A stretch of 64,000 nucleotides of DNA from Methylobacterium sp. NMS14P. GTDB lineage: Bacteria > Pseudomonadota > Alphaproteobacteria > Rhizobiales > Beijerinckiaceae. Below the pieces are notes generated by a model. It was not told the DNA's origin. It worked only from the letters and a program-made list of their open reading frames with translations, and did not search any database. Positions 1 through 64,000 of this stretch are shown piece by piece. Positions within the stretch are counted from its first letter, which is position 1. Each line of letters begins with the position of its first letter. A program made the position numbers and the translations under genes. The stretch covers positions 2,548,501 to 2,612,500 of the forward strand of contig NZ_CP087106.1 of assembly GCF_028583545.1 (NCBI RefSeq). The letters run 5' to 3'.

Positions 1-683
1 TTGTCGGGCAGCACCGTGTAGTCCGCCCCGTCCTTCGCGTCCGTGGCGATCAGCCCGTAGAGCAGAACGTCGTCGGTGGCGAAGGCCTCGGCCTTGCCGG
101 CCTTCACCATCGCGTAGGAGGCGGCGTGGTCGGGAGCCGTCACCACCTGCGCGTCGATCTTCAGCCGGGCGAGCTGGTCGCGCACGGCCTTCTCGTTGGT
201 GGTGCCCGCGGTGACCACGACGGTCTTGCCACCGAGATCCCGGTACGAGGCGATGCCCGCTCCGCGCTTCACCAGCAGCTGCGTCGCGCTGATGTAGTCC
301 ACCGGCGAGAAGGCGACCTGCTTGCGGCGCTCGGCATTGGCGGTGGTCGAGCCGCACTCGAGGTCGATCTTGCCCGAGGTCACCGCCTCGATGCGCGTCT
401 CGGCGGTGACCGGTGCGTAGCGGATCCTCACCGGCCGGCCGATCGCCGCCTGGACGTCGTCGGCGATCTCGCCGCAGAGGTCGATGGCGTAGCCGATCGG
501 TCGGGGGCTCCCGTCCGACTGCTTGCCCTCCACGAAGGAGAAGGGCACCGAGCTCTCCCGGTAGCCGAGGACGATTTCCCCGCGCTCGGCGACGCTCCTG
601 AGCGTCCCGGTGAGCACCTCGACGGCGGAGGCGGGCGTCGCCGCCAGCGCCAGCGCCAGAACCGCGACGAGCCGCATCGTCAT
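1..683 (-). CDS. Amino acid ABC transporter substrate-binding protein, GltI-like (partial, C-terminus outside window)
   Basis: Periplasmic solute-binding protein of the family 3 (glutamate/aspartate) type. About 227 codons are visible and the reading frame runs off the left edge. The ATG at 683 follows a GGAGG seven bases upstream and opens a signal peptide (MTMRLVAVLALALAATPASA). The mature part has the family landmarks GYRESSVPFSF, PIGYAIDLC, LECGSTTANAER and TAGTTNEKAV. It is clearly related to the second binding protein at 8259-9182, which shares TGTL, GYR, SVPFS, PIGYA and LECGSTT. No permease or ATPase is next to it here, so it is either the last gene of an operon continuing left or an orphan that uses the gltJKL membrane parts at 9.3-11.6 kb. 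Substrate is inferred from family only. Confidence 0.85.
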   Translation of the reverse strand, partial: MTMRLVAVLALALAATPASAVEVLTGTLRSVAERGEIVLGYRESSVPFSFVEGKQSDGSPRPIGYAIDLCGEIADDVQAAIGRPVRIRYAPVTAETRIEAVTSGKIDLECGSTTANAERRKQVAFSPVDYISATQLLVKRGAGIASYRDLGGKTVVVTAGTTNEKAVRDQLARLKIDAQVVTAPDHAASYAMVKAGKAEAFATDDVLLYGLIATDAKDGADYTVLPD

Positions 684-807
684 CACTCCGCCTCCGAAGG
701 GCACCGCACAAGTCACACCGCGATTCCGGGCGCCCGTGAGAGCGCTCATGAGAGCGGCCGTCCTGCGCCCGCCATTCCGGCGCGCGCAGATTCTTCCGGA
801 CCGGCCC

Positions 808-2088
808 CTACTCCGCGGGCGAGGCCACCGTGCCGACATGGTCGAGGCGCTGGTCGGTGGTGCTGAGCTGGCCCTCCCACTTGGCGACCGCCACGGTGGC
901 GACGCTGTTGCCCAGCACGTTGGTGGCCGAGCGGCCCATGTCGAGAAACTGGTCGATCCCGATGATCAGCAGCAGCCCGGCCTCCGGGATGTTGAAATGC
1001 GACAGCGTCGCCGAGATCACCACCAGCGAGGCGCGCGGCACGCCGGCCATGCCCTTCGAGGTCACCATCAGCAGGAGCAGCATCGTGAGCTGCTGGCCCC
1101 AGCTCAGCGGGATGTTGTAGGCCTGCGCGATGAACATCACCGCGAAGGTGCAGTACATCATCGAGCCGTCGAGGTTGAACGAGTAGCCCATCGGCAGCAC
1201 GAACGAGGTGATCCGGTTCGGGACCCCGAACTTCTCCAGGTTCGAGAGCATCTTGGGGTAGGCGGCCTCGCTCGACGCCGTCGAGAAGGCCAGCACGAAG
1301 GGCTCCTTGATCAGGTTGAACAGACGCATGATGCCGCCGCCGCCGAGCAGCAGGAAACCGACGCCCATGAGCAGCGTCCAGAGCACGCCGAGGCTGATGT
1401 AGAACTCCACGAGGAACTTGCCGTAGGTCACGAGCACGCCGATGCCCTGCGTGGTGATCGTCGCCGCGATGGCGGCGAACACCGCCACGGGGGCGAACAT
1501 CATCACGTAGCCCGTCACCTTGAGCATGACGTCGGCGATGCCCTCGATGCCCTGCGCGAGCAGGCGGCCCTTCTCGCCGAGGGCGGCGAGGCCCACGCCG
1601 AAGAAGATCGAGAAGACCACGATCTGCAGGATCTCGTTGTTGGCCATCGCCTCGACGGCGCTCTTCGGCACGAGGTGCGTGACGAACTCCTTGAGCGAGA
1701 GCGAGGCCGCCTTGAGCCCGGTGCCGGCGCCGGCATCGGGCAGCGGCAGGTTCAGGTTGTGGCCGGGCTGCATCAGGTTGACCATGATGAGGCCGAGCAT
1801 CAGAGAGCAGAACGAGGCGCCGACGAACCAGAGCAGCGCCTTGCCGCCGACCCGGCCGACGGAGGCGGTATCCCCGAGATGGGCGATGCCGACGACCAGC
1901 GTGGAGAAGACCAGCGGCGCGATGATCATCTTGATCAGGCGGAGGAACACGTCGGAGACCAGCGCGATGTAGCCGGCGATCTCCTTGGCGGTCTGCGGGT
2001 CGGGCCAGGTGATGCTGCAGGCGTAGCCCACGGCGATGCCGAGGAGCATGCCGACGAAGATCATCGTCGTGAGTCGCGACCCTGCCAT
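808..2088 (-). CDS. dctA: Dicarboxylate/amino acid:cation symporter, DctA type
   Basis: 426-residue inner-membrane secondary transporter of the DAACS family, importing C4-dicarboxylates (succinate, fumarate, malate) or acidic amino acids with cations. Family features: the N-terminal FVGMLLGIAVGY helix, the re-entrant serine-rich loop STASSEAAYP (about 269-278), NLDGSMMY (about 305-312), and the C-terminal DMGRSATNVLGN followed by VATVAVAKW. The length is normal for DctA. The start is ATG with GGAGCAG upstream. A possible sigma-54 promoter lies about 60 bases upstream (2145-2160), as is usual for dctA in rhizobia. The serine-rich loop reads STASSEAAYP rather than the more familiar SSSES form, so a broader dicarboxylate/amino acid specificity is possible. 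No dctBD pair is in the window. Confidence 0.88.
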   Translation of the reverse strand: MAGSRLTTMIFVGMLLGIAVGYACSITWPDPQTAKEIAGYIALVSDVFLRLIKMIIAPLVFSTLVVGIAHLGDTASVGRVGGKALLWFVGASFCSLMLGLIMVNLMQPGHNLNLPLPDAGAGTGLKAASLSLKEFVTHLVPKSAVEAMANNEILQIVVFSIFFGVGLAALGEKGRLLAQGIEGIADVMLKVTGYVMMFAPVAVFAAIAATITTQGIGVLVTYGKFLVEFYISLGVLWTLLMGVGFLLLGGGGIMRLFNLIKEPFVLAFSTASSEAAYPKMLSNLEKFGVPNRITSFVLPMGYSFNLDGSMMYCTFAVMFIAQAYNIPLSWGQQLTMLLLLMVTSKGMAGVPRASLVVISATLSHFNIPEAGLLLIIGIDQFLDMGRSATNVLGNSVATVAVAKWEGQLSTTDQRLDHVGTVASPAE

Positions 2089-2144
2089 CGGTACTGCTCC
2101 TCGCCTAGCCCGGGATGATCGAGCATTTCAATTCGTTAACGTGT

Positions 2145-2160
2145 CGCAGGAACTGCGCCA
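2145..2160 (-). promoter_or_regulatory. Possible sigma-54 promoter for dctA
   Basis: On the minus strand the sequence reads TGGCGCAGTTCCTGCG. It has the GG and GC dinucleotides with the required ten-base spacing and matches the -24/-12 consensus (TGGCACG-N4-TTGCA) at most but not all positions. It would start transcription near 2134, giving a leader of about 45 bases. dctA genes of rhizobia are known to use sigma-54. Confidence 0.42.
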
Positions 2161-2329
2161 CACGCAAGCCCGGCCGGGGGGTGTTACTGGCGTGGTCGAC
2201 TGTTTTCACGCGACGCTTGGGCGGCGATGAAACCTGTGGCCGGTGTGCTACGGCTGCGGTACGAGACTTGCCCCGCCAAGCTGCCTGCGCTCTCCGTAGG
2301 CGGCCCAAGCAACCTGCGCGCGAGAGTTC

Positions 2330-3247
2330 ATGGACGTCTTCGTACAGCAGCTCATCAACGGGCTGACGCTCGGCTCGATCTACGGCCTGATCGCGATCGG
2401 CTACACGATGGTGTTCGGCATCATCGGCATGGTGAACTTCGCCCACGGCGACGTCTTCATGGTCTCCTGCTTCATCGCGCTCATCACCTTCCTGCTGCTG
2501 ACAGTCTGGCTCGGGGTCAGCTCCATCGCGCTGGCCTTCCTGGTCGTGCTGGTGGTCGCCATGGCGCTGACCGCCCTGTGGGGCTGGGCGATCGAGCGGG
2601 TGGCCTACCGGCCGCTGCGCGGCTCGTTCCGCCTCGCGCCGCTGATCTCGGCGATCGGCGTGTCGATCTTCCTGTCGAACTTCGTGCAGGTCGTGCAGGG
2701 CGCCCGCAACAAGCCGACGCCGCCGATGCTGTCGGGCGGCATCACCCTGTTCGAGCGCGACGGCTACGCGGTGTTCCTGGCCTGGAAGCAGGTGCTGATC
2801 ATGGCGGTCACCGCCGTGCTGCTCACCGGCTTCTGGTACCTCGTGCAGCGCACGCCCTTCGGCCGGGCGCAGCGCGCCTGCGAGCAGGACCGCAAGATGG
2901 CGGCGCTGCTCGGCATCGACGTCGACCGCACGATCTCGCTGACCTTCGTGCTCGGCGCCGCGCTGGCGGCCGTCGCGGGGGTCCTCTACCTGATGTACTA
3001 CGGCGTCGTGTCCTTCTCGGACGGGTTCGTGCCCGGCGTGAAGGCGTTCACCGCCGCGGTGCTCGGCGGCATCGGCTCCCTGCCGGGCGCCGTGCTCGGC
3101 GGCCTGATCATCGGGCTGATCGAGACCTTCTGGTCCGCCTACTTCTCCATCGAGTACAAGGACGTCGCCGCCTTCTCGATCCTGGCGATCGTGCTGATCT
3201 TCATGCCGTCGGGCATTCTGGGCCGGCCCGAGGTCGAGAAAGTCTGA
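2330..3247 (+). CDS. livH: Branched-chain amino acid ABC transporter permease LivH
   Basis: 305-residue inner-membrane permease, one of two membrane subunits of the high-affinity leucine/isoleucine/valine importer. It has the typical N-terminus ([20 protein letters not shown]), the MVNFAHGD segment, the [14 protein letters not shown] cytoplasmic loop that couples to the ATPase, and the [13 protein letters not shown] motif near the C-terminus. First gene of livH-M-G-F-(DUF6867)-K. Its TGA overlaps the livM ATG by one base, so translation is probably coupled. Related operons in proteobacteria carry urea, amides or other amino acids, so the exact substrate is inferred. Confidence 0.93.
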
Positions 3248-4640
3248 TGGCCGGCTCGCAGAACGCTCTCCCCGGCTCCGCGATGGCCGGCATCCTGCGC
3301 GACGCCGGCCTCTACGCCCTCGTCACCTTCGGTCTCTGCGTCCCGATCATCGCCTACCGCACCGACCCCGGGCCCGGGAGCGAGCTGGTGCTCGTGCCGC
3401 GCTGGGGGCTGGTGGCGGCGCTCTGCGCGGCGATCTTCGTGCTGCGCCTCGTCCAGCGCCTCGTGCTGCTGCGCCGCGACGCGCGGCGGGCCCTGACCCC
3501 CTCCCCGGCCCAGGCGACCGAGGCCGTGCACGGCGAGCCCGACGCGGCTCAGAAGACCTCGAAGGTCGGCCTCTGGCTGTTCATCTTCGTCGCGCTGACC
3601 CTGCCGATGATCTCCGCGCTGGCGACCGGCGGCCTGTCCTCGGCCCGCTACTGGATCGACCTCGGCATCCTGATCCTGACGTACGTCATGCTCGGCTGGG
3701 GCCTGAACATCGTGGTCGGCCTCGCGGGCCTGCTCGACCTCGGCTACGTCGCCTTCTACGCGGTCGGGGCCTATTCGTACGCGCTGCTGTCGACCACCTT
3801 CGGCCTGTCGTTCTGGGTCTGCCTGCCGCTGGCGGGCCTGTTCGCCGGCCTGTGGGGCATGATCCTCGGCTTCCCGGTGCTGCGCCTGCGCGGCGACTAC
3901 CTCGCCATCGTCACCCTGGCCTTCGGCGAGATCATCCGCCTGGTCCTGATCAACTGGACCGACGTCACCGGTGGCGGGGCCGGCATCTCGTCGATCCCGC
4001 GGGCGACCTTCTTCGGCATCCCGTTCACGGCGGGCGAGGGCGGGTTCGCCGCGACCTTCGGCATCCCGTACGATTCGATGCACCGGCTGATCTTCCTGTA
4101 CTATCTGATCCTCGGGCTGGCGCTGATCACCAACTTCGTCACCCTTCGCCTGCGCCGCCTGCCGATCGGGCGGGCCTGGGAGGCCCTGCGCGAGGACGAG
4201 ATCGCCTGCCGCTCGCTCGGCATCGACACCACCGCCACGAAGCTCACGGCCTTCGCGCTGGGCGCGGCCTTCGGGGGCTTCGCCGGCTCGTTCTTCGCCG
4301 TGCGCCAGGGCTTCATCAGCCCGGAGAGCTTCAACTTCCTGGAGAGCGCCATCATCCTGGCGATCGTGGTGCTGGGCGGCATGGGCAGCCAGGTCGGCGT
4401 CGCGATCGCCGCGGTGGCGATGGTCGGCGGGCCCGAGATGCTGCGCAACCTCGGCTTCCTGAAGGCCGTGTTCGGCGAGGGCTTCGACCCGAGCGAGTAC
4501 CGCCTGCTCCTGTTCGGGCTGGCCATGGTCGCCATGATGGTCTGGCGCCCCCGCGGCCTGATCTCCGAGCGCATGCCGTCGGTGTCGCTGGGCCAGCGGC
4601 GCGCGGTCTCGGGCGCCCACGTCAGCGAGGGGCACGGCTG

Positions 4641-4641
<1 letters not shown>
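3247..4641 (+). CDS. livM: Branched-chain amino acid ABC transporter permease LivM
   Basis: 464-residue second permease of the branched-chain amino acid importer. The ATG at 3247 overlaps the livH stop, and an in-frame extension upstream is only read-through within livH. The first 100 or so residues form an extra hydrophobic region with two membrane segments, as in long LivM proteins. The core then shows [38 protein letters not shown], the coupling loop with [19 protein letters not shown], and [10 protein letters not shown]. It is followed by livG with a one-base overlap. It pairs with LivH to form the membrane channel. Confidence 0.93.
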
Positions 4642-6318
<1,677 letters not shown>

Positions 6319-6322
<4 letters not shown>

Positions 6323-6696
6323 GCATGCTGCAGGGGATCCTGTACGAGGAGCCGTCGGCCTGGCTGTTCCTGCTGGTGACCGTGGTGATGGGCGGCTGGG
6401 CCGGCTGGATGGCGGCCCGCGGCATCGCTCGGGGCTGGCGGCCGTTCTGGCACTGCGCCCTCGCGCTGCTCCTGGTGGCGGCCGCCGTGCGCTTCATCCA
6501 CTACGCCCTGTTTTCGGGCACCCTGCTGTCGCTGCACTACTATGCGGTCGACGCGGTCGTCGTCATGATCATCGGCGCGGCGGGCTTCCGCTACACGCGG
6601 ACGCGCCAGATGACGAGCCAGTACCGCTGGCTCTACGAGAAGACCTCACCGCTGACATGGCGCGCGCGGGCGCCCGAGGCCGGCGAGGTCCGATGA
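6319..6696 (+). CDS. Small membrane protein in the liv operon (DUF6867-like)
   Basis: 125-residue integral membrane protein, start ATG in a four-base overlap with livF. Three hydrophobic stretches are visible (about 12-30, 47-64 and 72-88), followed by a basic, Tyr/Arg-rich tail (TRTRQMTSQYRWLYEKT). I believe this is the alphaproteobacterial DUF6867 family, usually found with liv genes; that label is from memory. Its function is unknown. Position and overlap suggest an accessory or regulatory part of the transporter. The frame is clearly coding, since it is bracketed without gaps by livF and livK. Confidence 0.8.
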
Positions 6697-6745
6697 GTGC
6701 GGCCGGATCCGCACGTGCGGTCCTGACACTAAGGGGAAGTACGCG

Positions 6746-7867
<1,122 letters not shown>

Positions 7868-7895
7868 GCCGCAGCCACGAACCGGGTTTTCAGTC

Positions 7896-7940
7896 CGACG
7901 CCGCCTCCCGATACCGCGGGGGGCGGCGGCGTCGTTTTCT
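7896..7940 (+). terminator. Intrinsic terminator after livK
   Basis: A perfect ten-base-pair stem (CGACGCCGCC at 7896-7905 with GGCGGCGTCG at 7925-7934), extended inside the loop by CCC/GGG, is followed by TTTTCT. It ends the liv transcript. Confidence 0.85.
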
Positions 7941-8258
7941 ATACCGTGGATTCGTCAGCTTTCCGGGCGGATCCGTCCTCCGCACCGCGTGCGTACGCCT
8001 AAGAAGTGTGCATGATGCCGCCGGCGCGAGCGTGAGGCCGGCTCAGCGCCTGGGAGGAGGCCATGAGGACGGCAGGGACCGCATCTGCGGACGTGCGCAG
8101 AGGCTTGGCCGCGACTTGTCCGTACTCAGCCGCAGGCTCGCGCGGCGCTTCGAGCTTTCTCCCGGCACCATCATTGCAAAGGCGTCGCCCGAGCGGGCGG
8201 GCCCGCGTACCCCGCCGCCGGCCGATGTCGTTCGGCCCGATCCAGGAGTTCCGTACCG
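7941..8258. other. Intergenic region before gltI, no gene seen
   Basis: About 318 bases between the livK terminator and gltI. Short open frames here lack coding character and ribosome sites. AGGAG about ten bases before the gltI ATG is the only clear signal. The gltI promoter should lie here, but I could not fix a convincing -35/-10 or sigma-54 match. Confidence 0.6.
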
Positions 8259-9182
8259 ATGCAGTCTGATATCGCTCGCCGCGGCGTCGCCGCGGCGCTG
8301 GGCCTGACCCTCGCCCTCGCTCCGATGAGCCTCGGGGCGCAGGAGCTGACCGGCACCCTCAAGAAGGTGAAGGACGCCAACGCCATCGTCATCGGCTACC
8401 GCGACGCCTCCGTGCCGTTCTCGTATCTCGGCGCCGATCAGAAGCCGATCGGCTACGCGATGGACATCTGCTTCAAGATCGCCGACGCCGTGAAGGCCAA
8501 GCTCAACCTCCCGAACCTCGAGGTGAAGCTCAACCCGGTCACCTCCGCCACCCGCATCCCGCTGATGGCGAACGGCACGATCGATCTCGAGTGCGGCTCG
8601 ACCACCAACAACGCCGAGCGCGAGAAGCAGGTGTGGTTCACCAACTCGCACTTCCTGACTGCGACCCGCTACGTCTCGAAGAAGTCGGCCAACCTGCACA
8701 CGATCGAGGACCTGAAGGGTAAGACCGTCGTGTCGACCTCGGGTACCACGAACATCAAGCAGATCAACGAGGCCAACACGGAGCGGAAGCTCGGCCTGAC
8801 GATCCTGCCGGCCAAGGACCACGCCGAGGCGTTCCTGATGGTCGAGACCGGCCGCGCCGCCGCCTTCGTGATGGATGACGTGCTCCTCGCCTCGCTCGCC
8901 GCCTCGTCGAAGGACCCCTCCGCCTACGAGATCTCCACCGAGGCCCTGTCGAAGCCCGAGCCCTACGGCATCATGCTCCGCAAGGACGACACGGAGTTCA
9001 AGAAGGTCGCGGACGACGCCACTGCCAAGCTCTACACGAGCCCAGAGGGCAAGGCTCTCTACGACAAGTGGTTCACCAAGCCGATCCCGCCGCGCAACAT
9101 CAACCTCAACCTGCCGATGAGCGCGGAGATGAAGAAGCAGTTCACGACCCCGATCTCGAGCCCCGATCCGGCGGCCTACTGA
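8259..9182 (+). CDS. gltI: Glutamate/aspartate ABC transporter substrate-binding protein
   Basis: 307-residue periplasmic binding protein of the GltI type. The signal peptide ends at GAQ before ELTGTLKKV. It carries GYRDASVPFSYLG, PIGYAMDIC, LECGSTTNNAEREKQVWF, STSGTTNIKQIN and MDDVLLASL, which are the landmarks of glutamate/aspartate binding proteins. It is the first gene of gltI-J-K-L and is a close relative of the truncated protein at the left edge of the window. Length is normal for the family. Confidence 0.9.
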   Translation: MQSDIARRGVAAALGLTLALAPMSLGAQELTGTLKKVKDANAIVIGYRDASVPFSYLGADQKPIGYAMDICFKIADAVKAKLNLPNLEVKLNPVTSATRIPLMANGTIDLECGSTTNNAEREKQVWFTNSHFLTATRYVSKKSANLHTIEDLKGKTVVSTSGTTNIKQINEANTERKLGLTILPAKDHAEAFLMVETGRAAAFVMDDVLLASLAASSKDPSAYEISTEALSKPEPYGIMLRKDDTEFKKVADDATAKLYTSPEGKALYDKWFTKPIPPRNINLNLPMSAEMKKQFTTPISSPDPAAY

Positions 9183-9271
9183 GATCCGTTCGGTACGGTT
9201 TCATGCCATGATGCGCACCGCGGGCTCCGGCCTGCGGTGCGTCTCTGTAAGTTCACGGTAGAAGCGGCGCG

Positions 9272-9994
9272 ATGAACTACAACTGGAACTGGCGGATTTT
9301 CTTCGACGCCTCGCCGGAGGGCAACGGCACGTATCTCGACATGCTGCTCTCGGGGCTCATGTGGACGATCACGACCGCGCTGTGCTCCTGGGTGATCGCC
9401 TTCTTCCTGGGCTCCCTGGTCGGCGTGCTGCGCACCCTGCCGTCGAAGCCCGCGAACGCGATCGGCACGGCCTATGTCGAGCTGTTCCGCAACGTGCCGC
9501 TGCTGGTGCAGATGTTCCTCTGGTACTTCGTGCTGCCCGAAGTGGTGCCGACCCGGATCGGCGACGCGATCAAGCAACTGCCGGACGCGCCGTTCTACAC
9601 GGCGGTGGTCTGCCTCGGCTTCTTCACCGCGTCCCGCGTGGCCGAGCAGGTCCGCGCCGGCATCCAGTCGCTGCCCCGAGGCCAGCGCATGGCCGGCACC
9701 GCCATGGGCTTCACCACCTACCAGACCTACCGCTACGTGCTGCTGCCCAACGCCTACCGGATCATCCTGCCGCCGATGACCTCGGAATTCCTCAACAATC
9801 TCAAGAACACGTCGGTGGCGCTGACCATCGGCCTGCTGGAACTGACCGCCCGGGCCCGCTCGATGCAGGAATTCTCGTTCCAGGTGTTCGAGGCGTTCAC
9901 GGCGGCGACGATCCTCTACGTGATCATCAACCTCGTGGTCGTCACGGCGGCGACCTTCCTGGAGAAGGCGGTCGCCATCCCCGGCCAGCGCTGA
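9272..9994 (+). CDS. gltJ: Glutamate/aspartate ABC transporter permease GltJ
   Basis: 240-residue HisM-type inner-membrane permease. It opens with [10 protein letters not shown], typical of GltJ, then has [34 protein letters not shown], and the EAA-loop region [25 protein letters not shown] split across the coupling helix. The C-terminal segment includes [17 protein letters not shown]. It pairs with GltK and is powered by GltL. The gap to gltI is 89 bases and to gltK 56 bases, consistent with one transcript. Confidence 0.92.
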
Positions 9995-10050
9995 GGGCCG
10001 CCCGCTTCCACTCCGCCACCCCGCCCGACGGCCACCGGTAACAGGCCCCG

Positions 10051-10743
10051 ATGCTCTCGAATTTCGACTTCTCCGTCATCGTCTCGTCCCTGCCCTACCT
10101 GTTCGGTCAGGGCATGGTCTTCACCGTGACGCTCACCGCCATGGCCGCCGTGGGCGGGGTGATCATCGGCACGCTGCTGGCGATGGCGCGCCTGTCGGGC
10201 ATTCCCGGCCTGTGGCACCTCGCCAAGGGCTACGTCGAGCTCTGCCGCTCGCTGCCGCTGGTTCTGGTGATCTTCTGGTTCTACTTCCTGGTGCCGTATA
10301 TCGGCGCCTACCTGACCGGATCCTCGACGCCGATCCAGGTCGGCGCCTTCCCGTCGGCCCTGATCACCTTCATGGCCTTCGAGGCGGCCTACTTCTCGGA
10401 GATCATGCGCGCCGGCATCCAGTCGATCCCGAAGGGCCAGACGGCCGCCGCCCAGGCCCTCGGGATGAACTACTGGCAGACCATGGGCAACGTGATCCTG
10501 CCCCAGGCCTTCCGCAACATGCTGCCGCTGCTGCTGACGCAGACCATCATCCTCTTCCAGGACACGTCGCTGGTCTACGTGCTCTCGCTGACCGACTTCA
10601 TGGGCGCCGCCTCGAAGGTCGCCCAGCGCGACGGCCGTCTCGTCGAGATGTATGTCTTCGCCGCGGTGGTCTATTTTGCGATCTGCTTCTCGGCCTCGTA
10701 CCTCGTGCGCCGCCTGCAGCGCCGCGTGGCCATCATCCGCTGA
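10051..10743 (+). CDS. gltK: Glutamate/aspartate ABC transporter permease GltK
   Basis: 230-residue second HisM-type permease. Landmarks are the [20 protein letters not shown] segment, [20 protein letters not shown] (the EAA loop that contacts the ATPase), [20 protein letters not shown] and [18 protein letters not shown]. It ends in a basic tail ([12 protein letters not shown]). It lies 20 bases upstream of gltL. It forms the membrane channel together with GltJ. Confidence 0.92.
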
Positions 10744-10763
10744 CCGACACTGGAGACCGTGTC

Positions 10764-11624
10764 ATGACCTCGTCCCCGATGCCGGCCCCCACCGCCGCCG
10801 AACCCGTCGCCGATGCCAGCCACGCGCCGAAGGATGCCGGCCTGCAGCCGGGCAGCCTGATCTCCGGCGCGCCCGCGGCGGCCCCCGGCGAGACGATGAT
10901 CGCCATCGACAACATCAGCAAATGGTACGGCGACTTCCAGGTTCTGACGAACTGCAGCACCCAGGTCGCCAAGGGCGAGGTCGTGGTCGTCTGCGGACCC
11001 TCGGGCTCGGGCAAGTCGACCCTGATCAAGTGCGTCAACGCCCTGGAGCCCTTCCAGAAGGGCCAGATCACGGTGGCCGGCACCAAGGTGGCCGACAAGG
11101 CCACCAACCTGCCGAAGCTCCGCTCGCGAGTCGGCATGGTGTTCCAGCACTTCGAGCTGTTCCCGCACCTGTCGATCACCGAGAACCTGACCATCGCCCA
11201 GCGCAAGGTGCTCGGCCGCAGCGGCGAGGACGCCAAGAAGCGCGGCCTCGACCTGCTCGCCCGGGTCGGCCTGGGCGCCCACGCGAACAAGTTCCCGGGC
11301 CAGCTCTCGGGCGGTCAGCAGCAGCGCGTCGCCATCGCCCGGGCCCTCGCCATGAACCCGGTGGTGATGCTGTTCGACGAGCCGACCTCGGCCCTCGACC
11401 CCGAGATGGTCGGCGAGGTGCTCGACGTGATGGTCGAGCTCGCCAAGGAGGGCATGACCATGATGGTCGTGACCCACGAGATGGGCTTCGCCCGCAAGGT
11501 CGCCGACCGGGTGATCTTCATGGATCGCGGTGAGATCGTCGAGGATGCCAGGAAGGACGAGTTCTTCGGCAGCCCCCGCTCCGAGCGCGCGCAGACCTTC
11601 CTGTCGAAGATCCTGCAGCACTGA
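10764..11624 (+). CDS. gltL: Glutamate/aspartate ABC transporter ATPase GltL
   Basis: 286-residue polar amino acid transport ATPase. Walker A is GPSGSGKST, the Q-loop is [14 protein letters not shown], the signature is [16 protein letters not shown] and Walker B is [15 protein letters not shown], followed by [15 protein letters not shown]. About 43 residues rich in Ala and Pro precede the usual start ([12 protein letters not shown]); either the ATG at 10764 or that internal ATG could be used. The extension is low-complexity and atypical for GltL, which is normally about 241 residues. Last gene of the gltIJKL operon. Confidence 0.92.
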
Positions 11625-11638
11625 CGGCGGGCCGTCAG
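11621..11638. terminator. Short hairpin shared by two convergent stop codons
   Basis: CTGACGG (11621-11627) pairs with CCGTCAG (11632-11638) around a CGGG loop. The stem contains the gltL TGA and, on the other strand, the TGA of the hexapeptide-repeat gene. There is no T tract on either side, so it may slow or process transcripts from both directions rather than act as a classic terminator. Confidence 0.45.
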
Positions 11639-12654
11639 GCCAGCGCCTCCTGCGCGGCCCGGTATTCCCGACCGTGCCGGCAGTAGCCCTCGACGATGCG
11701 GATCATCATGGCGCGCTTCTCGGCGTCGAGGGGCGCGAGAATGCGGGCCGGGCGGCCGCCCCAGAGGTAGCCGGCCTCCAGGATCTGCCCGGGATCGGTG
11801 GTGGCCCCGGCCGCCAGCATGACGTCGTCGGCGATCAGGGTTCCTGAGGCGATCGTGGCGCCGATGCCGATCAGCGCCCGCGCCCCGATCCTGCAATCGG
11901 CGATCCGGACATTGTGGGCGATGGTGGTGTCGCGCCCGATGACGACCCCGTCTGCCCGGGGGCGGATGACCGTGTTGTCCTGGATGTTGGTGTCCGCGCC
12001 GACCACGATCGGTCCGACCTCCGCGTTCAGGTCGCAGCAGAACAGCACGCTCGCGCCGGCGCCGAGGCTCACCCGCCCGCGCAGGCGGGCGGTGCGCGCC
12101 ACGAAGACGCTGTCCTCGATCTCCGGCGCGTCCCGGGGCGGAAGCGCGGGCCCGTCGCCCATCCGCTCGCGCACCCGCTCGGCACGCTCGGCGACTTCGT
12201 CGGATCCGATCGCGCGACTGGGACGGGCCGGGCTGCCCGCGTAGGCGAAGCCGCCGGGCAGCGACGCCCGGGGGAAGACGGTCGCGCCGGCCTCGATCAC
12301 CGCGCCGTCGCCGACCTCGGCGCCGTCGAGGATCACCACGTCGTCCTCGACGACGACGTCGGAGCCGAGCGTGCAGGCGTGGACGACGCTGTTGCGCCCG
12401 ACCGTGACCCGGTCGCCGACCCGGGTGCCGTGCGTCCGGGTGGCGATGTGCACCGTCGAGCGGTGGCCGAGCCAGAAGCGGTCGCCGAGGGTGACGGTCT
12501 GGCCGTCGGCGCGGATCACCGCCTCGTCGCCGATCCAGGCCTGCGCGCCGATCCGGGCCGCGCCGATCACCGTGCTGCCGCGGCCGCACCAGACGGGGCG
12601 ACTGGCGAAGTCCGGCTGGACGCCGTCGTAGGGTAGGATCAGGTCGGGGGTCAC
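11635..12654 (-). CDS. Tandem left-handed beta-helix (gamma carbonic anhydrase-like) protein
   Basis: 339-residue protein built of two hexapeptide-repeat domains of the gamma carbonic anhydrase type, about residues 20-145 and 175-305, each ending with a G-[SR]-PAR motif. The usual protein of this family has one such domain (about 170-200 residues), so this is a duplication-fusion. The three zinc histidines are divided between the halves: domain 1 keeps equivalents of the first and third (H69 and H92) but has R87 at the second, while domain 2 keeps the second (H247) and has R231 and A252 at the others. Domain 2 also keeps the family NIQD segment and D208. It could be a carbonic anhydrase-like enzyme, an acyltransferase-like protein or a structural protein. 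No operon partner. Start ATG at 12654 is plausible but unproven. Confidence 0.75.
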   Translation of the reverse strand: MTPDLILPYDGVQPDFASRPVWCGRGSTVIGAARIGAQAWIGDEAVIRADGQTVTLGDRFWLGHRSTVHIATRTHGTRVGDRVTVGRNSVVHACTLGSDVVVEDDVVILDGAEVGDGAVIEAGATVFPRASLPGGFAYAGSPARPSRAIGSDEVAERAERVRERMGDGPALPPRDAPEIEDSVFVARTARLRGRVSLGAGASVLFCCDLNAEVGPIVVGADTNIQDNTVIRPRADGVVIGRDTTIAHNVRIADCRIGARALIGIGATIASGTLIADDVMLAAGATTDPGQILEAGYLWGGRPARILAPLDAEKRAMMIRIVEGYCRHGREYRAAQEALA

Positions 12655-12809
12655 GCGGATATCCTTCTCCAGCGCCGTCCGGAGCCCGCGGGGACATCCG
12701 GACGATGGCGGGCCGCGCGCCGGGCCGGCAGGGCGCGACGGACCGTGTCATATAGAGGCGGCACCGGGTGTGACAGGGACGGGGCTGGCCGGCAAAGCCG
12801 CGGACTCCT

Positions 12810-13289
12810 ATGGATCGGGCCATGAGCGTCCCCGTCCCGAGCGTCGGCATCCAGGCCGAGCCCTTCGACACCGCCGCCGAGATCGCCGGCCTGAGCGCCG
12901 CGCTGGGCGGCCGGGCCGGCGCCGTCGTGACCTTCACCGGCCTGTGCCGGGACGAGGGCGGCCGGCTGACAGCCCTGGAGCTGGAGCACTACCCCGGCAT
13001 GGCCGAGGCCGAGATCCGGCGCGTCGCCGACGAGGCGATGGCCCGCTGGCCGCTCCAGGCCCTGCGGGTGATCCACCGGCACGGCCTGGTCCGCCCGGGC
13101 GACGGCATCGTGCTGGTGGTCACCGCCGCCAGCCACCGGGTCGCGGCCTTCGAGGCCGCGGACTTCCTGATGGACTACCTCAAGACTCGCGCCCCGTTCT
13201 GGAAGCGGGAGCACCTCGCCGACGGCACGACCGGCGGCTGGGTCGACGCGACCGCCCAGGACGAGGCCGCGGCCGGCCGCTGGGGCTGA
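12810..13289 (+). CDS. moaE: Molybdopterin synthase catalytic subunit MoaE
   Basis: 159-residue large subunit of molybdopterin synthase, which puts two sulfurs from MoaD thiocarboxylate onto precursor Z to make molybdopterin. It contains VVTFTGLCRDEGG, LELEHYPGMAEAEI, IHRHGLVRPGD and the catalytic lysine region DYLKTRAPFWKRE. Length is typical. A second ATG at 12825 would drop five residues. moaD is not next to it. The cofactor is needed by the assimilatory nitrate reductase at 46.8-49.5 kb, although other molybdoenzymes will also use it. Confidence 0.92.
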   Translation: MDRAMSVPVPSVGIQAEPFDTAAEIAGLSAALGGRAGAVVTFTGLCRDEGGRLTALELEHYPGMAEAEIRRVADEAMARWPLQALRVIHRHGLVRPGDGIVLVVTAASHRVAAFEAADFLMDYLKTRAPFWKREHLADGTTGGWVDATAQDEAAAGRWG

Positions 13290-13316
13290 GGACCGAGCCC
13301 CGGGCCGCAGGGGCCG

Positions 13317-13463
13317 CTACACGATCAGCGCGTTGAGCAGCACCGCGACCGCGGCGCCGGCGACCGCGATCCCGAGCAGGACCACGCTGCTGAGCTGATC
13401 GCCGGTATCGACGGTCTGGCCCGGGCCGAGGGAACGGACATAGGTGTCGCCGTGGGTGCTCAT
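13317..13463 (-). CDS. Small single-pass membrane protein, unknown function
   Basis: 48-residue protein with a polar N-terminus (MSTHGDTYVRSLGPGQ) and one C-terminal membrane helix (SSVVLLGIAVAGAAVAVLLNALIV). The ATG at 13463 is preceded by AGGAGAG at a good distance, and the longer frame upstream is Arg/Pro-rich and looks non-coding. It is convergent with moaE and divergent from the PerM-type gene. I do not recognise a family. Confidence 0.55.
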   Translation of the reverse strand: MSTHGDTYVRSLGPGQTVDTGDQLSSVVLLGIAVAGAAVAVLLNALIV

Positions 13464-13727
13464 GGGGACTCTCCTAATCGGCCGGACCCTGCTGTCCGGC
13501 GGCGTGCGCGGACAACGCGCGGGAGGCCCTGCGGTCCCCGGGGCCGCGCGGCGCCGCGGCCCTGGAACGACGGTCGATGAGGACAGTCCGCGGCGCCGAG
13601 CGAGCCGGAGGCGCCGCCCGCCGGCGCGGAACGACATTTCCGGGACGCTTCACCCCGAGAACCCGCGTGCCCGCACTTGACCCCCGAGGGCCGGCGGCGT
13701 TCGTGAGCCCGCGGTGCAGGAGTGACG

Positions 13728-14873
13728 ATGTCGGACAGCAGGCTTCAGGAACAGGACGGCCCGGTCGGGTCCTGGCGCGGGGCGGCGCCGATGGCGGCCT
13801 CCGGGATCGCCGTGGTGTGCTTCGTGGCGGCGCTGGCCCTGGCCTGGATGTCGGCCGGCACGCTCCTGTTGATCTTCGCCGGGGTGCTACTCGGCGTGTT
13901 CCTCGACGGCCTGACCCGCGGGCTCGGCCGTGTCCTGCCCCTGCCGCGGGGATTGCGGCTGTCCATCGCCAGCCTCGCGGTCGCCGTCGCGGTGATCGGC
14001 TTCGGGAGCTACGGCGGCGCCACCATCGTGCAGCAGGGCCGCGATCTCGGGACGACGATCAAGAATCAGGCCGGGACCGTCACGGGCTGGCTGTCCGAGC
14101 GCGGCATCGACGTGCCGAGCCTCGCGCCGGAGGGCGGTGGTAAGGACGGCTCGACGGATTCGGGCCAGCGCGAGGGGGGGCTCGGCGGCCTCGCGAACGG
14201 ACTCCTGAAGGGCAGCAGCTCGATCGTCTCGGATGCCGGCAGCGTCCTGGGGCCGGCCGCGGCCGTGATCCTCGGCCTGTTCGACGCCCTCGGCAACGTC
14301 CTGGTGATCGCCTTCCTGGGGCTCGCCTTCGCGGCCGACCCGAAGGCCTACCGGGACGGCGTGGTCCGGTTCGTGCCGCCGGCGAAGCGCTGGCGCGCCA
14401 GCCAGGTCCTCGACGGGGCCGGCGAGACCCTCCGCCACTGGCTGTTCGGCCAGCTGATCATCATGGCGGTGATCTTCCTGTGCACCTGGGCCGGCCTCGC
14501 CTTCCTGGGTATCGGCGGCGCGCTGATCCTGGGCCTGCAGGCGGGCCTGCTCGCCTTCGTGCCCACGGTCGGGCCGCTGGTGGCGGGCCTCGTCATCGTC
14601 CTGGCCGCCCTGGCCTCGGGCACCAAGGCGGTGATCGGCGCGGTCGGCGTCTATCTCGCGGTCCAGTGCCTGGAGAGCTACGGCCTGACGCCGTTCATCC
14701 AGAAGCGGGCGCTCGACATCCCGCCGGCCACGATCTTCGCCGGCCAGCTGATCCTCGGCGTGATCTTCGGGCTGTGGGGCATCGCCCTCGCCCTGCCGCT
14801 GATGGCGGTGATCAAGGTCCTGCTGGAGCAGCTCTACGTGGAGGACACGCTCCACGAGCAGCCGAGCAGCTGA
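13728..14873 (+). CDS. AI-2E family (PerM/TqsA-like) membrane transporter
   Basis: 381-residue inner-membrane protein of the AI-2E/PerM family. An N-terminal pair of hydrophobic segments (around 25-60) is followed by a soluble, Gly/Ser-rich stretch (about 135-165), then a block of membrane helices with FVPTVGPLVAG and the family C-terminal region (QCLESYGLTPFIQKRALDIPP, LGVIFGLWGIALALPL). ATG at 13728 is chosen over the in-frame GTG at 13722 because AGGAG (13718-13722) would overlap the GTG. The family includes quorum-signal exporters and sodium/proton antiporters, so the substrate cannot be assigned. Convergent with the amidase gene. Confidence 0.85.
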   Translation: MSDSRLQEQDGPVGSWRGAAPMAASGIAVVCFVAALALAWMSAGTLLLIFAGVLLGVFLDGLTRGLGRVLPLPRGLRLSIASLAVAVAVIGFGSYGGATIVQQGRDLGTTIKNQAGTVTGWLSERGIDVPSLAPEGGGKDGSTDSGQREGGLGGLANGLLKGSSSIVSDAGSVLGPAAAVILGLFDALGNVLVIAFLGLAFAADPKAYRDGVVRFVPPAKRWRASQVLDGAGETLRHWLFGQLIIMAVIFLCTWAGLAFLGIGGALILGLQAGLLAFVPTVGPLVAGLVIVLAALASGTKAVIGAVGVYLAVQCLESYGLTPFIQKRALDIPPATIFAGQLILGVIFGLWGIALALPLMAVIKVLLEQLYVEDTLHEQPSS

Positions 14874-14912
14874 GCGTCCCGGGCACCCGCGCCGTCGGGC
14901 GCGGCCGGCCGG

Positions 14913-16145
14913 TCAGCCGCGCAGCGCGGCCTCGATCATCCGGGCCACCGCCAGGGCCCGGCCGTCGTCGCCGAACCGGCCGATCACCTGGACGCCCACC
15001 GGCAGGCGGTGTCCGGGCACCGGCACGTTCACGCAGGGCACGCCCATCAGCGTCCACAGCTGGTTGAAGCGCGGGTCGCCGGTCGAGACCAGGGTCGCGG
15101 GTGCCGGGCCCGGCGCCGAGAAGGTCAGGATCGCGTCGTAATCGGCGAAGAGGCCCTTCAGCACCCGCCGGGCGTGATGGCCGTGGCGGCGCCCGTCGTC
15201 GTACTGGGCCGGGCTGATCGTGGCCCCGTCGTCGAGATGCGCGCGGGTGCGCGGCGGCAGCGCGTCGGCCTGCGTGTCGTACTCCCAGGCCAGCGCCAGC
15301 CGTCCCTCGTAGTTCTGGATGAGACGGTGGCGCTCCCAGGCCTGCGCCAGCTCCGTCGGCAGGGCGAGGTCGCTCACCCGCGCCCCGGACCGCTCGGCCG
15401 CCTGCCGGGCGCGGGTGAGCGCGGCCTCGGCCTCCGGCTCGGGGGGGCCGGCGAAGTCCTGCCGCACCACGGCGATGCGCGGCGCCGAGCCCGCCTCCGC
15501 CCGCTCGATCTCCGGCCGCCCGGTGACGAGCGCGAGGGCGTGCGCGACGTCCGCGACCCCGGCGGCGAACAGCCCGACCGTGTCGAGGGCCCACGAGTAG
15601 GTCTTCACGCCGACCGTGGGGATCAGCCGGAACGACGGCTTCACCGCCGCGCAGCCGCAGAAGCTCGCGGGCCGGATCACCGAGCCCGCCGTCTGCGTGC
15701 CCAGGGCCAGCGGCAGCATCCCGGCGCCGACGGCGGCGGCCGAGCCCGCCGAGGAGCCCCCGGGCGTGTGGCCGGGATCGTGCGGGTTGACCGTCTCGGT
15801 CGGATCGCTGCTCGCGAAGGCCGTCGTGGTGGTCTTGGCGAGGGCGACGGCGCCGAGCTGCTTCAGCCGGCTCACGACCGCGGCGTCGCCCCGGGGCATC
15901 CAGCCCGCGTAGATCGGCGAGCCCATCTGGCTCGGCAGGCCCGCGCTGTCGATGATGTCCTTCACGCCGACCGCGATGCCGGCGAGCGGCCCGGTCTCGG
16001 GGATCGCCGGGGCCGCGTCGAGGGTGACCAGCGCGCGCAGGTCCGGCTCCCGCGCGGCGATCGCGGCGCGGCACAGGTCGATCGCGCCCGCGGGCGTCAG
16101 GGTGCCGGCTTCGATGCGGGCGCGGAGGTCGAGAAGCGAGAGCAT
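14913..16145 (-). CDS. Amidase (amidase signature family)
   Basis: 410-residue amidase-signature hydrolase. The Ser-cisSer-Lys triad can be placed: lysine in GVKDIID (about residue 62), cis-serine in the GGSSAGSAAAV box (about 130-140) and the nucleophilic serine in TAGSVIRPAS. The family also includes GatA, but the protein is shorter than GatA and has no gatB/gatC nearby, so it is a stand-alone amide hydrolase. The substrate is not evident. The start ATG at 16145 gives a normal N-terminus (MLSLLDLRARIEAGTLTP). No ribosome site stands out. Confidence 0.88.
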   Translation of the reverse strand: MLSLLDLRARIEAGTLTPAGAIDLCRAAIAAREPDLRALVTLDAAPAIPETGPLAGIAVGVKDIIDSAGLPSQMGSPIYAGWMPRGDAAVVSRLKQLGAVALAKTTTTAFASSDPTETVNPHDPGHTPGGSSAGSAAAVGAGMLPLALGTQTAGSVIRPASFCGCAAVKPSFRLIPTVGVKTYSWALDTVGLFAAGVADVAHALALVTGRPEIERAEAGSAPRIAVVRQDFAGPPEPEAEAALTRARQAAERSGARVSDLALPTELAQAWERHRLIQNYEGRLALAWEYDTQADALPPRTRAHLDDGATISPAQYDDGRRHGHHARRVLKGLFADYDAILTFSAPGPAPATLVSTGDPRFNQLWTLMGVPCVNVPVPGHRLPVGVQVIGRFGDDGRALAVARMIEAALRG

Positions 16146-16256
16146 AATGCATTCAGTCCGCGGTCCGCGGCGCTGTCAACCGAGACGCCACAGCCGACGG
16201 CATTCCCGAAACGCCGTTGACGAACGCTTTACGCGACCGTGCGCATCGTCCGGGTC

Positions 16257-17252
16257 ATGTGGCGTGGCGTATCCCTGTTCTCGGCCCTTGCGCTGTTCGG
16301 TGCGGGCCTCACCGCGTGCTCGATCAACCATTTCGAGCGACGCGAACCGTGGCGCGATCAGGCGGAGCAGGTCTGCCTGGCCAAGAAGCTCGTCGAGCCC
16401 TCGGAGTACATCACGCCCATCGCGGCGATGGATGGTCCGGGGCCTTGCGGCATGCAGCAGCCCTTCCGGGTGACGCGGCTCGGGGGCGGCTCGGTGCTGC
16501 TGAAGCAGCGGATGACGCTGGGCTGCCCGGCGCTGGCCGAGGCCGAGGCGTGGCTCGCCGACACGATCCAGCCGGCCGCCAACCTCTACTTCGGCGTGCC
16601 GGTGGCCGAGATCAACGCCGGCTCCTATTCCTGCCGCGGCCGCAACAACCAGCCCGGCGCCAAGCTCTCCGAGCACGGTTTCGGGAACGCGATCGACGTC
16701 ATGTCGATCAAGCTCGCCGACGGCCACGTGATCACCGTCAAGGGCGGCTGGCGCGGCACGGAGGCCGAGCAGGGCTTCCTGCGCGAGATCTTCCTGGGCG
16801 CCTGCCAGCGCTTCACCACCGTGCTGGCGCCCGGCTCGAACGTGTTCCACTACGACCACATCCACGTCGATCTCGCCCGGCACGACCCGCGCGGCCTGCG
16901 CCGGATCTGCAAGCCGCTGATCAAGTTCACGCCGCAACTCGGCACCGGCGCCGAGCGGCCGCTGAGCCGTCCGATCCCGCCGCAGCGCCAGCCCGCCGGC
17001 CCTCAGGCGCCGGTGGATGTCGAGGAGGACGATCCCTACGGCGTGTCGCCGATGTCGAAGGCCGGGAGCGCGACCCAGGTCGCCCGGGCGCCTGCCCGGC
17101 CCCTCGACCGCCCGGCCGCGGCCTCGGCCTACACCGCGGCGCCGCCCGCGCGGCCGGCGCCCCGGGTCGCCGCCGCCCCCGAGGAGCCCGCGCAGGAGTA
17201 CGACGAGCCGCTGCAACTCGGCGCGCCGCCGAGCGCGGAGCCGATCTACTGA
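16257..17252 (+). CDS. Extensin-like C-terminal domain lipoprotein
   Basis: About 331 residues. The N-terminus has a lipoprotein signal ending in LTAC, so the protein is probably anchored to a membrane and faces the periplasm. The central 190 residues form an extensin-like C domain with paired cysteines and the metal-peptidase-like motifs SEHGFGNAIDV and HYDHIHVD, which place it near the D-Ala-D-Ala carboxypeptidase fold. The last 100 residues are Pro/Ala-rich and disordered, a likely wall-spanning tail. Start is uncertain: ATG at 16257 is used here, GTG at 16239 would add six residues. Likely acts on peptidoglycan; no direct evidence. Confidence 0.82.
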   Translation: MWRGVSLFSALALFGAGLTACSINHFERREPWRDQAEQVCLAKKLVEPSEYITPIAAMDGPGPCGMQQPFRVTRLGGGSVLLKQRMTLGCPALAEAEAWLADTIQPAANLYFGVPVAEINAGSYSCRGRNNQPGAKLSEHGFGNAIDVMSIKLADGHVITVKGGWRGTEAEQGFLREIFLGACQRFTTVLAPGSNVFHYDHIHVDLARHDPRGLRRICKPLIKFTPQLGTGAERPLSRPIPPQRQPAGPQAPVDVEEDDPYGVSPMSKAGSATQVARAPARPLDRPAAASAYTAAPPARPAPRVAAAPEEPAQEYDEPLQLGAPPSAEPIY

Positions 17253-17508
17253 GAGACGGCGCGGCGCCCCCGGCTCCGCACCGGGCGCCGGTCCGAAGGC
17301 CATCATCCCGGGTTCGCCTCCGGCGCTCGCGAGGACGGAGGCGGATCCGGCTGAATACCGATCCCGCCTCTTCCTTCGACCGGCGACTGTAGCGGCCGCG
17401 CCGCACAGGCCGGCAAAGCGCCGGCGCGGGACTGCCGGAGCTTGACTGGCGGCGCGGCGAAGCCATCGTTCGCGGATGCAGGATCGCACATCCGTCGAGG
17501 CACGCGCC

Positions 17509-17970
17509 ATGCGCCCGGTCTTTCACGGCTTCGCCCTCGGGCTGGCCCTTCTCGCCCTGGTCCAGCCGGCGCTCGCCCGCTCGGCCCGGGAGGACATCGA
17601 GCCCGCCGAGGAGCGGATCTTCCCGTTCGACGCGCAGATCCCCGGCTGCCAGGACCCGTCGGTGCTGGAGCGGGTCTCGACCAACTTCGCCGAGAAGGAG
17701 GCGAAGTTCTGGAACTCGTCGATGACGATCCTGTCCTTCGACACGATCGAGCGCACCGCCTGGCGGCCCTGGGGCCTCGACACCTATCCGCGCCGGTTCT
17801 GCACCGCGACCGTGACCACCTCCGACGGGGTCCGCCGCAAGGTCGACTACTCGGTGCGCGAGAGCCTCGGCATCATCGGGGCGACCTGGGGCGTCGAGTT
17901 CTGCATCCACGGCCTCGACCGCGACCTCTCCTACGCCTACGCCACCGCCTGCCGGATGGCGCGTCCCTGA
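17509..17970 (+). CDS. Exported protein of unknown function upstream of RNase T2
   Basis: 153 residues with a signal peptide (MRPVFHGFALGLALLALVQPALA) cut near ARS. The mature part is about 130 residues and has four cysteines (GCQDPS, RFCTA, EFCIHG, TACRM) that could form two disulfides. It contains KFWNSSMTILSFD and ERTAWRPWG. I recognise it as a conserved alphaproteobacterial type but not a named family. The ATG at 17509 is chosen over 17476 because it places the signal peptide at the N-terminus. The next gene starts three bases after its stop, so the two are co-transcribed and both exported. Confidence 0.72.
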   Translation: MRPVFHGFALGLALLALVQPALARSAREDIEPAEERIFPFDAQIPGCQDPSVLERVSTNFAEKEAKFWNSSMTILSFDTIERTAWRPWGLDTYPRRFCTATVTTSDGVRRKVDYSVRESLGIIGATWGVEFCIHGLDRDLSYAYATACRMARP

Positions 17971-17972
17971 CG

Positions 17973-18647
17973 ATGCGCGGGCGCGTCGCCGGCCTCGCGG
18001 GCCTGCTCCTCGCCGGGTCGGTCGCCGCCCCGGCCGCCGCCCAGGATTACGGCGGCTTCGGACGCCAGGGCACGCCCGGCGACTTCAACTTCTACGTGCT
18101 CGCCCTGTCGTGGTCGCCGACCTACTGCGCGGGGCCGGGCGCCCGCCAGGACGCCGTCCAGTGCGCCCCCGGGCGCGGCCTAGGCTTCGTCGTCCACGGC
18201 CTGTGGCCGCAATATGCGAGCGGCTACCCGCAGAACTGCTCGGCGGTGAACCGCGCGCCGACCCGGCAGGCCATGGAGGTCGCCGGGCAGGTCTACCCGA
18301 GCGAGGGTCTGGCCCGCTACGAGTGGCGCAAGCACGGCACCTGCTCGGGTCTCGATCCCACCGCCTACTTCGCGGCCGCCCGGGCGGCGCGGCTCGCGGT
18401 GGCGATCCCCGACGGGCTCAAGGGCGGCTCCTCGCCGCAGACGCTCGCGCCGATCGAGATCGCCCGGCAGTTCGTGGCGGCCAATCGCGGCCTGCGCCCC
18501 GACATGATGGCGGTCACCTGCACCCGCGGGCAGCTGCAGGAGGTCCGGATCTGCTTCGGCAAGGACCTGCGCGGCTTCACCCCCTGCCCCGAGGTCGCCC
18601 GCGGCAATTGCCGGGCGCCCGAGGTCAGTCTCGACGCCGCCCGCTGA
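17973..18647 (+). CDS. Ribonuclease T2 family protein, exported
   Basis: 224-residue secreted RNase of the T2 family, cutting single-stranded RNA by a 2',3'-cyclic intermediate. The signal peptide ends at AAAQ. Both catalytic segments are intact: CAS-1 as HGLWPQY (near residue 73) and CAS-2 as YEWRKHGTC (near residue 116). Cysteines typical of the family are present. It acts in the periplasm or outside the cell, probably for nucleotide scavenging. It lies two bases after the upstream exported protein. Its product may be the reason for the paired gene, but this is inference. Confidence 0.9.
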   Translation: MRGRVAGLAGLLLAGSVAAPAAAQDYGGFGRQGTPGDFNFYVLALSWSPTYCAGPGARQDAVQCAPGRGLGFVVHGLWPQYASGYPQNCSAVNRAPTRQAMEVAGQVYPSEGLARYEWRKHGTCSGLDPTAYFAAARAARLAVAIPDGLKGGSSPQTLAPIEIARQFVAANRGLRPDMMAVTCTRGQLQEVRICFGKDLRGFTPCPEVARGNCRAPEVSLDAAR

Positions 18648-18713
18648 GTTTTTTCGGTCTTTTGCGCGCCGGACCCTGGACCCGGCGCGCGGGATCAGCT
18701 TGAGCGCGCTGCC

Positions 18714-19562
18714 ATGAACTATCGGCACGCCTTCCACGCCGGCAACCACGCCGACGTCCTCAAGCACCTCGTCCTGGCGCGGGTGCTCGACCACCTGCGC
18801 CTCAAGGACAAGCCGTTCCGGGCGCTGGACGCCTTCGCGGGGCTCGGCGTCTACGATCTCGAGGCCGACGAGGCGGCCCGCACCGGCGAGTGGCGGGACG
18901 GCTGGGGCCGGATGGCGGCGCCCTTCGCGCCGGAGGTGGAGGCGCTGCTAGCGCCCTATCGCGCCGCTGTGGCGGCGGTGCGGGCGCGCCACGGCGCCAC
19001 CGCCTACCCGGGCTCGCCGGCCGTGATCCGCGAGGCGCTCCGCCCCGGCGACAAGGGCGTGTTCGTCGAGTTGCACCCGGCGGACGCCGCTACCCTGCAG
19101 GGCCGCTACGCCCGCGATCCCCGCACCAAGGTGATGAACCTCGACGGCTGGACCGCGATCAACGCGCAGATCCCGCCGCCGGAGCGGCGCGGACTCGTGC
19201 TGATCGACCCGCCCTACGAGGTGCCCGGCGAGATCGAGCGCCTCGGCACCCATCTGGCCCGCGCGGTGGCGAAGTGGCCGACCGGCCTGTTCCTGGCCTG
19301 GTACCCGGTCAAGGACGCCGCGGCCCTCGACCGGATGGTCCGCGACCTCGGCGCGGCCCTGCCCCGGCCGGCCCTGCGGCTCGACCTGCTGATCGACCGG
19401 CCGGACGATCCGACGCGACTCACCGGCAGCGGCCTGATCGTGGTCAACCCGCCCTGGCGCCTCGCCGAGGAAGCGATGCTGTTCCTGCCGGCGCTCGCCG
19501 AACGTCTGGCCCGGCAGGATTTCGGAGGATTTCGCTGCGACCCGATCGGGCCAGCGGCCTGA
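18714..19562 (+). CDS. rlmJ: 23S rRNA (adenine(2030)-N6)-methyltransferase RlmJ
   Basis: 282-residue methyltransferase that makes N6-methyladenosine in 23S rRNA. The N-terminus MNYRHAFHAGNHADVLKH is the family hallmark. It continues with DAFAGLGVYDL (S-adenosylmethionine site), YPGSPAVIREALRPGD, and the catalytic IDPPYE motif near residue 163. Length is normal. A GC-rich hairpin of nine base pairs (18664-18690) sits just upstream but has no T tract after it. It is a single-gene unit followed by the porin promoter region. Confidence 0.93.
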   Translation: MNYRHAFHAGNHADVLKHLVLARVLDHLRLKDKPFRALDAFAGLGVYDLEADEAARTGEWRDGWGRMAAPFAPEVEALLAPYRAAVAAVRARHGATAYPGSPAVIREALRPGDKGVFVELHPADAATLQGRYARDPRTKVMNLDGWTAINAQIPPPERRGLVLIDPPYEVPGEIERLGTHLARAVAKWPTGLFLAWYPVKDAAALDRMVRDLGAALPRPALRLDLLIDRPDDPTRLTGSGLIVVNPPWRLAEEAMLFLPALAERLARQDFGGFRCDPIGPAA

Positions 19563-19685
19563 CTCGGTAGAATTGGGGCGCCGCGCGGAAGACCTCCGGA
19601 CCCTCGCGGAAGGAAAAGGTCGGGGTTCCGATACAATTGTGGCGGCAAAGTCACATTTCCGCATCGAACGTAAGCAGCGATACGG

Positions 19686-19712
19686 AACTGCTTAAAAATT
19701 AAGCAACTGCTT
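19686..19712 (+). promoter_or_regulatory. AT-rich palindrome and direct repeats upstream of porin
   Basis: A perfect palindrome GCTTAA-AAA-TTAAGC (19690-19704) lies inside two direct copies of AACTGCTT (19686-19693 and 19705-19712). It is about 75 bases before the porin ATG and very AT-rich in a genome near 70 percent GC. This looks like an operator or part of the porin promoter. Confidence 0.5.
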
Positions 19713-19785
19713 CATGTTTGATTTTGTGTCAATCGCATCGCGATGTCAGCTTGGCCGTCGACGAACCCGAACGAGCTGCGACACC

Positions 19786-21063
19786 ATGCTGAAGCGATCC
19801 ACCCTGGCGGGCCTGGCCACCGTGCTGCTGTCCTCGACCAGCATCCTCGCGGCCGACCTGTCGGCCCCGGCGCCGGTTCCGGTCGCGCCGCCCGCCGAGC
19901 CCTGCAAGGCCACGCTCCTCGGCCCGGCCTACGGCGGCGTGATCAAGGCCAATCCGAACCCGAGCTGCTTCTCGGCCGGACCGCTCGGCGACCTCTACGT
20001 GGGCGGCGCCATCACCGGCTACGGCTACACCCAGTCGAACCCGTTCGCGTCGTTCTCGACCCCGGCGGCGCCCAATGACCGCGACCGCTCGGCCCGGTTC
20101 GACTTCTCGAACGTCCAGGGCATCATCCAGAAGCCCGAGGGCGCGTTCCAGTTCTACATCCAGGCCGGCGGCTACTCGATCCCGCAGCTCGGCTTCCCCA
20201 CGCTCAGCACCTTCACCCAGACCGACCTGCTGTTCGGCCCGGTCCCGGTCGCCTACGGCAAGATCCAGATCAACGATGAATGGTCGGTCCAGGGTGGCCG
20301 GATGTTCACCATGATCGGCACCGAGCTGCTGTTCACCTATCAGAACCTGAACATCAACCGCGGCCTCCTGTTCGTGCAGGAGAACTTCATCAACCAGGGC
20401 GTGCAGGTCAACTACAGCAGCGGCCCGCTCTCGGTGTCGGTCGCCGGTACGGACGGGTTCTTCTCCAACGAGATCACGTGGTTCACCGGGAACGTCGCCT
20501 ACAAGCTCGACGACTACAACACGATCGGCGTCAACGGCGGCCTGAACCTCGGCCGGACCAACGCCCTCGACCGCAGCCCGCGCTACCAGTTCGCGACGCC
20601 GAACCTCCAGCAGAACAGCGGCATCTTCAACATCAACTACACCTACGCGAACGGTCCGTGGATCATCTCGCCGTACTTCCAGTTCACCAACGTCGAGCGT
20701 GACCTGCGCGTCGGCATCGCCAACTCGGCCTCGACCTACGGCGGCGCGCTGCTGGCGGCCTACTCGTTCACCGACAACTTCGCCCTGGCCGGCCGCGTCG
20801 AGTACACCGAGCAGACGGGCGTCCGCGGGTCGGGCGGGACCAACCTGCTGGGCTTCGGCGCGGGCAGCAACGCCTTCTCGGTGACCGTCACCCCGACCTT
20901 CACCTTCGACCGCTACTTCTTCCGGGTGGAGTACGCCCACGTCGAGCTCGGCGGGATCACCCGCGGCAACATCGCGGAGGGCACGCTGGGCACCGGCTTC
21001 GGCCGCACCGGCAACCGCACCTCACAGGACCGCTACATGGTCGAGACCGGCATCACCTTCTGA
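19786..21063 (+). CDS. Outer-membrane beta-barrel porin (BBP2/OmpL-like)
   Basis: 425-residue outer-membrane protein. The ATG at 19786 opens a signal peptide (MLKRSTLAGLATVLLSSTSILA) cut before ADLSAPAP. Alternating polar/aromatic segments run throughout, for example FQFYIQAGGYSIPQLGF, WSVQGGRMFTMIGTELLFTY and FFRVEYAHVELGG, and the chain ends in an aromatic residue (MVETGITF), the usual assembly signal. The pattern fits the putative beta-barrel porin-2 family. It has its own AT-rich control region and an intrinsic terminator, so it is probably expressed alone and strongly. Substrate unknown. Confidence 0.82.
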   Translation: MLKRSTLAGLATVLLSSTSILAADLSAPAPVPVAPPAEPCKATLLGPAYGGVIKANPNPSCFSAGPLGDLYVGGAITGYGYTQSNPFASFSTPAAPNDRDRSARFDFSNVQGIIQKPEGAFQFYIQAGGYSIPQLGFPTLSTFTQTDLLFGPVPVAYGKIQINDEWSVQGGRMFTMIGTELLFTYQNLNINRGLLFVQENFINQGVQVNYSSGPLSVSVAGTDGFFSNEITWFTGNVAYKLDDYNTIGVNGGLNLGRTNALDRSPRYQFATPNLQQNSGIFNINYTYANGPWIISPYFQFTNVERDLRVGIANSASTYGGALLAAYSFTDNFALAGRVEYTEQTGVRGSGGTNLLGFGAGSNAFSVTVTPTFTFDRYFFRVEYAHVELGGITRGNIAEGTLGTGFGRTGNRTSQDRYMVETGITF

Positions 21064-21103
21064 TCGGACCGCCCGGTCCGGTTCAGGAAACCGGTCGTCC
21101 TCG

Positions 21104-21133
21104 AGCCCCCGGCCTCCGGTCCGGGGGCTTTCT
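21104..21133 (+). terminator. Intrinsic terminator after porin
   Basis: AGCCCCCGG (21104-21112) pairs perfectly with CCGGGGGCT (21121-21129) around an eight-base loop, followed by TTCT. Confidence 0.8.
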
Positions 21134-21179
21134 CGTGGGCGCGCGCCGTCGGGTCACAACCCGATCCGATCCCCGGGCG

Positions 21180-21719
21180 TCAGTTCCGCCTGAGCAGGCG
21201 CCGACCCGGCCGGTGCCCCTCCTCGCCGGTGTCGCGGAAGCCGAGCTTCTCCAGCAGGCCCCAGGAGGCGACGTTCGCGGGACGGCACTCCGCCACGACG
21301 AGGCGCGCCGGGAAGCGCGCGCCGAGAAGCCCGAGGATCGCCGAGACGGCCTCGTAGGCGAATCCGCGCCCGCGGGCGGCACCGCCGACCCAGTACCCGA
21401 TCTCGATCGTGCCGGCGCCGCGCAGATGCGTGCCGAAGACGCCGACGAGCGCGCCGCCGGCCGAATCGGCCGCGCCGTCCCGCGTCCAGGCGCCGAGAAA
21501 GCAGTCCCGGCCCCGCGCGCCGCTGCGAATCAGGTCCTCGGCATCCTGCAGGGTGAACGGCGTCGGCAGGAAATCCACCGCCGCGGTGATCGCCGGATCG
21601 TCGGTGAGCGCGCGGACGGCCGGCGCGTCCGCGGGCCGGAGGGCGGCGATCGCGAGACGCGCCGTCTCGATCGTCGGCAGGTCGACCAGGGTGTCGCGCG
21701 CGCCGCGGATGGTAAACAT
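21180..21719 (-). CDS. GNAT family N-acetyltransferase (RimJ/RimL-like)
   Basis: 179-residue acyl-CoA N-acyltransferase. It shows the GNAT order: an N-terminal ETARLAIAALRPADAPAV strand-helix, the IEIGYWVGGAARGRGFAYEA acetyl-CoA binding loop (about 118-137) and the C-terminal NVASWGLLEKLGFRDTGEE helix-strand typical of the RimJ/RimL group. ATG at 21719 is preferred over the longer frame starting at 21833, whose extra residues look non-coding. It could modify a ribosomal protein N-terminus, an antibiotic or a small metabolite. Confidence 0.85.
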   Translation of the reverse strand: MFTIRGARDTLVDLPTIETARLAIAALRPADAPAVRALTDDPAITAAVDFLPTPFTLQDAEDLIRSGARGRDCFLGAWTRDGAADSAGGALVGVFGTHLRGAGTIEIGYWVGGAARGRGFAYEAVSAILGLLGARFPARLVVAECRPANVASWGLLEKLGFRDTGEEGHRPGRRLLRRN

Positions 21720-21910
21720 GGATTCGATGTGGGGTGCCGGCCGGTTACGAAAAGGGACGATCCCGCAAGCGGGAATCATCCCCGGCACCGAGCGAAAACC
21801 TTGCACCCACCTTCGCTCGAGGGTCGCAGACATCCTGAACGGGAACGGTTGCTTAACCTGAATCCGTCTTCATTGGCGCATCAGGTTGCGTCAGGCAAAC
21901 GGGTGCGTCG

Positions 21911-23377
21911 ATGCGGGTGCGCGGTACGGGTCAGATGTTGCGGACGCTGTCGCGCGTCGCGCTCATCGGCATCATCGGCGGTGCGGCTGCCGCCTGTTCC
22001 TCGGACGCGTCGCGTCTGACCAACCCGTTCTCGAACCCGTTCGACTCGGAACCCTCCGCCACCGGCAGCCTGCCGGACGGGAGCCTCAAATCCGTCCCGC
22101 CGGTCCGGACGGGCCGCATCCAGTCGGAGGCGCTGGGCGCGCCCGCCGCCGCGCGGCCGTCCGCCGCCGCGACGCCGGTTCAGACCAACGCCGCCGCCCC
22201 CGCGACCCGCGTCGCCTCGACCGGCAAGGTCGGCTGGAGCGCCGAGGGCGGAACGCAGATCACCGTGTCGCGCAACGACAGCCTGAACCAGATGTCGACC
22301 CGCTTCGGCGTGCCCGCCTCGGCGATCCTGGCCGCCAACGGCCTGAGCAACGCGAACCAGATCACGCCCGGCCGCCAGATCGTGATCCCGGTCTACAACG
22401 CCTCCGGGCTGAACCCCGCCGCGTCCCCGATGACCGCCCGGCCGGCCCGGGCCGCCGAGGAGAAGCGCGAGGACGCCAAGCAGGTCGAGAACAAGATCGC
22501 GACCAAGCGCGAGGAGGCCAAGGAAGCCGCCAAGGAGGCCGCCCAGAAGCTGGCCGAGGCGAAGGCCGCCAAGGAGGCCGCGCAGAAAGCCGCCGCCGCC
22601 GAGAAGGAGGCGGAGCGCAAGGAGGCGCTCGCCCGCGACGCCGCCGCCCGCAAGGTCGCCGACGCCAAGACCCGCAAGGACGTCGCCCTGAAGGAGGGCG
22701 AGAAGCCGAAGCACGTGCGCCCCGGACAGGTCGCTAAGGCCGACGAGAAGAAGGCGGATCCGAAGGCCGAGGCCAGAGCGAAGGCCGAGGCGAAGGCTCA
22801 GGAGGCCAAGGCCGAGGCGAAGGCCGCCGCGAAGGCGGAGGCCACCCAGAAGCTCGCCGAGGCGAAGGCCGCCAAGGAGGCCGCCCAGAAGGCCGCCGCC
22901 GCCGAGAAGGTCGAGAAGGTCGCCGCCAAGGAGGCGCCGAAGGCCGCCCCGGCCGCTGCCGCGCCGGCCAAGTCCGAGCCCGCCGCCACCGGCTCGGTGG
23001 CCGAGGCGGCGGAGAACTTCCGCTGGCCCGCCAAGGGTCGGGTGATCTCCGGCTACGGCACCTCCGGCAACGAGGGCATCAACATCGCCGTCCCGGAGGG
23101 CACCCCGGTCAAGGCCGCCGAGGAGGGCACGGTCGCCTACGCCGGGTCCGACGTGAAGGGCTACGGCAAGCTGGTCCTCGTGCGCCACGCCAACGGCTAC
23201 GTCTCGGCCTACGCCCACAACGGCGAGATCGACGTGAAGCCCGGCGACAAGGTCAAGCGCGGCCAGACCATCGCGAAGTCCGGCGCCTCCGGCAACGTGA
23301 CCTCGCCGCAGCTGCACTTCGAGATCCGCAAGGGCGGCGCGCCCGTGGACCCGATGTCCCAGCTCGCCAGCAACTGA
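21911..23377 (+). CDS. LysM-M23 lipoprotein, NlpD-like cell-division factor
   Basis: 488-residue exported lipoprotein. A lipobox (AAAC) ends the signal. A LysM domain (about 112-160, ITVSRNDSLNQMSTRFGV) binds peptidoglycan. A long Ala/Lys/Glu-rich helical region (about 175-350) contains near-repeats of KEAAQKAAAAEK and is probably coiled coil. The C-terminal M23/LytM domain (about 375-480) has GINIAVPEGTPV and LHFEIR. In active M23 enzymes the first motif is HxGxD; here it is NEGIN, so both metal ligands are changed, as in NlpD and EnvC. It is therefore more likely an amidase activator than an endopeptidase. The start could also be the ATG at 21935. Confidence 0.86.
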   Translation: MRVRGTGQMLRTLSRVALIGIIGGAAAACSSDASRLTNPFSNPFDSEPSATGSLPDGSLKSVPPVRTGRIQSEALGAPAAARPSAAATPVQTNAAAPATRVASTGKVGWSAEGGTQITVSRNDSLNQMSTRFGVPASAILAANGLSNANQITPGRQIVIPVYNASGLNPAASPMTARPARAAEEKREDAKQVENKIATKREEAKEAAKEAAQKLAEAKAAKEAAQKAAAAEKEAERKEALARDAAARKVADAKTRKDVALKEGEKPKHVRPGQVAKADEKKADPKAEARAKAEAKAQEAKAEAKAAAKAEATQKLAEAKAAKEAAQKAAAAEKVEKVAAKEAPKAAPAAAAPAKSEPAATGSVAEAAENFRWPAKGRVISGYGTSGNEGINIAVPEGTPVKAAEEGTVAYAGSDVKGYGKLVLVRHANGYVSAYAHNGEIDVKPGDKVKRGQTIAKSGASGNVTSPQLHFEIRKGGAPVDPMSQLASN

Positions 23378-23522
23378 GGCGAACGGCGCGACGCGGGGGC
23401 AAGACCGCGCCGGATGGAACGGGACGGCAAGACGCGGCGGCGGTCCCGGACGGGGCCGCCGTTTCGCGTTATCGTCCGCCGGTCGGCCGCGCCGCCCCGC
23501 CTCCGGACCTTCTCCGGCTGTC

Positions 23523-23864
23523 CTAGGACTTCGGCGCCTGCAGCGTCCCGTCGGGGCTGTGACGGTCGACGGTCTCGGGCAGGGCCTGCGCCAGGGTCGG
23601 GAACAGCTGGTCCATCGGGACGCCGAGCTTCTCCGCCATCTGGCGCACCTGCTCGTTGTCGAGGACCTTGCGCAGGTCGTCGGCCGTGATCGGCTCGTTC
23701 GGGCCGCGGCCGAGCCAGGAATTGACCTTGCTCTCGTAGCCGGAGCGCCGGAGCTGATCGAGCAGCGCGTTCAGGCCGCCGGGCAGCACCTGCTGGATCA
23801 CGCCCGGTAGCGCCTTGAGCGCGATCTGCCCCAGCGAGCCGCCGAGAGTGTTGAGCAGACTCAT
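23523..23864 (-). CDS. YidB/DUF937 family protein
   Basis: 113-residue helical protein of the YidB (DUF937) family. It has QQVLPGGLNALLDQLRRSGYE, VNSWLGRGPNEPIT and LGVPMDQLFPTLAQALPE with the family C-terminal PDGTL. The function of YidB proteins is not established. It is one of two relatives in tandem on the same strand, the other at 24299-24691. The start ATG at 23864 is followed by a family-typical N-terminus, so the start is credible. Confidence 0.85.
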   Translation of the reverse strand: MSLLNTLGGSLGQIALKALPGVIQQVLPGGLNALLDQLRRSGYESKVNSWLGRGPNEPITADDLRKVLDNEQVRQMAEKLGVPMDQLFPTLAQALPETVDRHSPDGTLQAPKS

Positions 23865-24298
23865 GTGGACCCCCGTCGAATGATCGATCTCCGGGAGTCT
23901 AGGGCGATCTCCGCCAAGAGGGAGAGGCCGGCCGATCGCGGCGCGCCCGGGTGGGCCGCGAATTAGTCGACAGCGCCCGGTCTTCGGCCTGGAATTCCGG
24001 CCGGGACGTCGGTCCCCGGTCGGTTCTCATGAGATCCCTGGCGCCGTCATGCCTGCTCGCGGTCGCGTCCGTCGGCGCGGCGGTGTCGGACGTGGAGACG
24101 GTGCGCCCGGCCCAGGAGCGCCCTGTGGCGGATGGAGTCTTCGTCCGACCGCTCAACGGCGCGTACCGCCATTGCGGCGGCTCCTGCCTGAAGAGCGGCG
24201 CACTGTCGTGGTTAAGCCTCGCCAGGCAGAGTTGCCACCTGAGCGGCGCGACCGCGCCGCCGCGGATGACGTGCACCGTCCCGCGAGACCTTGAGCGA
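23865..24298. other. Intergenic region between the two YidB-like genes
   Basis: 434 bases. On the plus strand from ATG 24029 an open frame starts with a signal-like stretch (MRSLAPSCLLAVASVGAAVS) and contains several cysteines, but it runs on antisense through the whole second YidB-like gene, so I do not call it. No repeat or terminator is obvious. The promoter of the downstream YidB-like gene may lie here. Confidence 0.5.
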
Positions 24299-24691
24299 TC
24301 AGCGGACCTGCGTGCTGAAATTCGGCTGCGGCTTCAGGGTGCCGTTCTCGCTCTGGCCGGCGACCGCCGCCGGCACGAACTCCGCCAGCACCGTGGGGAC
24401 GCGCGCCTCCGGAACGCCGAGGTCGTAGGCGAGGCGCTCGGTCACGCCCTCCGGCAGGCAGGCCGCGATGGCGCTTTCCGGCACGGTCTGCCGCGCGCCC
24501 GAACCGAGCCAGGATCCCACCGCATCCCCGTGCCCGGTCTCCCGCAGGCGGTCGAGGAAGGCCGGGAGGCCGCCGGGATAGAACTTCGCCAGCGACAGCG
24601 CGAGCTTGCCGCTGCCGGTCTCCTCGAGGACCCGGTCGGCCGCTGCCACCACATCGCCGATCAGAGTCTTCGCACCGTCGAGCAGGCCCAT
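24299..24691 (-). CDS. YidB/DUF937 family protein, second copy
   Basis: 130-residue diverged relative of the protein at 23523-23864. Matching blocks are FYPGGLPAFLDRLRETGHGDAVGSWLG, then VTERLAYDLGVPEARVPTVLAEFVP and a C-terminal ENGTLKP. ATG at 24691 follows GGAG at a normal distance, so the longer frame to 25789 is rejected. Function unknown; probably a tandem duplicate that has diverged. Confidence 0.78.
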   Translation of the reverse strand: MGLLDGAKTLIGDVVAAADRVLEETGSGKLALSLAKFYPGGLPAFLDRLRETGHGDAVGSWLGSGARQTVPESAIAACLPEGVTERLAYDLGVPEARVPTVLAEFVPAAVAGQSENGTLKPQPNFSTQVR

Positions 24692-24817
24692 GGTTCTCCA
24701 CCGTCGCGCTTCTTCGTCGCAGCGTGAAGTCGGGCGCGAACCGGCGACGGCAAGCGCGTGCGGCAATTGCGCGGCGAACCCGCTAGGATCCCGGCGTCGC
24801 GAACCCGGGAGCCATCG

Positions 24818-25699
24818 ATGAAGCGCGTGCGTGCCGGCGTCCTGGAGGTCGCCTATCTCGAATACGGTCCGGCCGACGGACCGCCGGCGGTGCTGCTCCA
24901 CGGCTTCCCCTACGACGTCCACGCCTGCGCGTCCGCGGCCGCGCGGCTCGCCGCGGGCGGCGTGCGCTGCCTCGTGCCGTACTTGCGCGGCTACGGGCCG
25001 ACGCGATTCCTGGATCCGGCCACGCCGCGCTCCGGCGAGCAGGCGGCGCTCGGGGCCGACCTGCTCGCCTTCCTCGACGCCCTCGACATCGGGAACGCCG
25101 TGCTCGCCGGCTACGATTGGGGCGGCCGGGCCGCCTGCGTGGTGGCGGCGCTCTGGCCGGACCGGGCCCGGGGCCTCGTCAGCTGCGGCGTCGGCTACAA
25201 CATCCAGAACATCCCGGCCGCCGGGCGGCCGGTCGCGCCGGAGGCCGAGCACCGCCTCTGGTACCAGTACTACCTGCACGGTGAGCGCGGCCGCGCCGGC
25301 CTCGCCGACGACCGGGACGCCTTCTGCCGCCTGCTCTGGCAGCTCTGGTCGCCGACCTGGGCGTTCGACGCGGAGACCTTCGCGCAGACCGCCCGCGCCT
25401 TCGACAATCCCGATTTCGTCGACGTGGTGGTGCATTCCTACCGCCACCGCTTCGGCCTCGTGCCGAGCGATCCGGCGCTGGTCGGGATCGAGGCGCGGCT
25501 GGCGGCCCAGCCGGCGATCACGGTGCCGTCGATCGTGCTGCTCGGCGCCGATGACGGCGTCGGGCCGCCGCCCGCCACCGACACGGGCGCCCGCCATTTC
25601 ACCGGCCCGTACCGGCGTGAGATCGTCGCGGGGGTCGGCCACAACTTTCCCCAGGAGGCGCCGGACGCCTTCGCGGCGGCGATCCGCGCCCTGCTGTGA
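24818..25699 (+). CDS. Alpha/beta hydrolase, epoxide hydrolase/dehalogenase type
   Basis: 293-residue alpha/beta hydrolase. The oxyanion segment is LLHGFPYD, the nucleophile elbow is GYDWGGRAA (aspartate as nucleophile, about residue 103) and the catalytic histidine lies in GVGHNFPQEAP near the C-terminus. An Asp nucleophile is shared by epoxide hydrolases and haloalkane dehalogenases rather than esterases. The cap domain has YQYYLHGERGR, with tyrosines that could act as epoxide proton donors. The substrate is not evident. The gene lies 131 bases before yajC and is probably separate from the sec operon. Confidence 0.82.
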   Translation: MKRVRAGVLEVAYLEYGPADGPPAVLLHGFPYDVHACASAAARLAAGGVRCLVPYLRGYGPTRFLDPATPRSGEQAALGADLLAFLDALDIGNAVLAGYDWGGRAACVVAALWPDRARGLVSCGVGYNIQNIPAAGRPVAPEAEHRLWYQYYLHGERGRAGLADDRDAFCRLLWQLWSPTWAFDAETFAQTARAFDNPDFVDVVVHSYRHRFGLVPSDPALVGIEARLAAQPAITVPSIVLLGADDGVGPPPATDTGARHFTGPYRREIVAGVGHNFPQEAPDAFAAAIRALL

Positions 25700-25830
25700 G
25701 CGCGCCGCGGATGCCCGACGCTTCGGCGTTGCTTTCGGGAAGCCCCTGGCTATAGTCCGCGCGCTTTTCGACAGGTCTGCGGGCGCCACATCCGGCGGCA
25801 GGCCTGCGCACCATTCGCAGGAGACGCTCG

Positions 25831-26163
25831 TTGATCACCCCCGCCTTTGCGCAAGGGGCCGGTGCGGCCGCTGGCGGAGCGGAGATCGCCTTTCAGGTGG
25901 TCCCGTTCGTCCTGATCTTCGTGATCATGTACTTCCTGATCCTGCGACCGCAGCAGAAGCGGGTCAAGGACCACCAGGCGCTGCTCAAGTCCGTGCGCCG
26001 CGACGACACGGTCGTCACCAACGGCGGCCTCGTCGGCCGCGTGACCAAGGCTTCGGACGACCAGCCCGAGATCGAGGTCGAGATCGCCCCGAACGTTCGC
26101 GTGCGGGTGGTCCGGACGATGATCTCCGAGGTCCGCGCCAAGGGCACGGTGAAGGCCGCCTGA
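25831..26163 (+). CDS. yajC: Preprotein translocase subunit YajC
   Basis: 110-residue single-pass membrane protein that associates with SecDF. It has one helix (VVPFVLIFVIMYFLILRPQ), then the family motif RPQQKRVKDHQALLKSVRRDD and VVTNGGLVGRV. The start is TTG at 25831: AGGAG lies seven bases upstream, the frame begins with the family N-terminus (ITPAFAQG), and no ATG or GTG is available before the membrane helix. First gene of yajC-secD-secF. Confidence 0.92.
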   Translation: MITPAFAQGAGAAAGGAEIAFQVVPFVLIFVIMYFLILRPQQKRVKDHQALLKSVRRDDTVVTNGGLVGRVTKASDDQPEIEVEIAPNVRVRVVRTMISEVRAKGTVKAA

Positions 26164-26219
26164 TTTCCGGTTGAACCGGCCGGCGCCGTGCGCCGGCCCA
26201 AAAGAGAAAAAGACGGCCG

Positions 26220-27824
26220 ATGCTGCGCTTCTCCCGTGCGAAGATCATCGCGACGCTGGGCTTGATCCTGGTGGGGCTGATGCTCGCCGTGCCGAGCTTC
26301 TTCTCGCCCGAGCAGCGCAAGAGCTTCGTCGCCAGCCTGCCCTCCTGGTTCCCCAGCTGGGTCGTGCCGACGCGCGCCATCGTGCTCGGCCTCGACCTGC
26401 AGGGCGGCTCGCAGCTCCTGCTCGAGGTGGACCAGAACGAGCTGATCGCTTCGCAGGCCAAGGCCCTGCGCGACGACGTGCGCCGCGTGCTCCAGCAGGA
26501 GAATGTCCGCGCCGACGGCGGCATCGGCCTGCTCCAGCGCGGCGTCCAGGTGAAGATCGACGACGCCGCCGCGCGGGCCAAGGTCCTGCCGAAGCTCCAG
26601 GAGCTGTCGCAGCCGATCACCACCTCGCTGGGCCAGACGGCGGCCCGCACCCTCGACATCGCCGAGCAGCCCGGCGGCGTGATCCGCCTGACCCTGACCG
26701 ATGCCGGGATCACCGACCGGACTCGCCGGGCCGTGAGCCAGGGCATCGAGGTCATCCGGCGCCGCCTCGACTCCACCGGCACGACCGAGCCGTCGATCCA
26801 GCAGCAGGGCGCCGACCGGATCCTGATCCAGGTGCCGGGCGAGCAGAACCCGGAGCGCCTGGAGAGGCTGCTCGGCTCCACCGCCAAGCTCGAGTTCCGC
26901 ATGCTCGCCGACAGCCCCTCGGGCGACGTCGACATGCTGCCCTCCAAGGACGAGAAGGGCGCCAAGGTCCCGGTCGAGCGCCGGGTGATGGCCGATGGCG
27001 GTGAGCTGACCGACGCGCAGCCGGCCTTCGACCAGCAGTCCCACGAGCCGATGGTGAGCTTCAAGTTCAACCTGCGCGGCGCGCAGCGCTTCGGTCAGGC
27101 CACCTCGGAGAATATCGGCCGGCGCATGGCGATCGTCCTCGACAACGAGGTCGTGTCGGCCCCCGTGATCCGCTCGGCGATCACCGGCGGCTCGGGCCAG
27201 ATCACCGGCAACTTCACCGTGCAGCAGGCCAACGATCTCGCGGTCCTGCTGCGCGCCGGCGCGCTGCCCGCGAAGTTCACCGTGGTCGAGCGCCGCGTCG
27301 TCGGCCCGGGCCTCGGCCGCGACTCCATCGAGGCCGGCAAGCTCGCGACCCTGGTGGCGGCGGGCCTCGTGGTGGCCTTCATGTTCGCGACCTACGGGAC
27401 CTTCGGCTTCATCGCCAACATCGCGCTGATCGTCCACGTCGGGCTGATCCTGGGCCTGATGTCGGTGCTGGAGGCGACCATGACACTCCCGGGCATCGCC
27501 GGCATCGTGCTCACCATCGGGACCGCGGTGGATTCGAACGTGCTGATCTACGAGCGCATGCGCGAGGAGAGCCATGCCGGCCGCTCGCTGATCTCGGCGC
27601 TGCAGGCGGGCTTCGACCGGGCCTTCGCCACCATCATCGACTCGAACTCGACCATGGCGATCGCCGCCCTGATCCTGTTCTTCCTCGGCTCGGGCCCCGT
27701 GAAGGGTTTCGCCGTGGTCTTCATCCTCGGCATCCTCACCACGGTCATCACGGCAGTGACGCTGACCCGGATGATGATCGCGGTGTGGTACAAGACCTTC
27801 CGGCCGAAGGCCCTGCCGTTCTGA
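26220..27824 (+). CDS. secD: Protein translocase subunit SecD
   Basis: 534-residue RND-type membrane protein that helps pull proteins through SecYEG using the proton gradient. It has an N-terminal membrane helix, LGLDLQGGSQLLLEVD, the periplasmic P1 head domain (IEVIRRRLDSTGTTEPSIQQQG) and five C-terminal helices including GTAVDSNVLIYERMREE and FAVVFILGILTTV. Length is typical for alphaproteobacteria. ATG at 26220 lies 56 bases after yajC. A repeat separates it from secF. Confidence 0.95.
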   Translation: MLRFSRAKIIATLGLILVGLMLAVPSFFSPEQRKSFVASLPSWFPSWVVPTRAIVLGLDLQGGSQLLLEVDQNELIASQAKALRDDVRRVLQQENVRADGGIGLLQRGVQVKIDDAAARAKVLPKLQELSQPITTSLGQTAARTLDIAEQPGGVIRLTLTDAGITDRTRRAVSQGIEVIRRRLDSTGTTEPSIQQQGADRILIQVPGEQNPERLERLLGSTAKLEFRMLADSPSGDVDMLPSKDEKGAKVPVERRVMADGGELTDAQPAFDQQSHEPMVSFKFNLRGAQRFGQATSENIGRRMAIVLDNEVVSAPVIRSAITGGSGQITGNFTVQQANDLAVLLRAGALPAKFTVVERRVVGPGLGRDSIEAGKLATLVAAGLVVAFMFATYGTFGFIANIALIVHVGLILGLMSVLEATMTLPGIAGIVLTIGTAVDSNVLIYERMREESHAGRSLISALQAGFDRAFATIIDSNSTMAIAALILFFLGSGPVKGFAVVFILGILTTVITAVTLTRMMIAVWYKTFRPKALPF

Positions 27825-27865
27825 TTTTTTGGAGGGTCGACGAAGGAAGCGCGGGCGGCGCGACG

Positions 27866-27963
27866 GACCCCCTCACCCGTGCGGGAGAGAGTTGGGGTGA
27901 GGGTACGACCTATCTGGACAGGGCACCCCCTCACCCTGTCCCTCTCCCGCACGGGAGAGGGGA
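27866..27963. repeat. Inverted pair of CCCTCACCC-type repeats between secD and secF
   Basis: Two units, about 27867-27904 and 27924-27963, are imperfect reverse complements of each other. Each also forms an internal hairpin, for example CCCTCTCCCGCACGGGAGAGGG in unit 2 split at 27941-27961. It looks like a REP/BIME-type intergenic repeat. A similar element lies at 49511-49615. Confidence 0.75.
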
Positions 27964-28013
27964 CCCGCGCCCGCCCATCTTCGTCGCGACTGTCCGCGAA
28001 TAGAGTATCGACC

Positions 28014-28955
28014 ATGCGCCTGCTCCGCCTCTGGCCCGATGAATCGCATTTCGACTTCATGCGATTCCGGCGCCTCACCTTCCCGCTCTCGGCGCTGCTC
28101 TCGCTCGCGACCGTGGCGCTGTTCCTGACGATCGGCCTGAACTTCGGCATCGACTTCAAGGGCGGCACCCTGGTGGAGCTGCAGGCGAAGTCCGGTACCG
28201 CGGACGTGGCGTCGATCCGGCACACGGCCGCGGGCTTCGGCTTCGGCGAGCCGGAGGTGCAGGAGCTCGGCAACCAGGGCACCGTGCTGGTCCGCCTGCC
28301 GCTCCAGCCCGGCGAGCAGGGCCAGACCGCGGTGATGAACAAGGCGCACGCCGCCTTCGACAAGGATTACGATTTCCGCCGCACCGAGACCGTCGGCCCG
28401 CGCGTCTCCGGCGAGCTCGTCCAGTCCGGCACGCTCGGCGTCGTCCTGTCGGTCGTGGCGGTGCTGCTCTACCTCTGGTTCCGGTTCGAGCGGGAGCTGG
28501 CGCTCGGCGCCATCGTGGGCACCCTCCACGACATCGTGCTGACCGTCGGCGTGTTCATCATCAGCCGGATCGAGTTCAACATGACCTCGATCGCCGCGAT
28601 CCTGACGATCGTCGGCTACTCGCTGAACGAGACCGTGGTGGTGTTCGACCGGACCCGCGAGCTGATGCGCCGCTACAAGACGATTCCCACCGTCGATCTG
28701 CTCAACCTGTCGATCAACTCGACCATGTCGCGCACGGTGATGACGTCGATCTCGTCCGCGCTGTCGCTGCTGGCGCTGGTGCTGTTCGGCGGCGAGGCGA
28801 TCAAGGGCTTCGCCGTGGTGATGCTCTGCGGCGTCCTGATCTGCACCTACTCGGCGATCTTCGTCTCGACACCGGTGTTGATCTATCTGGGCCTGATGCT
28901 CTCGGGCGCCCGCGCGGCGTCGGAGCGGTCCGGCGTCCCGCAACCGGCGGAGTAG
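28014..28955 (+). CDS. secF: Protein translocase subunit SecF
   Basis: 313-residue partner of SecD. It has the SecF hallmarks FGIDFKGGTLVE near the N-terminus, then YSLNETVVVFDRTRELMRR and NSTMSRTVMTS in the membrane region. ATG at 28014 is chosen because the residues upstream in the same frame are translated from the repeat. It lies 189 bases after secD, an unusual gap filled by the repeat element. The next gene starts 13 bases after its stop. Confidence 0.95.
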   Translation: MRLLRLWPDESHFDFMRFRRLTFPLSALLSLATVALFLTIGLNFGIDFKGGTLVELQAKSGTADVASIRHTAAGFGFGEPEVQELGNQGTVLVRLPLQPGEQGQTAVMNKAHAAFDKDYDFRRTETVGPRVSGELVQSGTLGVVLSVVAVLLYLWFRFERELALGAIVGTLHDIVLTVGVFIISRIEFNMTSIAAILTIVGYSLNETVVVFDRTRELMRRYKTIPTVDLLNLSINSTMSRTVMTSISSALSLLALVLFGGEAIKGFAVVMLCGVLICTYSAIFVSTPVLIYLGLMLSGARAASERSGVPQPAE

Positions 28956-28968
28956 TCCCTTTCCCGAG

Positions 28969-29367
28969 ATGGCCGATCAGCCAAGTCCGAAGAGCTTCGA
29001 TTCCGGCTTCGTGCCGGGGCGCCACATCATCGACACCTACGGCAACGGCGGCTTCCGCTTCGCCGGGATGTCGCATCGCGGCTCGCTCCTGCTGCTGCCC
29101 TCCGGGGTCCGCGCCTGGGACGTGACGGACCCGCGGGGCATCGACCGCACGGCCCTGCGCCCGGTCCAGGCCGAGGCCGGCGGCGTCGAGCTGCTGCTGG
29201 TCGGGACCGGCCTCGACATCGCGGCGATCGACCCCGCGCTCCGGGGCTGGCTGAAGGATTTCGGCGTCGGCCTCGACGTGATGCAGACCGGCGCCGCGGC
29301 CCGGACCTACAACATTTTGGTGGCCGAGAACCGCAAGGTCGCGGCCGCGCTGATCGCGGTGGCCTGA
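28969..29367 (+). CDS. Mth938-like (DUF498, NDUFAF3-related) protein
   Basis: 132-residue protein of the Mth938/DUF498 family, with DTYGNGGFRFAGMSHRGSLL, GIDRTALRPV, LLLVGTG and DVMQTGAAARTYN. The human relative NDUFAF3 is an assembly factor for respiratory complex I. In alphaproteobacteria the gene commonly sits just after secF, as here. Its stop overlaps the start of the next gene by one base, so the two are coupled. A role in complex I maturation is inferred from homology. Confidence 0.85.
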   Translation: MADQPSPKSFDSGFVPGRHIIDTYGNGGFRFAGMSHRGSLLLLPSGVRAWDVTDPRGIDRTALRPVQAEAGGVELLLVGTGLDIAAIDPALRGWLKDFGVGLDVMQTGAAARTYNILVAENRKVAAALIAVA

Positions 29368-30245
29368 TGCCGGAGGTCGACGGCCAGACCGCCGAGACCG
29401 GGCTCGCCTTCGCGCAGTCCCATTGCGAGGGCCTCGTGCGGGCCGGCGACCCGGACCGCTACTACGCGACCCTGTTCGCCCCGGCCGCCGCCCGCCCGCA
29501 CCTCTTCGCCCTCTACGCCTTCTCGTTGACCATCGCGCGGGTGCGCGAGGCCGTCTCGAACCCGATGGCCGGCGAGATCCGCCTGCAATGGTGGCGCGAC
29601 GCCCTACAGGGTGAGGCGCGGGGCGACGTGCGCGCCAACCCGGTGGCAGCGGCCCTTGAAGAGGCGATCCGGGCGAACCGCCTCGGCCGCCAGCCCTTCG
29701 TCGACCTGATCGACGCCCGCGTCTTCGACCTCTACGAGGATCCGATGCCCCGGGTGAACGACCTGGAGGGGTATTGCGGCGAGACCGCCTCGGCGCTGTT
29801 CCGGCTGGCGAGCCTCGTGATCGGCAACGGCACCGAGCCGGGCGGCGCGGGCGCGGCCGGGCATGCCGGAGTGGCCTACGGGATCACCGGGCTCCTGCGC
29901 GCCCTGCCGTGGCACGCCCGCTCGGGCCAGGTCTACCTGCCGGCCGACATCCTCGGCCGCTACGGCGTCACCCGCGAGGACATCGTCACCGGCCGCGGCG
30001 GGCCGGGCCTGCGCAGGGCCTGCGCCGACCTGCGCGACCTCGCCCGGCAGCACCTGAAGGCCTTCGAGGCGGCGCGCCCGACCATCGCGCCCTCGGCGGG
30101 GGCGGCGTTCCTGCCCGTGGCACTGGTCGAACCCTACCTCGCCGCCATGGAGCGAGCCTCCTACGATCCGCTCAACACACTCGTCGAGCTTCCGCGCTGG
30201 CGCCGGCTGTGGCGTCTCTGGCGGGCGGCAAGGCGGGTGGGATAG
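29367..30245 (+). CDS. Phytoene/squalene synthase-like protein, NDUFAF6-related
   Basis: 292-residue protein with the squalene/phytoene synthase fold. It has HLFALYAFSLTIARVREAV, EIRLQWWRDAL, LEGYCGETASALFRLA and AGHAGVAYGITGLLRALP. The first Asp-rich metal motif of true synthases (DxxxD, expected around YAFSLTIARVRE) is absent, so catalysis is doubtful. NDUFAF6, a human complex I assembly factor, has this fold. Together with the preceding NDUFAF3-like gene this points to complex I assembly rather than carotenoid or hopanoid synthesis, though an isoprenoid role cannot be excluded. It is convergent with pcm. Confidence 0.82.
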   Translation: MPEVDGQTAETGLAFAQSHCEGLVRAGDPDRYYATLFAPAAARPHLFALYAFSLTIARVREAVSNPMAGEIRLQWWRDALQGEARGDVRANPVAAALEEAIRANRLGRQPFVDLIDARVFDLYEDPMPRVNDLEGYCGETASALFRLASLVIGNGTEPGGAGAAGHAGVAYGITGLLRALPWHARSGQVYLPADILGRYGVTREDIVTGRGGPGLRRACADLRDLARQHLKAFEAARPTIAPSAGAAFLPVALVEPYLAAMERASYDPLNTLVELPRWRRLWRLWRAARRVG

Positions 30246-30279
30246 CCGCGGCTTCGGCGTCTCTGCGGGCGGAGCGTTG

Positions 30280-30927
30280 TCAGAGCACGCGCGCCAGCCC
30301 CGGCACCAGCGCTGCGAGCCGCACCGGCGCACCCAGTTCCGGCTCGGCCTCCGGCGTCGCCAGCACCGCGACCCGGCAAACCCCGTCGCCGCTGAGGCCC
30401 GTCACCAGCCGTCCGCTAGGTTCGAGGGCCGCGCGCCAGTGCGGCGGGATCGCCGCGACGCTGCCGTGGACGAGGATGCGGTCGAAGCCGCCGTCCGGCA
30501 GGTCCGGGGCGAGCCCGTCCGCCCGGACGACATGCACCTCGGACAGGGCCGCGAGCCGCCGCGTCGCCGCCCCGGCCAGCGAGGTGTAGCGTTCCAGGCT
30601 GAGCACCGCCCCGGCGCCCAGCTGGGCGAGCAGCGCGGTCACGTAGCCCGAGCCCGTGCCGATCTCCAGGACGCGCTGGCCGGGCTCCAGCCGCAGCCGC
30701 GCCAGCATCAGCGCCACCGTGGACGGCGCCGTCATCGAGGCGCCGCAGGACAGCGGCAGGGCGATGTCGCGCCGCGCGTGCTCCCGATGCGGCGGCGGCG
30801 CGAAGGTGTCCCGCGGGACCTGCTCCATAGCCCGCAGCACCGCGGTGTCTCGCAGACCGCGGCCCCGGAGCGCCATCACGAAGGCCGCGTTGCCGGCAGC
30901 CGCCTCCAGGCTGCCCAGATCGATCAC
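30280..30927 (-). CDS. pcm: Protein-L-isoaspartate O-methyltransferase
   Basis: 215-residue PCMT family enzyme that methylates isoaspartyl residues as the first step of their repair. It shows AAFVMALRGRGLRDTAVLRAMEQVPRDTF split over the N-terminal helix, the SMTAPSTVALML substrate region, and motif I VLEIGTGSGYVTALLAQLG. The start is the GTG at 30927, which overlaps the surE stop by three bases; no ATG suits. The order serS-surE-pcm is conserved in alphaproteobacteria, so all three are likely one transcript. Confidence 0.88.
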   Translation of the reverse strand: MIDLGSLEAAAGNAAFVMALRGRGLRDTAVLRAMEQVPRDTFAPPPHREHARRDIALPLSCGASMTAPSTVALMLARLRLEPGQRVLEIGTGSGYVTALLAQLGAGAVLSLERYTSLAGAATRRLAALSEVHVVRADGLAPDLPDGGFDRILVHGSVAAIPPHWRAALEPSGRLVTGLSGDGVCRVAVLATPEAEPELGAPVRLAALVPGLARVL

Positions 30928-31688
30928 TCGGCGAAGGCCTGCGCGAAGCGCGTGAGCGTCGGCTCGTCGGTGAGGTCGAGGCGCAGGGGCGTCACCGAGA
31001 TCCGCTTCTCGGCGATGGCCTTGAGATCGGAGCCGTGGCCCGGCTCGAACCGGGCCTTGGCGAAGGCCAGCCAGAAATACGGGTTGCCGCGCCCGTCGAC
31101 CCGTGCGTCGATCGACAGCAGCGCCTGGTTGCGGAAGCCCTGCGCCGCCACGGCGATCCCCTGCACGTCGGCCGGTTCGCAGTCCGGGAAGTTCACGTTG
31201 ACCAGGATGCCGGGCTCGATCCCGGTCTCCAGGATCTTGCGGACGACCTTCGCGCCGTGCGTCCGGGCGCAGTCCCACTTGAGCGCGCCGCGCCCGCCCG
31301 CGCCGTAGGCCTGGCTCAGCGCGATGGAGCGGATGCCGAGGATCGTCCCCTCCATGGCGGCCGCGATCGTGCCCGAATAGGTCACGTCCTCGGCGACGTT
31401 CTGGCCGCGGTTGACCCCCGACAGGACGAGGTCCGGCCCGTGATCGCCTAGGATGTGGCGCACGCCCAGGATCACGCAGTCCGACGGCGTGCCCTTCACG
31501 GCGAAGCGCTGCTCGGAGACCTGCCGCAGCCGCAGCGGGTCGTTGAGCGAGAGCGAGTGCGACACGCCGGACTGGTCGCTCTCCGGCGCCACGACCCAGA
31601 CGTCGTCCGAGAGCTCCCGGGCGATCTCCTCCAGGGTACTGAGCCCCGGGGCGTGGATGCCGTCGTCGTTGGTGACCAGGATGCGCAT
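30924..31688 (-). CDS. surE: 5'/3'-nucleotidase SurE
   Basis: 254-residue survival protein SurE, a metal-dependent nucleotidase. The metal site aspartates are in VTNDDGIHAPG (D8, D9), the serine is in PESDQSGVSHS, and the asparagine is in LVLSGVNRGQN. C-terminal SVTPLRLDLTD is typical. Its ATG overlaps the serS stop and its stop overlaps the pcm GTG, so the three genes are translationally coupled. The usual role is stress survival and nucleotide pool control. Confidence 0.94.
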   Translation of the reverse strand: MRILVTNDDGIHAPGLSTLEEIARELSDDVWVVAPESDQSGVSHSLSLNDPLRLRQVSEQRFAVKGTPSDCVILGVRHILGDHGPDLVLSGVNRGQNVAEDVTYSGTIAAAMEGTILGIRSIALSQAYGAGGRGALKWDCARTHGAKVVRKILETGIEPGILVNVNFPDCEPADVQGIAVAAQGFRNQALLSIDARVDGRGNPYFWLAFAKARFEPGHGSDLKAIAEKRISVTPLRLDLTDEPTLTRFAQAFAE

Positions 31689-33034
31689 CAGCGGGTGCCC
31701 TCGATCCGGTTGAGCCCGCCCATGTAGGGGTGGAGCACCGACGGGATCGTGATGCTGCCGTCCGGGTTCTGGTAGTTCTCCATCACGGCGATGAGCGCGC
31801 GGCCGACCGCGACGCCCGAGCCGTTGAGGGTGTGGACATAGGCCGGCTTCCCGTCCTTGCCCCGGTAGCGGGCGTTCATCCGCCGCGCCTGGAACTCGCC
31901 GCAGACCGAGCAGGACGAGATCTCGCGGTGGGTGCGCTGGCCCGGCACCCAGACCTCGATGTCGTAGGTCTTCTGGCTGGCGAAGCCCATGTCGCCGGTG
32001 CAGAGGGTCATCACCCGGTAGGGTAGATCGAGCTTCTTCAGCACCGCCTCGGCGCTGGTCAGCATCCGCTCGTGCTCGTTGGCGGATTCCTCCGGCGTCG
32101 TGATCGAGACCAGCTCGACCTTGCTGAACTGGTGCTGGCGCAACATGCCACGGGTGTCGCGCCCCGCAGCCCCGGCCTCGGCCCGGAAGCAGGGCGTCAG
32201 CGCGGTGAAGCGCAGGGGGAGTTCCTCCTCGCGGAGGATCGACTCGCGGACGAGGTTGGTCAGCGGCACCTCGGCGGTGGGGACGAGCCAGAAATGCTCG
32301 TCGCTGACCGGCCCGGAGTCCGCCCCGGCCTTCCCCTGCAGCGACTTGACGTAATCGAGGCCCTTGAAGACCGAGAACTGGTCGTCCTCGAACTTCGGCA
32401 GCTGCGCGGTGCCGAACATGGCGGCGTCGCGCACCAGCACCGGCGGCGCCACCTCCAAGTAGCCGTGCTCCTGCGTGTGCAGGTCGAGCATGAACTGGCC
32501 GAGCGCCCGTTCCAGCCGCGCGAGCTGGCCCTTCAGGACCACGAAGCGCGAGCCGGACAGCTTGGCGGCCGCCTCGAAATCCATCAGGCCGGCCGCCTCG
32601 CCGAGCTCGAAATGCTCCTTGCCCTCGGTCAGACGCTCGCGGGTCGCGGCGTGGCTGCGGTAGAGGACGTTGCCGTGCTCGTCCGCGCCCTCGGGGACGT
32701 CGGGCTTCGGCCGGTTCGGGATCGCGGCGAGGCGGTCGACCAGGGTCCTGTCGGCCGCGTCTTGCGCGGCCTTCAACTCCGGCTCGGCGCCCTTCAGGGC
32801 CGCGACCTCGGCCATCAGGGCGGCGGCCCGGTCCTCGTCCTTGGCCTTCTTGGCGCCGCCGATCTCCTTGGCCAGCGCGTTGCGCCGCTCCTGGTTGGCC
32901 TGCGCGGCCGAGACCGACGACTTCCGCGCCTCGTCGAGGGCGATCAGCTCGGCCGAGAGCGGCGCGAGGCCCCGGCGCTGGAGGTCGCGGTCGAAGGCGT
33001 CCGGGTTCTCCCGGATGGCGCGGATGTCGTGCAT
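31688..33034 (-). CDS. serS: Seryl-tRNA synthetase
   Basis: 448-residue class II aminoacyl-tRNA synthetase. ATG at 33034 gives the standard N-terminus [15 protein letters not shown]. The long helical tRNA-binding arm is at about 30-110 ([16 protein letters not shown]). Motif 2 appears as [22 protein letters not shown] and motif 3 as [20 protein letters not shown], shown here in part. Length is normal. First gene of serS-surE-pcm. An in-frame extension to 33091 is not family-like. Confidence 0.96.
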
Positions 33035-33134
33035 CGAGTCGGCTCGGGTCTTCTGCGCGGCGTCGAGCGCGCGGGCCCCGCTTTGCCGCATCGCGTCCGG
33101 TGGGACAAGCGCGCGGGAGGGTCCGAGGCGGCCC

Positions 33135-33500
33135 TCAGTCCTTCGGCGGCGCGAGCTTGAGCTGGTCGATCGCCCAGAGCCACGTGCCGTCCGGCTGCTC
33201 GCGGGCGACCTCCACCGAGAACGCGCCGTTGGGCAGCCGCGCGAAGGTCATGGCCAGCGCGCCGTTGCGCAGGGGCGGCGGCGTTTCCGGCGCCGGGAAG
33301 TCGGATTTGCGCGCCAGCAGGTCGGCGTAGAAGGTCCGGATCTCGGCGTGGCCCGTGGCGACGACGCGGCCCGCCGCCAGCACCGCGTCGGGCTCGTAGA
33401 GGGCGACGAGCCCCTCGACGTCGCCGGCATTGGCGCGCCGGTTGAACAGGGCGGCGAGCGCCTCGGGGGCGCGGGCGGGCTCTCGCGTCTGGTCCGTCAT
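33135..33500 (-). CDS. SnoaL-like/NTF2-fold protein (DUF4440 type)
   Basis: 121-residue protein with the small NTF2-like fold: an N-terminal helix ([27 protein letters not shown] in part), then [18 protein letters not shown] and an antiparallel sheet ([13 protein letters not shown]). Proteins like this bind small ligands or act as simple isomerases/hydrolases, and many have no known role. The start ATG at 33500 is followed by a low-complexity stretch, so an internal start is possible. Stand-alone gene. Confidence 0.75.
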
Positions 33501-33579
33501 GGCGTCTCCTCAGTTCGGCCCTCGCGGCCGTTCGGTGCTGCGGCAATGCGCCGGTCGGCCGATCTTTCCATAGCGCGCG

Positions 33580-34023
33580 TCATTTCAGGCGCGTGCCGTC
33601 GCGGTCGGCCACCGACACGGCGACCGGGATCCCGGCCTTCACGCTCTCCGAGACGGTGCAGAACCGCTCGAACTGCTCCAGCACCCGGTCGATCCGCGGC
33701 ATGTCGGCGGCGGCGGCCCCGAGCTGGATGTGGACGCCGATCCCGGTGACGCGCAGCCGCCCCTCGGCGTTGCGCTCCACCCGGCAGGACGCCTCGGCCG
33801 CGACGCCGCGCGCGTCCTGGCGGAACTTGCCGAGGGCGAAGACGAGGCTGGCGCAGAGGCAGTTCGCCACCCCGGAGATCAGGAGTTGCTCGGGGAACGG
33901 CCCGGTCCCGCCGCCGATCGGCGGCGCCTCGTCGGTGCGGAGCGCCGGCAGGGCGGCGCTGAAGTCGACGGTGAAGACGTAATCCGCGACCTGGGTGATC
34001 CGGATCGTCGGTTCCGCTTCCAT
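33580..34023 (-). CDS. OsmC family peroxiredoxin-like protein
   Basis: 147-residue OsmC/Ohr family protein. The two redox cysteines of the family are visible: one in ANCLCASLVF (near residue 55) and one in FERFCTVSESVKAGIPV (near residue 120). ATG at 34023 is chosen because the frame beyond it is not family-like. OsmC proteins reduce organic hydroperoxides in the cytoplasm. The extra Cys in NCLC is unusual and could form an alternative disulfide. Single gene, divergent from the DUF815 ATPase. Confidence 0.85.
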   Translation of the reverse strand: MEAEPTIRITQVADYVFTVDFSAALPALRTDEAPPIGGGTGPFPEQLLISGVANCLCASLVFALGKFRQDARGVAAEASCRVERNAEGRLRVTGIGVHIQLGAAAADMPRIDRVLEQFERFCTVSESVKAGIPVAVSVADRDGTRLK

Positions 34024-34190
34024 CGATGCTCCCCGGCGGACGTGTCGGCGCGACCTGCCGGGAGTATCAACGCCCGATCCCGGTTCGCGTTCGCGAGGAC
34101 CGCGCCATGCATCCGGAAACGGATGATTTCCCCGCATCTTCCCCGTAGAACCGGCCGCCCGACCGATCCGCACGCGAACCCCCCGATCCG

Positions 34191-35066
34191 ATGACGAGCC
34201 CCGCGACCCTCGACACCCTGATGCCGCTCCTGGAGCGCATCGCCAATGCGCTGGAGCGGTCCGCGCCCGCCACCCCGCCGGCCTTCGACCCGAACGCCGC
34301 CGACGCCTTCCTGTGGGGGCCCGAGCGCCGCCTGACCCCGGTGCCGCAGGTCGCCCGGGTGGAGATGGCCCTGCTCACCGGCATCGACCGCGCGCGCGAC
34401 ACGCTGGTGGAGAACACCGAGCGCTTCGCCCGCGGCCTGCCGGCCAACAACGCCCTGCTGTGGGGCGCCCGCGGCATGGGCAAGTCCTCGCTGGTCAAGG
34501 CGGCCCACGCCGAGATCAACGCCCGCCGGCCCGCCGGCAGCCTGCCGATGAAGCTCGTGGAGATCCACCGCGAGGACATCGAGGCGCTGCCGGACCTGAT
34601 GGCCCTGCTGCGGCCGGACCCGCACCGCTGGCTCGTCTACTGCGACGACCTCTCGTTCGACGCCGACGACACCTCGTACAAGTCGCTCAAGACGGCGCTC
34701 GACGGCGGCATCGAGGGGCGTCCTGGGAACGTGCTGTTCTACGCCACCTCGAACCGCCGGCACCTGCTCGCCCGCGACATGGTGGAGAACGAGCGCTCGA
34801 CCGCGATCAACCCCGGCGAGGCCGTGGAGGAGAAGGTCTCGCTCTCGGACCGGTTCGGCCTCTGGCTCGGCTTCCACAAGTGCAGCCAGGACGAGTACCT
34901 GGCGATGATCCGCGCCTACGCCGACCGCTACGCCCTCGCCGTGCCGTCGGAGCAGCTGCGCGCCGAGTCCCTGGAATGGGCCACCACCCGCGGCTCGCGC
35001 TCGGGCCGGACCGCGTTCCAGTTCATCCAGGACCTGGCCGGGCGGCTCGGCAAGACGCTGGACTGA
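34191..35066 (+). CDS. DUF815 family AAA ATPase
   Basis: 291-residue ATP-binding protein of the DUF815 family. Walker A is GARGMGKSSLVKA (about 97-109), Walker B is WLVYCDDLSFD (about 145-155), and a family segment ATSNRRHLLARDMVENE follows. It has an N-terminal helical region of about 70 residues. The biochemical role is not established. In many alphaproteobacteria this gene lies between pcm/M23 genes and yajC, so its position here, separated from them, fits a local rearrangement. Confidence 0.86.
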   Translation: MTSPATLDTLMPLLERIANALERSAPATPPAFDPNAADAFLWGPERRLTPVPQVARVEMALLTGIDRARDTLVENTERFARGLPANNALLWGARGMGKSSLVKAAHAEINARRPAGSLPMKLVEIHREDIEALPDLMALLRPDPHRWLVYCDDLSFDADDTSYKSLKTALDGGIEGRPGNVLFYATSNRRHLLARDMVENERSTAINPGEAVEEKVSLSDRFGLWLGFHKCSQDEYLAMIRAYADRYALAVPSEQLRAESLEWATTRGSRSGRTAFQFIQDLAGRLGKTLD

Positions 35067-35121
35067 GGGGCAGCTCCAAGTCTTTGGTGTGACCCGATTC
35101 CCGGTGCTCGCGTCGGCCCCA

Positions 35122-35214
35122 CCGTCTTTGCGAGCGGAGCGAAGCAATCCAGGCAGCGCCACGCCTGGCAATGTCGCGCTGCCCTGGGTCACTTCGCTCC
35201 GCTCGTGATGACGG
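35122..35214. repeat. 93-base intergenic repeat, copy 1
   Basis: A 93-base unit whose ends are imperfect inverted repeats (CGAGCGGAGCGAAG near 35131 and its complement near 35193). A second copy of exactly the same length lies at 44311-44403 in the same orientation. Conserved internal words are GAAGCAATCCAGGC and TGTCGCGCTGCCCTGG. It probably folds into a long stem. Confidence 0.8.
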
Positions 35215-35300
35215 ATTGGCACACCCACCGAGGCCTCAATCGGAACCGGTCTGACGCCCTCTCCTGCGCCGGACCGGTATCCAGGTCGGCGGGAGGCGCG

Positions 35301-35771
35301 CTAACGCCCGCTCGACCCGAACCCGCCCGCGCCCCGCTCCGAGCCGGGGCCGGTCGCGCCCTCCAGCACGGTCAGCGCCGGCCGGGTGATCCGCGTGAAG
35401 ACGAGCTGCGCGATCCGCTCGCCGGGCTCGATCCGCACGGGCTCGGACTCGTCGCGATTCCAGGCGGAGACCAGCAGCGGGCCCTCGTAATCCGCGTCGA
35501 TCACGCCGGTGCCGTTGCCGAGCACGAGGCCCTCGCGGTGGCCGCGCCCCGAGCGGGGGAAGATCAGCCCGCACCAGGCGGGATCGCGGATCAGCACGCT
35601 GAACCCCGCCGGGATCAGGACCGGCCTCCCTCGGGGCTGCAGCTCCAGGGGCGCGTCGAGGCAGGCGTGCAGGTCGAGGCCGGCCGCGGCCGACGAGCCC
35701 CAGCGCGGGAAGCCCCAGCCCGGCAGGCGCGGGTCGAGCAGCCGCAGCCCGACCTCCGGCAGGTCGCTCAC
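35301..35771 (-). CDS. dut: dUTP diphosphatase
   Basis: 156-residue trimeric dUTPase, converting dUTP to dUMP. The five motifs are present in order: AAAGLDLHA, FPRSGRGH, GNGTGVIDADYEG, RIAQLVF and the C-terminal RGAGGFGSSG. The start is GTG at 35771, overlapping the stop of the CitE-like gene; the frame has no nearby ATG. Motif 2 reads PRSGRGHREG where the common form is PRSGLA, and motif 3 has NGTG for NSPG; both variants exist in the family. It is co-transcribed with the lyase upstream. Confidence 0.9.
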   Translation of the reverse strand: MSDLPEVGLRLLDPRLPGWGFPRWGSSAAAGLDLHACLDAPLELQPRGRPVLIPAGFSVLIRDPAWCGLIFPRSGRGHREGLVLGNGTGVIDADYEGPLLVSAWNRDESEPVRIEPGERIAQLVFTRITRPALTVLEGATGPGSERGAGGFGSSGR

Positions 35772-36649
35772 GCGGATATCCGCGCGATCGCCTCGGCCAT
35801 GGCGAGCGTCCGCCGCGCCGCCTCGACGTGGAGGCGCTCGACCATCTTGCCGTCCACCGCGATGACCCCGCGCTCGCGGTTCTCCGGCGCGTCGAAGACG
35901 TCCATCAGCCGGCGCGCGTGCGCGATCTCCGCGGTGTCCGGCCCGAAGGCGGCGTTGGCCGGACCGATCTGGCTCGGGTGGATCAGCATCTTGCCGTCGA
36001 AGCCGAGGTCGCGGCCCTGCGCGCACTCGGCCTCGAACCCGGCCGCGTCGTTGAGGTCGGTGAAGACGCCGTCGATCGCCTCGATCTCGTAGGCCCGCGC
36101 GGCGGCCAGGACGTTCATCAGCCACGGCATCAGCGCGGCCCGGCCTGGCGGCCGGATCCGCGACGCCTTCAGCAGGTCGTTCGGGCCGATCACCAGGGCG
36201 CCGAGCCGCCCGTCCACGTCCCGGGCCGCGCCCGCGATCTCGGCGGCGTTGACCACCGCCATCGGCGTCTCGATCATCGCCCAGACCCGCGTCGCCAGCG
36301 GCGCGCCGAGCCGGCGCAGGCGGGAGCCCACGGCGATCAGCGCGTCGGAGGTCCGGACCTTCGGCACCAGGATCGCGTCCGGGGCGGCCGGCGCGAGCGC
36401 CACGAGGTCGGCCTCGCCCTCCTCGGTCTCGGGCGGGTTGATGCGGACCACGATCTCGCGCTGGCCGAAGCCCCGCGCGGCGACCGCGGCGGCGACCTGG
36501 GCGCGGGCCGCCGCCTTCGCGGCGGGGGCGGTGCCGTCCTCGAGGTCGATCAGGATCACGTCGGCGGGGAGCGACCGCGCCTTCTCCAGCGCCCGGGCGT
36601 TGGAGCCCGGCATCGCCAGCACGCTGCGACGGGGACGGATCTCGCTCAT
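35768..36649 (-). CDS. CitE-like CoA ester lyase (HpcH/HpaI aldolase family)
   Basis: 293-residue enzyme of the citrate lyase beta/malyl-CoA lyase family. It shows RRSVLAMPGSNARALEKA, VILIDLEDGTAP (metal/CoA region), VVRINPPETEEGEADL, the Mg-binding glutamate in AMIETPMAVVNA, and DGKMLIHPSQI. Related enzymes split malyl-CoA, beta-methylmalyl-CoA or citramalyl-CoA, or hydrolyse malyl-CoA. In a methylotroph the serine cycle needs malyl-CoA lyase, but that gene normally lies with other serine cycle genes, which are absent here. So the exact substrate is open. ATG at 36649; in-frame sequence beyond is non-coding. Confidence 0.84.
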   Translation of the reverse strand: MSEIRPRRSVLAMPGSNARALEKARSLPADVILIDLEDGTAPAAKAAARAQVAAAVAARGFGQREIVVRINPPETEEGEADLVALAPAAPDAILVPKVRTSDALIAVGSRLRRLGAPLATRVWAMIETPMAVVNAAEIAGAARDVDGRLGALVIGPNDLLKASRIRPPGRAALMPWLMNVLAAARAYEIEAIDGVFTDLNDAAGFEAECAQGRDLGFDGKMLIHPSQIGPANAAFGPDTAEIAHARRLMDVFDAPENRERGVIAVDGKMVERLHVEAARRTLAMAEAIARISA

Positions 36650-36775
36650 CACGCTTCTCCCGGGCCGGCGACGCCCTCGGCGACGCGGATAGCTTTCCGC
36701 GCGCATCCCGGCAAGAACGCCGGCAAGAACGTCCGGCGAGAACGGCGGCCGCGCGGACGGCGGCGGAGGAACGGC

Positions 36776-37519
36776 ATGGCGCGCTGGATCGCGGGACTGG
36801 ACGGCTGCCGCGGCGCCTGGGCGGGCGCGCTCCTCGACCTGGACGACCCCGACCGGCACCGCTGCGCCCTGTTCACGGACGTCGCCGCGCTCCTCGACGC
36901 GCCGGAGCGGCCCGCCATCGTCGGGATCGACGTGCCGATCGGGCTGCCCGAGCGGATCACCGGCGGCGGCCGCGCCGCCGACCGGGCCGCCCGCGCTCGG
37001 CTCGGGCCGGCCCGGGCGTCGGTGTTCCCGATGCCGCCCAGGAGCGCCGTCTACGCCCCCGACTACGCGGCCGCGAAGGCCGCCTCGCGGGCGGCGAGCG
37101 ACCCGCCCTTCGCGCCGTCGATCCAGGGCTACAACATCTTCCGCTACGTCCGGGCGGTCGACGTGCTCCTGCGCGAGCGCCCGGAGGCGCGCGCGCGGCT
37201 CCACGAGGTCCATCCCGAGGTGGCCTTCCACGCCCTCAACGGCGGGCGGCCTCTCGGCCTGCCCAAGAAGGGCAGGCGCGCCCGCGAGGGGCTGGACCTC
37301 CGGCGGGCGCTCCTCGCGGCGGCCGGCCTGCCGGGCGCGCTGATCGGGTCGCGGGTGACGGGCGTCCCGGAAGACGACCATCTCGACGCCCTGGCCGCCC
37401 TGGTGGTGGCCCGCGAGATCCATCTCGGTCGGGCCGTGCCGCTGCCGGATCCGCCCGAGCGGGACGCGTTCGGGCTCCCCGTAGTGATCTGGGCGCCGGC
37501 GCTGCGCCCGCCTTCCTGA
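36776..37519 (+). CDS. DUF429 family protein
   Basis: 247-residue protein of the DUF429 family (predicted RNase H-like nuclease fold). It has IAGLDGCRGAWAGALLD, IVGIDVPIGLPE, MPPRSAVYAPDY and PEVAFHALNG, matching the conserved acidic/Gly-rich pattern, with PEDDHLDALAALVVA near the C-terminus, where paired Asp residues suggest metal binding. ATG at 36776 follows GGAGGA nearby, so the start is good. Function is not established. Confidence 0.82.
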   Translation: MARWIAGLDGCRGAWAGALLDLDDPDRHRCALFTDVAALLDAPERPAIVGIDVPIGLPERITGGGRAADRAARARLGPARASVFPMPPRSAVYAPDYAAAKAASRAASDPPFAPSIQGYNIFRYVRAVDVLLRERPEARARLHEVHPEVAFHALNGGRPLGLPKKGRRAREGLDLRRALLAAAGLPGALIGSRVTGVPEDDHLDALAALVVAREIHLGRAVPLPDPPERDAFGLPVVIWAPALRPPS

Positions 37520-37631
37520 GCCGCCGGGCCCATCGCGGCTGGGCGCGCCGACGGGCCGCAACGTGCTGTTTTGCACGCTGGTGCGCGCGCGGCCGGTGTC
37601 CGTTCCCGGCGCGCGCGCTAGCTCTGGCTGC

Positions 37632-38147
37632 ATGAGCGCCGCGAACCCCCTGCCCGTCCGTCACATCGCCCGCGCGATCGTGCTCGATCCGCGGGATCGG
37701 ATCCTGCTGATCGCCTACACGTCGGTCCACGCGAGAGGGCCTGACGGGGAGCCGCTCCGGTTCTGGTTCATGCCCGGCGGCGGCCTGGAGCCCGGCGAGG
37801 ACCACGTCACCGCCTGCCGCCGGGAGCTCGAAGAGGAGATCGGCCGCGGCGACGCCGCGATCGGCCCGCAGGTGGGGGCCTGCGACGGCCCGTTCCACCT
37901 GTTCCGGCAGGCGCGGGACGCCCGCGAGCGCTACTTCCTCGTCCGCCTGCCCGACGACCGGGTCGACACGAGCCGCCTCGCCGAGACCGAGGACAACCCG
38001 CTGATCGGGACGCGCTGGTGGCCGATCGACGAGCTGCGCGCCAGCGGCGAGCACGTCGAGCCGGCCGGCCTCGCCGATCTCGCGTCGGATCTCGCGCGCG
38101 GGACTATTCCGGCCCAGCCGCGCGTTCTTGCTTGGCGAGGACTTTGA
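37632..38147 (+). CDS. Nudix hydrolase
   Basis: 171-residue Nudix protein. The Nudix box lies at about 53-75, with GGGLEPGEDHVTACRRELEEE giving the G-x5-E-x7-RE-x-x-EE pattern in part. The N-terminal ARAIVLDPRDRILLIAY and the C-terminal WWPIDELRAS are typical. The substrate cannot be told. ATG at 37632 is preferred because the frame before it is unlike the family. It is 44 bases before the carbonic anhydrase gene, which may be separate. Confidence 0.86.
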   Translation: MSAANPLPVRHIARAIVLDPRDRILLIAYTSVHARGPDGEPLRFWFMPGGGLEPGEDHVTACRRELEEEIGRGDAAIGPQVGACDGPFHLFRQARDARERYFLVRLPDDRVDTSRLAETEDNPLIGTRWWPIDELRASGEHVEPAGLADLASDLARGTIPAQPRVLAWRGL

Positions 38148-38191
38148 TTTCACTCCCGCTGTCGCGGATTTGTCTAACTGGAGACGACTTT

Positions 38192-38857
38192 ATGTTCCCC
38201 GTCTACCTGACCGAAGGCTACCGGTCCTTCCTCCTCGATCGCTTCCCGACCGAGCGTCGGCGCTTCGCGCAGCTCGCCTCCACGCAGAATCCGGAGATCC
38301 TGGTCATCAGCTGCTGCGATAGCCGGGTTTCCCCGAGCGCGATCTTCAATGCCGGCCCGGGCGAGCTGTTCACGATCCGCAACGTCGCCAACCTCGTGCC
38401 GGTCTACCAGCCGGACGGCCAGTATCACGGCACCTCGGCGGCCCTGGAATTCGCCGTCCAGGCCCTGGAGGTGAAGCACATCGTCGTGCTCGGGCATGCC
38501 ACCTGCGGCGGCATCAAGGCCTGGGCCAACAAGGCCAAGCCGCTCTCGCCCGGCGACTTCATCGGCAAGTGGGTCTCGCTCGTGGGTCAGGCCGAGGACA
38601 AGGCCGGCGATCCCGGCGCGCCGGACTACCTGACCAAGCTGGAGCACGCCGTGGTCGTCCAGAGCATGGAGAACCTGCTGACCTTCCCGTTCGTGAAGGA
38701 GCGGGTCGACGACGGACGCCTGGAGATCCACGGCGCGCATTTCGGCGTGGCCAGCGGCTCCCTGCTGGTGCGCGATCCGCAGTCCGGCGTGTTCAAGGCG
38801 CCGATCGACACGACCGGCCAGGCCGTCCGCTCCGTCGCCGCCATCGCGTGCGAGTGA
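38192..38857 (+). CDS. Beta-class carbonic anhydrase
   Basis: 221-residue beta carbonic anhydrase interconverting CO2 and bicarbonate. Zinc ligands and the catalytic dyad are visible: SCCDSRVSP (Cys, Asp-Arg pair) near 42-50 and GHATCGGIKAW (His, Cys) near 106-116. FTIRNVANLVP and GTSAALEFAVQAL are typical. Length is normal. It provides bicarbonate for carboxylases such as phosphoenolpyruvate carboxylase. Possible co-transcription with the Nudix gene. Confidence 0.93.
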   Translation: MFPVYLTEGYRSFLLDRFPTERRRFAQLASTQNPEILVISCCDSRVSPSAIFNAGPGELFTIRNVANLVPVYQPDGQYHGTSAALEFAVQALEVKHIVVLGHATCGGIKAWANKAKPLSPGDFIGKWVSLVGQAEDKAGDPGAPDYLTKLEHAVVVQSMENLLTFPFVKERVDDGRLEIHGAHFGVASGSLLVRDPQSGVFKAPIDTTGQAVRSVAAIACE

Positions 38858-39001
38858 GCGCCTAGCGCGAACGCTGAGATCCGGGGCCCGACCAATCGTG
38901 TCCCGGATCTGGACCGGCCGGCCCGCCGGGACGCGGCGCATCCGCGAAGGTCGACCATCCCGTCGGGTCTGCGCTCATCACGGCCGCGACAGACCCACCG
39001 A

Positions 39002-39032
39002 CAAAAAAGGCGGCGGGCTCGCGCCCACCGCC
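39002..39032 (-). terminator. Intrinsic terminator after the DUF4142 gene
   Basis: On the minus strand a ten-base-pair stem (GGCGGTGGGC with GCCCGCCGCC, one G-T pair) closes a GCGA tetraloop of the stable GNRA kind and is followed by TTTTTTG. It lies about 45 bases after the DUF4142 stop codon. Confidence 0.88.
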
Positions 39033-39075
39033 TCTCGTTCGGCCCGGCCGAGGCCGGGCCGCGGGCGTTGCCGCC

Positions 39076-39777
39076 TTACATGGCGCCCGGGAGACGCTCG
39101 GCGTGCTGCAGGTGCATCTCCAGGGCCGGCAGGGCCTGCTGGGCGTAGTTGCGCAGCGCCGGGTTCGGGCCGCCCTGGGCGTAGGCCTGGGTCATCGCGA
39201 TGGTCATCTGATGGGCCTGGATCTGCTGCGAGGCGTACAGCCGGTCGAAGCGCGCGCCGGCCGGAGCGGCCGACAGCTGGGCCAGCATCGCCTGCTGCTC
39301 GGGGTTCGGCGGGACGATCGTCGACGCGCCGGTAGCCGCCACGTCGCCGCGGCCGATCTGGCCGCCCGCGGCGGCGCCGCGCGCCGCGCCGGCACCCGCG
39401 CCCTCGAGGCCGCCGACCGGGCCGCCCGACAGGGTGCCGCCGACCACGCCGGTCGCCGCACCGACGCCAGCGCCCACGGCGCTGCCCGCCACCGCGATCG
39501 GCGCGGTGATCAGGCCGCCGAGGCCGGGATCGCCGGCGACGCCGTTCATCTGTCCGCCGGCCAGGGCCACGTTGGCGGCGCGGTGGTCACGGAGCACTTC
39601 CTGGGCGTAGGAGCGGATGCGCGGGTTGCGCGACTTGGACAGGGCGATCTGCGAGGACTGGATTTCGAAGGCGTTCGCCTGCATCGACTGCATGCGGAAG
39701 TCGTTGGCGCTCTGAGCCATGGCCGGGGTCGACAGCGCTAGGACGAGCGCGGACGCGGCAGCGTAGTTCTTCAGCAT
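39076..39777 (-). CDS. DUF4142 exported protein with a glycine-zipper insert
   Basis: 233-residue exported protein. Signal peptide MLKNYAAASALVLALSTPAMA. Residues 23-72 (MQANAFEIQSSQIALSKS, SYAQEVLRDHRAAN) and 155-228 (FDRLYASQQIQAHQMTIAM, NYAQQALPALEMHLQHAERL in part) form the two halves of a DUF4142 helical, ferritin-like domain. Between them lies about 80 residues rich in Gly/Ala with repeated GxxxG spacing (VGAGVGAATGVVGGT, GAGAGAARGAAAGG), a glycine-zipper-like insert that interrupts the domain. The insert may cross or sit on a membrane. Function of the family is unknown, often linked to envelope stress. It has its own terminator. Confidence 0.8.
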   Translation of the reverse strand: MLKNYAAASALVLALSTPAMAQSANDFRMQSMQANAFEIQSSQIALSKSRNPRIRSYAQEVLRDHRAANVALAGGQMNGVAGDPGLGGLITAPIAVAGSAVGAGVGAATGVVGGTLSGGPVGGLEGAGAGAARGAAAGGQIGRGDVAATGASTIVPPNPEQQAMLAQLSAAPAGARFDRLYASQQIQAHQMTIAMTQAYAQGGPNPALRNYAQQALPALEMHLQHAERLPGAM

Positions 39778-40093
39778 CGGGACCTCTGTTCGAAATGGAC
39801 ACGCGAACCGCGGAAGGACGCCGCATGCGCAGCACGGACGCCTTGGCTGACCACTCGGCGCCGGCGTGTTCGCGAATTGGTCCGTCAACGAGGTTATCGG
39901 CTTATGGTTCCTGCCGTTTTCGCCGCGAGAGCTACGGTTCCCGAGCCGAACTAATCCCGCGCGCCCGCCGCCGTTCCGGCGGATCCGACAGGGTGCCGGT
40001 CACGCTCCTTCGGGGATGCGAGCCCGGCCGCGGCCGGGTCACGCCGGCTGCGGCTTGCGTCGCGAATGGCGTCGCTGCGCGCGCGGGCGCCCC
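39778..40093. other. Intergenic region between divergent genes, no gene seen
   Basis: 316 bases between the DUF4142 gene (leftward) and the acyltransferase (rightward). It is less GC-rich around 39870-39960, where promoters of both genes probably lie. Open frames covering it are shadows or extensions. No repeat or clear hairpin found. Confidence 0.5.
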
Positions 40094-41242
40094 GTGATCC
40101 TCGTCGCCGTCCAGGTCCTGCGCGCCGCCGCCGCCCTCATGGTGGCGTGGCACCACGCGCGGCACGAGGCGGGGCTCCTCGCCGGCCGCGGCGCCGGCCC
40201 AGCGATCGACCCCGCGACGCTGCTGCCCTGGTGGGGCGGGGTCGACCTGTTCTTCGTGATCTCCGGCTTCGTCATCGTCCATGCCGGCGGCCGGCTCGCG
40301 GGTCGGCCGGGCGGACGCGTCCGTTTCCTCGGCCACCGGGTCGCCCGTGTGGTGCCCCTCTACTGGCTGGTGAGCCTGCTCTACCTCGTCCTCGCGCTCG
40401 CGCGGCCGGACCTTCTCGGCGAGGCGGCGGCGCTGGTGCGCGACCCGGCCGCCCTCGTCGCGAGCTTCCTGTTCTGGCCGGCGGCTCGCCCGGACGGCAC
40501 CGTCCAGCCGCTCTACGGCCTCGGCTGGACCCTGAACTACGAGGCGGCCTTCTACGCACTCTTCGCCGCGGGCCTCGGCTTCGGGCGGCGCGGCGCCGTC
40601 GCGTGGCTGTGCGCGATCCTGGCCGGCCTCGTCGCCCTCGGCGCCCTCGTGCCGGGCCTGCCCGTGCCGCTCCGTTTCTGGTCGGACCCGATCGTGCTCG
40701 AGTTCGCCGCCGGGGCCGGTCTCGCCCTCGCCTGGGGCGCGGGATTCCGGCCCGCCCTCCCCGTGCGGGTCGGGCTCGCGGTGCTGGGGGTGCTCGGGCT
40801 GGCCCTGGCCGCGCGGGCGTTCGCGGGTCTCGGCGAGGCCGACGGGTTCCTGCGCCCGCTCCTCGTCGGCGGGCCGGCCGTCCTGCTGGTGGCCGCCGCG
40901 CTCGGGCCGGCCCGCGACGCGGCCGCGCTCGCGCGGCTGCCGTCCCCCGTGCGCGGGCTCGTCGGGCTCGGCGACGCGTCCTACGCCCTCTACCTCGTGC
41001 ATCCGTTCGCGCTGCGCCTCGTGCGCGAAGTGCTGCTCCGGTTCGGCCTGGCCCCCGCCCTGCATCCCTGGGGCAGCATGGCGCTCATGCTCGCCGGCAG
41101 CGCCGCGGCCGCGCTCGTGGTCCACCGCCTCGTCGAGCAGCCCCTGACCCGGGCCCTCCGGCGGCGGCTCGACCCGGGCGCGCCGCAAAACCGTGTGCGC
41201 GCCGTGCCGGCCCCTGTTCCACCGGGCGGCCGGGCGGATTAG
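40094..41242 (+). CDS. Acyltransferase 3 family membrane protein (OafA-like)
   Basis: 382-residue integral membrane acyltransferase. The N-terminal VLRAAAALMVAWHHARHEAG holds the catalytic histidine, and LGWTLNYEAAFYALFA holds the family glutamate. GGVDLFFVISGFVIVHAG and HRVARVVPLYWLVSL are also diagnostic. About ten hydrophobic segments follow. Members O-acetylate or succinylate surface sugars. The start is GTG at 40094; the frame extends upstream but that part is not family-like. There are no polysaccharide genes nearby, so the acceptor is unknown. Confidence 0.86.
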   Translation: MILVAVQVLRAAAALMVAWHHARHEAGLLAGRGAGPAIDPATLLPWWGGVDLFFVISGFVIVHAGGRLAGRPGGRVRFLGHRVARVVPLYWLVSLLYLVLALARPDLLGEAAALVRDPAALVASFLFWPAARPDGTVQPLYGLGWTLNYEAAFYALFAAGLGFGRRGAVAWLCAILAGLVALGALVPGLPVPLRFWSDPIVLEFAAGAGLALAWGAGFRPALPVRVGLAVLGVLGLALAARAFAGLGEADGFLRPLLVGGPAVLLVAAALGPARDAAALARLPSPVRGLVGLGDASYALYLVHPFALRLVREVLLRFGLAPALHPWGSMALMLAGSAAAALVVHRLVEQPLTRALRRRLDPGAPQNRVRAVPAPVPPGGRAD

Positions 41243-41269
41243 CCTCGCGTGCCCGAGGAGGAGGCCAGC

Positions 41270-42133
41270 ATGAAGACCCTGCTCGTACCCGTCGCGATGC
41301 ACGACGCCCTGCCCTCCGTCTTCGAGACGACGCGGCTGGCGGCGACGCGCTTCGGCAGTCTGATCGAGGGCGTGTCCCTGCGCCCGGCGCTGGCCGAGTA
41401 CGTGCCGGTCGACATGGTCGGCGGCATGACGTGGCTGCGCGACGAGGAGGCCGACCGGGCCGAGGCTGAGGAGGCGGGCGGCCGCTTCATCGCCTTCATG
41501 GACGGCGCCGGTATCCCGCGGCACGCCCGCGACGGGCTCTGCATACCGGATCGCGTGCCGGATGCCGGCCCGCGCTACCGCTGGCGGCAGGACGTGCCCA
41601 CCGGCGACGCGTTCCTGGGCCAGTACGCGCGGCTGTTCTCGGCCACGGTGGTCGGGCGCCCGGGCACGACCGACAACGCCCCGCGCATGACCACCTTCGA
41701 GACGGCCCTGTTCGAGAGCGGCCGGCCGATCCTGCTGGCGCCGCCCGCGGCACCGGCGAGCCTCGGCGAGGCGGTCGTCATCGCCTGGAACGGCTCGACC
41801 GAGACCGCCCGGGCGGTGGCCTTCGCGATGCCGTTCCTGCGGCGGGCCGAGCGGGTGCTCGTGCTCAGCGTCGAGGGCGGCATGGTGCCGGGCCCGACGG
41901 CGCAGGATCTCGCCCAGGCGCTGGCCTGCGAGGGCGTGGACGCGTCGCACCGGGCCCTGCCGGCCGGCCGGCGGGTGCCCGGCGAGACCTTCCTGGCGGA
42001 GGCGAGTGCCTTCGGCTGCGACCTCCTCATCAAGGGCGCCTACACCCAGAGCCGCCTGCGCCAGATGATCTTCGGCGGGGTCACCAGCCACGTCCTCGCC
42101 TACGCCGACATGCCGGTCCTGATGGCGCACTGA
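41270..42133 (+). CDS. Universal stress protein family protein
   Basis: 287 residues. The N-terminus KTLLVPVAMHDALPSVFETTRLAATRF (in part) and the C-terminal half, with EAVVIAWNGSTETARAVAFAMPFL, CDLLIKGAYTQSRLRQMIFGG and TSHVLAYADMPVLMAH, resemble tandem Usp domains of alphaproteobacteria. The second domain lacks a clear G-x2-G-x9-G ATP motif, so nucleotide binding is uncertain. ATG at 41270 follows GAGGAGGAGG, a strong ribosome site. A GC-rich hairpin without T tract follows at about 42179-42206. Confidence 0.82.
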   Translation: MKTLLVPVAMHDALPSVFETTRLAATRFGSLIEGVSLRPALAEYVPVDMVGGMTWLRDEEADRAEAEEAGGRFIAFMDGAGIPRHARDGLCIPDRVPDAGPRYRWRQDVPTGDAFLGQYARLFSATVVGRPGTTDNAPRMTTFETALFESGRPILLAPPAAPASLGEAVVIAWNGSTETARAVAFAMPFLRRAERVLVLSVEGGMVPGPTAQDLAQALACEGVDASHRALPAGRRVPGETFLAEASAFGCDLLIKGAYTQSRLRQMIFGGVTSHVLAYADMPVLMAH

Positions 42134-42264
42134 GCCCGCCGCGAACCCCACTGACGGGACACGGCACCGTCCTGCGAGCGCCGGGAACCGGGGCCGGTCC
42201 CCGGCGTTCGGGTCCCGCACCCGGACGGCACGCCCGACGGCTTGCCCTCTTCGAAAGGAGCCCC

Positions 42265-42870
42265 GTGACGAGCCCCGTGAGACGTCTCTTCCTCGCCGGT
42301 CTTCTGTCGATCGCAGCGATCCCCACCGCCCGCGCGGAGCCGACGACCGTCCGGTTCCGCGGCACCGTGGTCCGGGCCGACTCGGAGCGCCTGGAGATCC
42401 GCCGCGCCAGCGGCAGCACCCTGGCGGTGCAGATGGGCCCCCGGACCCGCATCTACGCGGTCAACGGCGCCAGCCTGCGGGCGATCAAGCCGGAGAGCTA
42501 CGTCAGCATCCTCGGCGCGTCCGATTCCGAGCCGCGGCAAGCGAGCGCCGTGACCCTGTACTCGCCCTCCGAGCGCGGATTCGAGGCGGGTAGCCAGTCG
42601 TGGGACACCGGGCAGGGTGCGCGCCTCACCGCCGGGTGGGTCGCCGACCTGCAGCGGGGCGCGCCGATGCGCCTGACCGTCGCCTACAACGGCGGCCAAT
42701 CGTCCTTCGCGATCCCCGACGGCACGCCGGTGACGCAGTTCTCGCCGGGCGAGAAGGCGATGCTTCAGCCGGGCGCCGCCGTGACGATCTTCGCGCGCTC
42801 CGGCGACGACGGCGAGCTGGTGGCCGGGACGATCGCGGTGGGCCGCCAGGGCGTCGTGCCGGGGCTCTGA
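42265..42870 (+). CDS. Exported protein of unknown function (beta-rich, DUF5666-like)
   Basis: 201 residues with a signal peptide (RRLFLAGLLSIAAIPTARA) and a mature part of short beta strands: TTVRFRGTVVRADSERLEIRR, STLAVQMGPRTRIYAV and AVTIFARSGDDGELVAGTIAVG in part. The pattern suggests an OB-like, repeated beta fold. Resemblance to DUF5666 is only my impression. The start is GTG at 42265 with AAAGGAG four bases upstream; a second GTG lies at 42277. Confidence 0.65.
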   Translation: MTSPVRRLFLAGLLSIAAIPTARAEPTTVRFRGTVVRADSERLEIRRASGSTLAVQMGPRTRIYAVNGASLRAIKPESYVSILGASDSEPRQASAVTLYSPSERGFEAGSQSWDTGQGARLTAGWVADLQRGAPMRLTVAYNGGQSSFAIPDGTPVTQFSPGEKAMLQPGAAVTIFARSGDDGELVAGTIAVGRQGVVPGL

Positions 42871-42951
42871 CCCGGCCGGCCGGGACGCTGCGTCACCGAC
42901 GGCGCAGCAAACCCGCGCGCCGACGCGGAAGCTGCGCTACACCGGTCGGTG

Positions 42952-43371
42952 ATGACCGAGTCCGCCTTCACCCTCGATCCGCGCCTCTCGGCCGACACGG
43001 CCGAAGTGGGCGACCTCGCCCTGTGCCGCGTGCTGCTGATGGACGACGCCCGGTTCCCGTGGCTGATCCTCGTGCCGCGCCGCCCGAACCTCACCGAGAT
43101 CACCGACCTCTCCGAAACCGAGGCGGCGGCGCTCTGGCAGGAGATCCATCTCGCCACGGGGGTGATGCAGGCCCTGTCCAAGCCCGACAAGGTCAATATC
43201 GGCGCGCTCGGCAACGTGGTGTCGCAACTCCACGTCCACGTCGTCGGCCGCTTCCGGTCGGATCCCGCCTGGCCGGGGCCGGTCTGGGGGTTCGAGACGC
43301 GCAAGCCCTACCCGCTCCACGCCCGCGCCCAGCTCCTCGAGCGCGCCGGCGCCCTCTTCTCCGCGGCCTGA
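42952..43371 (+). CDS. HIT family hydrolase
   Basis: 139-residue histidine-triad protein. The triad is in QLHVHVVGRF (H-x-H), near residue 90, preceded by GNVVSQ and the WLILVPRRPNLTEITDL segment. It is likely a nucleotide hydrolase or transferase. An in-frame GTG at 42949 would add one residue. Stop lies seven bases before nudC, so the two form an operon. Both would act on nucleotide dimers or mononucleotide esters. Confidence 0.86.
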   Translation: MTESAFTLDPRLSADTAEVGDLALCRVLLMDDARFPWLILVPRRPNLTEITDLSETEAAALWQEIHLATGVMQALSKPDKVNIGALGNVVSQLHVHVVGRFRSDPAWPGPVWGFETRKPYPLHARAQLLERAGALFSAA

Positions 43372-43378
43372 CCCTGGC

Positions 43379-44281
43379 ATGACCGATCCCCGCGACACCC
43401 TCGGCTTCGTCCGCAACCGCCTCGACCGCCACTCGGCCGAGCAGCCCGAGGAGGCGGTGCCCGCCTTCGACACGCCCGAGGCCCGCCTCGTGCTGATCTG
43501 CGGCGACCGGATCGTGCTGCGCGGAGAGACCGCGCTGATCGCGGTCGCGGAGGCGGCGGGTCTCGAGGGCGGGACGCGCATCTTCCTCGGGCACCGGGAC
43601 GGGCGGCCGGTCTTCGCCGCCGCCGCGCCCGCCGAGGCCGCGGAGCGCTTCGCCGACGGGCCGACCCGCACCCTCGACCTCCGGTCGATCGCCACCGAAG
43701 CCGCCGTGGAGGCCGAGGAGCTCGGCCTGCTCGCCGTGGCCAAGTCGATGCTCGACTGGCACGCCCGCCACGGCTTCTGCGCCAATTGCGGAACCGCGAC
43801 CGTGGCGCGGGCCGGCGGCTTCCGGCGCGAGTGCCCGAGCTGCAGCGCCCACCACTTCCCCCGGGTCGACCCGGTGGTGATCATGCTGGTGCGCCGGGGC
43901 GACACCTGCCTGCTCGGCCGCGGGCCGCATTTCCGGCCGCACATGTATTCCTGCCTCGCGGGCTTCCTGGAGCCCGGCGAGACGATCGAGGACGCGGTCC
44001 GCCGCGAGGTGTTCGAGGAGACGCGGATCCGTGTCGGCGCGGTCACCTACCGGACGTCGCAGCCCTGGCCGTTCCCGTCCTCGCTGATGCTCGGCTGCGC
44101 CGCCGAGGGCCTCGACGCGGCCATCGTCACCGATCCGAGCGAGCTGGAGGATGCGCGCTGGTTCACCCGGGCCGAGGTCGCGGCCATGCTGGCGGGGACG
44201 CATCCCGAGGGGATCCAGGCCCCGCCGCCCATGGCGATCGCCAATTACCTGATGCGCGCCTTCGTGGCCGGCGAGACCTGA
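43379..44281 (+). CDS. nudC: NAD(+)/NADH diphosphatase NudC
   Basis: 300-residue Nudix enzyme with a zinc ribbon. CANCG and CPSC (about 139-160) give the four-cysteine zinc site. The Nudix box starts at GFLEPGETIEDAVRREVFEE (in part) and the family SQPWPFPSSLMLGC follows it, which is diagnostic for NudC. The enzyme cleaves NAD(H) to NMN(H) and AMP, and removes NAD caps from RNA. Co-transcribed with the HIT gene. A 93-base repeat lies after its stop. Confidence 0.93.
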   Translation: MTDPRDTLGFVRNRLDRHSAEQPEEAVPAFDTPEARLVLICGDRIVLRGETALIAVAEAAGLEGGTRIFLGHRDGRPVFAAAAPAEAAERFADGPTRTLDLRSIATEAAVEAEELGLLAVAKSMLDWHARHGFCANCGTATVARAGGFRRECPSCSAHHFPRVDPVVIMLVRRGDTCLLGRGPHFRPHMYSCLAGFLEPGETIEDAVRREVFEETRIRVGAVTYRTSQPWPFPSSLMLGCAAEGLDAAIVTDPSELEDARWFTRAEVAAMLAGTHPEGIQAPPPMAIANYLMRAFVAGET

Positions 44282-44310
44282 GCCCCGGAGCGTCGATGAC
44301 TCCGGCGCTG

Positions 44311-44403
44311 CCGTCCTCGCGAGCGGAGCGAAGCAATCCAGGCGGCGCTCCGCTGACCGATGTCGCGCTGCCCTGGATCACGGCGCTCCGCTCGTGATGA
44401 CGG
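44311..44403. repeat. 93-base intergenic repeat, copy 2
   Basis: Same 93-base length, orientation and inverted ends as the copy at 35122-35214. Words shared in order are GAGCGGAGCGAAGCAATCC, AGGC-GCGC, TGTCGCGCTGCCCTGG and CTCCGCTCGTGATGACGG. It sits between nudC and the cupin gene, whose 3' ends face each other. Confidence 0.8.
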
Positions 44404-44444
44404 AGCGGAACGCGTCGACCCACGCGCACGAAGGGGCAGCCGCT

Positions 44445-44945
44445 CTAGCCGGGCTTGCCGGCGCTCCGGCTCGGGTCGTCGGCGGGGTTGATGTACTTCA
44501 GCCCGAACGGGCCGGACCCGTTGACCTGCAACTCCACCGGCTCGTCAGTGGTCCAGAGGGAGTGGGGCATGTCCTCCGGGAGGTAGACGAAGCCGCCCGC
44601 CTTCAGGGCCGAGCCCTTGGTCCTGTCCAGGGTGCGCCCGTGCTCGTGATAGATCGAGCCCGAGAGGATCGTCAGCGTCTCCGGCTTCGCGTGGGTGTGC
44701 GGCGCGATCACCGAGTTGGCAGGGACCTTCACCCGCAGGACGAACGGGCCGGGCTTCGACGGATCGCCCGCGACCCGGCTGATCTGCGTGCCCTTCGGCA
44801 GGTTCGGCGGTCCCGGCTCGTAGATGGCCGCGGCTCCGTCAGGAACGACCACGAGGCCGGCGTGATCGTGTTCCGCGGCCGTCGCCGGCGCGACGCCTCC
44901 GAGCACCGCCAGCGCCGCTGCTGCGCGAAGCCAGGATCGCGTCAT
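44445..44945 (-). CDS. Exported cupin domain protein
   Basis: 166 residues with a signal peptide (MTRSWLRAAAALAVLGGVAPATA). The cupin core has VIAPHTHAKPETLTILSGSI (cupin motif 1 with two His and one Glu metal ligands) and FVYLPEDMPHSLW (motif 2 with the last His). The substrate is unknown. A periplasmic cupin with all four metal ligands could be a small dioxygenase-like enzyme or a sensor. Single gene. Confidence 0.83.
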   Translation of the reverse strand: MTRSWLRAAAALAVLGGVAPATAAEHDHAGLVVVPDGAAAIYEPGPPNLPKGTQISRVAGDPSKPGPFVLRVKVPANSVIAPHTHAKPETLTILSGSIYHEHGRTLDRTKGSALKAGGFVYLPEDMPHSLWTTDEPVELQVNGSGPFGLKYINPADDPSRSAGKPG

Positions 44946-45090
44946 TCCACCCTCCCGAGATGTGCCGGGGATCTCGTCCCCGCGGCCTGTTGTGGCTCCG
45001 GCTCCCCTGTTGCCTAGGTTCCGCGGCCGCCGCAGATCGTCGCGGGAGGAGCTGGCATCGTCCCGCGGAGCGCCGTCCGCGTGGACAGCC

Positions 45091-46563
45091 TCAGACCGCG
45101 ACCCGGCTCTGCTCGGCCTGGACCGGGAGCGCGCCGCGCATCTCGGAGAAGGCCTCGCCCACCATCAGCAGCGCCGGACCGTCGAGGCCGGCCGCCTCGA
45201 CCCGGTCGGCGAGGTCGGCGGCCGTGCCGCGCAGCGCCTGCTGGTTCGGGCGCGTCGCGTTGAACACCAGCAGCGCCGGCGTCGCGGGCGCCAGACCCTC
45301 CGCCACGGCGCGCGCGAGCAGCGCCCGCAGGGTCCGTTTCGGCATGTAGACCACCGTGGTGACGCTCGGATCGGCGAGCGCGCCCCAGTTCAGATCGTCC
45401 GGCAGGGCGCCGCGGCGGTCGTGGCCGGTGACGAATTGCAGGCGGCGCGCGGCGTCGCGATGGGTCAGGGACAGGCCGAGGGACGCCGCCGCACCCTGTG
45501 CGGCCGAGACGCCCGGCACCACGGTCACCGGGATGCCGGCCGCCCGGCAGGCCTCGATCTCCTCGCCGGCCCGGCCGAAGACCAGCGGGTCGCCGGATTT
45601 CAGCCGCACCACCTGCTTGCCGGAGCGGGCGAGCTGCACCATCAGCGCGTTGATGTCGTCCTGGCGGCAGGACGGGCCGTGGCCGGTCTTGCCCACCAGC
45701 ATGGTGCGGGCCTCGCGGCGGGCGTAGTCCAGGATCTCGGGTGCGACGAGGTCGTCGTAGAGGATGACGTCGGCGTTGCGCAGCGCCCGCAGCGCCTTGA
45801 GCGTGAGGAGCTCCGCGTCGCCGGGGCCGGCCCCGACCAGCGTCACGGCGCCCCCCTTCGGGGCGGTCTCGGTCTCGCCGAGCAGCTCGGCGAGATCCTG
45901 ATCCGACGGCGCCCGGTCGGGCTCCGCGAAGGCCCGGTCGGTGAAGCGCTCCCAGAAGAAGCGCCGGTCGGCGAATCCGTGGAAGCGGGCGGTGACGCCG
46001 TCGCGCCAGTCGCGGGCGGCCGCGACCCAGCGGGCGAACCCGCGGGGCAGCATCGCCTCGATCCGGGCGCGCACGGTCTGGCCGAAGACCGGGGCGGCGC
46101 CCTCGGTCGAGATGCCGACCACCAGCGGCGAGCGGTTGACGATGGCGCCGAACTTCACGTCGCAGAGATGCGGCCGGTCCACCGCGTTGACGATGGCGCC
46201 GGCCCCGCGGGCGGCCGCCACGAAGGCGACGCACTCGGCCTCGTCCTCCATCGCGCCGATGCAGAAGGCCGCGCCCCAGAGATCGTCCGGGCTCCAGGCG
46301 CGCGCGTGCAGGACCACCTGCCCGTCGACGATCTCGCCCGGCACCGCGCGCAACTCCTCGCTGGGCTCGGGCGCGTAGACGTCGACATGGGCGCCGGCCG
46401 CCGCGAGGACCTTGACCTTCCAGGGGGCGCCGCCGGACGAGCCGGCGAGGACCACCCGCTTGCCGCGCAGGGGCACGAAGACGGGCAGCACCGCCAGCGG
46501 CTCCAGGCCGGCGGCCTTGGTCTCGCGGGGGGCGCGGGCTGCGCGCAGGGGGGTCTCGGTCAC
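45091..46563 (-). CDS. cysG: Siroheme synthase CysG (trifunctional)
   Basis: 490-residue protein making siroheme from uroporphyrinogen III. The N-terminal part has a dehydrogenase/ferrochelatase (Met8-like) domain: VVLAGSSGGAPWKVKVLAAAGA near 35-56. The C-terminal part, from about residue 240, is uroporphyrinogen methyltransferase: VTLVGAGPGDAELLTLKALR, LRNADVILYDDLV, RLKSGDPLVFGRAGEE and VTVVPGVSAA. Siroheme is the cofactor of the NirA-type reductase at 51.2-53.0 kb. It lies last in the nitrate cluster, 199 bases after nasA with a repeat in between. Confidence 0.93.
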   Translation of the reverse strand: MTETPLRAARAPRETKAAGLEPLAVLPVFVPLRGKRVVLAGSSGGAPWKVKVLAAAGAHVDVYAPEPSEELRAVPGEIVDGQVVLHARAWSPDDLWGAAFCIGAMEDEAECVAFVAAARGAGAIVNAVDRPHLCDVKFGAIVNRSPLVVGISTEGAAPVFGQTVRARIEAMLPRGFARWVAAARDWRDGVTARFHGFADRRFFWERFTDRAFAEPDRAPSDQDLAELLGETETAPKGGAVTLVGAGPGDAELLTLKALRALRNADVILYDDLVAPEILDYARREARTMLVGKTGHGPSCRQDDINALMVQLARSGKQVVRLKSGDPLVFGRAGEEIEACRAAGIPVTVVPGVSAAQGAAASLGLSLTHRDAARRLQFVTGHDRRGALPDDLNWGALADPSVTTVVYMPKRTLRALLARAVAEGLAPATPALLVFNATRPNQQALRGTAADLADRVEAAGLDGPALLMVGEAFSEMRGALPVQAEQSRVAV

Positions 46564-46605
46564 GGGCCTGTCCTGAATCGTCTCGAACCGGCCGCTGCCG
46601 TCTGC

Positions 46606-46717
46606 CCCCTCATCCTGAGGTGCTGCGCAGCAGCCTCGAAGGAGGGCTCCAGGGATTGCGCGGCCGGCTGGAGGGCGCCTTCGAGGCCCGCCGACGCGGG
46701 CGCCTCAGGATGAGGGG
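46606..46717. repeat. 112-base repeat element with perfect 15-base inverted ends
   Basis: CCCCTCATCCTGAGG (46606-46620) is an exact reverse complement of CCTCAGGATGAGGGG (46703-46717). The interior has further inverted words (CCTCGAAGGAGGGC near 46634 and GGGCGCCTTCGAGG near 46673). It has no open frame and looks like a small non-coding intergenic repeat between nasA and cysG. I recall similar elements in Rhizobiales genomes. Confidence 0.8.
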
Positions 46718-46761
46718 ATCGGATGGGCCGATCAGTCCTCGTCAGCGAGTGTATCAGATAA

Positions 46762-49458
46762 TCACGCGGCGCGGGCGGTCTGCCCGGCCAGCATCTTGCG
46801 GATCTCCGGTATGCACGAGCCGCAATTCGTGCCGGCCTTGCAGGCGGCGCCCACCGCCTCCACGGAGGCGGCGCCCCCCGCGATGGTCGTGGCGATGACG
46901 TCGGCGCCGACGCCGTGGCAGGCGCAGACCACCGGCCCTGCCGAAGCGGTGGCCGCGCGGCCCGAGAGCAGCGCCCGTCGCTCGGCGGGGCCGGGCGCCT
47001 CGGCTGCGAACAGGGCCTTGGCGGCCTCCCAATCCGGCCGTTCCCCGGCGGGCGCGTAGGCGAGGCAGGCGACGAGGCGGTCGCCGTCGTAGACCGCGCA
47101 GCGGTAGCGGTCGCGGGCGTGGTCGGCATATTCCGCCAGCTCGCAGCCCGACAGCGCCTCGCTCTGGATCAGCCCGCGCACCATAAGCGCCACCGCCCGG
47201 GAGCTGTCGGCGGTGGCGAACTGCGCGCCCCAGCCGCCGGTGATCGCGGCGCGCGCCCACCACCAGCCCTCGGGCATGGCCACCTGCCGGCGGGTCATCA
47301 GGAAGCCGCGGGCGCGGTAGCCGACGGGGGCGATCGCCGCGGGCGTCGCCTTGAGTTCGGGCTGACCCGAGACGGGGTCGGTCATGCCCCGCACCAGCGC
47401 CCCGACCCGGGCCTGCGACGCGAAGGCGCCGCCCCAGTGCATCGGCATGAACAGGCTGCCCGGCACCACCGTGTCGGTGGCCATCACCTCCAACTCGGCC
47501 GCGCCGTGCGCGGTCGTCAGCCGGGCGATGTCGCCCTCCACCAGGCCGTGGGTCGCCGCGTCGTCCGGATGGACCTCGACGAACGGGACGGCCCGGTGCG
47601 CCGAGAGGCGCTGGCTCTTCCCGGTGCGCGTCATCGTGTGCCAGTGGTCGCGGACCCGGCCGGTGTTGAGCATGAGCGGGAACGCCGTCGAGGCCGCGAG
47701 CGCGAGGGCCGGCGGCTGCACCGCGACGAAGCGGGCGCGCCGGTCGAAGGTGTAGAACCGGCCGTCGCCGAACAGCCTCGCCTTGCCCTGATGGGTGCCG
47801 CGAAAGCCGGAGCGCTTCGGGATCGGCCACTGAACCGGCAGGGTCACGTCGTAGGCGGCGTCGCCGATGTCCGCGAGCGCGCCGAGGTCGAAGTCGCGGG
47901 TGCCGTTGTTCTCGTAGGCCGAGAGCCCGGCATGCTCGCGGAAGATCCCCGCGGCGGAGTCGAACGCGAAGGCCCGGGCGTGGCCGAGGCGGCGGCCGAC
48001 CTCGGCCAGCGCCGCCCAGTCCGGCCGGGCCTCGCCCGGGCTCGCGAGGAAGCGGCGCTGGCGCGAGATCCGCCGCTCGGAGTTGGTGACCGTGCCGTCC
48101 TTCTCGCCCCAGGCCTGGGCGGGGAGAAGCACGGTGGTCTTGCCGCATCCCCGGGCCGTGTCGGAATCCGCGACCGCCTCGGACACCACGTAGAGATCGA
48201 GCCCGGCGAGCGATTCGCGGATCGCGTCGGCCCGCGGCATCGAGACCAGCGGATTCGTGCCCATCACCCAGAGGGCCTTGATCTTGCCCCGGCTGACCGC
48301 CTCGAACAGCGCCACCGCCTTCATACCCTCGCCGGTGATGATCCGCGGGGCGCCCCAGTAGCGGCGCACCCGGTCCACCTCCTCGGGGGTGAAGTGCATG
48401 TGGGCGGCCAGCATGTTGGCCAGCCCCCCGACCTCGCGCCCGCCCATGGCGTTGGGCTGGCCGGTCAGGGAGAACGGACCCATCCCGGTCTCGCCGATGC
48501 GGCCGGTGATGAGGTGGCAGTTGATGATGCTGTTGCCCTTGTCGGTGCCCTGCGCCGACTGGTTCACCCCCTGCGAGAAGGCCGTGACGACCCGGCGGGT
48601 GCCGGCGAACAGGGCGTAGAAGGCCGCGATGTCGGCCTCCGGCGCGCCGGTGACGGCGGCGACCGCCGCCAGATCCGGCGCGATCTGGCGGGCGCGGTCG
48701 AGGGCGCCGTCGAGGCCGGCCGTATGGGAATCGACGAAGGCGCGATCGCGAAAACCGTTGTCGGACAGGTAGACCAGCAGGCCCGAGAACAGGGCGCTGT
48801 CGGTGCCCGGCCGGATGCCGAGGAACAGGTCGGATTCCTGGGCGGTCTGGGTCCGGCGGGGGTCGATGACCACGAACTTGGTGCCGCGGCGCTCCTTGGC
48901 GTCGGCCATGCGGCGGAACAGGATCGGGTGGCACCAGGCCGTGTTGGAGCCCACCAGCACGATCAGGTCGGCCTCGTCGAGATCCTCGTAGCAGCCCGGC
49001 ACCGTGTCGGAGCCGAAGGCCCGCCGGTGGGCCGCCACCGCGCTCGACATGCAGAGCCGCGAGTTGGTGTCCACGTGCGGCGTGCCGATGAAGCCCTTCG
49101 CGAGCTTGTTGGCGACGTAGTAATCCTCGGTCAGGAGCTGCCCCGAGAGGTAGAAGGCGATCGCGTCCGGCCCGTGCTCGTCCGCCACCGCGCGGAGCTT
49201 GCCCACGACCGTGTCGAGCGCCGCGTCCCACGAGACCCGCGCGCCGTCGACCTGCGGGTGGAGCAGGCGGTTCTCGAGCGACAGGGTCTCGCCCAGCGCC
49301 GAGCCCTTCGAGCACAGGCGGCCGAAATTGGCCGGGTGGTCGGCGTCGCCCGCGATGGTGGCGCCGCCCTGCCCGTCCGGAGTCGCGAGCACGCCGCACC
49401 CGACCCCGCAATAGGGGCAGGTGGTCCGCACCGTCGGCGCCGCCACTGGCTGGGTCAT
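46762..49458 (-). CDS. nasA: Assimilatory nitrate reductase, catalytic subunit NasA
   Basis: 898-residue molybdenum enzyme reducing nitrate to nitrite in the cytoplasm. The N-terminal 4Fe-4S motif has C14, C17, C21 and C49 (CPYCGVGCGV, CSKG). Molybdopterin-dinucleotide regions include VDTNSRLCMSSAVAAHRRAF (in part), FSQGVNQSAQGTDKGN and VMGTNPLVSMPRAD. The C-terminal 50 residues form a BFD-like 2Fe-2S domain (CACHG and NCGSC), as in NasA of Klebsiella, where it takes electrons from a FAD partner. The likely donor is the FAD protein at 53.1-54.3 kb. Start ATG at 49458. It follows the Fe-S flavoprotein gene after 170 bases carrying a repeat. Confidence 0.95.
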   Translation of the reverse strand: MTQPVAAPTVRTTCPYCGVGCGVLATPDGQGGATIAGDADHPANFGRLCSKGSALGETLSLENRLLHPQVDGARVSWDAALDTVVGKLRAVADEHGPDAIAFYLSGQLLTEDYYVANKLAKGFIGTPHVDTNSRLCMSSAVAAHRRAFGSDTVPGCYEDLDEADLIVLVGSNTAWCHPILFRRMADAKERRGTKFVVIDPRRTQTAQESDLFLGIRPGTDSALFSGLLVYLSDNGFRDRAFVDSHTAGLDGALDRARQIAPDLAAVAAVTGAPEADIAAFYALFAGTRRVVTAFSQGVNQSAQGTDKGNSIINCHLITGRIGETGMGPFSLTGQPNAMGGREVGGLANMLAAHMHFTPEEVDRVRRYWGAPRIITGEGMKAVALFEAVSRGKIKALWVMGTNPLVSMPRADAIRESLAGLDLYVVSEAVADSDTARGCGKTTVLLPAQAWGEKDGTVTNSERRISRQRRFLASPGEARPDWAALAEVGRRLGHARAFAFDSAAGIFREHAGLSAYENNGTRDFDLGALADIGDAAYDVTLPVQWPIPKRSGFRGTHQGKARLFGDGRFYTFDRRARFVAVQPPALALAASTAFPLMLNTGRVRDHWHTMTRTGKSQRLSAHRAVPFVEVHPDDAATHGLVEGDIARLTTAHGAAELEVMATDTVVPGSLFMPMHWGGAFASQARVGALVRGMTDPVSGQPELKATPAAIAPVGYRARGFLMTRRQVAMPEGWWWARAAITGGWGAQFATADSSRAVALMVRGLIQSEALSGCELAEYADHARDRYRCAVYDGDRLVACLAYAPAGERPDWEAAKALFAAEAPGPAERRALLSGRAATASAGPVVCACHGVGADVIATTIAGGAASVEAVGAACKAGTNCGSCIPEIRKMLAGQTARAA

Positions 49459-49510
49459 GGCTGGATCCTCGCAGGGTCGTCCTGGGCGGGAGCAAGCTTC
49501 GCGCCGCTGT

Positions 49511-49615
49511 TCCCCTCCTCCTCGTGGGGAGGGGTCAGGGGGTGGGGTGGCTCAGGATCGAGCGTCTCGGTCCCTCCAGTCCCCCACTCCGATTCCCCTC
49601 CGCGACGGGGAGGAG
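49511..49615. repeat. Inverted pair of CCCCTCC-type repeats before nasA
   Basis: Two GC-rich hairpin units, about 49511-49548 and 49578-49615, are imperfect reverse complements of each other (CCCCTCCTCCTCGTGGGGAGGGG in unit 1, CCCCTCCGCGACGGGGAGGAG in unit 2). The layout matches the pair between secD and secF, and the words are related. It could adjust nasA expression from the upstream genes. Confidence 0.65.
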
Positions 49616-49628
49616 CGCGCGGCGCGCC

Positions 49629-51233
49629 TCAGTACACGTCGGCCTGATACCGGCCGGCCTTCCTGAGCGCCGCGAGGTAGGCCACCGCGTCCTCGGGGCT
49701 CTTGCCGCCGAACTGCGCCGCCACGTCGATGATCGCCCGCTCGACGTCCTTGGCCATGCGCTTGGCGTCGCCGCAGACGTAGAAGTGCGCGCCGCCCTCG
49801 AGCCACTTCCACAGCTCGGCGCCGTTCTCGCGCATCCGGTCCTGGACGTACGTCTTCTCCTTGCCGTCCCGGGACCAGGCCAGGGACAGGCGGGTGAGCA
49901 CCTTGTCGTCCTTCAGGCTGTTCAGCTCGTCCTTGTAGAAGAAGTCCGAGGCCTGCCGCTGGTGGCCGTAGAACAGCCAGTTGCGGCCCGGCGCCCGCGT
50001 GGCGGCGCGCTCGCGCAGGAAGGCCCGGAACGGCGCGATCCCGGTGCCGGGGCCGCACATGATCACGTCCTTCGACAGGTCGGCCGGCAGGCCGAAGCCG
50101 TGCGCCTTCTGGAGATAGACCTTCACCTTGGTCTGTTCCGGCAGGCGCTCGCCCAGGTGGGTGGAGGCGACGCCCAGCCGCAGCCGCGAGCGGTGGTTGT
50201 AGCGCACCGCGTCCACCGTCAGCGACACGCGGCCGACATCCATCTTCGGCGAGGACGAGATCGAGTACAGCCGCGGCTGCAGCTCGTCGAGGGCCTCGAG
50301 GAAGACCTCGGCGTCGGGCCGCGCACCGGGGAACTTGTGCAGCGCGCCGAGCACGTCGAGATAGGCGGCGTCGCCGTCCGGATCCTCGCCGGAGGCGAGC
50401 GCCTGGGCCTTCTTGCGCGCCGCGCCCGAGGTGAGCAGCGACAGGAGCTGGTAGAGGTTGTCGGGCGCCGCGCCGAGCGCGTAGTTGATCAGCAGGTGCT
50501 CGCGCAGGGTTTTTTCCCCGATCACCCGCTCGGGGCGGGCGCCGAGCTCCGCGATCACCGCGTCCACCAGCGCCGGGGCGTTGGCGGGGAACAGGCCGAG
50601 CGAGTCGCCGACCTCGTACTGGATCGGCGTGCCGTCGAGGCCGATCTCGACGTGCCACGTCTCCTTCTCGCCGCCCGGATCGTTGAGGCGGCGGCGGGAC
50701 AGGAACAGCGCCTCGACCGGGTTCTCGCGGCAGTAGCCCAGCGGCCCGAGGTCGGCCGCCGCCTTCGGGGCGTCGTCGTCCGCCTTCGGCGCCGCGGGGG
50801 CCCCTCCGGCGGCGCCGAACTCCTCGTCCAGCTTCTTGAGCATGCGCAGGGTCTCTTTGCCGCCGGGCTGGCAAAGATTCAGGCGCGCCTCGTTCTTGAG
50901 GAAGATGGCGTTGGCGTAGTCCGCGCAGTTGTAGCCGCACTGGCCGCAATCCTGCTGGGCCATGGCGGCCATCAGCTTCTGCGGCTCGGACCGGTCCTTG
51001 GCCATCGCCATCCGGTCGCCGATCGGCACGGACGGGTCGTGCCAGGGCGCGTCGTCGTTGTCGGCGAGCTTCGGGCCGGTCGCGGGTGCATCGCCGGGGG
51101 CCAGCGCCGTGGCACCCGCGACGGAGGGGCCGAGCAAAGCCGCGAAATAGCCCGAGAGCCAGGCGCGCTGGTCCTCGTTGAAGGGCGCGGTCTCGGGGAT
51201 CAGGACGAGGGGGGGCGAGACGTGCTGAGTCAT
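49629..51233 (-). CDS. Fe-S flavoprotein reductase (CysJ-like FNR module with RnfB-type FeS domain)
   Basis: 534-residue electron-transfer protein. Residues 18-35 (FNEDQRAWLSGYFAALLG) recall the N-terminus of CysJ-like proteins. Instead of the flavodoxin FMN domain, residues 96-125 form an RnfB-type 4Fe-4S site (C96, C99, C103, C121; CGQCGYNCADYANAI then CQPGG). The rest is a CysJ-like reductase module: FAD binding at RLYSISSS (about 320) and NADPH binding at GPGTGIAPFRAF (about 393) with GHQ and YVCGDAKRMAKDVE. It probably passes electrons from NADPH to the NirA-type reductase, whose stop codon overlaps its ATG. It is often annotated as sulfite reductase alpha subunit, so a role in sulfite reduction is also possible. 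Confidence 0.85.
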   Translation of the reverse strand: MTQHVSPPLVLIPETAPFNEDQRAWLSGYFAALLGPSVAGATALAPGDAPATGPKLADNDDAPWHDPSVPIGDRMAMAKDRSEPQKLMAAMAQQDCGQCGYNCADYANAIFLKNEARLNLCQPGGKETLRMLKKLDEEFGAAGGAPAAPKADDDAPKAAADLGPLGYCRENPVEALFLSRRRLNDPGGEKETWHVEIGLDGTPIQYEVGDSLGLFPANAPALVDAVIAELGARPERVIGEKTLREHLLINYALGAAPDNLYQLLSLLTSGAARKKAQALASGEDPDGDAAYLDVLGALHKFPGARPDAEVFLEALDELQPRLYSISSSPKMDVGRVSLTVDAVRYNHRSRLRLGVASTHLGERLPEQTKVKVYLQKAHGFGLPADLSKDVIMCGPGTGIAPFRAFLRERAATRAPGRNWLFYGHQRQASDFFYKDELNSLKDDKVLTRLSLAWSRDGKEKTYVQDRMRENGAELWKWLEGGAHFYVCGDAKRMAKDVERAIIDVAAQFGGKSPEDAVAYLAALRKAGRYQADVY

Positions 51234-53047
51234 GCGGCGGCCTTCAGGGCGGGCTGGTCCTCGGCGGCGTCGCGGAGCGCCTCCGCGCCGGTGCGGCCGG
51301 TGAAGGCCTGGAAGCTCTCCTCGGGCCCCTGGCGCAGGGCGAGGTAGGCGCGCAGCAGCGCCTCGACGCGGGCGGGCGCATCCTCGGCCTTCACGGCCTT
51401 CCAGATCTCGGTGCCGATCTTCGGGTTCTCGGCGAAGCCGCCGCCGACCACGACGTCGTAGCCCTCGACCGTGTCGCCCTCCTCGGAAACCACCACCTTG
51501 GCGCCGATCAGCCCGATATCGCCGATGTAGTGCTGGGCGCAGCTGTGGTGGCAGCCGGTGAGGTGGACGTTCACCGGCACGTCGAGGTTCGGCAGCGCCT
51601 GCTCGATGTGGTCGGCGATGACCAGGGCGTGACCCTTGGTGTCGGAGGCCGCGAACTTGCAGCCGCGGGCACCGGTGCAGGCGACGAGGCCGGAGCGGAT
51701 GCCCGCGGCTTTCGTAGTCAGGCCGAGCGCGTCCACGCGGGCTTCGACTTCCGCCACCTTGGCGTCCGGCACGCCCGAAAAGATGAAGTTCTGCCAGACG
51801 GTCAGGCGGATCTGCCCGTCGCCGCATTCGGACGCGATCTTGGCGAGCGCCCGCACCTGATCGCTGGTCATCTTGCCGACCGGCAGCACGACTCCGACCC
51901 AGTTGAGGCCGGGCTGCTTCTGGGCGTGCACGCCGACATGGGCGAAGCGGTCGGTGGGCTTGCGCGGCGCGACGTGCTCCGGCGCGACCCTGTCGAGCTT
52001 GCGGCCGAGCTTGTCCTCGACGGCCGCGAGGTACTTGTCGAAGCCCCAGGCGTCGAGGACGTACTTCATCCGGCTCTTGTTGCGGTTCGTCCGGTCGCCG
52101 TTCTCGATGAACACCCGGATGATCGCGTCGGCGACCGCGTTGCACTGCTCGGGCTTCAGCACGATGCCGGTGTCGCGGGCGAGGTCCCGGTGGCCCGAGA
52201 TGCCGCCGAGCACGAGGCGCATGTAGATGCCGGGCGCCACCGCGGCGCCGTCCAGCACTTCCACCGCCTGGAAGCCGATGTCGTTCGTCTCCTCCAGCGT
52301 CGGCATCACGCCGCTGCCGTCGAAGGCGACGTTGAACTTCCGCGGCAGGCCGTAGAGCGAGCGGTCGTTCAGGATCCAGGTGTGCCAGGACTTGGCGAGC
52401 GGGCGCGTGTCCAAGAGCTCCTGGGCGTCGATGCCGGCGGTGGACGAGCCGGTGACGTTGCGGATGTTGTCGGCGCCGGCGCCCTGGGCAGTCAGCCCGA
52501 TATCGGTCAGCCCGTCGAGGAACGGCTGGGCGTGCTCGGGGCCGATCTCGCGCACCTGCAGGTTCGCCCGGGTGGTCACGTGGACGTAGCCGCCGCCGTG
52601 CTGGTCGGCGAGGTCGGCGACGCCCGCGAACTGCCAATGGTGCAGGATCCCGTTGGGGATCCGCATCCGGCACATGTACGAGACCTGATTGGGCGCGACC
52701 CAGAACATCCCGTGGTAGCGCCAGCGGAAATTGTCCTCCGGCTTCGGCTGCTTGCCGGCGGCGGCCTCCTGGATCAGGCGGTTGTGGCCGTCGAAGGGGT
52801 TCTCGGCGCGCTTCCACTTCTCCTGGTCGCAGAGCTTGCCGCCATCCTTGACGGTCCGGTCCTGAGCCTTGATGTGGATCGCGTCCGGGCCCGTGGGCTC
52901 GGCGGGCGGTGCGGCCGCCCCAGCCCCGCCGGCGGCGAGGCCGCCGGTCAGGCGGACGGCGGCGATCCCGGAGGCGAAGCCTTCGAGGTAGCGCTTCTGC
53001 TCGGCCTCGAACGCGCCCGCGGCGCTCTGGGTGGTGGTCTCGGACAT
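51230..53047 (-). CDS. NirA-type siroheme nitrite/sulfite reductase
   Basis: 605-residue siroheme-4Fe-4S reductase with the two-fold repeated ferredoxin-type fold. First half: WRWRYHGMFWVAPNQ-like block near 105-125 and YVHVTTRANLQVREIGP near 155-170. Second half: the cluster cysteines C457, C463, C499 and C503 (ACTGARGCKFAASD and LTGCHHSCAQH). The context with nasA, nasT and nasS favours nitrite reduction to ammonium; the fold is shared with sulfite reductases. It overlaps the next gene by four bases, so both proteins are made together. An Ala/Pro-rich linker of about 25 residues follows the N-terminal helix. Confidence 0.9.
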   Translation of the reverse strand: MSETTTQSAAGAFEAEQKRYLEGFASGIAAVRLTGGLAAGGAGAAAPPAEPTGPDAIHIKAQDRTVKDGGKLCDQEKWKRAENPFDGHNRLIQEAAAGKQPKPEDNFRWRYHGMFWVAPNQVSYMCRMRIPNGILHHWQFAGVADLADQHGGGYVHVTTRANLQVREIGPEHAQPFLDGLTDIGLTAQGAGADNIRNVTGSSTAGIDAQELLDTRPLAKSWHTWILNDRSLYGLPRKFNVAFDGSGVMPTLEETNDIGFQAVEVLDGAAVAPGIYMRLVLGGISGHRDLARDTGIVLKPEQCNAVADAIIRVFIENGDRTNRNKSRMKYVLDAWGFDKYLAAVEDKLGRKLDRVAPEHVAPRKPTDRFAHVGVHAQKQPGLNWVGVVLPVGKMTSDQVRALAKIASECGDGQIRLTVWQNFIFSGVPDAKVAEVEARVDALGLTTKAAGIRSGLVACTGARGCKFAASDTKGHALVIADHIEQALPNLDVPVNVHLTGCHHSCAQHYIGDIGLIGAKVVVSEEGDTVEGYDVVVGGGFAENPKIGTEIWKAVKAEDAPARVEALLRAYLALRQGPEESFQAFTGRTGAEALRDAAEDQPALKAAA

Positions 53048-53057
53048 CCGCGCCTCC

Positions 53058-54326
53058 TCAAGCAGCGAGCGGCTCGGGCACGGGGCGCCCGAACATCAAG
53101 TCGTCCAGATTCTCGATCGGGTCGCCGGAGCGGATCAGCCCCTTGCAGGCGCCCTGCTCGGCGATGTCGCCGACGAACACCGCGCCGATCAGCCGGCCGT
53201 CGCGCACCAGCAGCTTCCGGTAGTGGCCGGCGCCGGGGTCGGAGAGCACGATCGCCTCGGCATCGTCGGGCGTGTCCACGATCCCCGCCGAGAAGACCGG
53301 CAGGCCCGACACCTTGAGGCTCGTGGACAGGGCGGTGCCCCGGTACTCGGCCGGCTCCCCGACGAGGTGGCGGGCGAGCGTGTCAGCGTGCTCGTAGGCG
53401 GGCTCGACCAGGCCGTAGATCTGGCCGCGGTGCTCGGCGCACTCGCCGAGCGCGAAGATGCGCGGGTCCGAGGTCGTCATCCGGTCATCGACCGTGATGC
53501 CCCGGCCGATCGCCAGCCCCGCGGCCTGGGCCAGTGCCACCGAGGGGCGCACGCCCACCGACATCACCACGAGGTCGGCCGGGAGCGCGGTGCCGTCCGC
53601 CAGGACCAGACGCTCGACCCGGGACGCGCCCTCGATCCGGGCGGTGTCGGCCTTGAGGATGACCCGCACGCCCCGCGCCTCCATGGCGCGCTTCACCAGC
53701 CCGGCGGCGTGGTGATCGAGCTGGCGCTCCATCAGCCGGTCCATGACGTGGAGGAGCGTGGTCTCGACACCGAGGCGCGCGAGCCCGACCGCCGCCTCGA
53801 GGCCCAGGAGGCCGCCGCCGATGACGATGGCCCGGGCGTGCCGGACGGCCGCCGTGCGGATCGCCGCCACGTCGGCGAGGTCGCGGAAGGTGATGACGCC
53901 GGGAAGGTCCATGCCGGGCTTCGGCAGGCGGATCGGCAGGGAGCCGACCGCGAGGACCAGCCTGTCGAAGGGCAGGACGTGGGTCTCGCCGACGACGACG
54001 AGCCCGTTCTCCCGGTCGATCCGCGTCACCGGCGCGCCGGTGATCAGGCGGATGCCGTGATCCGCGTACCAGTCGAGGCCGCGGAAGGCGCAGGCCGCCT
54101 CGTCGACCTCGCCGCCGAGCAGCGAGGAGAGCAGGACCCGGTTGTAGGCGGCCGTGGGCTCGGCCCCGATGCAGGTGATCTCGTAGCGGCCGGGCGCGGC
54201 CTCGGTCAGCCGCTCCAGGAAGCGCAGGGAGGCCATGCCGTTGCCGACGACGACCAGCCTCTCGCGCGGCGGGCCGTTCCCGGCGCGCGCGTCGTGTCCG
54301 CGTGTGTCCTTAGGGGATGTCGCCAT
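53058..54326 (-). CDS. FAD-dependent oxidoreductase, NirB N-terminal/NasC-like
   Basis: 422-residue NAD(P)H-type flavoprotein. The FAD Rossmann motif is VVVGNGMASLRFLERL (about 26-41), the NAD(P) motif is VIGGGLLGLEAAVGLA (about 170), and family segments are CIGAEPTAAYNRVLLS and IFALGECAEHRG. It corresponds to the N-terminal FAD part of NirB, without its 2Fe-2S and siroheme domains. In this operon it is most likely the NADH-dependent donor to NasA. ATG at 54326 is chosen since the open frame upstream covers the leader terminator. First gene of the nitrate operon. Confidence 0.86.
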   Translation of the reverse strand: MATSPKDTRGHDARAGNGPPRERLVVVGNGMASLRFLERLTEAAPGRYEITCIGAEPTAAYNRVLLSSLLGGEVDEAACAFRGLDWYADHGIRLITGAPVTRIDRENGLVVVGETHVLPFDRLVLAVGSLPIRLPKPGMDLPGVITFRDLADVAAIRTAAVRHARAIVIGGGLLGLEAAVGLARLGVETTLLHVMDRLMERQLDHHAAGLVKRAMEARGVRVILKADTARIEGASRVERLVLADGTALPADLVVMSVGVRPSVALAQAAGLAIGRGITVDDRMTTSDPRIFALGECAEHRGQIYGLVEPAYEHADTLARHLVGEPAEYRGTALSTSLKVSGLPVFSAGIVDTPDDAEAIVLSDPGAGHYRKLLVRDGRLIGAVFVGDIAEQGACKGLIRSGDPIENLDDLMFGRPVPEPLAA

Positions 54327-54379
54327 CGCTCGATCGCGTCTGGAACCTCGATTGCAGGGTCGTTGGCGGACCGCCCACG

Positions 54380-54476
54380 AAAAAGCCGCTGCCGGTCGTC
54401 TCCCGGCAGGCTTCAGCCTCAGGGAGAACCGGATCAGCGGCCTCGCTGACGGCGCTGTCCGTCGCCTTTGACGGAC
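54380..54476 (-). promoter_or_regulatory. Nitrate operon leader: two hairpins and an attenuator terminator
   Basis: Three structures lie in the leader, in transcription order. First is a perfect seven-base-pair hairpin (54476-54457) with hexaloop AAAGGC, which has A at loop position 1 and G at 4 as in known ANTAR targets. Second is TCAGCG-AGGC-CGCTGA (54449-54434). Third is an intrinsic terminator (54413-54380): an AAGCC-CTGCCGG-type stem with TTTTT after it. TCTCCC upstream can pair with GGGAGA inside the terminator stem, giving a competing fold. NasT, an ANTAR protein encoded upstream, should allow read-through. Confidence 0.7.
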
Positions 54477-54487
54477 CCAGGGAGGAT

Positions 54488-54503
54488 TGCAGGTTCCGTG
54501 CCA
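54488..54503 (-). promoter_or_regulatory. Sigma-54 promoter of the nitrate operon
   Basis: The minus strand reads TGGCACGGAACCTGCA. It matches TGGCACG-N4-TTGCA at all conserved positions but one, with GG and GC exactly ten bases apart. Transcription would start near 54477, right at the first leader hairpin. Confidence 0.78.
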
Positions 54504-54593
54504 GACGCGACGCGGCCCGCGAGGGGCGCGCGGATCCCCAGGATCAACGGCGCGCGGGTGCTTGGCAGCGGGTCGGAGCGGCGGCCGCGGCAC

Positions 54594-54610
54594 TGCACAA
54601 AAACTGTGCG
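54594..54610. promoter_or_regulatory. NtrC-like enhancer site
   Basis: TGCAC-N7-GTGCG (plus strand) matches the NtrC consensus TGCAC-N7-GTGCA at nine of ten defined bases. It lies about 115-135 bases upstream of the predicted start of the nitrate operon, a usual enhancer distance. Confidence 0.6.
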
Positions 54611-54910
54611 GCCCGTCGCAAAAGCGATCACCGGCAGACCGGAGCTTCGGGGGCGTGGTGAGAGGTCGGGAGATTCCAGAGCTCGCGGCGGCGGCGGGCT
54701 CGCGCGCAGTCGATCGGTGCGCGTGCACGAGTGGCGCGATCGGCGATGCGACGTTTTTGACTGAGATCTAATGAATTCGATAATTGCCGCAGCGATGCCG
54801 CTGCGCCGTTGTCTACAGTATCGTGTTGGCGGAAGCGCGACGTCGTCCCATAGACGTCTCGCGGGCGTCCAGACCCTCGTCGTGATCCGACGTCTGGAAG
54901 CGGCGATCCG
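54611..54910. other. Intergenic region upstream of the nitrate operon enhancer
   Basis: About 300 bases. From 54750 to 54830 it is clearly more AT-rich than its surroundings (TTTTTGACTGAGATCTAATG, ATTCGATAATTG). Short open frames here are not convincing. I see no further hairpin or repeat. Confidence 0.45.
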
Positions 54911-55123
54911 CTAGAGCAAGGTCGACAGCATCGCCAGAAGCCCCAGCGTCGGCATCGCGCCGGCGGCCAGGACCCAGTACCAGGCGTGGTGCGAGCCCGC
55001 CCGACGATTGTCGTTGCAGGCGCGGGGCACCCGGCCTCCCCGGGTCACATAGCGTCGAAGCTCGACCCGCCCGCGCGGATGCGAGATCAACGATCCAGTT
55101 TCGAGCTTGCGGCATCCAGGCAT
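54911..55123 (-). CDS. Possible small membrane protein, 70 residues
   Basis: An open frame of 70 residues with a basic N-terminal half (ELRRYVTRGGRVPRACNDNRR) shortened here, and one likely membrane helix at the C-terminus (WYWVLAAGAMPTLGLLAMLS). It lies between nasS and the nitrate operon promoter region on the same strand. The one-helix form is like other small proteins but I do not recognise a family. A coding call is uncertain. Confidence 0.35.
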   Translation of the reverse strand: MPGCRKLETGSLISHPRGRVELRRYVTRGGRVPRACNDNRRAGSHHAWYWVLAAGAMPTLGLLAMLSTLL

Positions 55124-55217
55124 GGCGGAAGCACAACGGGCGAGCCTGCCCGACGTTCCGCGACTGTTCGCGTCGATTCCGCGGGCCCGTGACGAACGGC
55201 GCGAAGTGTCGCCGCCA

Positions 55218-56219
55218 TCAGGAATCGGCGATCGCCGCCCGGTACAGATCCGGCCTGTAGACGGTCGCGATCGCCGCCGCGATGTCGAACTGCGCGGGGA
55301 CCTGCTGCGTCGCCCGCATCTGCTCCAGCAGCCACCGGGCCTGCGCGGCGCGCGGCTCCTCGACCGCCTCGCCGAAGCGGATGCGCGGGCCCGGCTCGGC
55401 GGACGCGACCGGATCGCCGGCGAAGGCCCGCCCGACCAGAGCGGGATCGAGGTCGAGGTAGGTCCGGCGGGCGAGGCGATGGATCAGTTCGGTCCGGTTG
55501 TCCGGATCGGCGCACCAGCGTCCGGCGCGCGCGACCGCCCGCACCAGCGGCAGGATCGCGCCGTCGAGCCGCGCGGAAACGGCCAGCACCTTCTCGGTCG
55601 CGTTCGGCGCGAGGGCGCTGCCGTGGACCGCGATCCGCCCGTGGCCGGCCGCGGCCGCCACGTCGTTCCAGGGCGCGCCCGCGCAGAACCCGTCGACCAG
55701 GCCGCGCGCCAGGGCCTCCACGCAATGCTGCGGCGGGACCACGACCGTGCGGAACGCCGCCGCGTCGAGGCCGCCGGCCTCGGCGAACAGCCGCACTTGG
55801 TAGCTGTGGCACGAGAAGGGGTGCACCGTGCCGAGCGTCAGGGGGCTGCCGGCGCGGTGCCGCGCCTCCGCCACGCCCGCGAAGGCGCGGGCGACATCCG
55901 CCACGGCCTCGCTGTCCGGGTCCATCGTGGTCCAGAGGGTGCGGGACAGCGTGATGGCGTTGCCGTCGGTGCTGAGCTGGAGCGGCACGATCAGGTCGGA
56001 GGGCGGACCCGACAGGGCGAGCCGGCTCGCCAGCGCCAGCGGCGCCAGCATGTGCGCACCGTCGAGATGGCCGAGCGCCAGCCGGTCGCGCAGCGTCGCC
56101 CAGGAGGGCTCGGCTGTGAGGTCGAGGTCGAGCCCCTCGGCCCGGGCGAAGCCCAGCTCGTGGGCCGCGATCAGGGGCGCCGCATCGCAGAGCGGAACGT
56201 AGCCGAGCTGGAGCCTCAT
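55218..56219 (-). CDS. nasS: Nitrate/nitrite sensor NasS (NrtA/CmpA-like binding protein)
   Basis: 333-residue protein of the NrtA/CmpA solute-binding type but without a signal peptide (it starts MRLQLGYVPLCDAAPLIAA), so it acts in the cytoplasm. It has PSWATLRDRLALGHLDGAHM, TDGNAITLSR, TVHPFSCHSYQVRLF and VDGFCAGAPWNDVAA in part, all NasS/NrtA landmarks. In known systems NasS holds NasT inactive until nitrate or nitrite binds. Its ATG overlaps the nasT stop by four bases, so the two are made together in a fixed ratio. Confidence 0.9.
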   Translation of the reverse strand: MRLQLGYVPLCDAAPLIAAHELGFARAEGLDLDLTAEPSWATLRDRLALGHLDGAHMLAPLALASRLALSGPPSDLIVPLQLSTDGNAITLSRTLWTTMDPDSEAVADVARAFAGVAEARHRAGSPLTLGTVHPFSCHSYQVRLFAEAGGLDAAAFRTVVVPPQHCVEALARGLVDGFCAGAPWNDVAAAAGHGRIAVHGSALAPNATEKVLAVSARLDGAILPLVRAVARAGRWCADPDNRTELIHRLARRTYLDLDPALVGRAFAGDPVASAEPGPRIRFGEAVEEPRAAQARWLLEQMRATQQVPAQFDIAAAIATVYRPDLYRAAIADS

Positions 56220-56803
56220 CCGAGCAGGTCCGCGGTGGTGACGATCGCCCGGGCGATGTCGGCGATCTTGCGCTTCTCGTTCATGGCCTTGCGGCGCAGC
56301 TGCTTGTACGCCTCGTCCTCGGAGAGGCCCTTCATGGTCATCAGGATGCCCTTCGCCCGCTCGATCAGCTTGCGATCGGCGAGTTCGCCCCGCGCCTCCG
56401 TCAACTCGCGCTGGAGGCGCGCGAAGGCGTTGAAGCGCAGGATCGCGATGTCGAGGATCGACTTGATCCGCTCCGCGCGCAGCCCGTCCACCACGTAGGC
56501 GGAGATGCCGGCATCGACGGCGGCCTGCATCATGGTCGAGTCCGAGCGGTCGACGAACATCGCCACGGGCCGCTCGACCTGCCGGGAGACGCCCGACATC
56601 TGCTCCAGGATGTCCCGGCTCGGGCTCTCCAGATGGATCACCACCACGTCGGGCTTGAGCGCGGCGACGCGCTCCATGAGGTCGGCGGTGTCGGGAATCA
56701 CGACCACGCGCCCGATTCCGGCGGCGCGCAGGCCCTCTTCCAGGATCGCCGCGCGGGCGCGGCTCGGGTCGATCACGGCGACGGTGAGATTGGTTTCGGT
56801 CAT
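56216..56803 (-). CDS. nasT: ANTAR-domain antiterminator NasT
   Basis: 195-residue regulator. Residues 1-120 form a receiver-like domain (VAVIDPSRARAAILEEGLRAAG, VVVIHLESPSRDILEQM). Residues 130-190 form the ANTAR RNA-binding domain (LIERAKGILMTMKGLSEDEAY, then RRKAMNEKRKIADIA). ANTAR proteins bind paired hairpins in nascent leader RNA and prevent termination. The likely target is the leader at 54380-54476. ATG at 56803 is chosen because the upstream extension is Arg-rich and non-family. A sigma-54 promoter lies about 55 bases before the ATG. Confidence 0.92.
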   Translation of the reverse strand: MTETNLTVAVIDPSRARAAILEEGLRAAGIGRVVVIPDTADLMERVAALKPDVVVIHLESPSRDILEQMSGVSRQVERPVAMFVDRSDSTMMQAAVDAGISAYVVDGLRAERIKSILDIAILRFNAFARLQRELTEARGELADRKLIERAKGILMTMKGLSEDEAYKQLRRKAMNEKRKIADIARAIVTTADLLG

Positions 56804-56866
56804 CTTGGCCCGGTACGGGGCGGGTCTTCTTCTGGAGCCCGGCCCGGCTCGGGCCACCGCAAGCTA

Positions 56867-56882
56867 AGCAAGGCCCGTGCCC
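56867..56882 (-). promoter_or_regulatory. Sigma-54 promoter of nasT-nasS
   Basis: The minus strand reads GGGCACGGGCCTTGCT, differing from TGGCACG-N4-TTGCW only at the first base, with GG and GC exactly ten bases apart. Transcription would start near 56856, giving a leader of about 53 bases. I found no good NtrC site upstream. Confidence 0.72.
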
Positions 56883-57025
56883 GCGGCGGGCCCGTCGGCG
56901 GAGGTTTCCGCGGAATCCCATCCCGCGGCACCAGTAACCCCTGCGCAAAGAAACGGTCCAGCTTCCGCCGCAATGCTGGCCGCACTGTGCAGGCCTCGCG
57001 GCGGTCAGGGAGATCGGTGATTCGG

Positions 57026-57628
57026 ATGCGCAGGCCAGATCAGCCCGCCCTGACGGACGCCGCCCACGGCCGCGTGTCCATGCCCTTCCTGCCGACGCTG
57101 GCCGTCGTGGCAATCCTGGGCGTGGCCTCCCTCTACTGCCCGACCTCGAAGCCGGGACAGCCCGACGCACGGGCCGAGGCGGGGGTGTCCGCCGCTCCCG
57201 GACCCACGGATTTCGCGCCGATGGCCGCCGTCGCGGCGCCGGGCCGTCCGCCCGCCGTGATCGCGTTCGCCGAGCAGTACCCGCTCGACGCCGTGATCGC
57301 GCGGACGGGGTCCCTGCCCGCCCGTCCGGCCGTGGCCGCCCGCGCGACCTCTCACGTCGCGGCCGCGGGCCGGCACGCCTGCCCGGGCCGGCGCTGCCCC
57401 GAGACGCCGCGCAGCAACCCCGATCCCATGGCGCCCGCGCGCGCGGCGGCCGGCGATGAGGTCGAGGACGCCCTGCTCCCGTCGCAGGCCCTGCCCTTCG
57501 CGGCCTCGGTGGTGGAGACCCTGGTTCCGGCCGCGCGGGCCGTCGGCGACGCGGCGAATCTCGTGCGCAGCAGCGCAAAGGCGGTCCAGGGCACGGTGGC
57601 CCTGGCCGTGGCCGACTGCCTGCGCTGA
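57026..57628 (+). CDS. Hypothetical membrane-anchored or exported protein
   Basis: 200 residues. One hydrophobic segment near the N-terminus (MPFLPTLAVVAILGVASLYC, about 19-38) is followed by an Ala/Pro/Arg-rich region with little predicted structure, and a helical C-terminal third (SVVETLVPAARAVGDAANLV). Cysteines at HACPGRRC could pair. I do not recognise a family. The start ATG at 57026 has AGGGAG upstream. It is divergent from nasT, so the nasT promoter region is shared. Confidence 0.5.
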   Translation: MRRPDQPALTDAAHGRVSMPFLPTLAVVAILGVASLYCPTSKPGQPDARAEAGVSAAPGPTDFAPMAAVAAPGRPPAVIAFAEQYPLDAVIARTGSLPARPAVAARATSHVAAAGRHACPGRRCPETPRSNPDPMAPARAAAGDEVEDALLPSQALPFAASVVETLVPAARAVGDAANLVRSSAKAVQGTVALAVADCLR

Positions 57629-57736
57629 CCGCGCCCGGCGGCGAGCGCCCGAACCTCTGGATCTCGTGACCCGACGTCCTAGGTGCGTCGCAGCGGACGG
57701 CCCGGACGGCCGGCCGCGGACCGGAGCCGGGGCCGG

Positions 57737-59626
57737 ATGGCTGCACGCATCGAGGATTACGCGCTCGTCGGGGATTGCCGCAGCGCCGCGCTGATCAGCC
57801 GGCAGGGCAGCGTCGACTGGCTGTGCTGGCCGCGCTTCGACGCCGCCGCCCTGTTCACCAGCCTCCTGGGAACCGAGGCTCACGGTTTCTGGAAGATCTT
57901 CCCCGAGGCCGAGAACGTCGAGACCCGCTGGTCCTACCGGCCGGGCAGCCTCGTGCTGGAGACCCGCCACACGACGCGGCAGGGCGAGGTCCTGGTCACG
58001 GATTTCATGCCGGTCGGCGACGGGTCCCATCTGGTGCGGCTCGTCGAGGGCGTGCACGGGCGCGTCGCCATGCGGATGGAGATGGCGGTCCGCTTCGATT
58101 ACGGCTCGGCCGTGCCCTGGGTCTCCCGCTCGGAGCTGGGCGACCTGCGCGCCGTCTCGGGCCCCCACAAGGTCGTGCTGCGCACCGACGTCCATCTCAA
58201 AGGATCGGACGCGCAGACGACGGTCTCCGAGTTCACCGTCCACGCCGGCGAGAAGCACCGCTTCGTCCTGAGCTACGGCCCCTCGCACGAGGACGACCCG
58301 GCCCCGATCGAGCCGCGCAAGGTCCTCGAGGCCACCGACCAGCACTGGCGCGAATGGTCGTCGCGCTGCACCGGCGGCACGGAATGGGACCGGATGCTCC
58401 AGCGCTCGCTGCTGACCCTCAAGGCGCTGATCTACGAACCCACCGGCGGCATCGTGGCGGCGCCCACTGCCTCGCTGCCCGAGGGGCTCGGCGGGATCCG
58501 GAACTGGGATTACCGCTTCTGCTGGCTGCGCGACTCGACCCTGACGCTGATCGCCCTGATGGACGGGGGCTACATCGACGAGGCGCGCGACTGGCTGGGC
58601 TGGCTGCTCCGGGCCGTGGCGGGCAATCCCGAGCAGGCGCACATCCTCTACGGCATCGCCGGCGAGCGGCTGCTGCCCGAGATCGAGCTGGACTGGCTGC
58701 CGGGCTACGAGAACTCGCGGCCCGTCCGCATCGGCAACGCTGCCGCCAGCCAGTTCCAGCTCGACGTCTACGGCGAGCTGTTCGACGCGCTCTATCAGGC
58801 CCATGCCCGCGGCCTGCCGGTGAGCAAGGACGGGATACGGGTCGGTCTCGCGATCCTGAACCACCTGGAGACGGCGTGGCGCGAGCCCGACGAGGGGATC
58901 TGGGAGGTGCGCGGCGGACGCCGCCACTTCACCCACTCGAAGGTGATGGCCTGGGTGGCGTTCGACCGGGCCCTGCGCATGCACGAGATGCACGAGAACG
59001 GCGCCACCGACGAGCAGGCCGCGCGCTGGCGCGCGATCAAGGACGAGATCCACGCCGAGGTCTGCGAGAAGGGCTTCGATCCCGCCCTCAACAGCTTCGT
59101 GCAGTCCTACGGCGCGAAGGCGCTGGACGCGAGCCTGCTGCTCATCGCCCATACCGGCTTCCTGCCGCAGCACGATCCCCGGGTGGTCGGCACCGTGGAG
59201 GCGATCGGAAAGGGGCTGATGCGGGACGGCTTCATCCTGCGCTACGAGACCGAGGGGCAGACCACCGACGGGCTGACCGGCACCGAGGGGGCTTTCCTCC
59301 CCTGCACCTTCTGGTACGTCGACAACCTCATCGGCCTGGGGCGGCGCGACGAGGCCGGGGCGCTGATCGGGCGCCTGATCGGCATCTGCACCGATCTCGG
59401 CCTCGTCAGCGAGGAATACGACGTGCAAGCCAAGCGTCTTGTGGGTAACTTCCCTCAGGCGTTCACCCACGTCGCGCTCGTCAACACGCTGCTCAGCTAT
59501 ACGCGCGGCGAAGGGCCGGCGGATCGGCAGGGTGGTAAGGCCAACGGAGCCCCTCCCGCCGTCCTACGGCAGCGCGAAGCCGCGAAGCGGACCGCGCGAG
59601 GCGAACTGGAAGACGCGACATCATGA
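57737..59626 (+). CDS. Glycoside hydrolase family 15 protein (glucoamylase/trehalase-like)
   Basis: 629-residue enzyme with a GH15 (alpha/alpha)6 barrel. N-terminal beta domain: IEDYALVGDCRSAALISRQG (in part) and SVDWLCWPRFD. Barrel motifs: GGIRNWDYRFCWLRDSTLTL, DEGIWEVRGG with the likely catalytic acid, and TEGAFLPCTFWYVDNL with the likely base. No signal peptide, so it is cytoplasmic. The substrate is an alpha-glucoside; trehalose is plausible since bacterial GH15 proteins of this layout include trehalases. Its stop overlaps the tkt start by four bases. Confidence 0.87.
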   Translation: MAARIEDYALVGDCRSAALISRQGSVDWLCWPRFDAAALFTSLLGTEAHGFWKIFPEAENVETRWSYRPGSLVLETRHTTRQGEVLVTDFMPVGDGSHLVRLVEGVHGRVAMRMEMAVRFDYGSAVPWVSRSELGDLRAVSGPHKVVLRTDVHLKGSDAQTTVSEFTVHAGEKHRFVLSYGPSHEDDPAPIEPRKVLEATDQHWREWSSRCTGGTEWDRMLQRSLLTLKALIYEPTGGIVAAPTASLPEGLGGIRNWDYRFCWLRDSTLTLIALMDGGYIDEARDWLGWLLRAVAGNPEQAHILYGIAGERLLPEIELDWLPGYENSRPVRIGNAAASQFQLDVYGELFDALYQAHARGLPVSKDGIRVGLAILNHLETAWREPDEGIWEVRGGRRHFTHSKVMAWVAFDRALRMHEMHENGATDEQAARWRAIKDEIHAEVCEKGFDPALNSFVQSYGAKALDASLLLIAHTGFLPQHDPRVVGTVEAIGKGLMRDGFILRYETEGQTTDGLTGTEGAFLPCTFWYVDNLIGLGRRDEAGALIGRLIGICTDLGLVSEEYDVQAKRLVGNFPQAFTHVALVNTLLSYTRGEGPADRQGGKANGAPPAVLRQREAAKRTARGELEDATS

Positions 59627-61698
59627 GCGGTGCTGACACTCCCGCCAAGGCGGCCCTCGCTGAGATCGATACGCTCAGCATCAACACGATCCGGACGCTC
59701 GCGATCGACGCGGTGCAGAAGGCCAACTCCGGCCATGCCGGCGCGCCCATGGCGCTGGCGCCTGTCGCCTACACCCTGTGGAACCGCTACCTGCGCTACG
59801 ACCCCGCGCACCCGCACTGGCCGAACCGCGACCGGTTCGTGCTGTCCTGCGGCCACGCCTCGATGCTGCTCTACGGGCTGCTGCACCTCGCGGGCGTCGC
59901 CGAGAGCGACGGCGGCAACGCCCCGGCGGTGTCGCTGGAGGACATCAGGAAGTTCCGCCAGCTCGACAGCCGCACCCCGGGCCACCCGGAATACCACTTC
60001 ACCACCGGTGTCGAGACCACGACGGGCCCGCTCGGCCAGGGCGTCGCCAACTCGGTCGGCATGGCCATGGGCAGCCGCTTCCTCGGCCAGCACCTGAACC
60101 GGCCGGGCCTGCCGCTGTTCGACTACAACGTCTACGCGGTCTGCTCGGACGGCGACCTCATGGAGGGCGTCGCCTCGGAGGCCGCCTCTCTGGCCGGCCA
60201 CCTGCGGCTCGCCAACCTCTGCTGGATCTACGACGACAACACCGTCACCATCGAGGGCCACACGGAGCTGGCCTTCGGCGAAGAGGTCGCGACCCGGTTC
60301 CTGGCCTACGGCTGGCAGGTGCTGCGCGTGGCCGACGCCAACGACGTGCACGCGCTGGCGGGCTCGATCGAGACCTTCCTGGCCACCAACGACCGCCCGA
60401 CGCTCATCATCGTGAAGTCGGTGATCGGCTACGGCGCGCCGAAGAAGCAGGGCACCTCCAAGGCCCACTCGGACGCGCTCGGCGAGGACGAGGTGAAGGG
60501 CGCCAAGCGCGCCTACGGCTGGCCGGAGGACGCCCAGTTCCTCGTGCCGGACGGCGTGCAGGAGAACTTCCGCAACGGCATCGGCAAGCGCGGCGCCGGC
60601 CTTTACGACGCGTGGCAGGACCTGCTCGGCAAGGCGAAGGCGGCCGATGCCGATCATGCCGAGGACCTGAACGCCTTCCTGGAAGGCCGCCTGCCGGCCG
60701 GCTGGGACAAGGACATCCCGGTCTTCGAGCCGGACGCCAAGGGCCTCGCCACCCGCGAATCCTCCGGCAAGGTGCTGAACGCCATCGCCCAGCACGTGCC
60801 GTTCCTGCTCGGCGGCTCGGCGGATCTGGCCCCGTCCAACAAGTCGAACCTGACCTTCGAGGGCGCGGGCTCGTTCGGCCCGTTCTCGCCGGGCGGTCGC
60901 AACCTGCATTTCGGCGTCCGCGAGCACGCCATGGGCTCGATCGTGAACGGGCTCGGCCTCTCCGGGCTGCGGGCCTACGGCGCGACCTTCCTGGTCTTCG
61001 CGGACTACATGCGGCCGCCGATCCGGCTCGCCTCCCTGATGGAGCTGCCGGTCTTCCACATCTTCACCCACGACTCGATCGGCGTGGGCGAGGACGGGCC
61101 GACCCACCAGCCGGTGGAGCAGCTCCTGTCGCTGCGCTGCATCCCGGGCCTCGTGACCCTGCGCCCGGCCGACGCCAACGAGGTCGCCGAGGCCTACCGG
61201 GTGATCTTCACGCTGAAGAACCAGCCGGCGGTTCTCGCCCTCTCGCGCCAGCCGCTGCCGACCCTCGACCGCGCGAAGTACGGGGCCGCCTCCGGCACCG
61301 CCAAGGGCGGCTACGTGCTGGCCGACAGCGAGGGCACGCCCGACGTGATCCTGCTCGCGTCGGGCTCCGAGGTGCAGCTCTGCGTCGGCGCCTACGAGGC
61401 CCTGAAGGCCGAGGGGGTGAAGGCCCGGGTGGTGTCGATGCCGTCCTGGGACCTGTTCGAGCGCCAGGACGAGGCCTACCGCGATTCGGTGCTGCCCCCC
61501 GCCGTCAAGGCCCGGGTGGCCGTCGAGCAGGGCAGCGTCATCGGCTGGGACCGCTACGCCGGCTCCGAGGGCGCGATCATCGGCATGCACACCTTCGGCG
61601 CCTCGGCGCCGATCAAGGATCTCCAGACCAAGTTCGGTTTTACCCCCGAGAAGGTCCTGGACGCCGCGAAGGCGCAGGTGGCCAAGCACAGGACGTAG
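59623..61698 (+). CDS. tkt: Transketolase
   Basis: 691-residue thiamine diphosphate enzyme moving two-carbon units between ketoses and aldoses in the pentose phosphate pathway (or the Calvin cycle). The TPP motif is SDGDLMEGVASEA with YDDN about 25 residues on; N-terminal HAGAPMALAPVAYTLW and DRFVLSCGHASMLLYGLLH are in part typical; GVREHAMGSIVNGL and FTHDSIGVGEDGPTHQPVE follow in the second domain. Length is normal. It is overlapped by the GH15 gene and followed by the tal-pgi fusion. Confidence 0.96.
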   Translation: MSGADTPAKAALAEIDTLSINTIRTLAIDAVQKANSGHAGAPMALAPVAYTLWNRYLRYDPAHPHWPNRDRFVLSCGHASMLLYGLLHLAGVAESDGGNAPAVSLEDIRKFRQLDSRTPGHPEYHFTTGVETTTGPLGQGVANSVGMAMGSRFLGQHLNRPGLPLFDYNVYAVCSDGDLMEGVASEAASLAGHLRLANLCWIYDDNTVTIEGHTELAFGEEVATRFLAYGWQVLRVADANDVHALAGSIETFLATNDRPTLIIVKSVIGYGAPKKQGTSKAHSDALGEDEVKGAKRAYGWPEDAQFLVPDGVQENFRNGIGKRGAGLYDAWQDLLGKAKAADADHAEDLNAFLEGRLPAGWDKDIPVFEPDAKGLATRESSGKVLNAIAQHVPFLLGGSADLAPSNKSNLTFEGAGSFGPFSPGGRNLHFGVREHAMGSIVNGLGLSGLRAYGATFLVFADYMRPPIRLASLMELPVFHIFTHDSIGVGEDGPTHQPVEQLLSLRCIPGLVTLRPADANEVAEAYRVIFTLKNQPAVLALSRQPLPTLDRAKYGAASGTAKGGYVLADSEGTPDVILLASGSEVQLCVGAYEALKAEGVKARVVSMPSWDLFERQDEAYRDSVLPPAVKARVAVEQGSVIGWDRYAGSEGAIIGMHTFGASAPIKDLQTKFGFTPEKVLDAAKAQVAKHRT

Positions 61699-61712
61699 CC
61701 CGGGGGCCCGCT

Positions 61713-61735
61713 CTCCCGCCCGATCCGGGCGGGAG
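61713..61735. other. Nine-base-pair intergenic hairpin between tkt and tal-pgi
   Basis: CTCCCGCCC (61713-61721) pairs perfectly with GGGCGGGAG (61727-61735) around a five-base loop. There is no T tract after it, so it may be an RNA-processing or stabilising hairpin rather than a terminator. Confidence 0.5.
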
Positions 61736-61781
61736 GGTGCGTTCGGGCGAGAGTACGCGGTACGCGAGGCGAGGAACCGAC

Positions 61782-64000
61782 ATGAACGCGCTCAAGGCCC
61801 TGCACGACGAACAGGATCAGGCGGTCTGGCTCGACTTCGTGGCCCGCGGATTCATCGAGAAGGGCGAGCTGAAGCAGCTCGTGGAGCGCGACGGCCTGCG
61901 GGGCGTCACCTCCAACCCGTCGATCTTCGAGAAGGCGATCGGCCACTCGGACGAGTACGACGACAGCCTGAAGGCCGTGCAGGCGACCGGCGACAGCCGC
62001 GTCATCGACCTCTACGAGGGGCTCGCCATCGCCGACATCCAGGCGGCCGCCGACGTGCTCCGCCCGGTCTACGAGGCGAGCGACGGCGCCGACGGCTACG
62101 TCAGCCTGGAGGTCTCGCCCTACCTCGCCCTCGACACCGAGGAGACGCTGGCCGAGGCGCGGCGCCTGCACAAGGCGGTCTCGCGCGACAACCTGATGGT
62201 GAAGGTGCCGGCCACGCCGCAGGGCATTCCGGCGATCCGGCAGCTGACCAGCGAGGGCATCTCGATCAACGTCACCCTGCTGTTCTCGCAGGAGGCCTAC
62301 GAGGCCGTGGCCCGCGCCTTCATCGACGGTCTCGACGCGCGCGCGAAGGCCGGCCACGACGTGTCGCGGATCGCCAGCGTGGCGAGCTTCTTCATCAGCC
62401 GGATCGACGTGCTGGTCGACAAGCTCCTCGACGAGAAGATCGCGCAGGCCAACGACCCGGACGAGAAGTTCGCCCTGGAGCAGCTCAAGGGCAAGGTGGC
62501 GATCGCCAACGCCAAGCTGGCCTACCAGCGCTACAAGACGATCTTCGCCGAATCCAAGTGGACCGCCCTGGCCGAGAAGGGCGCCAAGGCGCAGCGCCTG
62601 CTCTGGGCCTCCACGGGCGTGAAGAACAAGGCCTACTCCGACGTCCTCTACGTCGAGGAGCTGATCGGGCCGAACACCGTCAACACGATGCCGCCCGCCA
62701 CCATGGACGCGTTCCGCGACCACGGCGTGGTGCGGGCGACGATCGAGGAGGACGTGCCGGGCGCCGAGGCGGTGATGAGCCGCCTCGCCCGGGCCGGGAT
62801 CGACATCGAGGCGGTCGCCGAGCAGCTGGTGAAGGAGGGCGTGCAGCTCTTCATCGACGCCGCCGACAACCTGCTGGGCGCCGTCGCCGGCAAGCGCGTC
62901 GCGCTGCTGGGGCACCGGCTGGACGGCCAGAGCCTCGCCATGGACGACACCCTGGCGACCGAGGCGAAGAAGGCCGTCGAGTCCTGGCGTGCCAGCGGGT
63001 CGATCCGCCGGCTCTGGGCGGGCGACGCCTCGGTCTGGTCCGGCCACGACGAGGCGAGCTGGCTCGGCTGGCTGCACATCGTCGAGGAGGAGCTCGAGAA
63101 GGCCGCCGACTACGCCGCCTTCTCCGACTGGGTGAGGGCGCAGGGCTTCACCGACGCGGTCGTGCTCGGCATGGGCGGGTCGAGCCTCGGCCCGGAGGTC
63201 CTGAGCCTGACCTACGGCCAGCGCGAGGGATTCCCGAAGCTCCAGATCCTCGACTCGACTCACCCGGATCAGGTGCGCGCCCTGGAGGCGAGCATCGACC
63301 TGGCCAAGACGCTGTTCATCGTCGCGTCCAAGTCCGGCTCGACCCTGGAGCCGAACGTCTTCCGCGACTACTTCCTGGCCCGCGCCAAGGCGGTGCTCGG
63401 CGACCGGGCCGGCGACCACTTCGTGGCCGTGACCGATCCGGGCTCCGACATGGAGCGCGCCGCGCAGGCGGACAACTTCAAGAAGATCTTCTACGGCGTG
63501 AAGCAGATCGGCGGGCGCTACTCGGTGCTTTCCGCCTTCGGCCTCGTGCCGGCCGCCGCCATGGGCCTCGACGTGAAGGCGCTCCTCGAGACCGCCCGCA
63601 TCATGGTCCGCTCCTGCGGCCCGGCCGTGCCGCCGGCCGTGAACCCGGGCGTCCTGCTGGGTACGGCCATCGGAGCCGCGGCGCTCGCCGGCCGCGACAA
63701 GGTGACGACCGTCGCCTCCCCGGCGATCGCGAGCTTCGGCGCCTGGGCCGAGCAGCTGATCGCGGAATCGACCGGCAAGCAGGGCAAGGGCCTCGTGCCG
63801 GTGGATGGCGAGCCGGTCGGCGTTCCGGCGGTCTACGGCCACGACCGGTTCTTCATCTACCTCCGCCTCGACGGCAACGCCGAGGCCTCGCAGGACGAGG
63901 CCCTGCGCGCCCTGGAGCGGGACGGCCACCCGATCGCCCGCATCACTCTGGATTCGATCGAGCAGCTGCCGCAGGAATTCTACCGCCTGGAGATGGCCAC
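61782..64000 (+). CDS. Bifunctional transaldolase/glucose-6-phosphate isomerase (partial, C-terminus outside window)
   Basis: At least 739 codons with no stop before the right edge. Residues 1-360 or so are a transaldolase: LRGVTSNPSIFEKAIG, SLEVSPYLALDTEETLAEA and the Schiff-base lysine in NLMVKVPATPQGIPA. The remainder is a phosphoglucose isomerase: GMGGSSLGPEVLSLTYG, LDSTHPDQVRALE, VASKSGSTLEPNVFRDYF and GRYSVLSAFGLVPAAAMG in part. Tal-Pgi fusions are known in cyanobacteria and some proteobacteria. With tkt it covers most of the non-oxidative pentose phosphate pathway. The start ATG follows GAGGAA. Confidence 0.93.
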   Translation, partial: MNALKALHDEQDQAVWLDFVARGFIEKGELKQLVERDGLRGVTSNPSIFEKAIGHSDEYDDSLKAVQATGDSRVIDLYEGLAIADIQAAADVLRPVYEASDGADGYVSLEVSPYLALDTEETLAEARRLHKAVSRDNLMVKVPATPQGIPAIRQLTSEGISINVTLLFSQEAYEAVARAFIDGLDARAKAGHDVSRIASVASFFISRIDVLVDKLLDEKIAQANDPDEKFALEQLKGKVAIANAKLAYQRYKTIFAESKWTALAEKGAKAQRLLWASTGVKNKAYSDVLYVEELIGPNTVNTMPPATMDAFRDHGVVRATIEEDVPGAEAVMSRLARAGIDIEAVAEQLVKEGVQLFIDAADNLLGAVAGKRVALLGHRLDGQSLAMDDTLATEAKKAVESWRASGSIRRLWAGDASVWSGHDEASWLGWLHIVEEELEKAADYAAFSDWVRAQGFTDAVVLGMGGSSLGPEVLSLTYGQREGFPKLQILDSTHPDQVRALEASIDLAKTLFIVASKSGSTLEPNVFRDYFLARAKAVLGDRAGDHFVAVTDPGSDMERAAQADNFKKIFYGVKQIGGRYSVLSAFGLVPAAAMGLDVKALLETARIMVRSCGPAVPPAVNPGVLLGTAIGAAALAGRDKVTTVASPAIASFGAWAEQLIAESTGKQGKGLVPVDGEPVGVPAVYGHDRFFIYLRLDGNAEASQDEALRALERDGHPIARITLDSIEQLPQEFYRLEMA

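Follow-up and report, generated by a model that had tools for sequence, protein, structure and literature searches.

Control of nitrate assimilation by an Ntr input combined with antitermination is in print for two bacteria: Ntr control with NasR antitermination has been described in Klebsiella, and a multi-level model with NtrC and NasTS has been proposed for Paracoccus (both in parts of PMC5424462). In Paracoccus denitrificans, NasT binds the leader RNA (sections of PMC3795266 and PMC5424462). Both Ramesh et al. 2012 and Stewart and van Tilbeurgh have described ANTAR leaders in which the second of two hairpins, P2, competes with a terminator (portions of PMC3369931 and PMC3369936). Ramesh et al. 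found that changing the adenine at loop position 1 (A1) in either eutP loop cut induction, and selection with NasR favours A1 together with a guanine at position 4, G4 (part of PMC7496416). Besides both eutP loops, A1 is needed in the P1 loop of nasF. The part of PMC8934654 used here describes no contact to A1 in the structure of EutV with RNA, and the proposal made there is that A1 prevents pairing across the loop.

The locus described here lies in a stretch of 64,000 nucleotides that was analysed as a whole and will be called the window. We read it as a sigma-54 promoter joined to an ANTAR attenuator that responds to NasT, with a probability of roughly 0.88. It departs from the reported A1 in the first position of loop 2 (L2).

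The leader and its genomic setting

The leader block, which is on the minus strand, is flanked by a nasS-like gene on its upstream side and by a nitrate assimilation operon downstream. The features are listed from upstream to downstream, in window positions.

56219..56857, minus strand, NasT, with a receiver-like domain and an ANTAR domain (ANTAR E 1.1e-19)
55221..56219, minus strand, NasS-like substrate-binding protein (NMT1_2 E 2.1e-55), the name being inferred from the domain and the place beside nasT
54594..54610, minus strand, enhancer-like, NtrC-like inverted repeat CGCAC-N7-GTGCA, ~90 nt upstream of the -24 box
54488..54503, minus strand, sigma-54 promoter element TGGCACGGAACCTGCA, GG-N10-GC, predicted +1 at ~54477
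54457..54476, minus strand, P1 hairpin GTCCGTC[AAAGGC]GACGGAC, 7 bp with a hexaloop (loop 1, L1) at 54469-54464 that has A1 and G4
54429..54452, minus strand, P2 hairpin (antiterminator) CCGTCAGC[GAGGCC]GCTGAtcCGG, loop at 54444-54439 with G1 and G4
54385..54443, minus strand, long terminator hairpin, 5' arm 54443-54422 (overlapping P2) and 3' arm 54404-54385, from minimum free energy (MFE) folding and pair counts
54380..54384, minus strand, terminator U-tract, ~54 nt before the ATG at 54326
53061..54326, minus strand, first operon gene, FAD/pyridine-nucleotide oxidoreductase related to the N-terminal part of NirB (Pyr_redox_2)
51233..53047, minus strand, NirA-family nitrite/sulphite reductase haemoprotein (NF007126, 1040.6 bits, cut-off 523)
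49632..51236, minus strand, sulphite-reductase-alpha-type flavoprotein (NF004859, 915.6 bits, cut-off 432)
46765..49458, minus strand, probable assimilatory nitrate reductase, a molybdopterin oxidoreductase with a C-terminal BFD-like [2Fe-2S] domain
45094..46563, minus strand, siroheme synthase CysG (NF007922, 516.7 bits, cut-off 400)

The stacked parts named in the original prediction are present in the sequence, including the GG-N10-GC element with its predicted start near 54477, P1 with the AAAGGC loop, and the U-tract about 54 nt before the gene. The inverted repeat, which had been given as TGCAC-N7-GTGCG on the minus strand, is found at 54594-54610 with its GCAC-N7-GTGC part at 54595-54609; the letters quoted are those of the plus strand, and the minus strand reads CGCACAGTTTTTGTGCA. 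The P2 core, TCAGC[GAGGCC]GCTGA, occupies 54449-54434 and is separated from P1 by 7 nt, inside the linker range of ~5-12 nt of the ANTAR two-hairpin form (Ramesh et al. 2012). Between the nasS-like gene and the leader, ~600 nt (54620-55218) are without an assigned gene.

Against the NirB model TIGR02374, the first operon gene scores 397.9 bits, which is under the cut-off of 578. The best models for the nitrate reductase candidate, Fdh-alpha (425 bits) and NasC (401 bits), are also below their cut-offs, and its name therefore leans on the operon as well. The PDB matches of NasT include EutV and NasR chains. In EutV, a Tyr and a Met meet G4 and the loop (part of PMC8934654). In 18 of the 18 NasT sequences read, they are matched by a Tyr and a Met at equal spacing, where the placement of the EutV residues on the NasT alignment is our own assignment and the chain numbering is shifted by two. 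A His is aligned with the expected phosphorylated receiver Asp, again in 18 of 18. The genome holds three ANTAR domains, that of NasT being one of them; the other two are located in long open frames (G000:C1:5015184-5015342, L032, and G000:C1:3722611-3722763, L033).

Promoter, leader and upstream element across the genus

A search with the leader DNA found matches in 24 of 61 genomes, the own genome included, and all of them are within the genus. Across the family, a strict leader pattern was found in 3 of 149 genomes; it was too strict, and a covariance model of P1 and P2 (R1), built from 28 leaders, was used instead. In the own genome, R1 has a single strong match at 75.6 bits, followed by one at 24.6; no second strong leader is found by R1 in this genome with its two further ANTAR domains. 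At E <= 0.001, the model matches 127 places in 110 of the 111 genomes of the genus, and the one genome without a match is 70% complete. The original prediction had called for such a covariance search, and its outcome confirms that the leader hairpins are conserved in the genus.

A related-pattern scan of named genomes returned 50 stretches, of which 48 belong to Methylobacterium or Methylorubrum, while the remaining two are MAGs named only Methylobacteriaceae and Beijerinckiaceae. At the level of the order, R1 matches 47 of 297 genomes at E <= 0.01, six of them in the own genus. Six matches outside the genus (the best at <= 36 bits) were inspected by eye for a sigma-54 element upstream, and none was seen; the outside-genus matches, being weak and without this element in the six inspected, have been taken as chance. 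The claim is therefore confined to the genus. No match to any of 4227 Rfam models was found in a search of that collection.

The sigma-54 element provides independent evidence for the leader, because R1 covers P1 and P2 only. The pattern TGGCA(C/T)..TGC occurs within 45 nt upstream of 123 of the 127 R1 matches, compared with 2 of 5853 other 45-nt windows from these loci. The four matches without it are the four weakest (L159-L162), and these were dropped before all counts of 123 leaders given here. From the end of the element to P1 the distance is 11-16 nt, and exactly 12 nt in 93 of the 123. As a result of this spacing, P1 begins no more than a few bases from the predicted +1, which is a neat constraint on 123 leaders.

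The window element has the GG-N10-GC form and the TGGCAC..TGC letters that are kept in the relatives, but the pattern by itself does not stand out from chance. One copy of TGGCACG-N5-TGC is present in the window, the expectation being 0.23, and at least one copy appears in 20 of 100 shuffles. Genome-wide, the sigma-54 pattern is found 11 times against 56 for a reversed control pattern, i.e., it is rarer than the control. GCAC-N7-GTGC likewise occurs three times in the window against 2.1 expected. Since these counts are at chance level, neither DNA motif is significant by itself. The leader RNA folds better than most shuffled versions, with 1 of 200 folding at least as well (z -3.44). The weight of the argument rests on conservation, and the single DNA motifs mean little alone.

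The conservation extends to the element upstream of the promoter. A looser pattern, GC..N7GTGC[AG]..GC, which was chosen after viewing the sequences, is present upstream in 108 of the 123 leaders, whereas 20 base shuffles give a mean of 1.25 per 123 and at most 4. In 83 leaders it is located 75-100 nt from the -24 box. Two T residues before GTGC, which the pattern does not require, are present in 108 of the 108. The classical NtrC site is GCAC-N5-TNGTGC. In the window, GCAC-N7-GTGC is located upstream of the sigma-54 promoter, as expected for an NtrC site. The element is conserved and enhancer-like in form, and NtrC is a plausible activator.

The same switch could instead be driven by another enhancer-binding protein, such as NtrX or a nas-specific activator, acting on GC..N7..GTGCA..GC. 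The strict element combined with the sigma-54 pattern is found in 23 of 59 genomes with one match each, and all of these are at the nas leader. However, the strict pattern requires TGC at -12, where the glnK promoters read TTGA, and these promoters could not have matched. Of 16 glnK-amtB genes, just 3 have an upstream match to a matrix of the element that stands out (at or below 2 of 100 shuffles). In the own genome, the glnK promoter has a match of 13 of 15, though 5 of 100 shuffles equal its matrix score. The spacing and the right half of the element agree with the NtrC consensus given above, and the left half of the window copy is perfect as well. In Klebsiella, nas is under the control of NtrBC, which has also been implicated in Paracoccus (part of PMC5424462). 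Taken together, an activator other than NtrC seems unlikely, although it is the strongest of the alternatives considered here. For NtrC itself, the form and the position of the site agree with the original prediction, but the matrix transfers poorly to glnK-amtB, where it picks out just 3 of 16 promoters, and NtrC is put forward as a candidate activator.

The glnK loci comprise L216 and 15 glnK-amtB loci of other members of the genus. In 15 of these 16, a sigma-54-like element, TGGCA..TTGA(A/T), with GA replacing GC at -12, is observed 119-176 nt before glnK.

The terminator, P2 and the second loop

In the MFE structure of the leader, the 3' half of P2 is paired with the 3' arm that precedes the U-tract. 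The 3' half of P2 is thus the 5' arm of the long terminator, and the two structures are mutually exclusive. P2 overlapping and excluding an intrinsic terminator, as in ANTAR leaders, is here predicted from folding together with pair counts. In stepwise folding over 50-86 nt, P2 is the MFE structure at 6 of the 7 lengths sampled (the exception being 68 nt), and the terminator takes over at 92 and 98 nt. The original prediction had assigned the terminator to a short hairpin and had missed the long one, which uses the 3' half of P2 and is indicated by MFE, pair counts and stepwise folding. TCTCCC (54427-54422) and GGGAGA (54404-54399) do pair as it had said; they form the upper stem of this main terminator and not a competing fold.

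The lower stem of the long terminator covaries. In 23 aligned leaders, 93.8% of its cells are paired. Double-change cells number 9 against 2.3 in shuffled alignments (0 of 500 shuffles reach 9), and the covariation score of the stem is 0.180 compared with 0.117 shuffled (0 of 500 reach it) and <=0.102 in slid versions. Double changes fall on 2 of its pairs, a count that 293 of 500 shuffles reach and that is thus unremarkable. Lower and upper stem together contain 18 double-change cells against 7.5 shuffled, with one slid control giving 16.

The short hairpin, which a pattern scan picks up as well, is less conserved than this lower stem, with 68.6% of its cells paired. A double change is seen at a single one of its 7 pairs, a level equalled in 496 of 500 shuffles, and on these two grounds it has been rejected as the main structure. 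Its covariation score is reached by just 12 of 500 shuffles, and this probably stems from the 3' arm that it shares with the long terminator. P1 and P2 are nearly invariant, with one double-change pair of 14. Being too conserved to covary, they rest on their form, and covariation neither supports nor opposes their folding.

According to a short motif in the protein encoded downstream, the leaders fall into 45 oxidoreductase (reductase), 75 transporter and 3 unsorted leaders. A terminator that overlaps P2 and ends at a U-tract is found by MFE in 44 of the 45 reductase leaders; the exception, L078, has TTTTT and a different MFE structure. The other leaders are positive in 63 of 78. The 15 that fail are L096 and a group of 14.

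Apart from L024, this group (L024, L025, L028, L029, L109, L112, L113, L114, L120 and L149-L153) is made up of transporter leaders, one from each of the 13 genomes with two leaders. The sigma-54 element, P1 and P2 are kept in it, and in several members the MFE structure shows a P2-competing hairpin without a U-tract.

The transporter gene was examined at two loci. Both have an NMT1_2 domain and no curated NCBIfam match above cut-off, and at one of them the best PDB match is the nitrate-binding protein NrtA (E 1e-170). Since the hairpins sit between the nasS-like gene and the operon, they could in principle be a constitutive terminator that closes nasST, with the operon driven from elsewhere. 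This is highly improbable in view of the sigma-54 element that adjoins P1 in 123 of 127 matches, the mutual exclusivity of P2 and the terminator, and the equal module that precedes NrtA-type transporter genes.

The two loops can be compared with the ANTAR form, which has A1 and G4 in both. R1 was made from look-alikes, so its matches lean towards A1 and G4; with that leaning, L1 has A1 and G4 in 123 of 123 leaders and L2 has G4 in 123 of 123, as in both loops of the window. Position 1 of L2 is G in 43 leaders and A in 80. The window has A1 in L1 and G1 in L2, and its leader is thus a natural exception to the A1 rule for loop 2. The exception follows the class of the downstream gene: G1 is found in 43 of the 45 oxidoreductase/nitrite-reductase leaders, in 0 of 75 transporter leaders and in 0 of 3 unsorted ones, and the NrtA-type transporter leaders have A1 in 75 of 75. 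In all 13 genomes with both leaders, G1 in the reductase leader is combined with A1 in the transporter leader; these genomes and the G1 counts represent related genomes and not independent events. Each two-leader genome has one NasT match (E <= 1e-10), a single ortholog for the two loop types. When 18 sequences were compared by eye, no residue of the NasT ANTAR domain was seen to vary obviously with G1.

Six bases lie between the conserved stems in both P1 and P2, and the best fold of P2 in the window leaves four. In this fold G1 pairs with C6, and the closed form is 2.2 kcal/mol better in the folding model. The original prediction had flagged the four-base loop of the best fold, and rightly so; G1 is common to 43 of 45 leaders of its class and is not a mis-fold of one strain. 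G1 is opposite C6 in 41 leaders and U6 in 2, and pairing is possible with either. The A1 versions of L2 have C6, which does not pair with A, in 80 of 80. There is no strict avoidance of cross-loop pairing between positions 1 and 6, given that 19 of the 123 L1 loops have A1 and U6.

The closed loop raises the possibility that NasT holds P1 only, and that P2, as an unbound G1-C6 tetraloop, has no role beyond that of the terminator's 5' arm. EutV binds single hexaloops, and its Met172 has been proposed to exclude tetraloops (part of PMC8934654), so that the 2.2 kcal/mol gained by P2 as a tetraloop would count for this model. Mutation of hairpin HI in Paracoccus severely reduced expression and mutation of HII did not, where HII may not be P2 (part of PMC5424462). 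The G4 of L2 in all 123 leaders and the nearly invariant P2 core go beyond what a terminator arm needs, and binding to P1 alone is considered doubtful. The preferred reading remains that NasT recognizes both loops.

The two loop types may have a purpose. As a tentative and rather improbable suggestion, one NasT could read two leader classes through different second loops in an ordered program, with uptake before reduction. If so, NasT would have to open the closed G1-C6 loop at the reductase leader, and more free NasT, and with it more nitrate, would be required; such a program would be at odds with a strict need for A at position 1. In addition, where a genome has two leaders, as 13 do, the transporter leader is without a recognizable U-tract terminator. 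In any case, the 43 G1 leaders and the 13 genomes with both kinds offer a natural, well-bounded test of the loop 2 requirements of ANTAR proteins.

Proposed control and comparison with known systems

The reading of the original prediction, a sigma-54 promoter followed by NasT-type antitermination, is well supported by the leaders in 110 of 111 genomes of the genus and by the NasT and NasS-like genes upstream. Within the genome, the mechanism would run as follows. When nitrogen is limiting, an activator of the sigma-54 promoter, most likely NtrC, would act from ~125 nt upstream of +1, and transcription would start at or just before P1. P1 would fold first and P2 next. If P2 is not captured, it would be undone once the 3' arm of the long terminator emerges, and transcription would then stop ~54 nt before the first gene. 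In the presence of nitrate or nitrite, NasT would be released from NasS, and the freed NasT would bind loops 1 and 2 and hold P2, allowing the polymerase to read through. The release and the binding steps are known in relatives (parts of PMC3369931, PMC8934654, PMC3795266, PMC5424462, PMC7496416 and PMC3369936).

Among the literature matches listed, no account of this leader appears in the titles or the starts of the abstracts, and the supplementary tables of Ramesh et al. may list the leader. The systems below have been likened to the locus from parts of the cited papers.

The leaders of the nosR and nirA genes of Bradyrhizobium diazoefficiens are related by description: NasT target hairpins have been reported there and are also predicted before the nitrite reductase gene nirA (PMC6759348). 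The eutP leader of Enterococcus faecalis, the target of EutV, shares P1, P2 and the overlap of P2 with a terminator (PMC3369931 and PMC8934654). EutV responds to another signal through a phosphorylated receiver and its L2 has A1, whereas NasT here has a His at the aligned place and L2 has G1. In Paracoccus denitrificans, nasA is, like the operon here, preceded by nasTS and by a non-coding leader with hairpins (PMC3795266 and PMC5424462). A putative NtrC site has been placed before nasT, and none is identified in the nasA leader region in the parts of these papers used; this likeness is also one of description.

The nasF leader of Klebsiella oxytoca, which is read by NasR, also belongs to an Ntr-controlled nitrate assimilation operon and has a two-hairpin ANTAR leader with a terminator (PMC5424462 and PMC3369936). 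NasR is a NIT-ANTAR protein, whereas NasS-NasT is found here, and A1 is reported in both nasF loops, whereas L2 has G1 here; the two leaders are likened by description and not by sequence. By comparison with these systems, the locus is a well-supported ANTAR/NasT attenuator at a sigma-54 promoter, and a variant by its loop 2.
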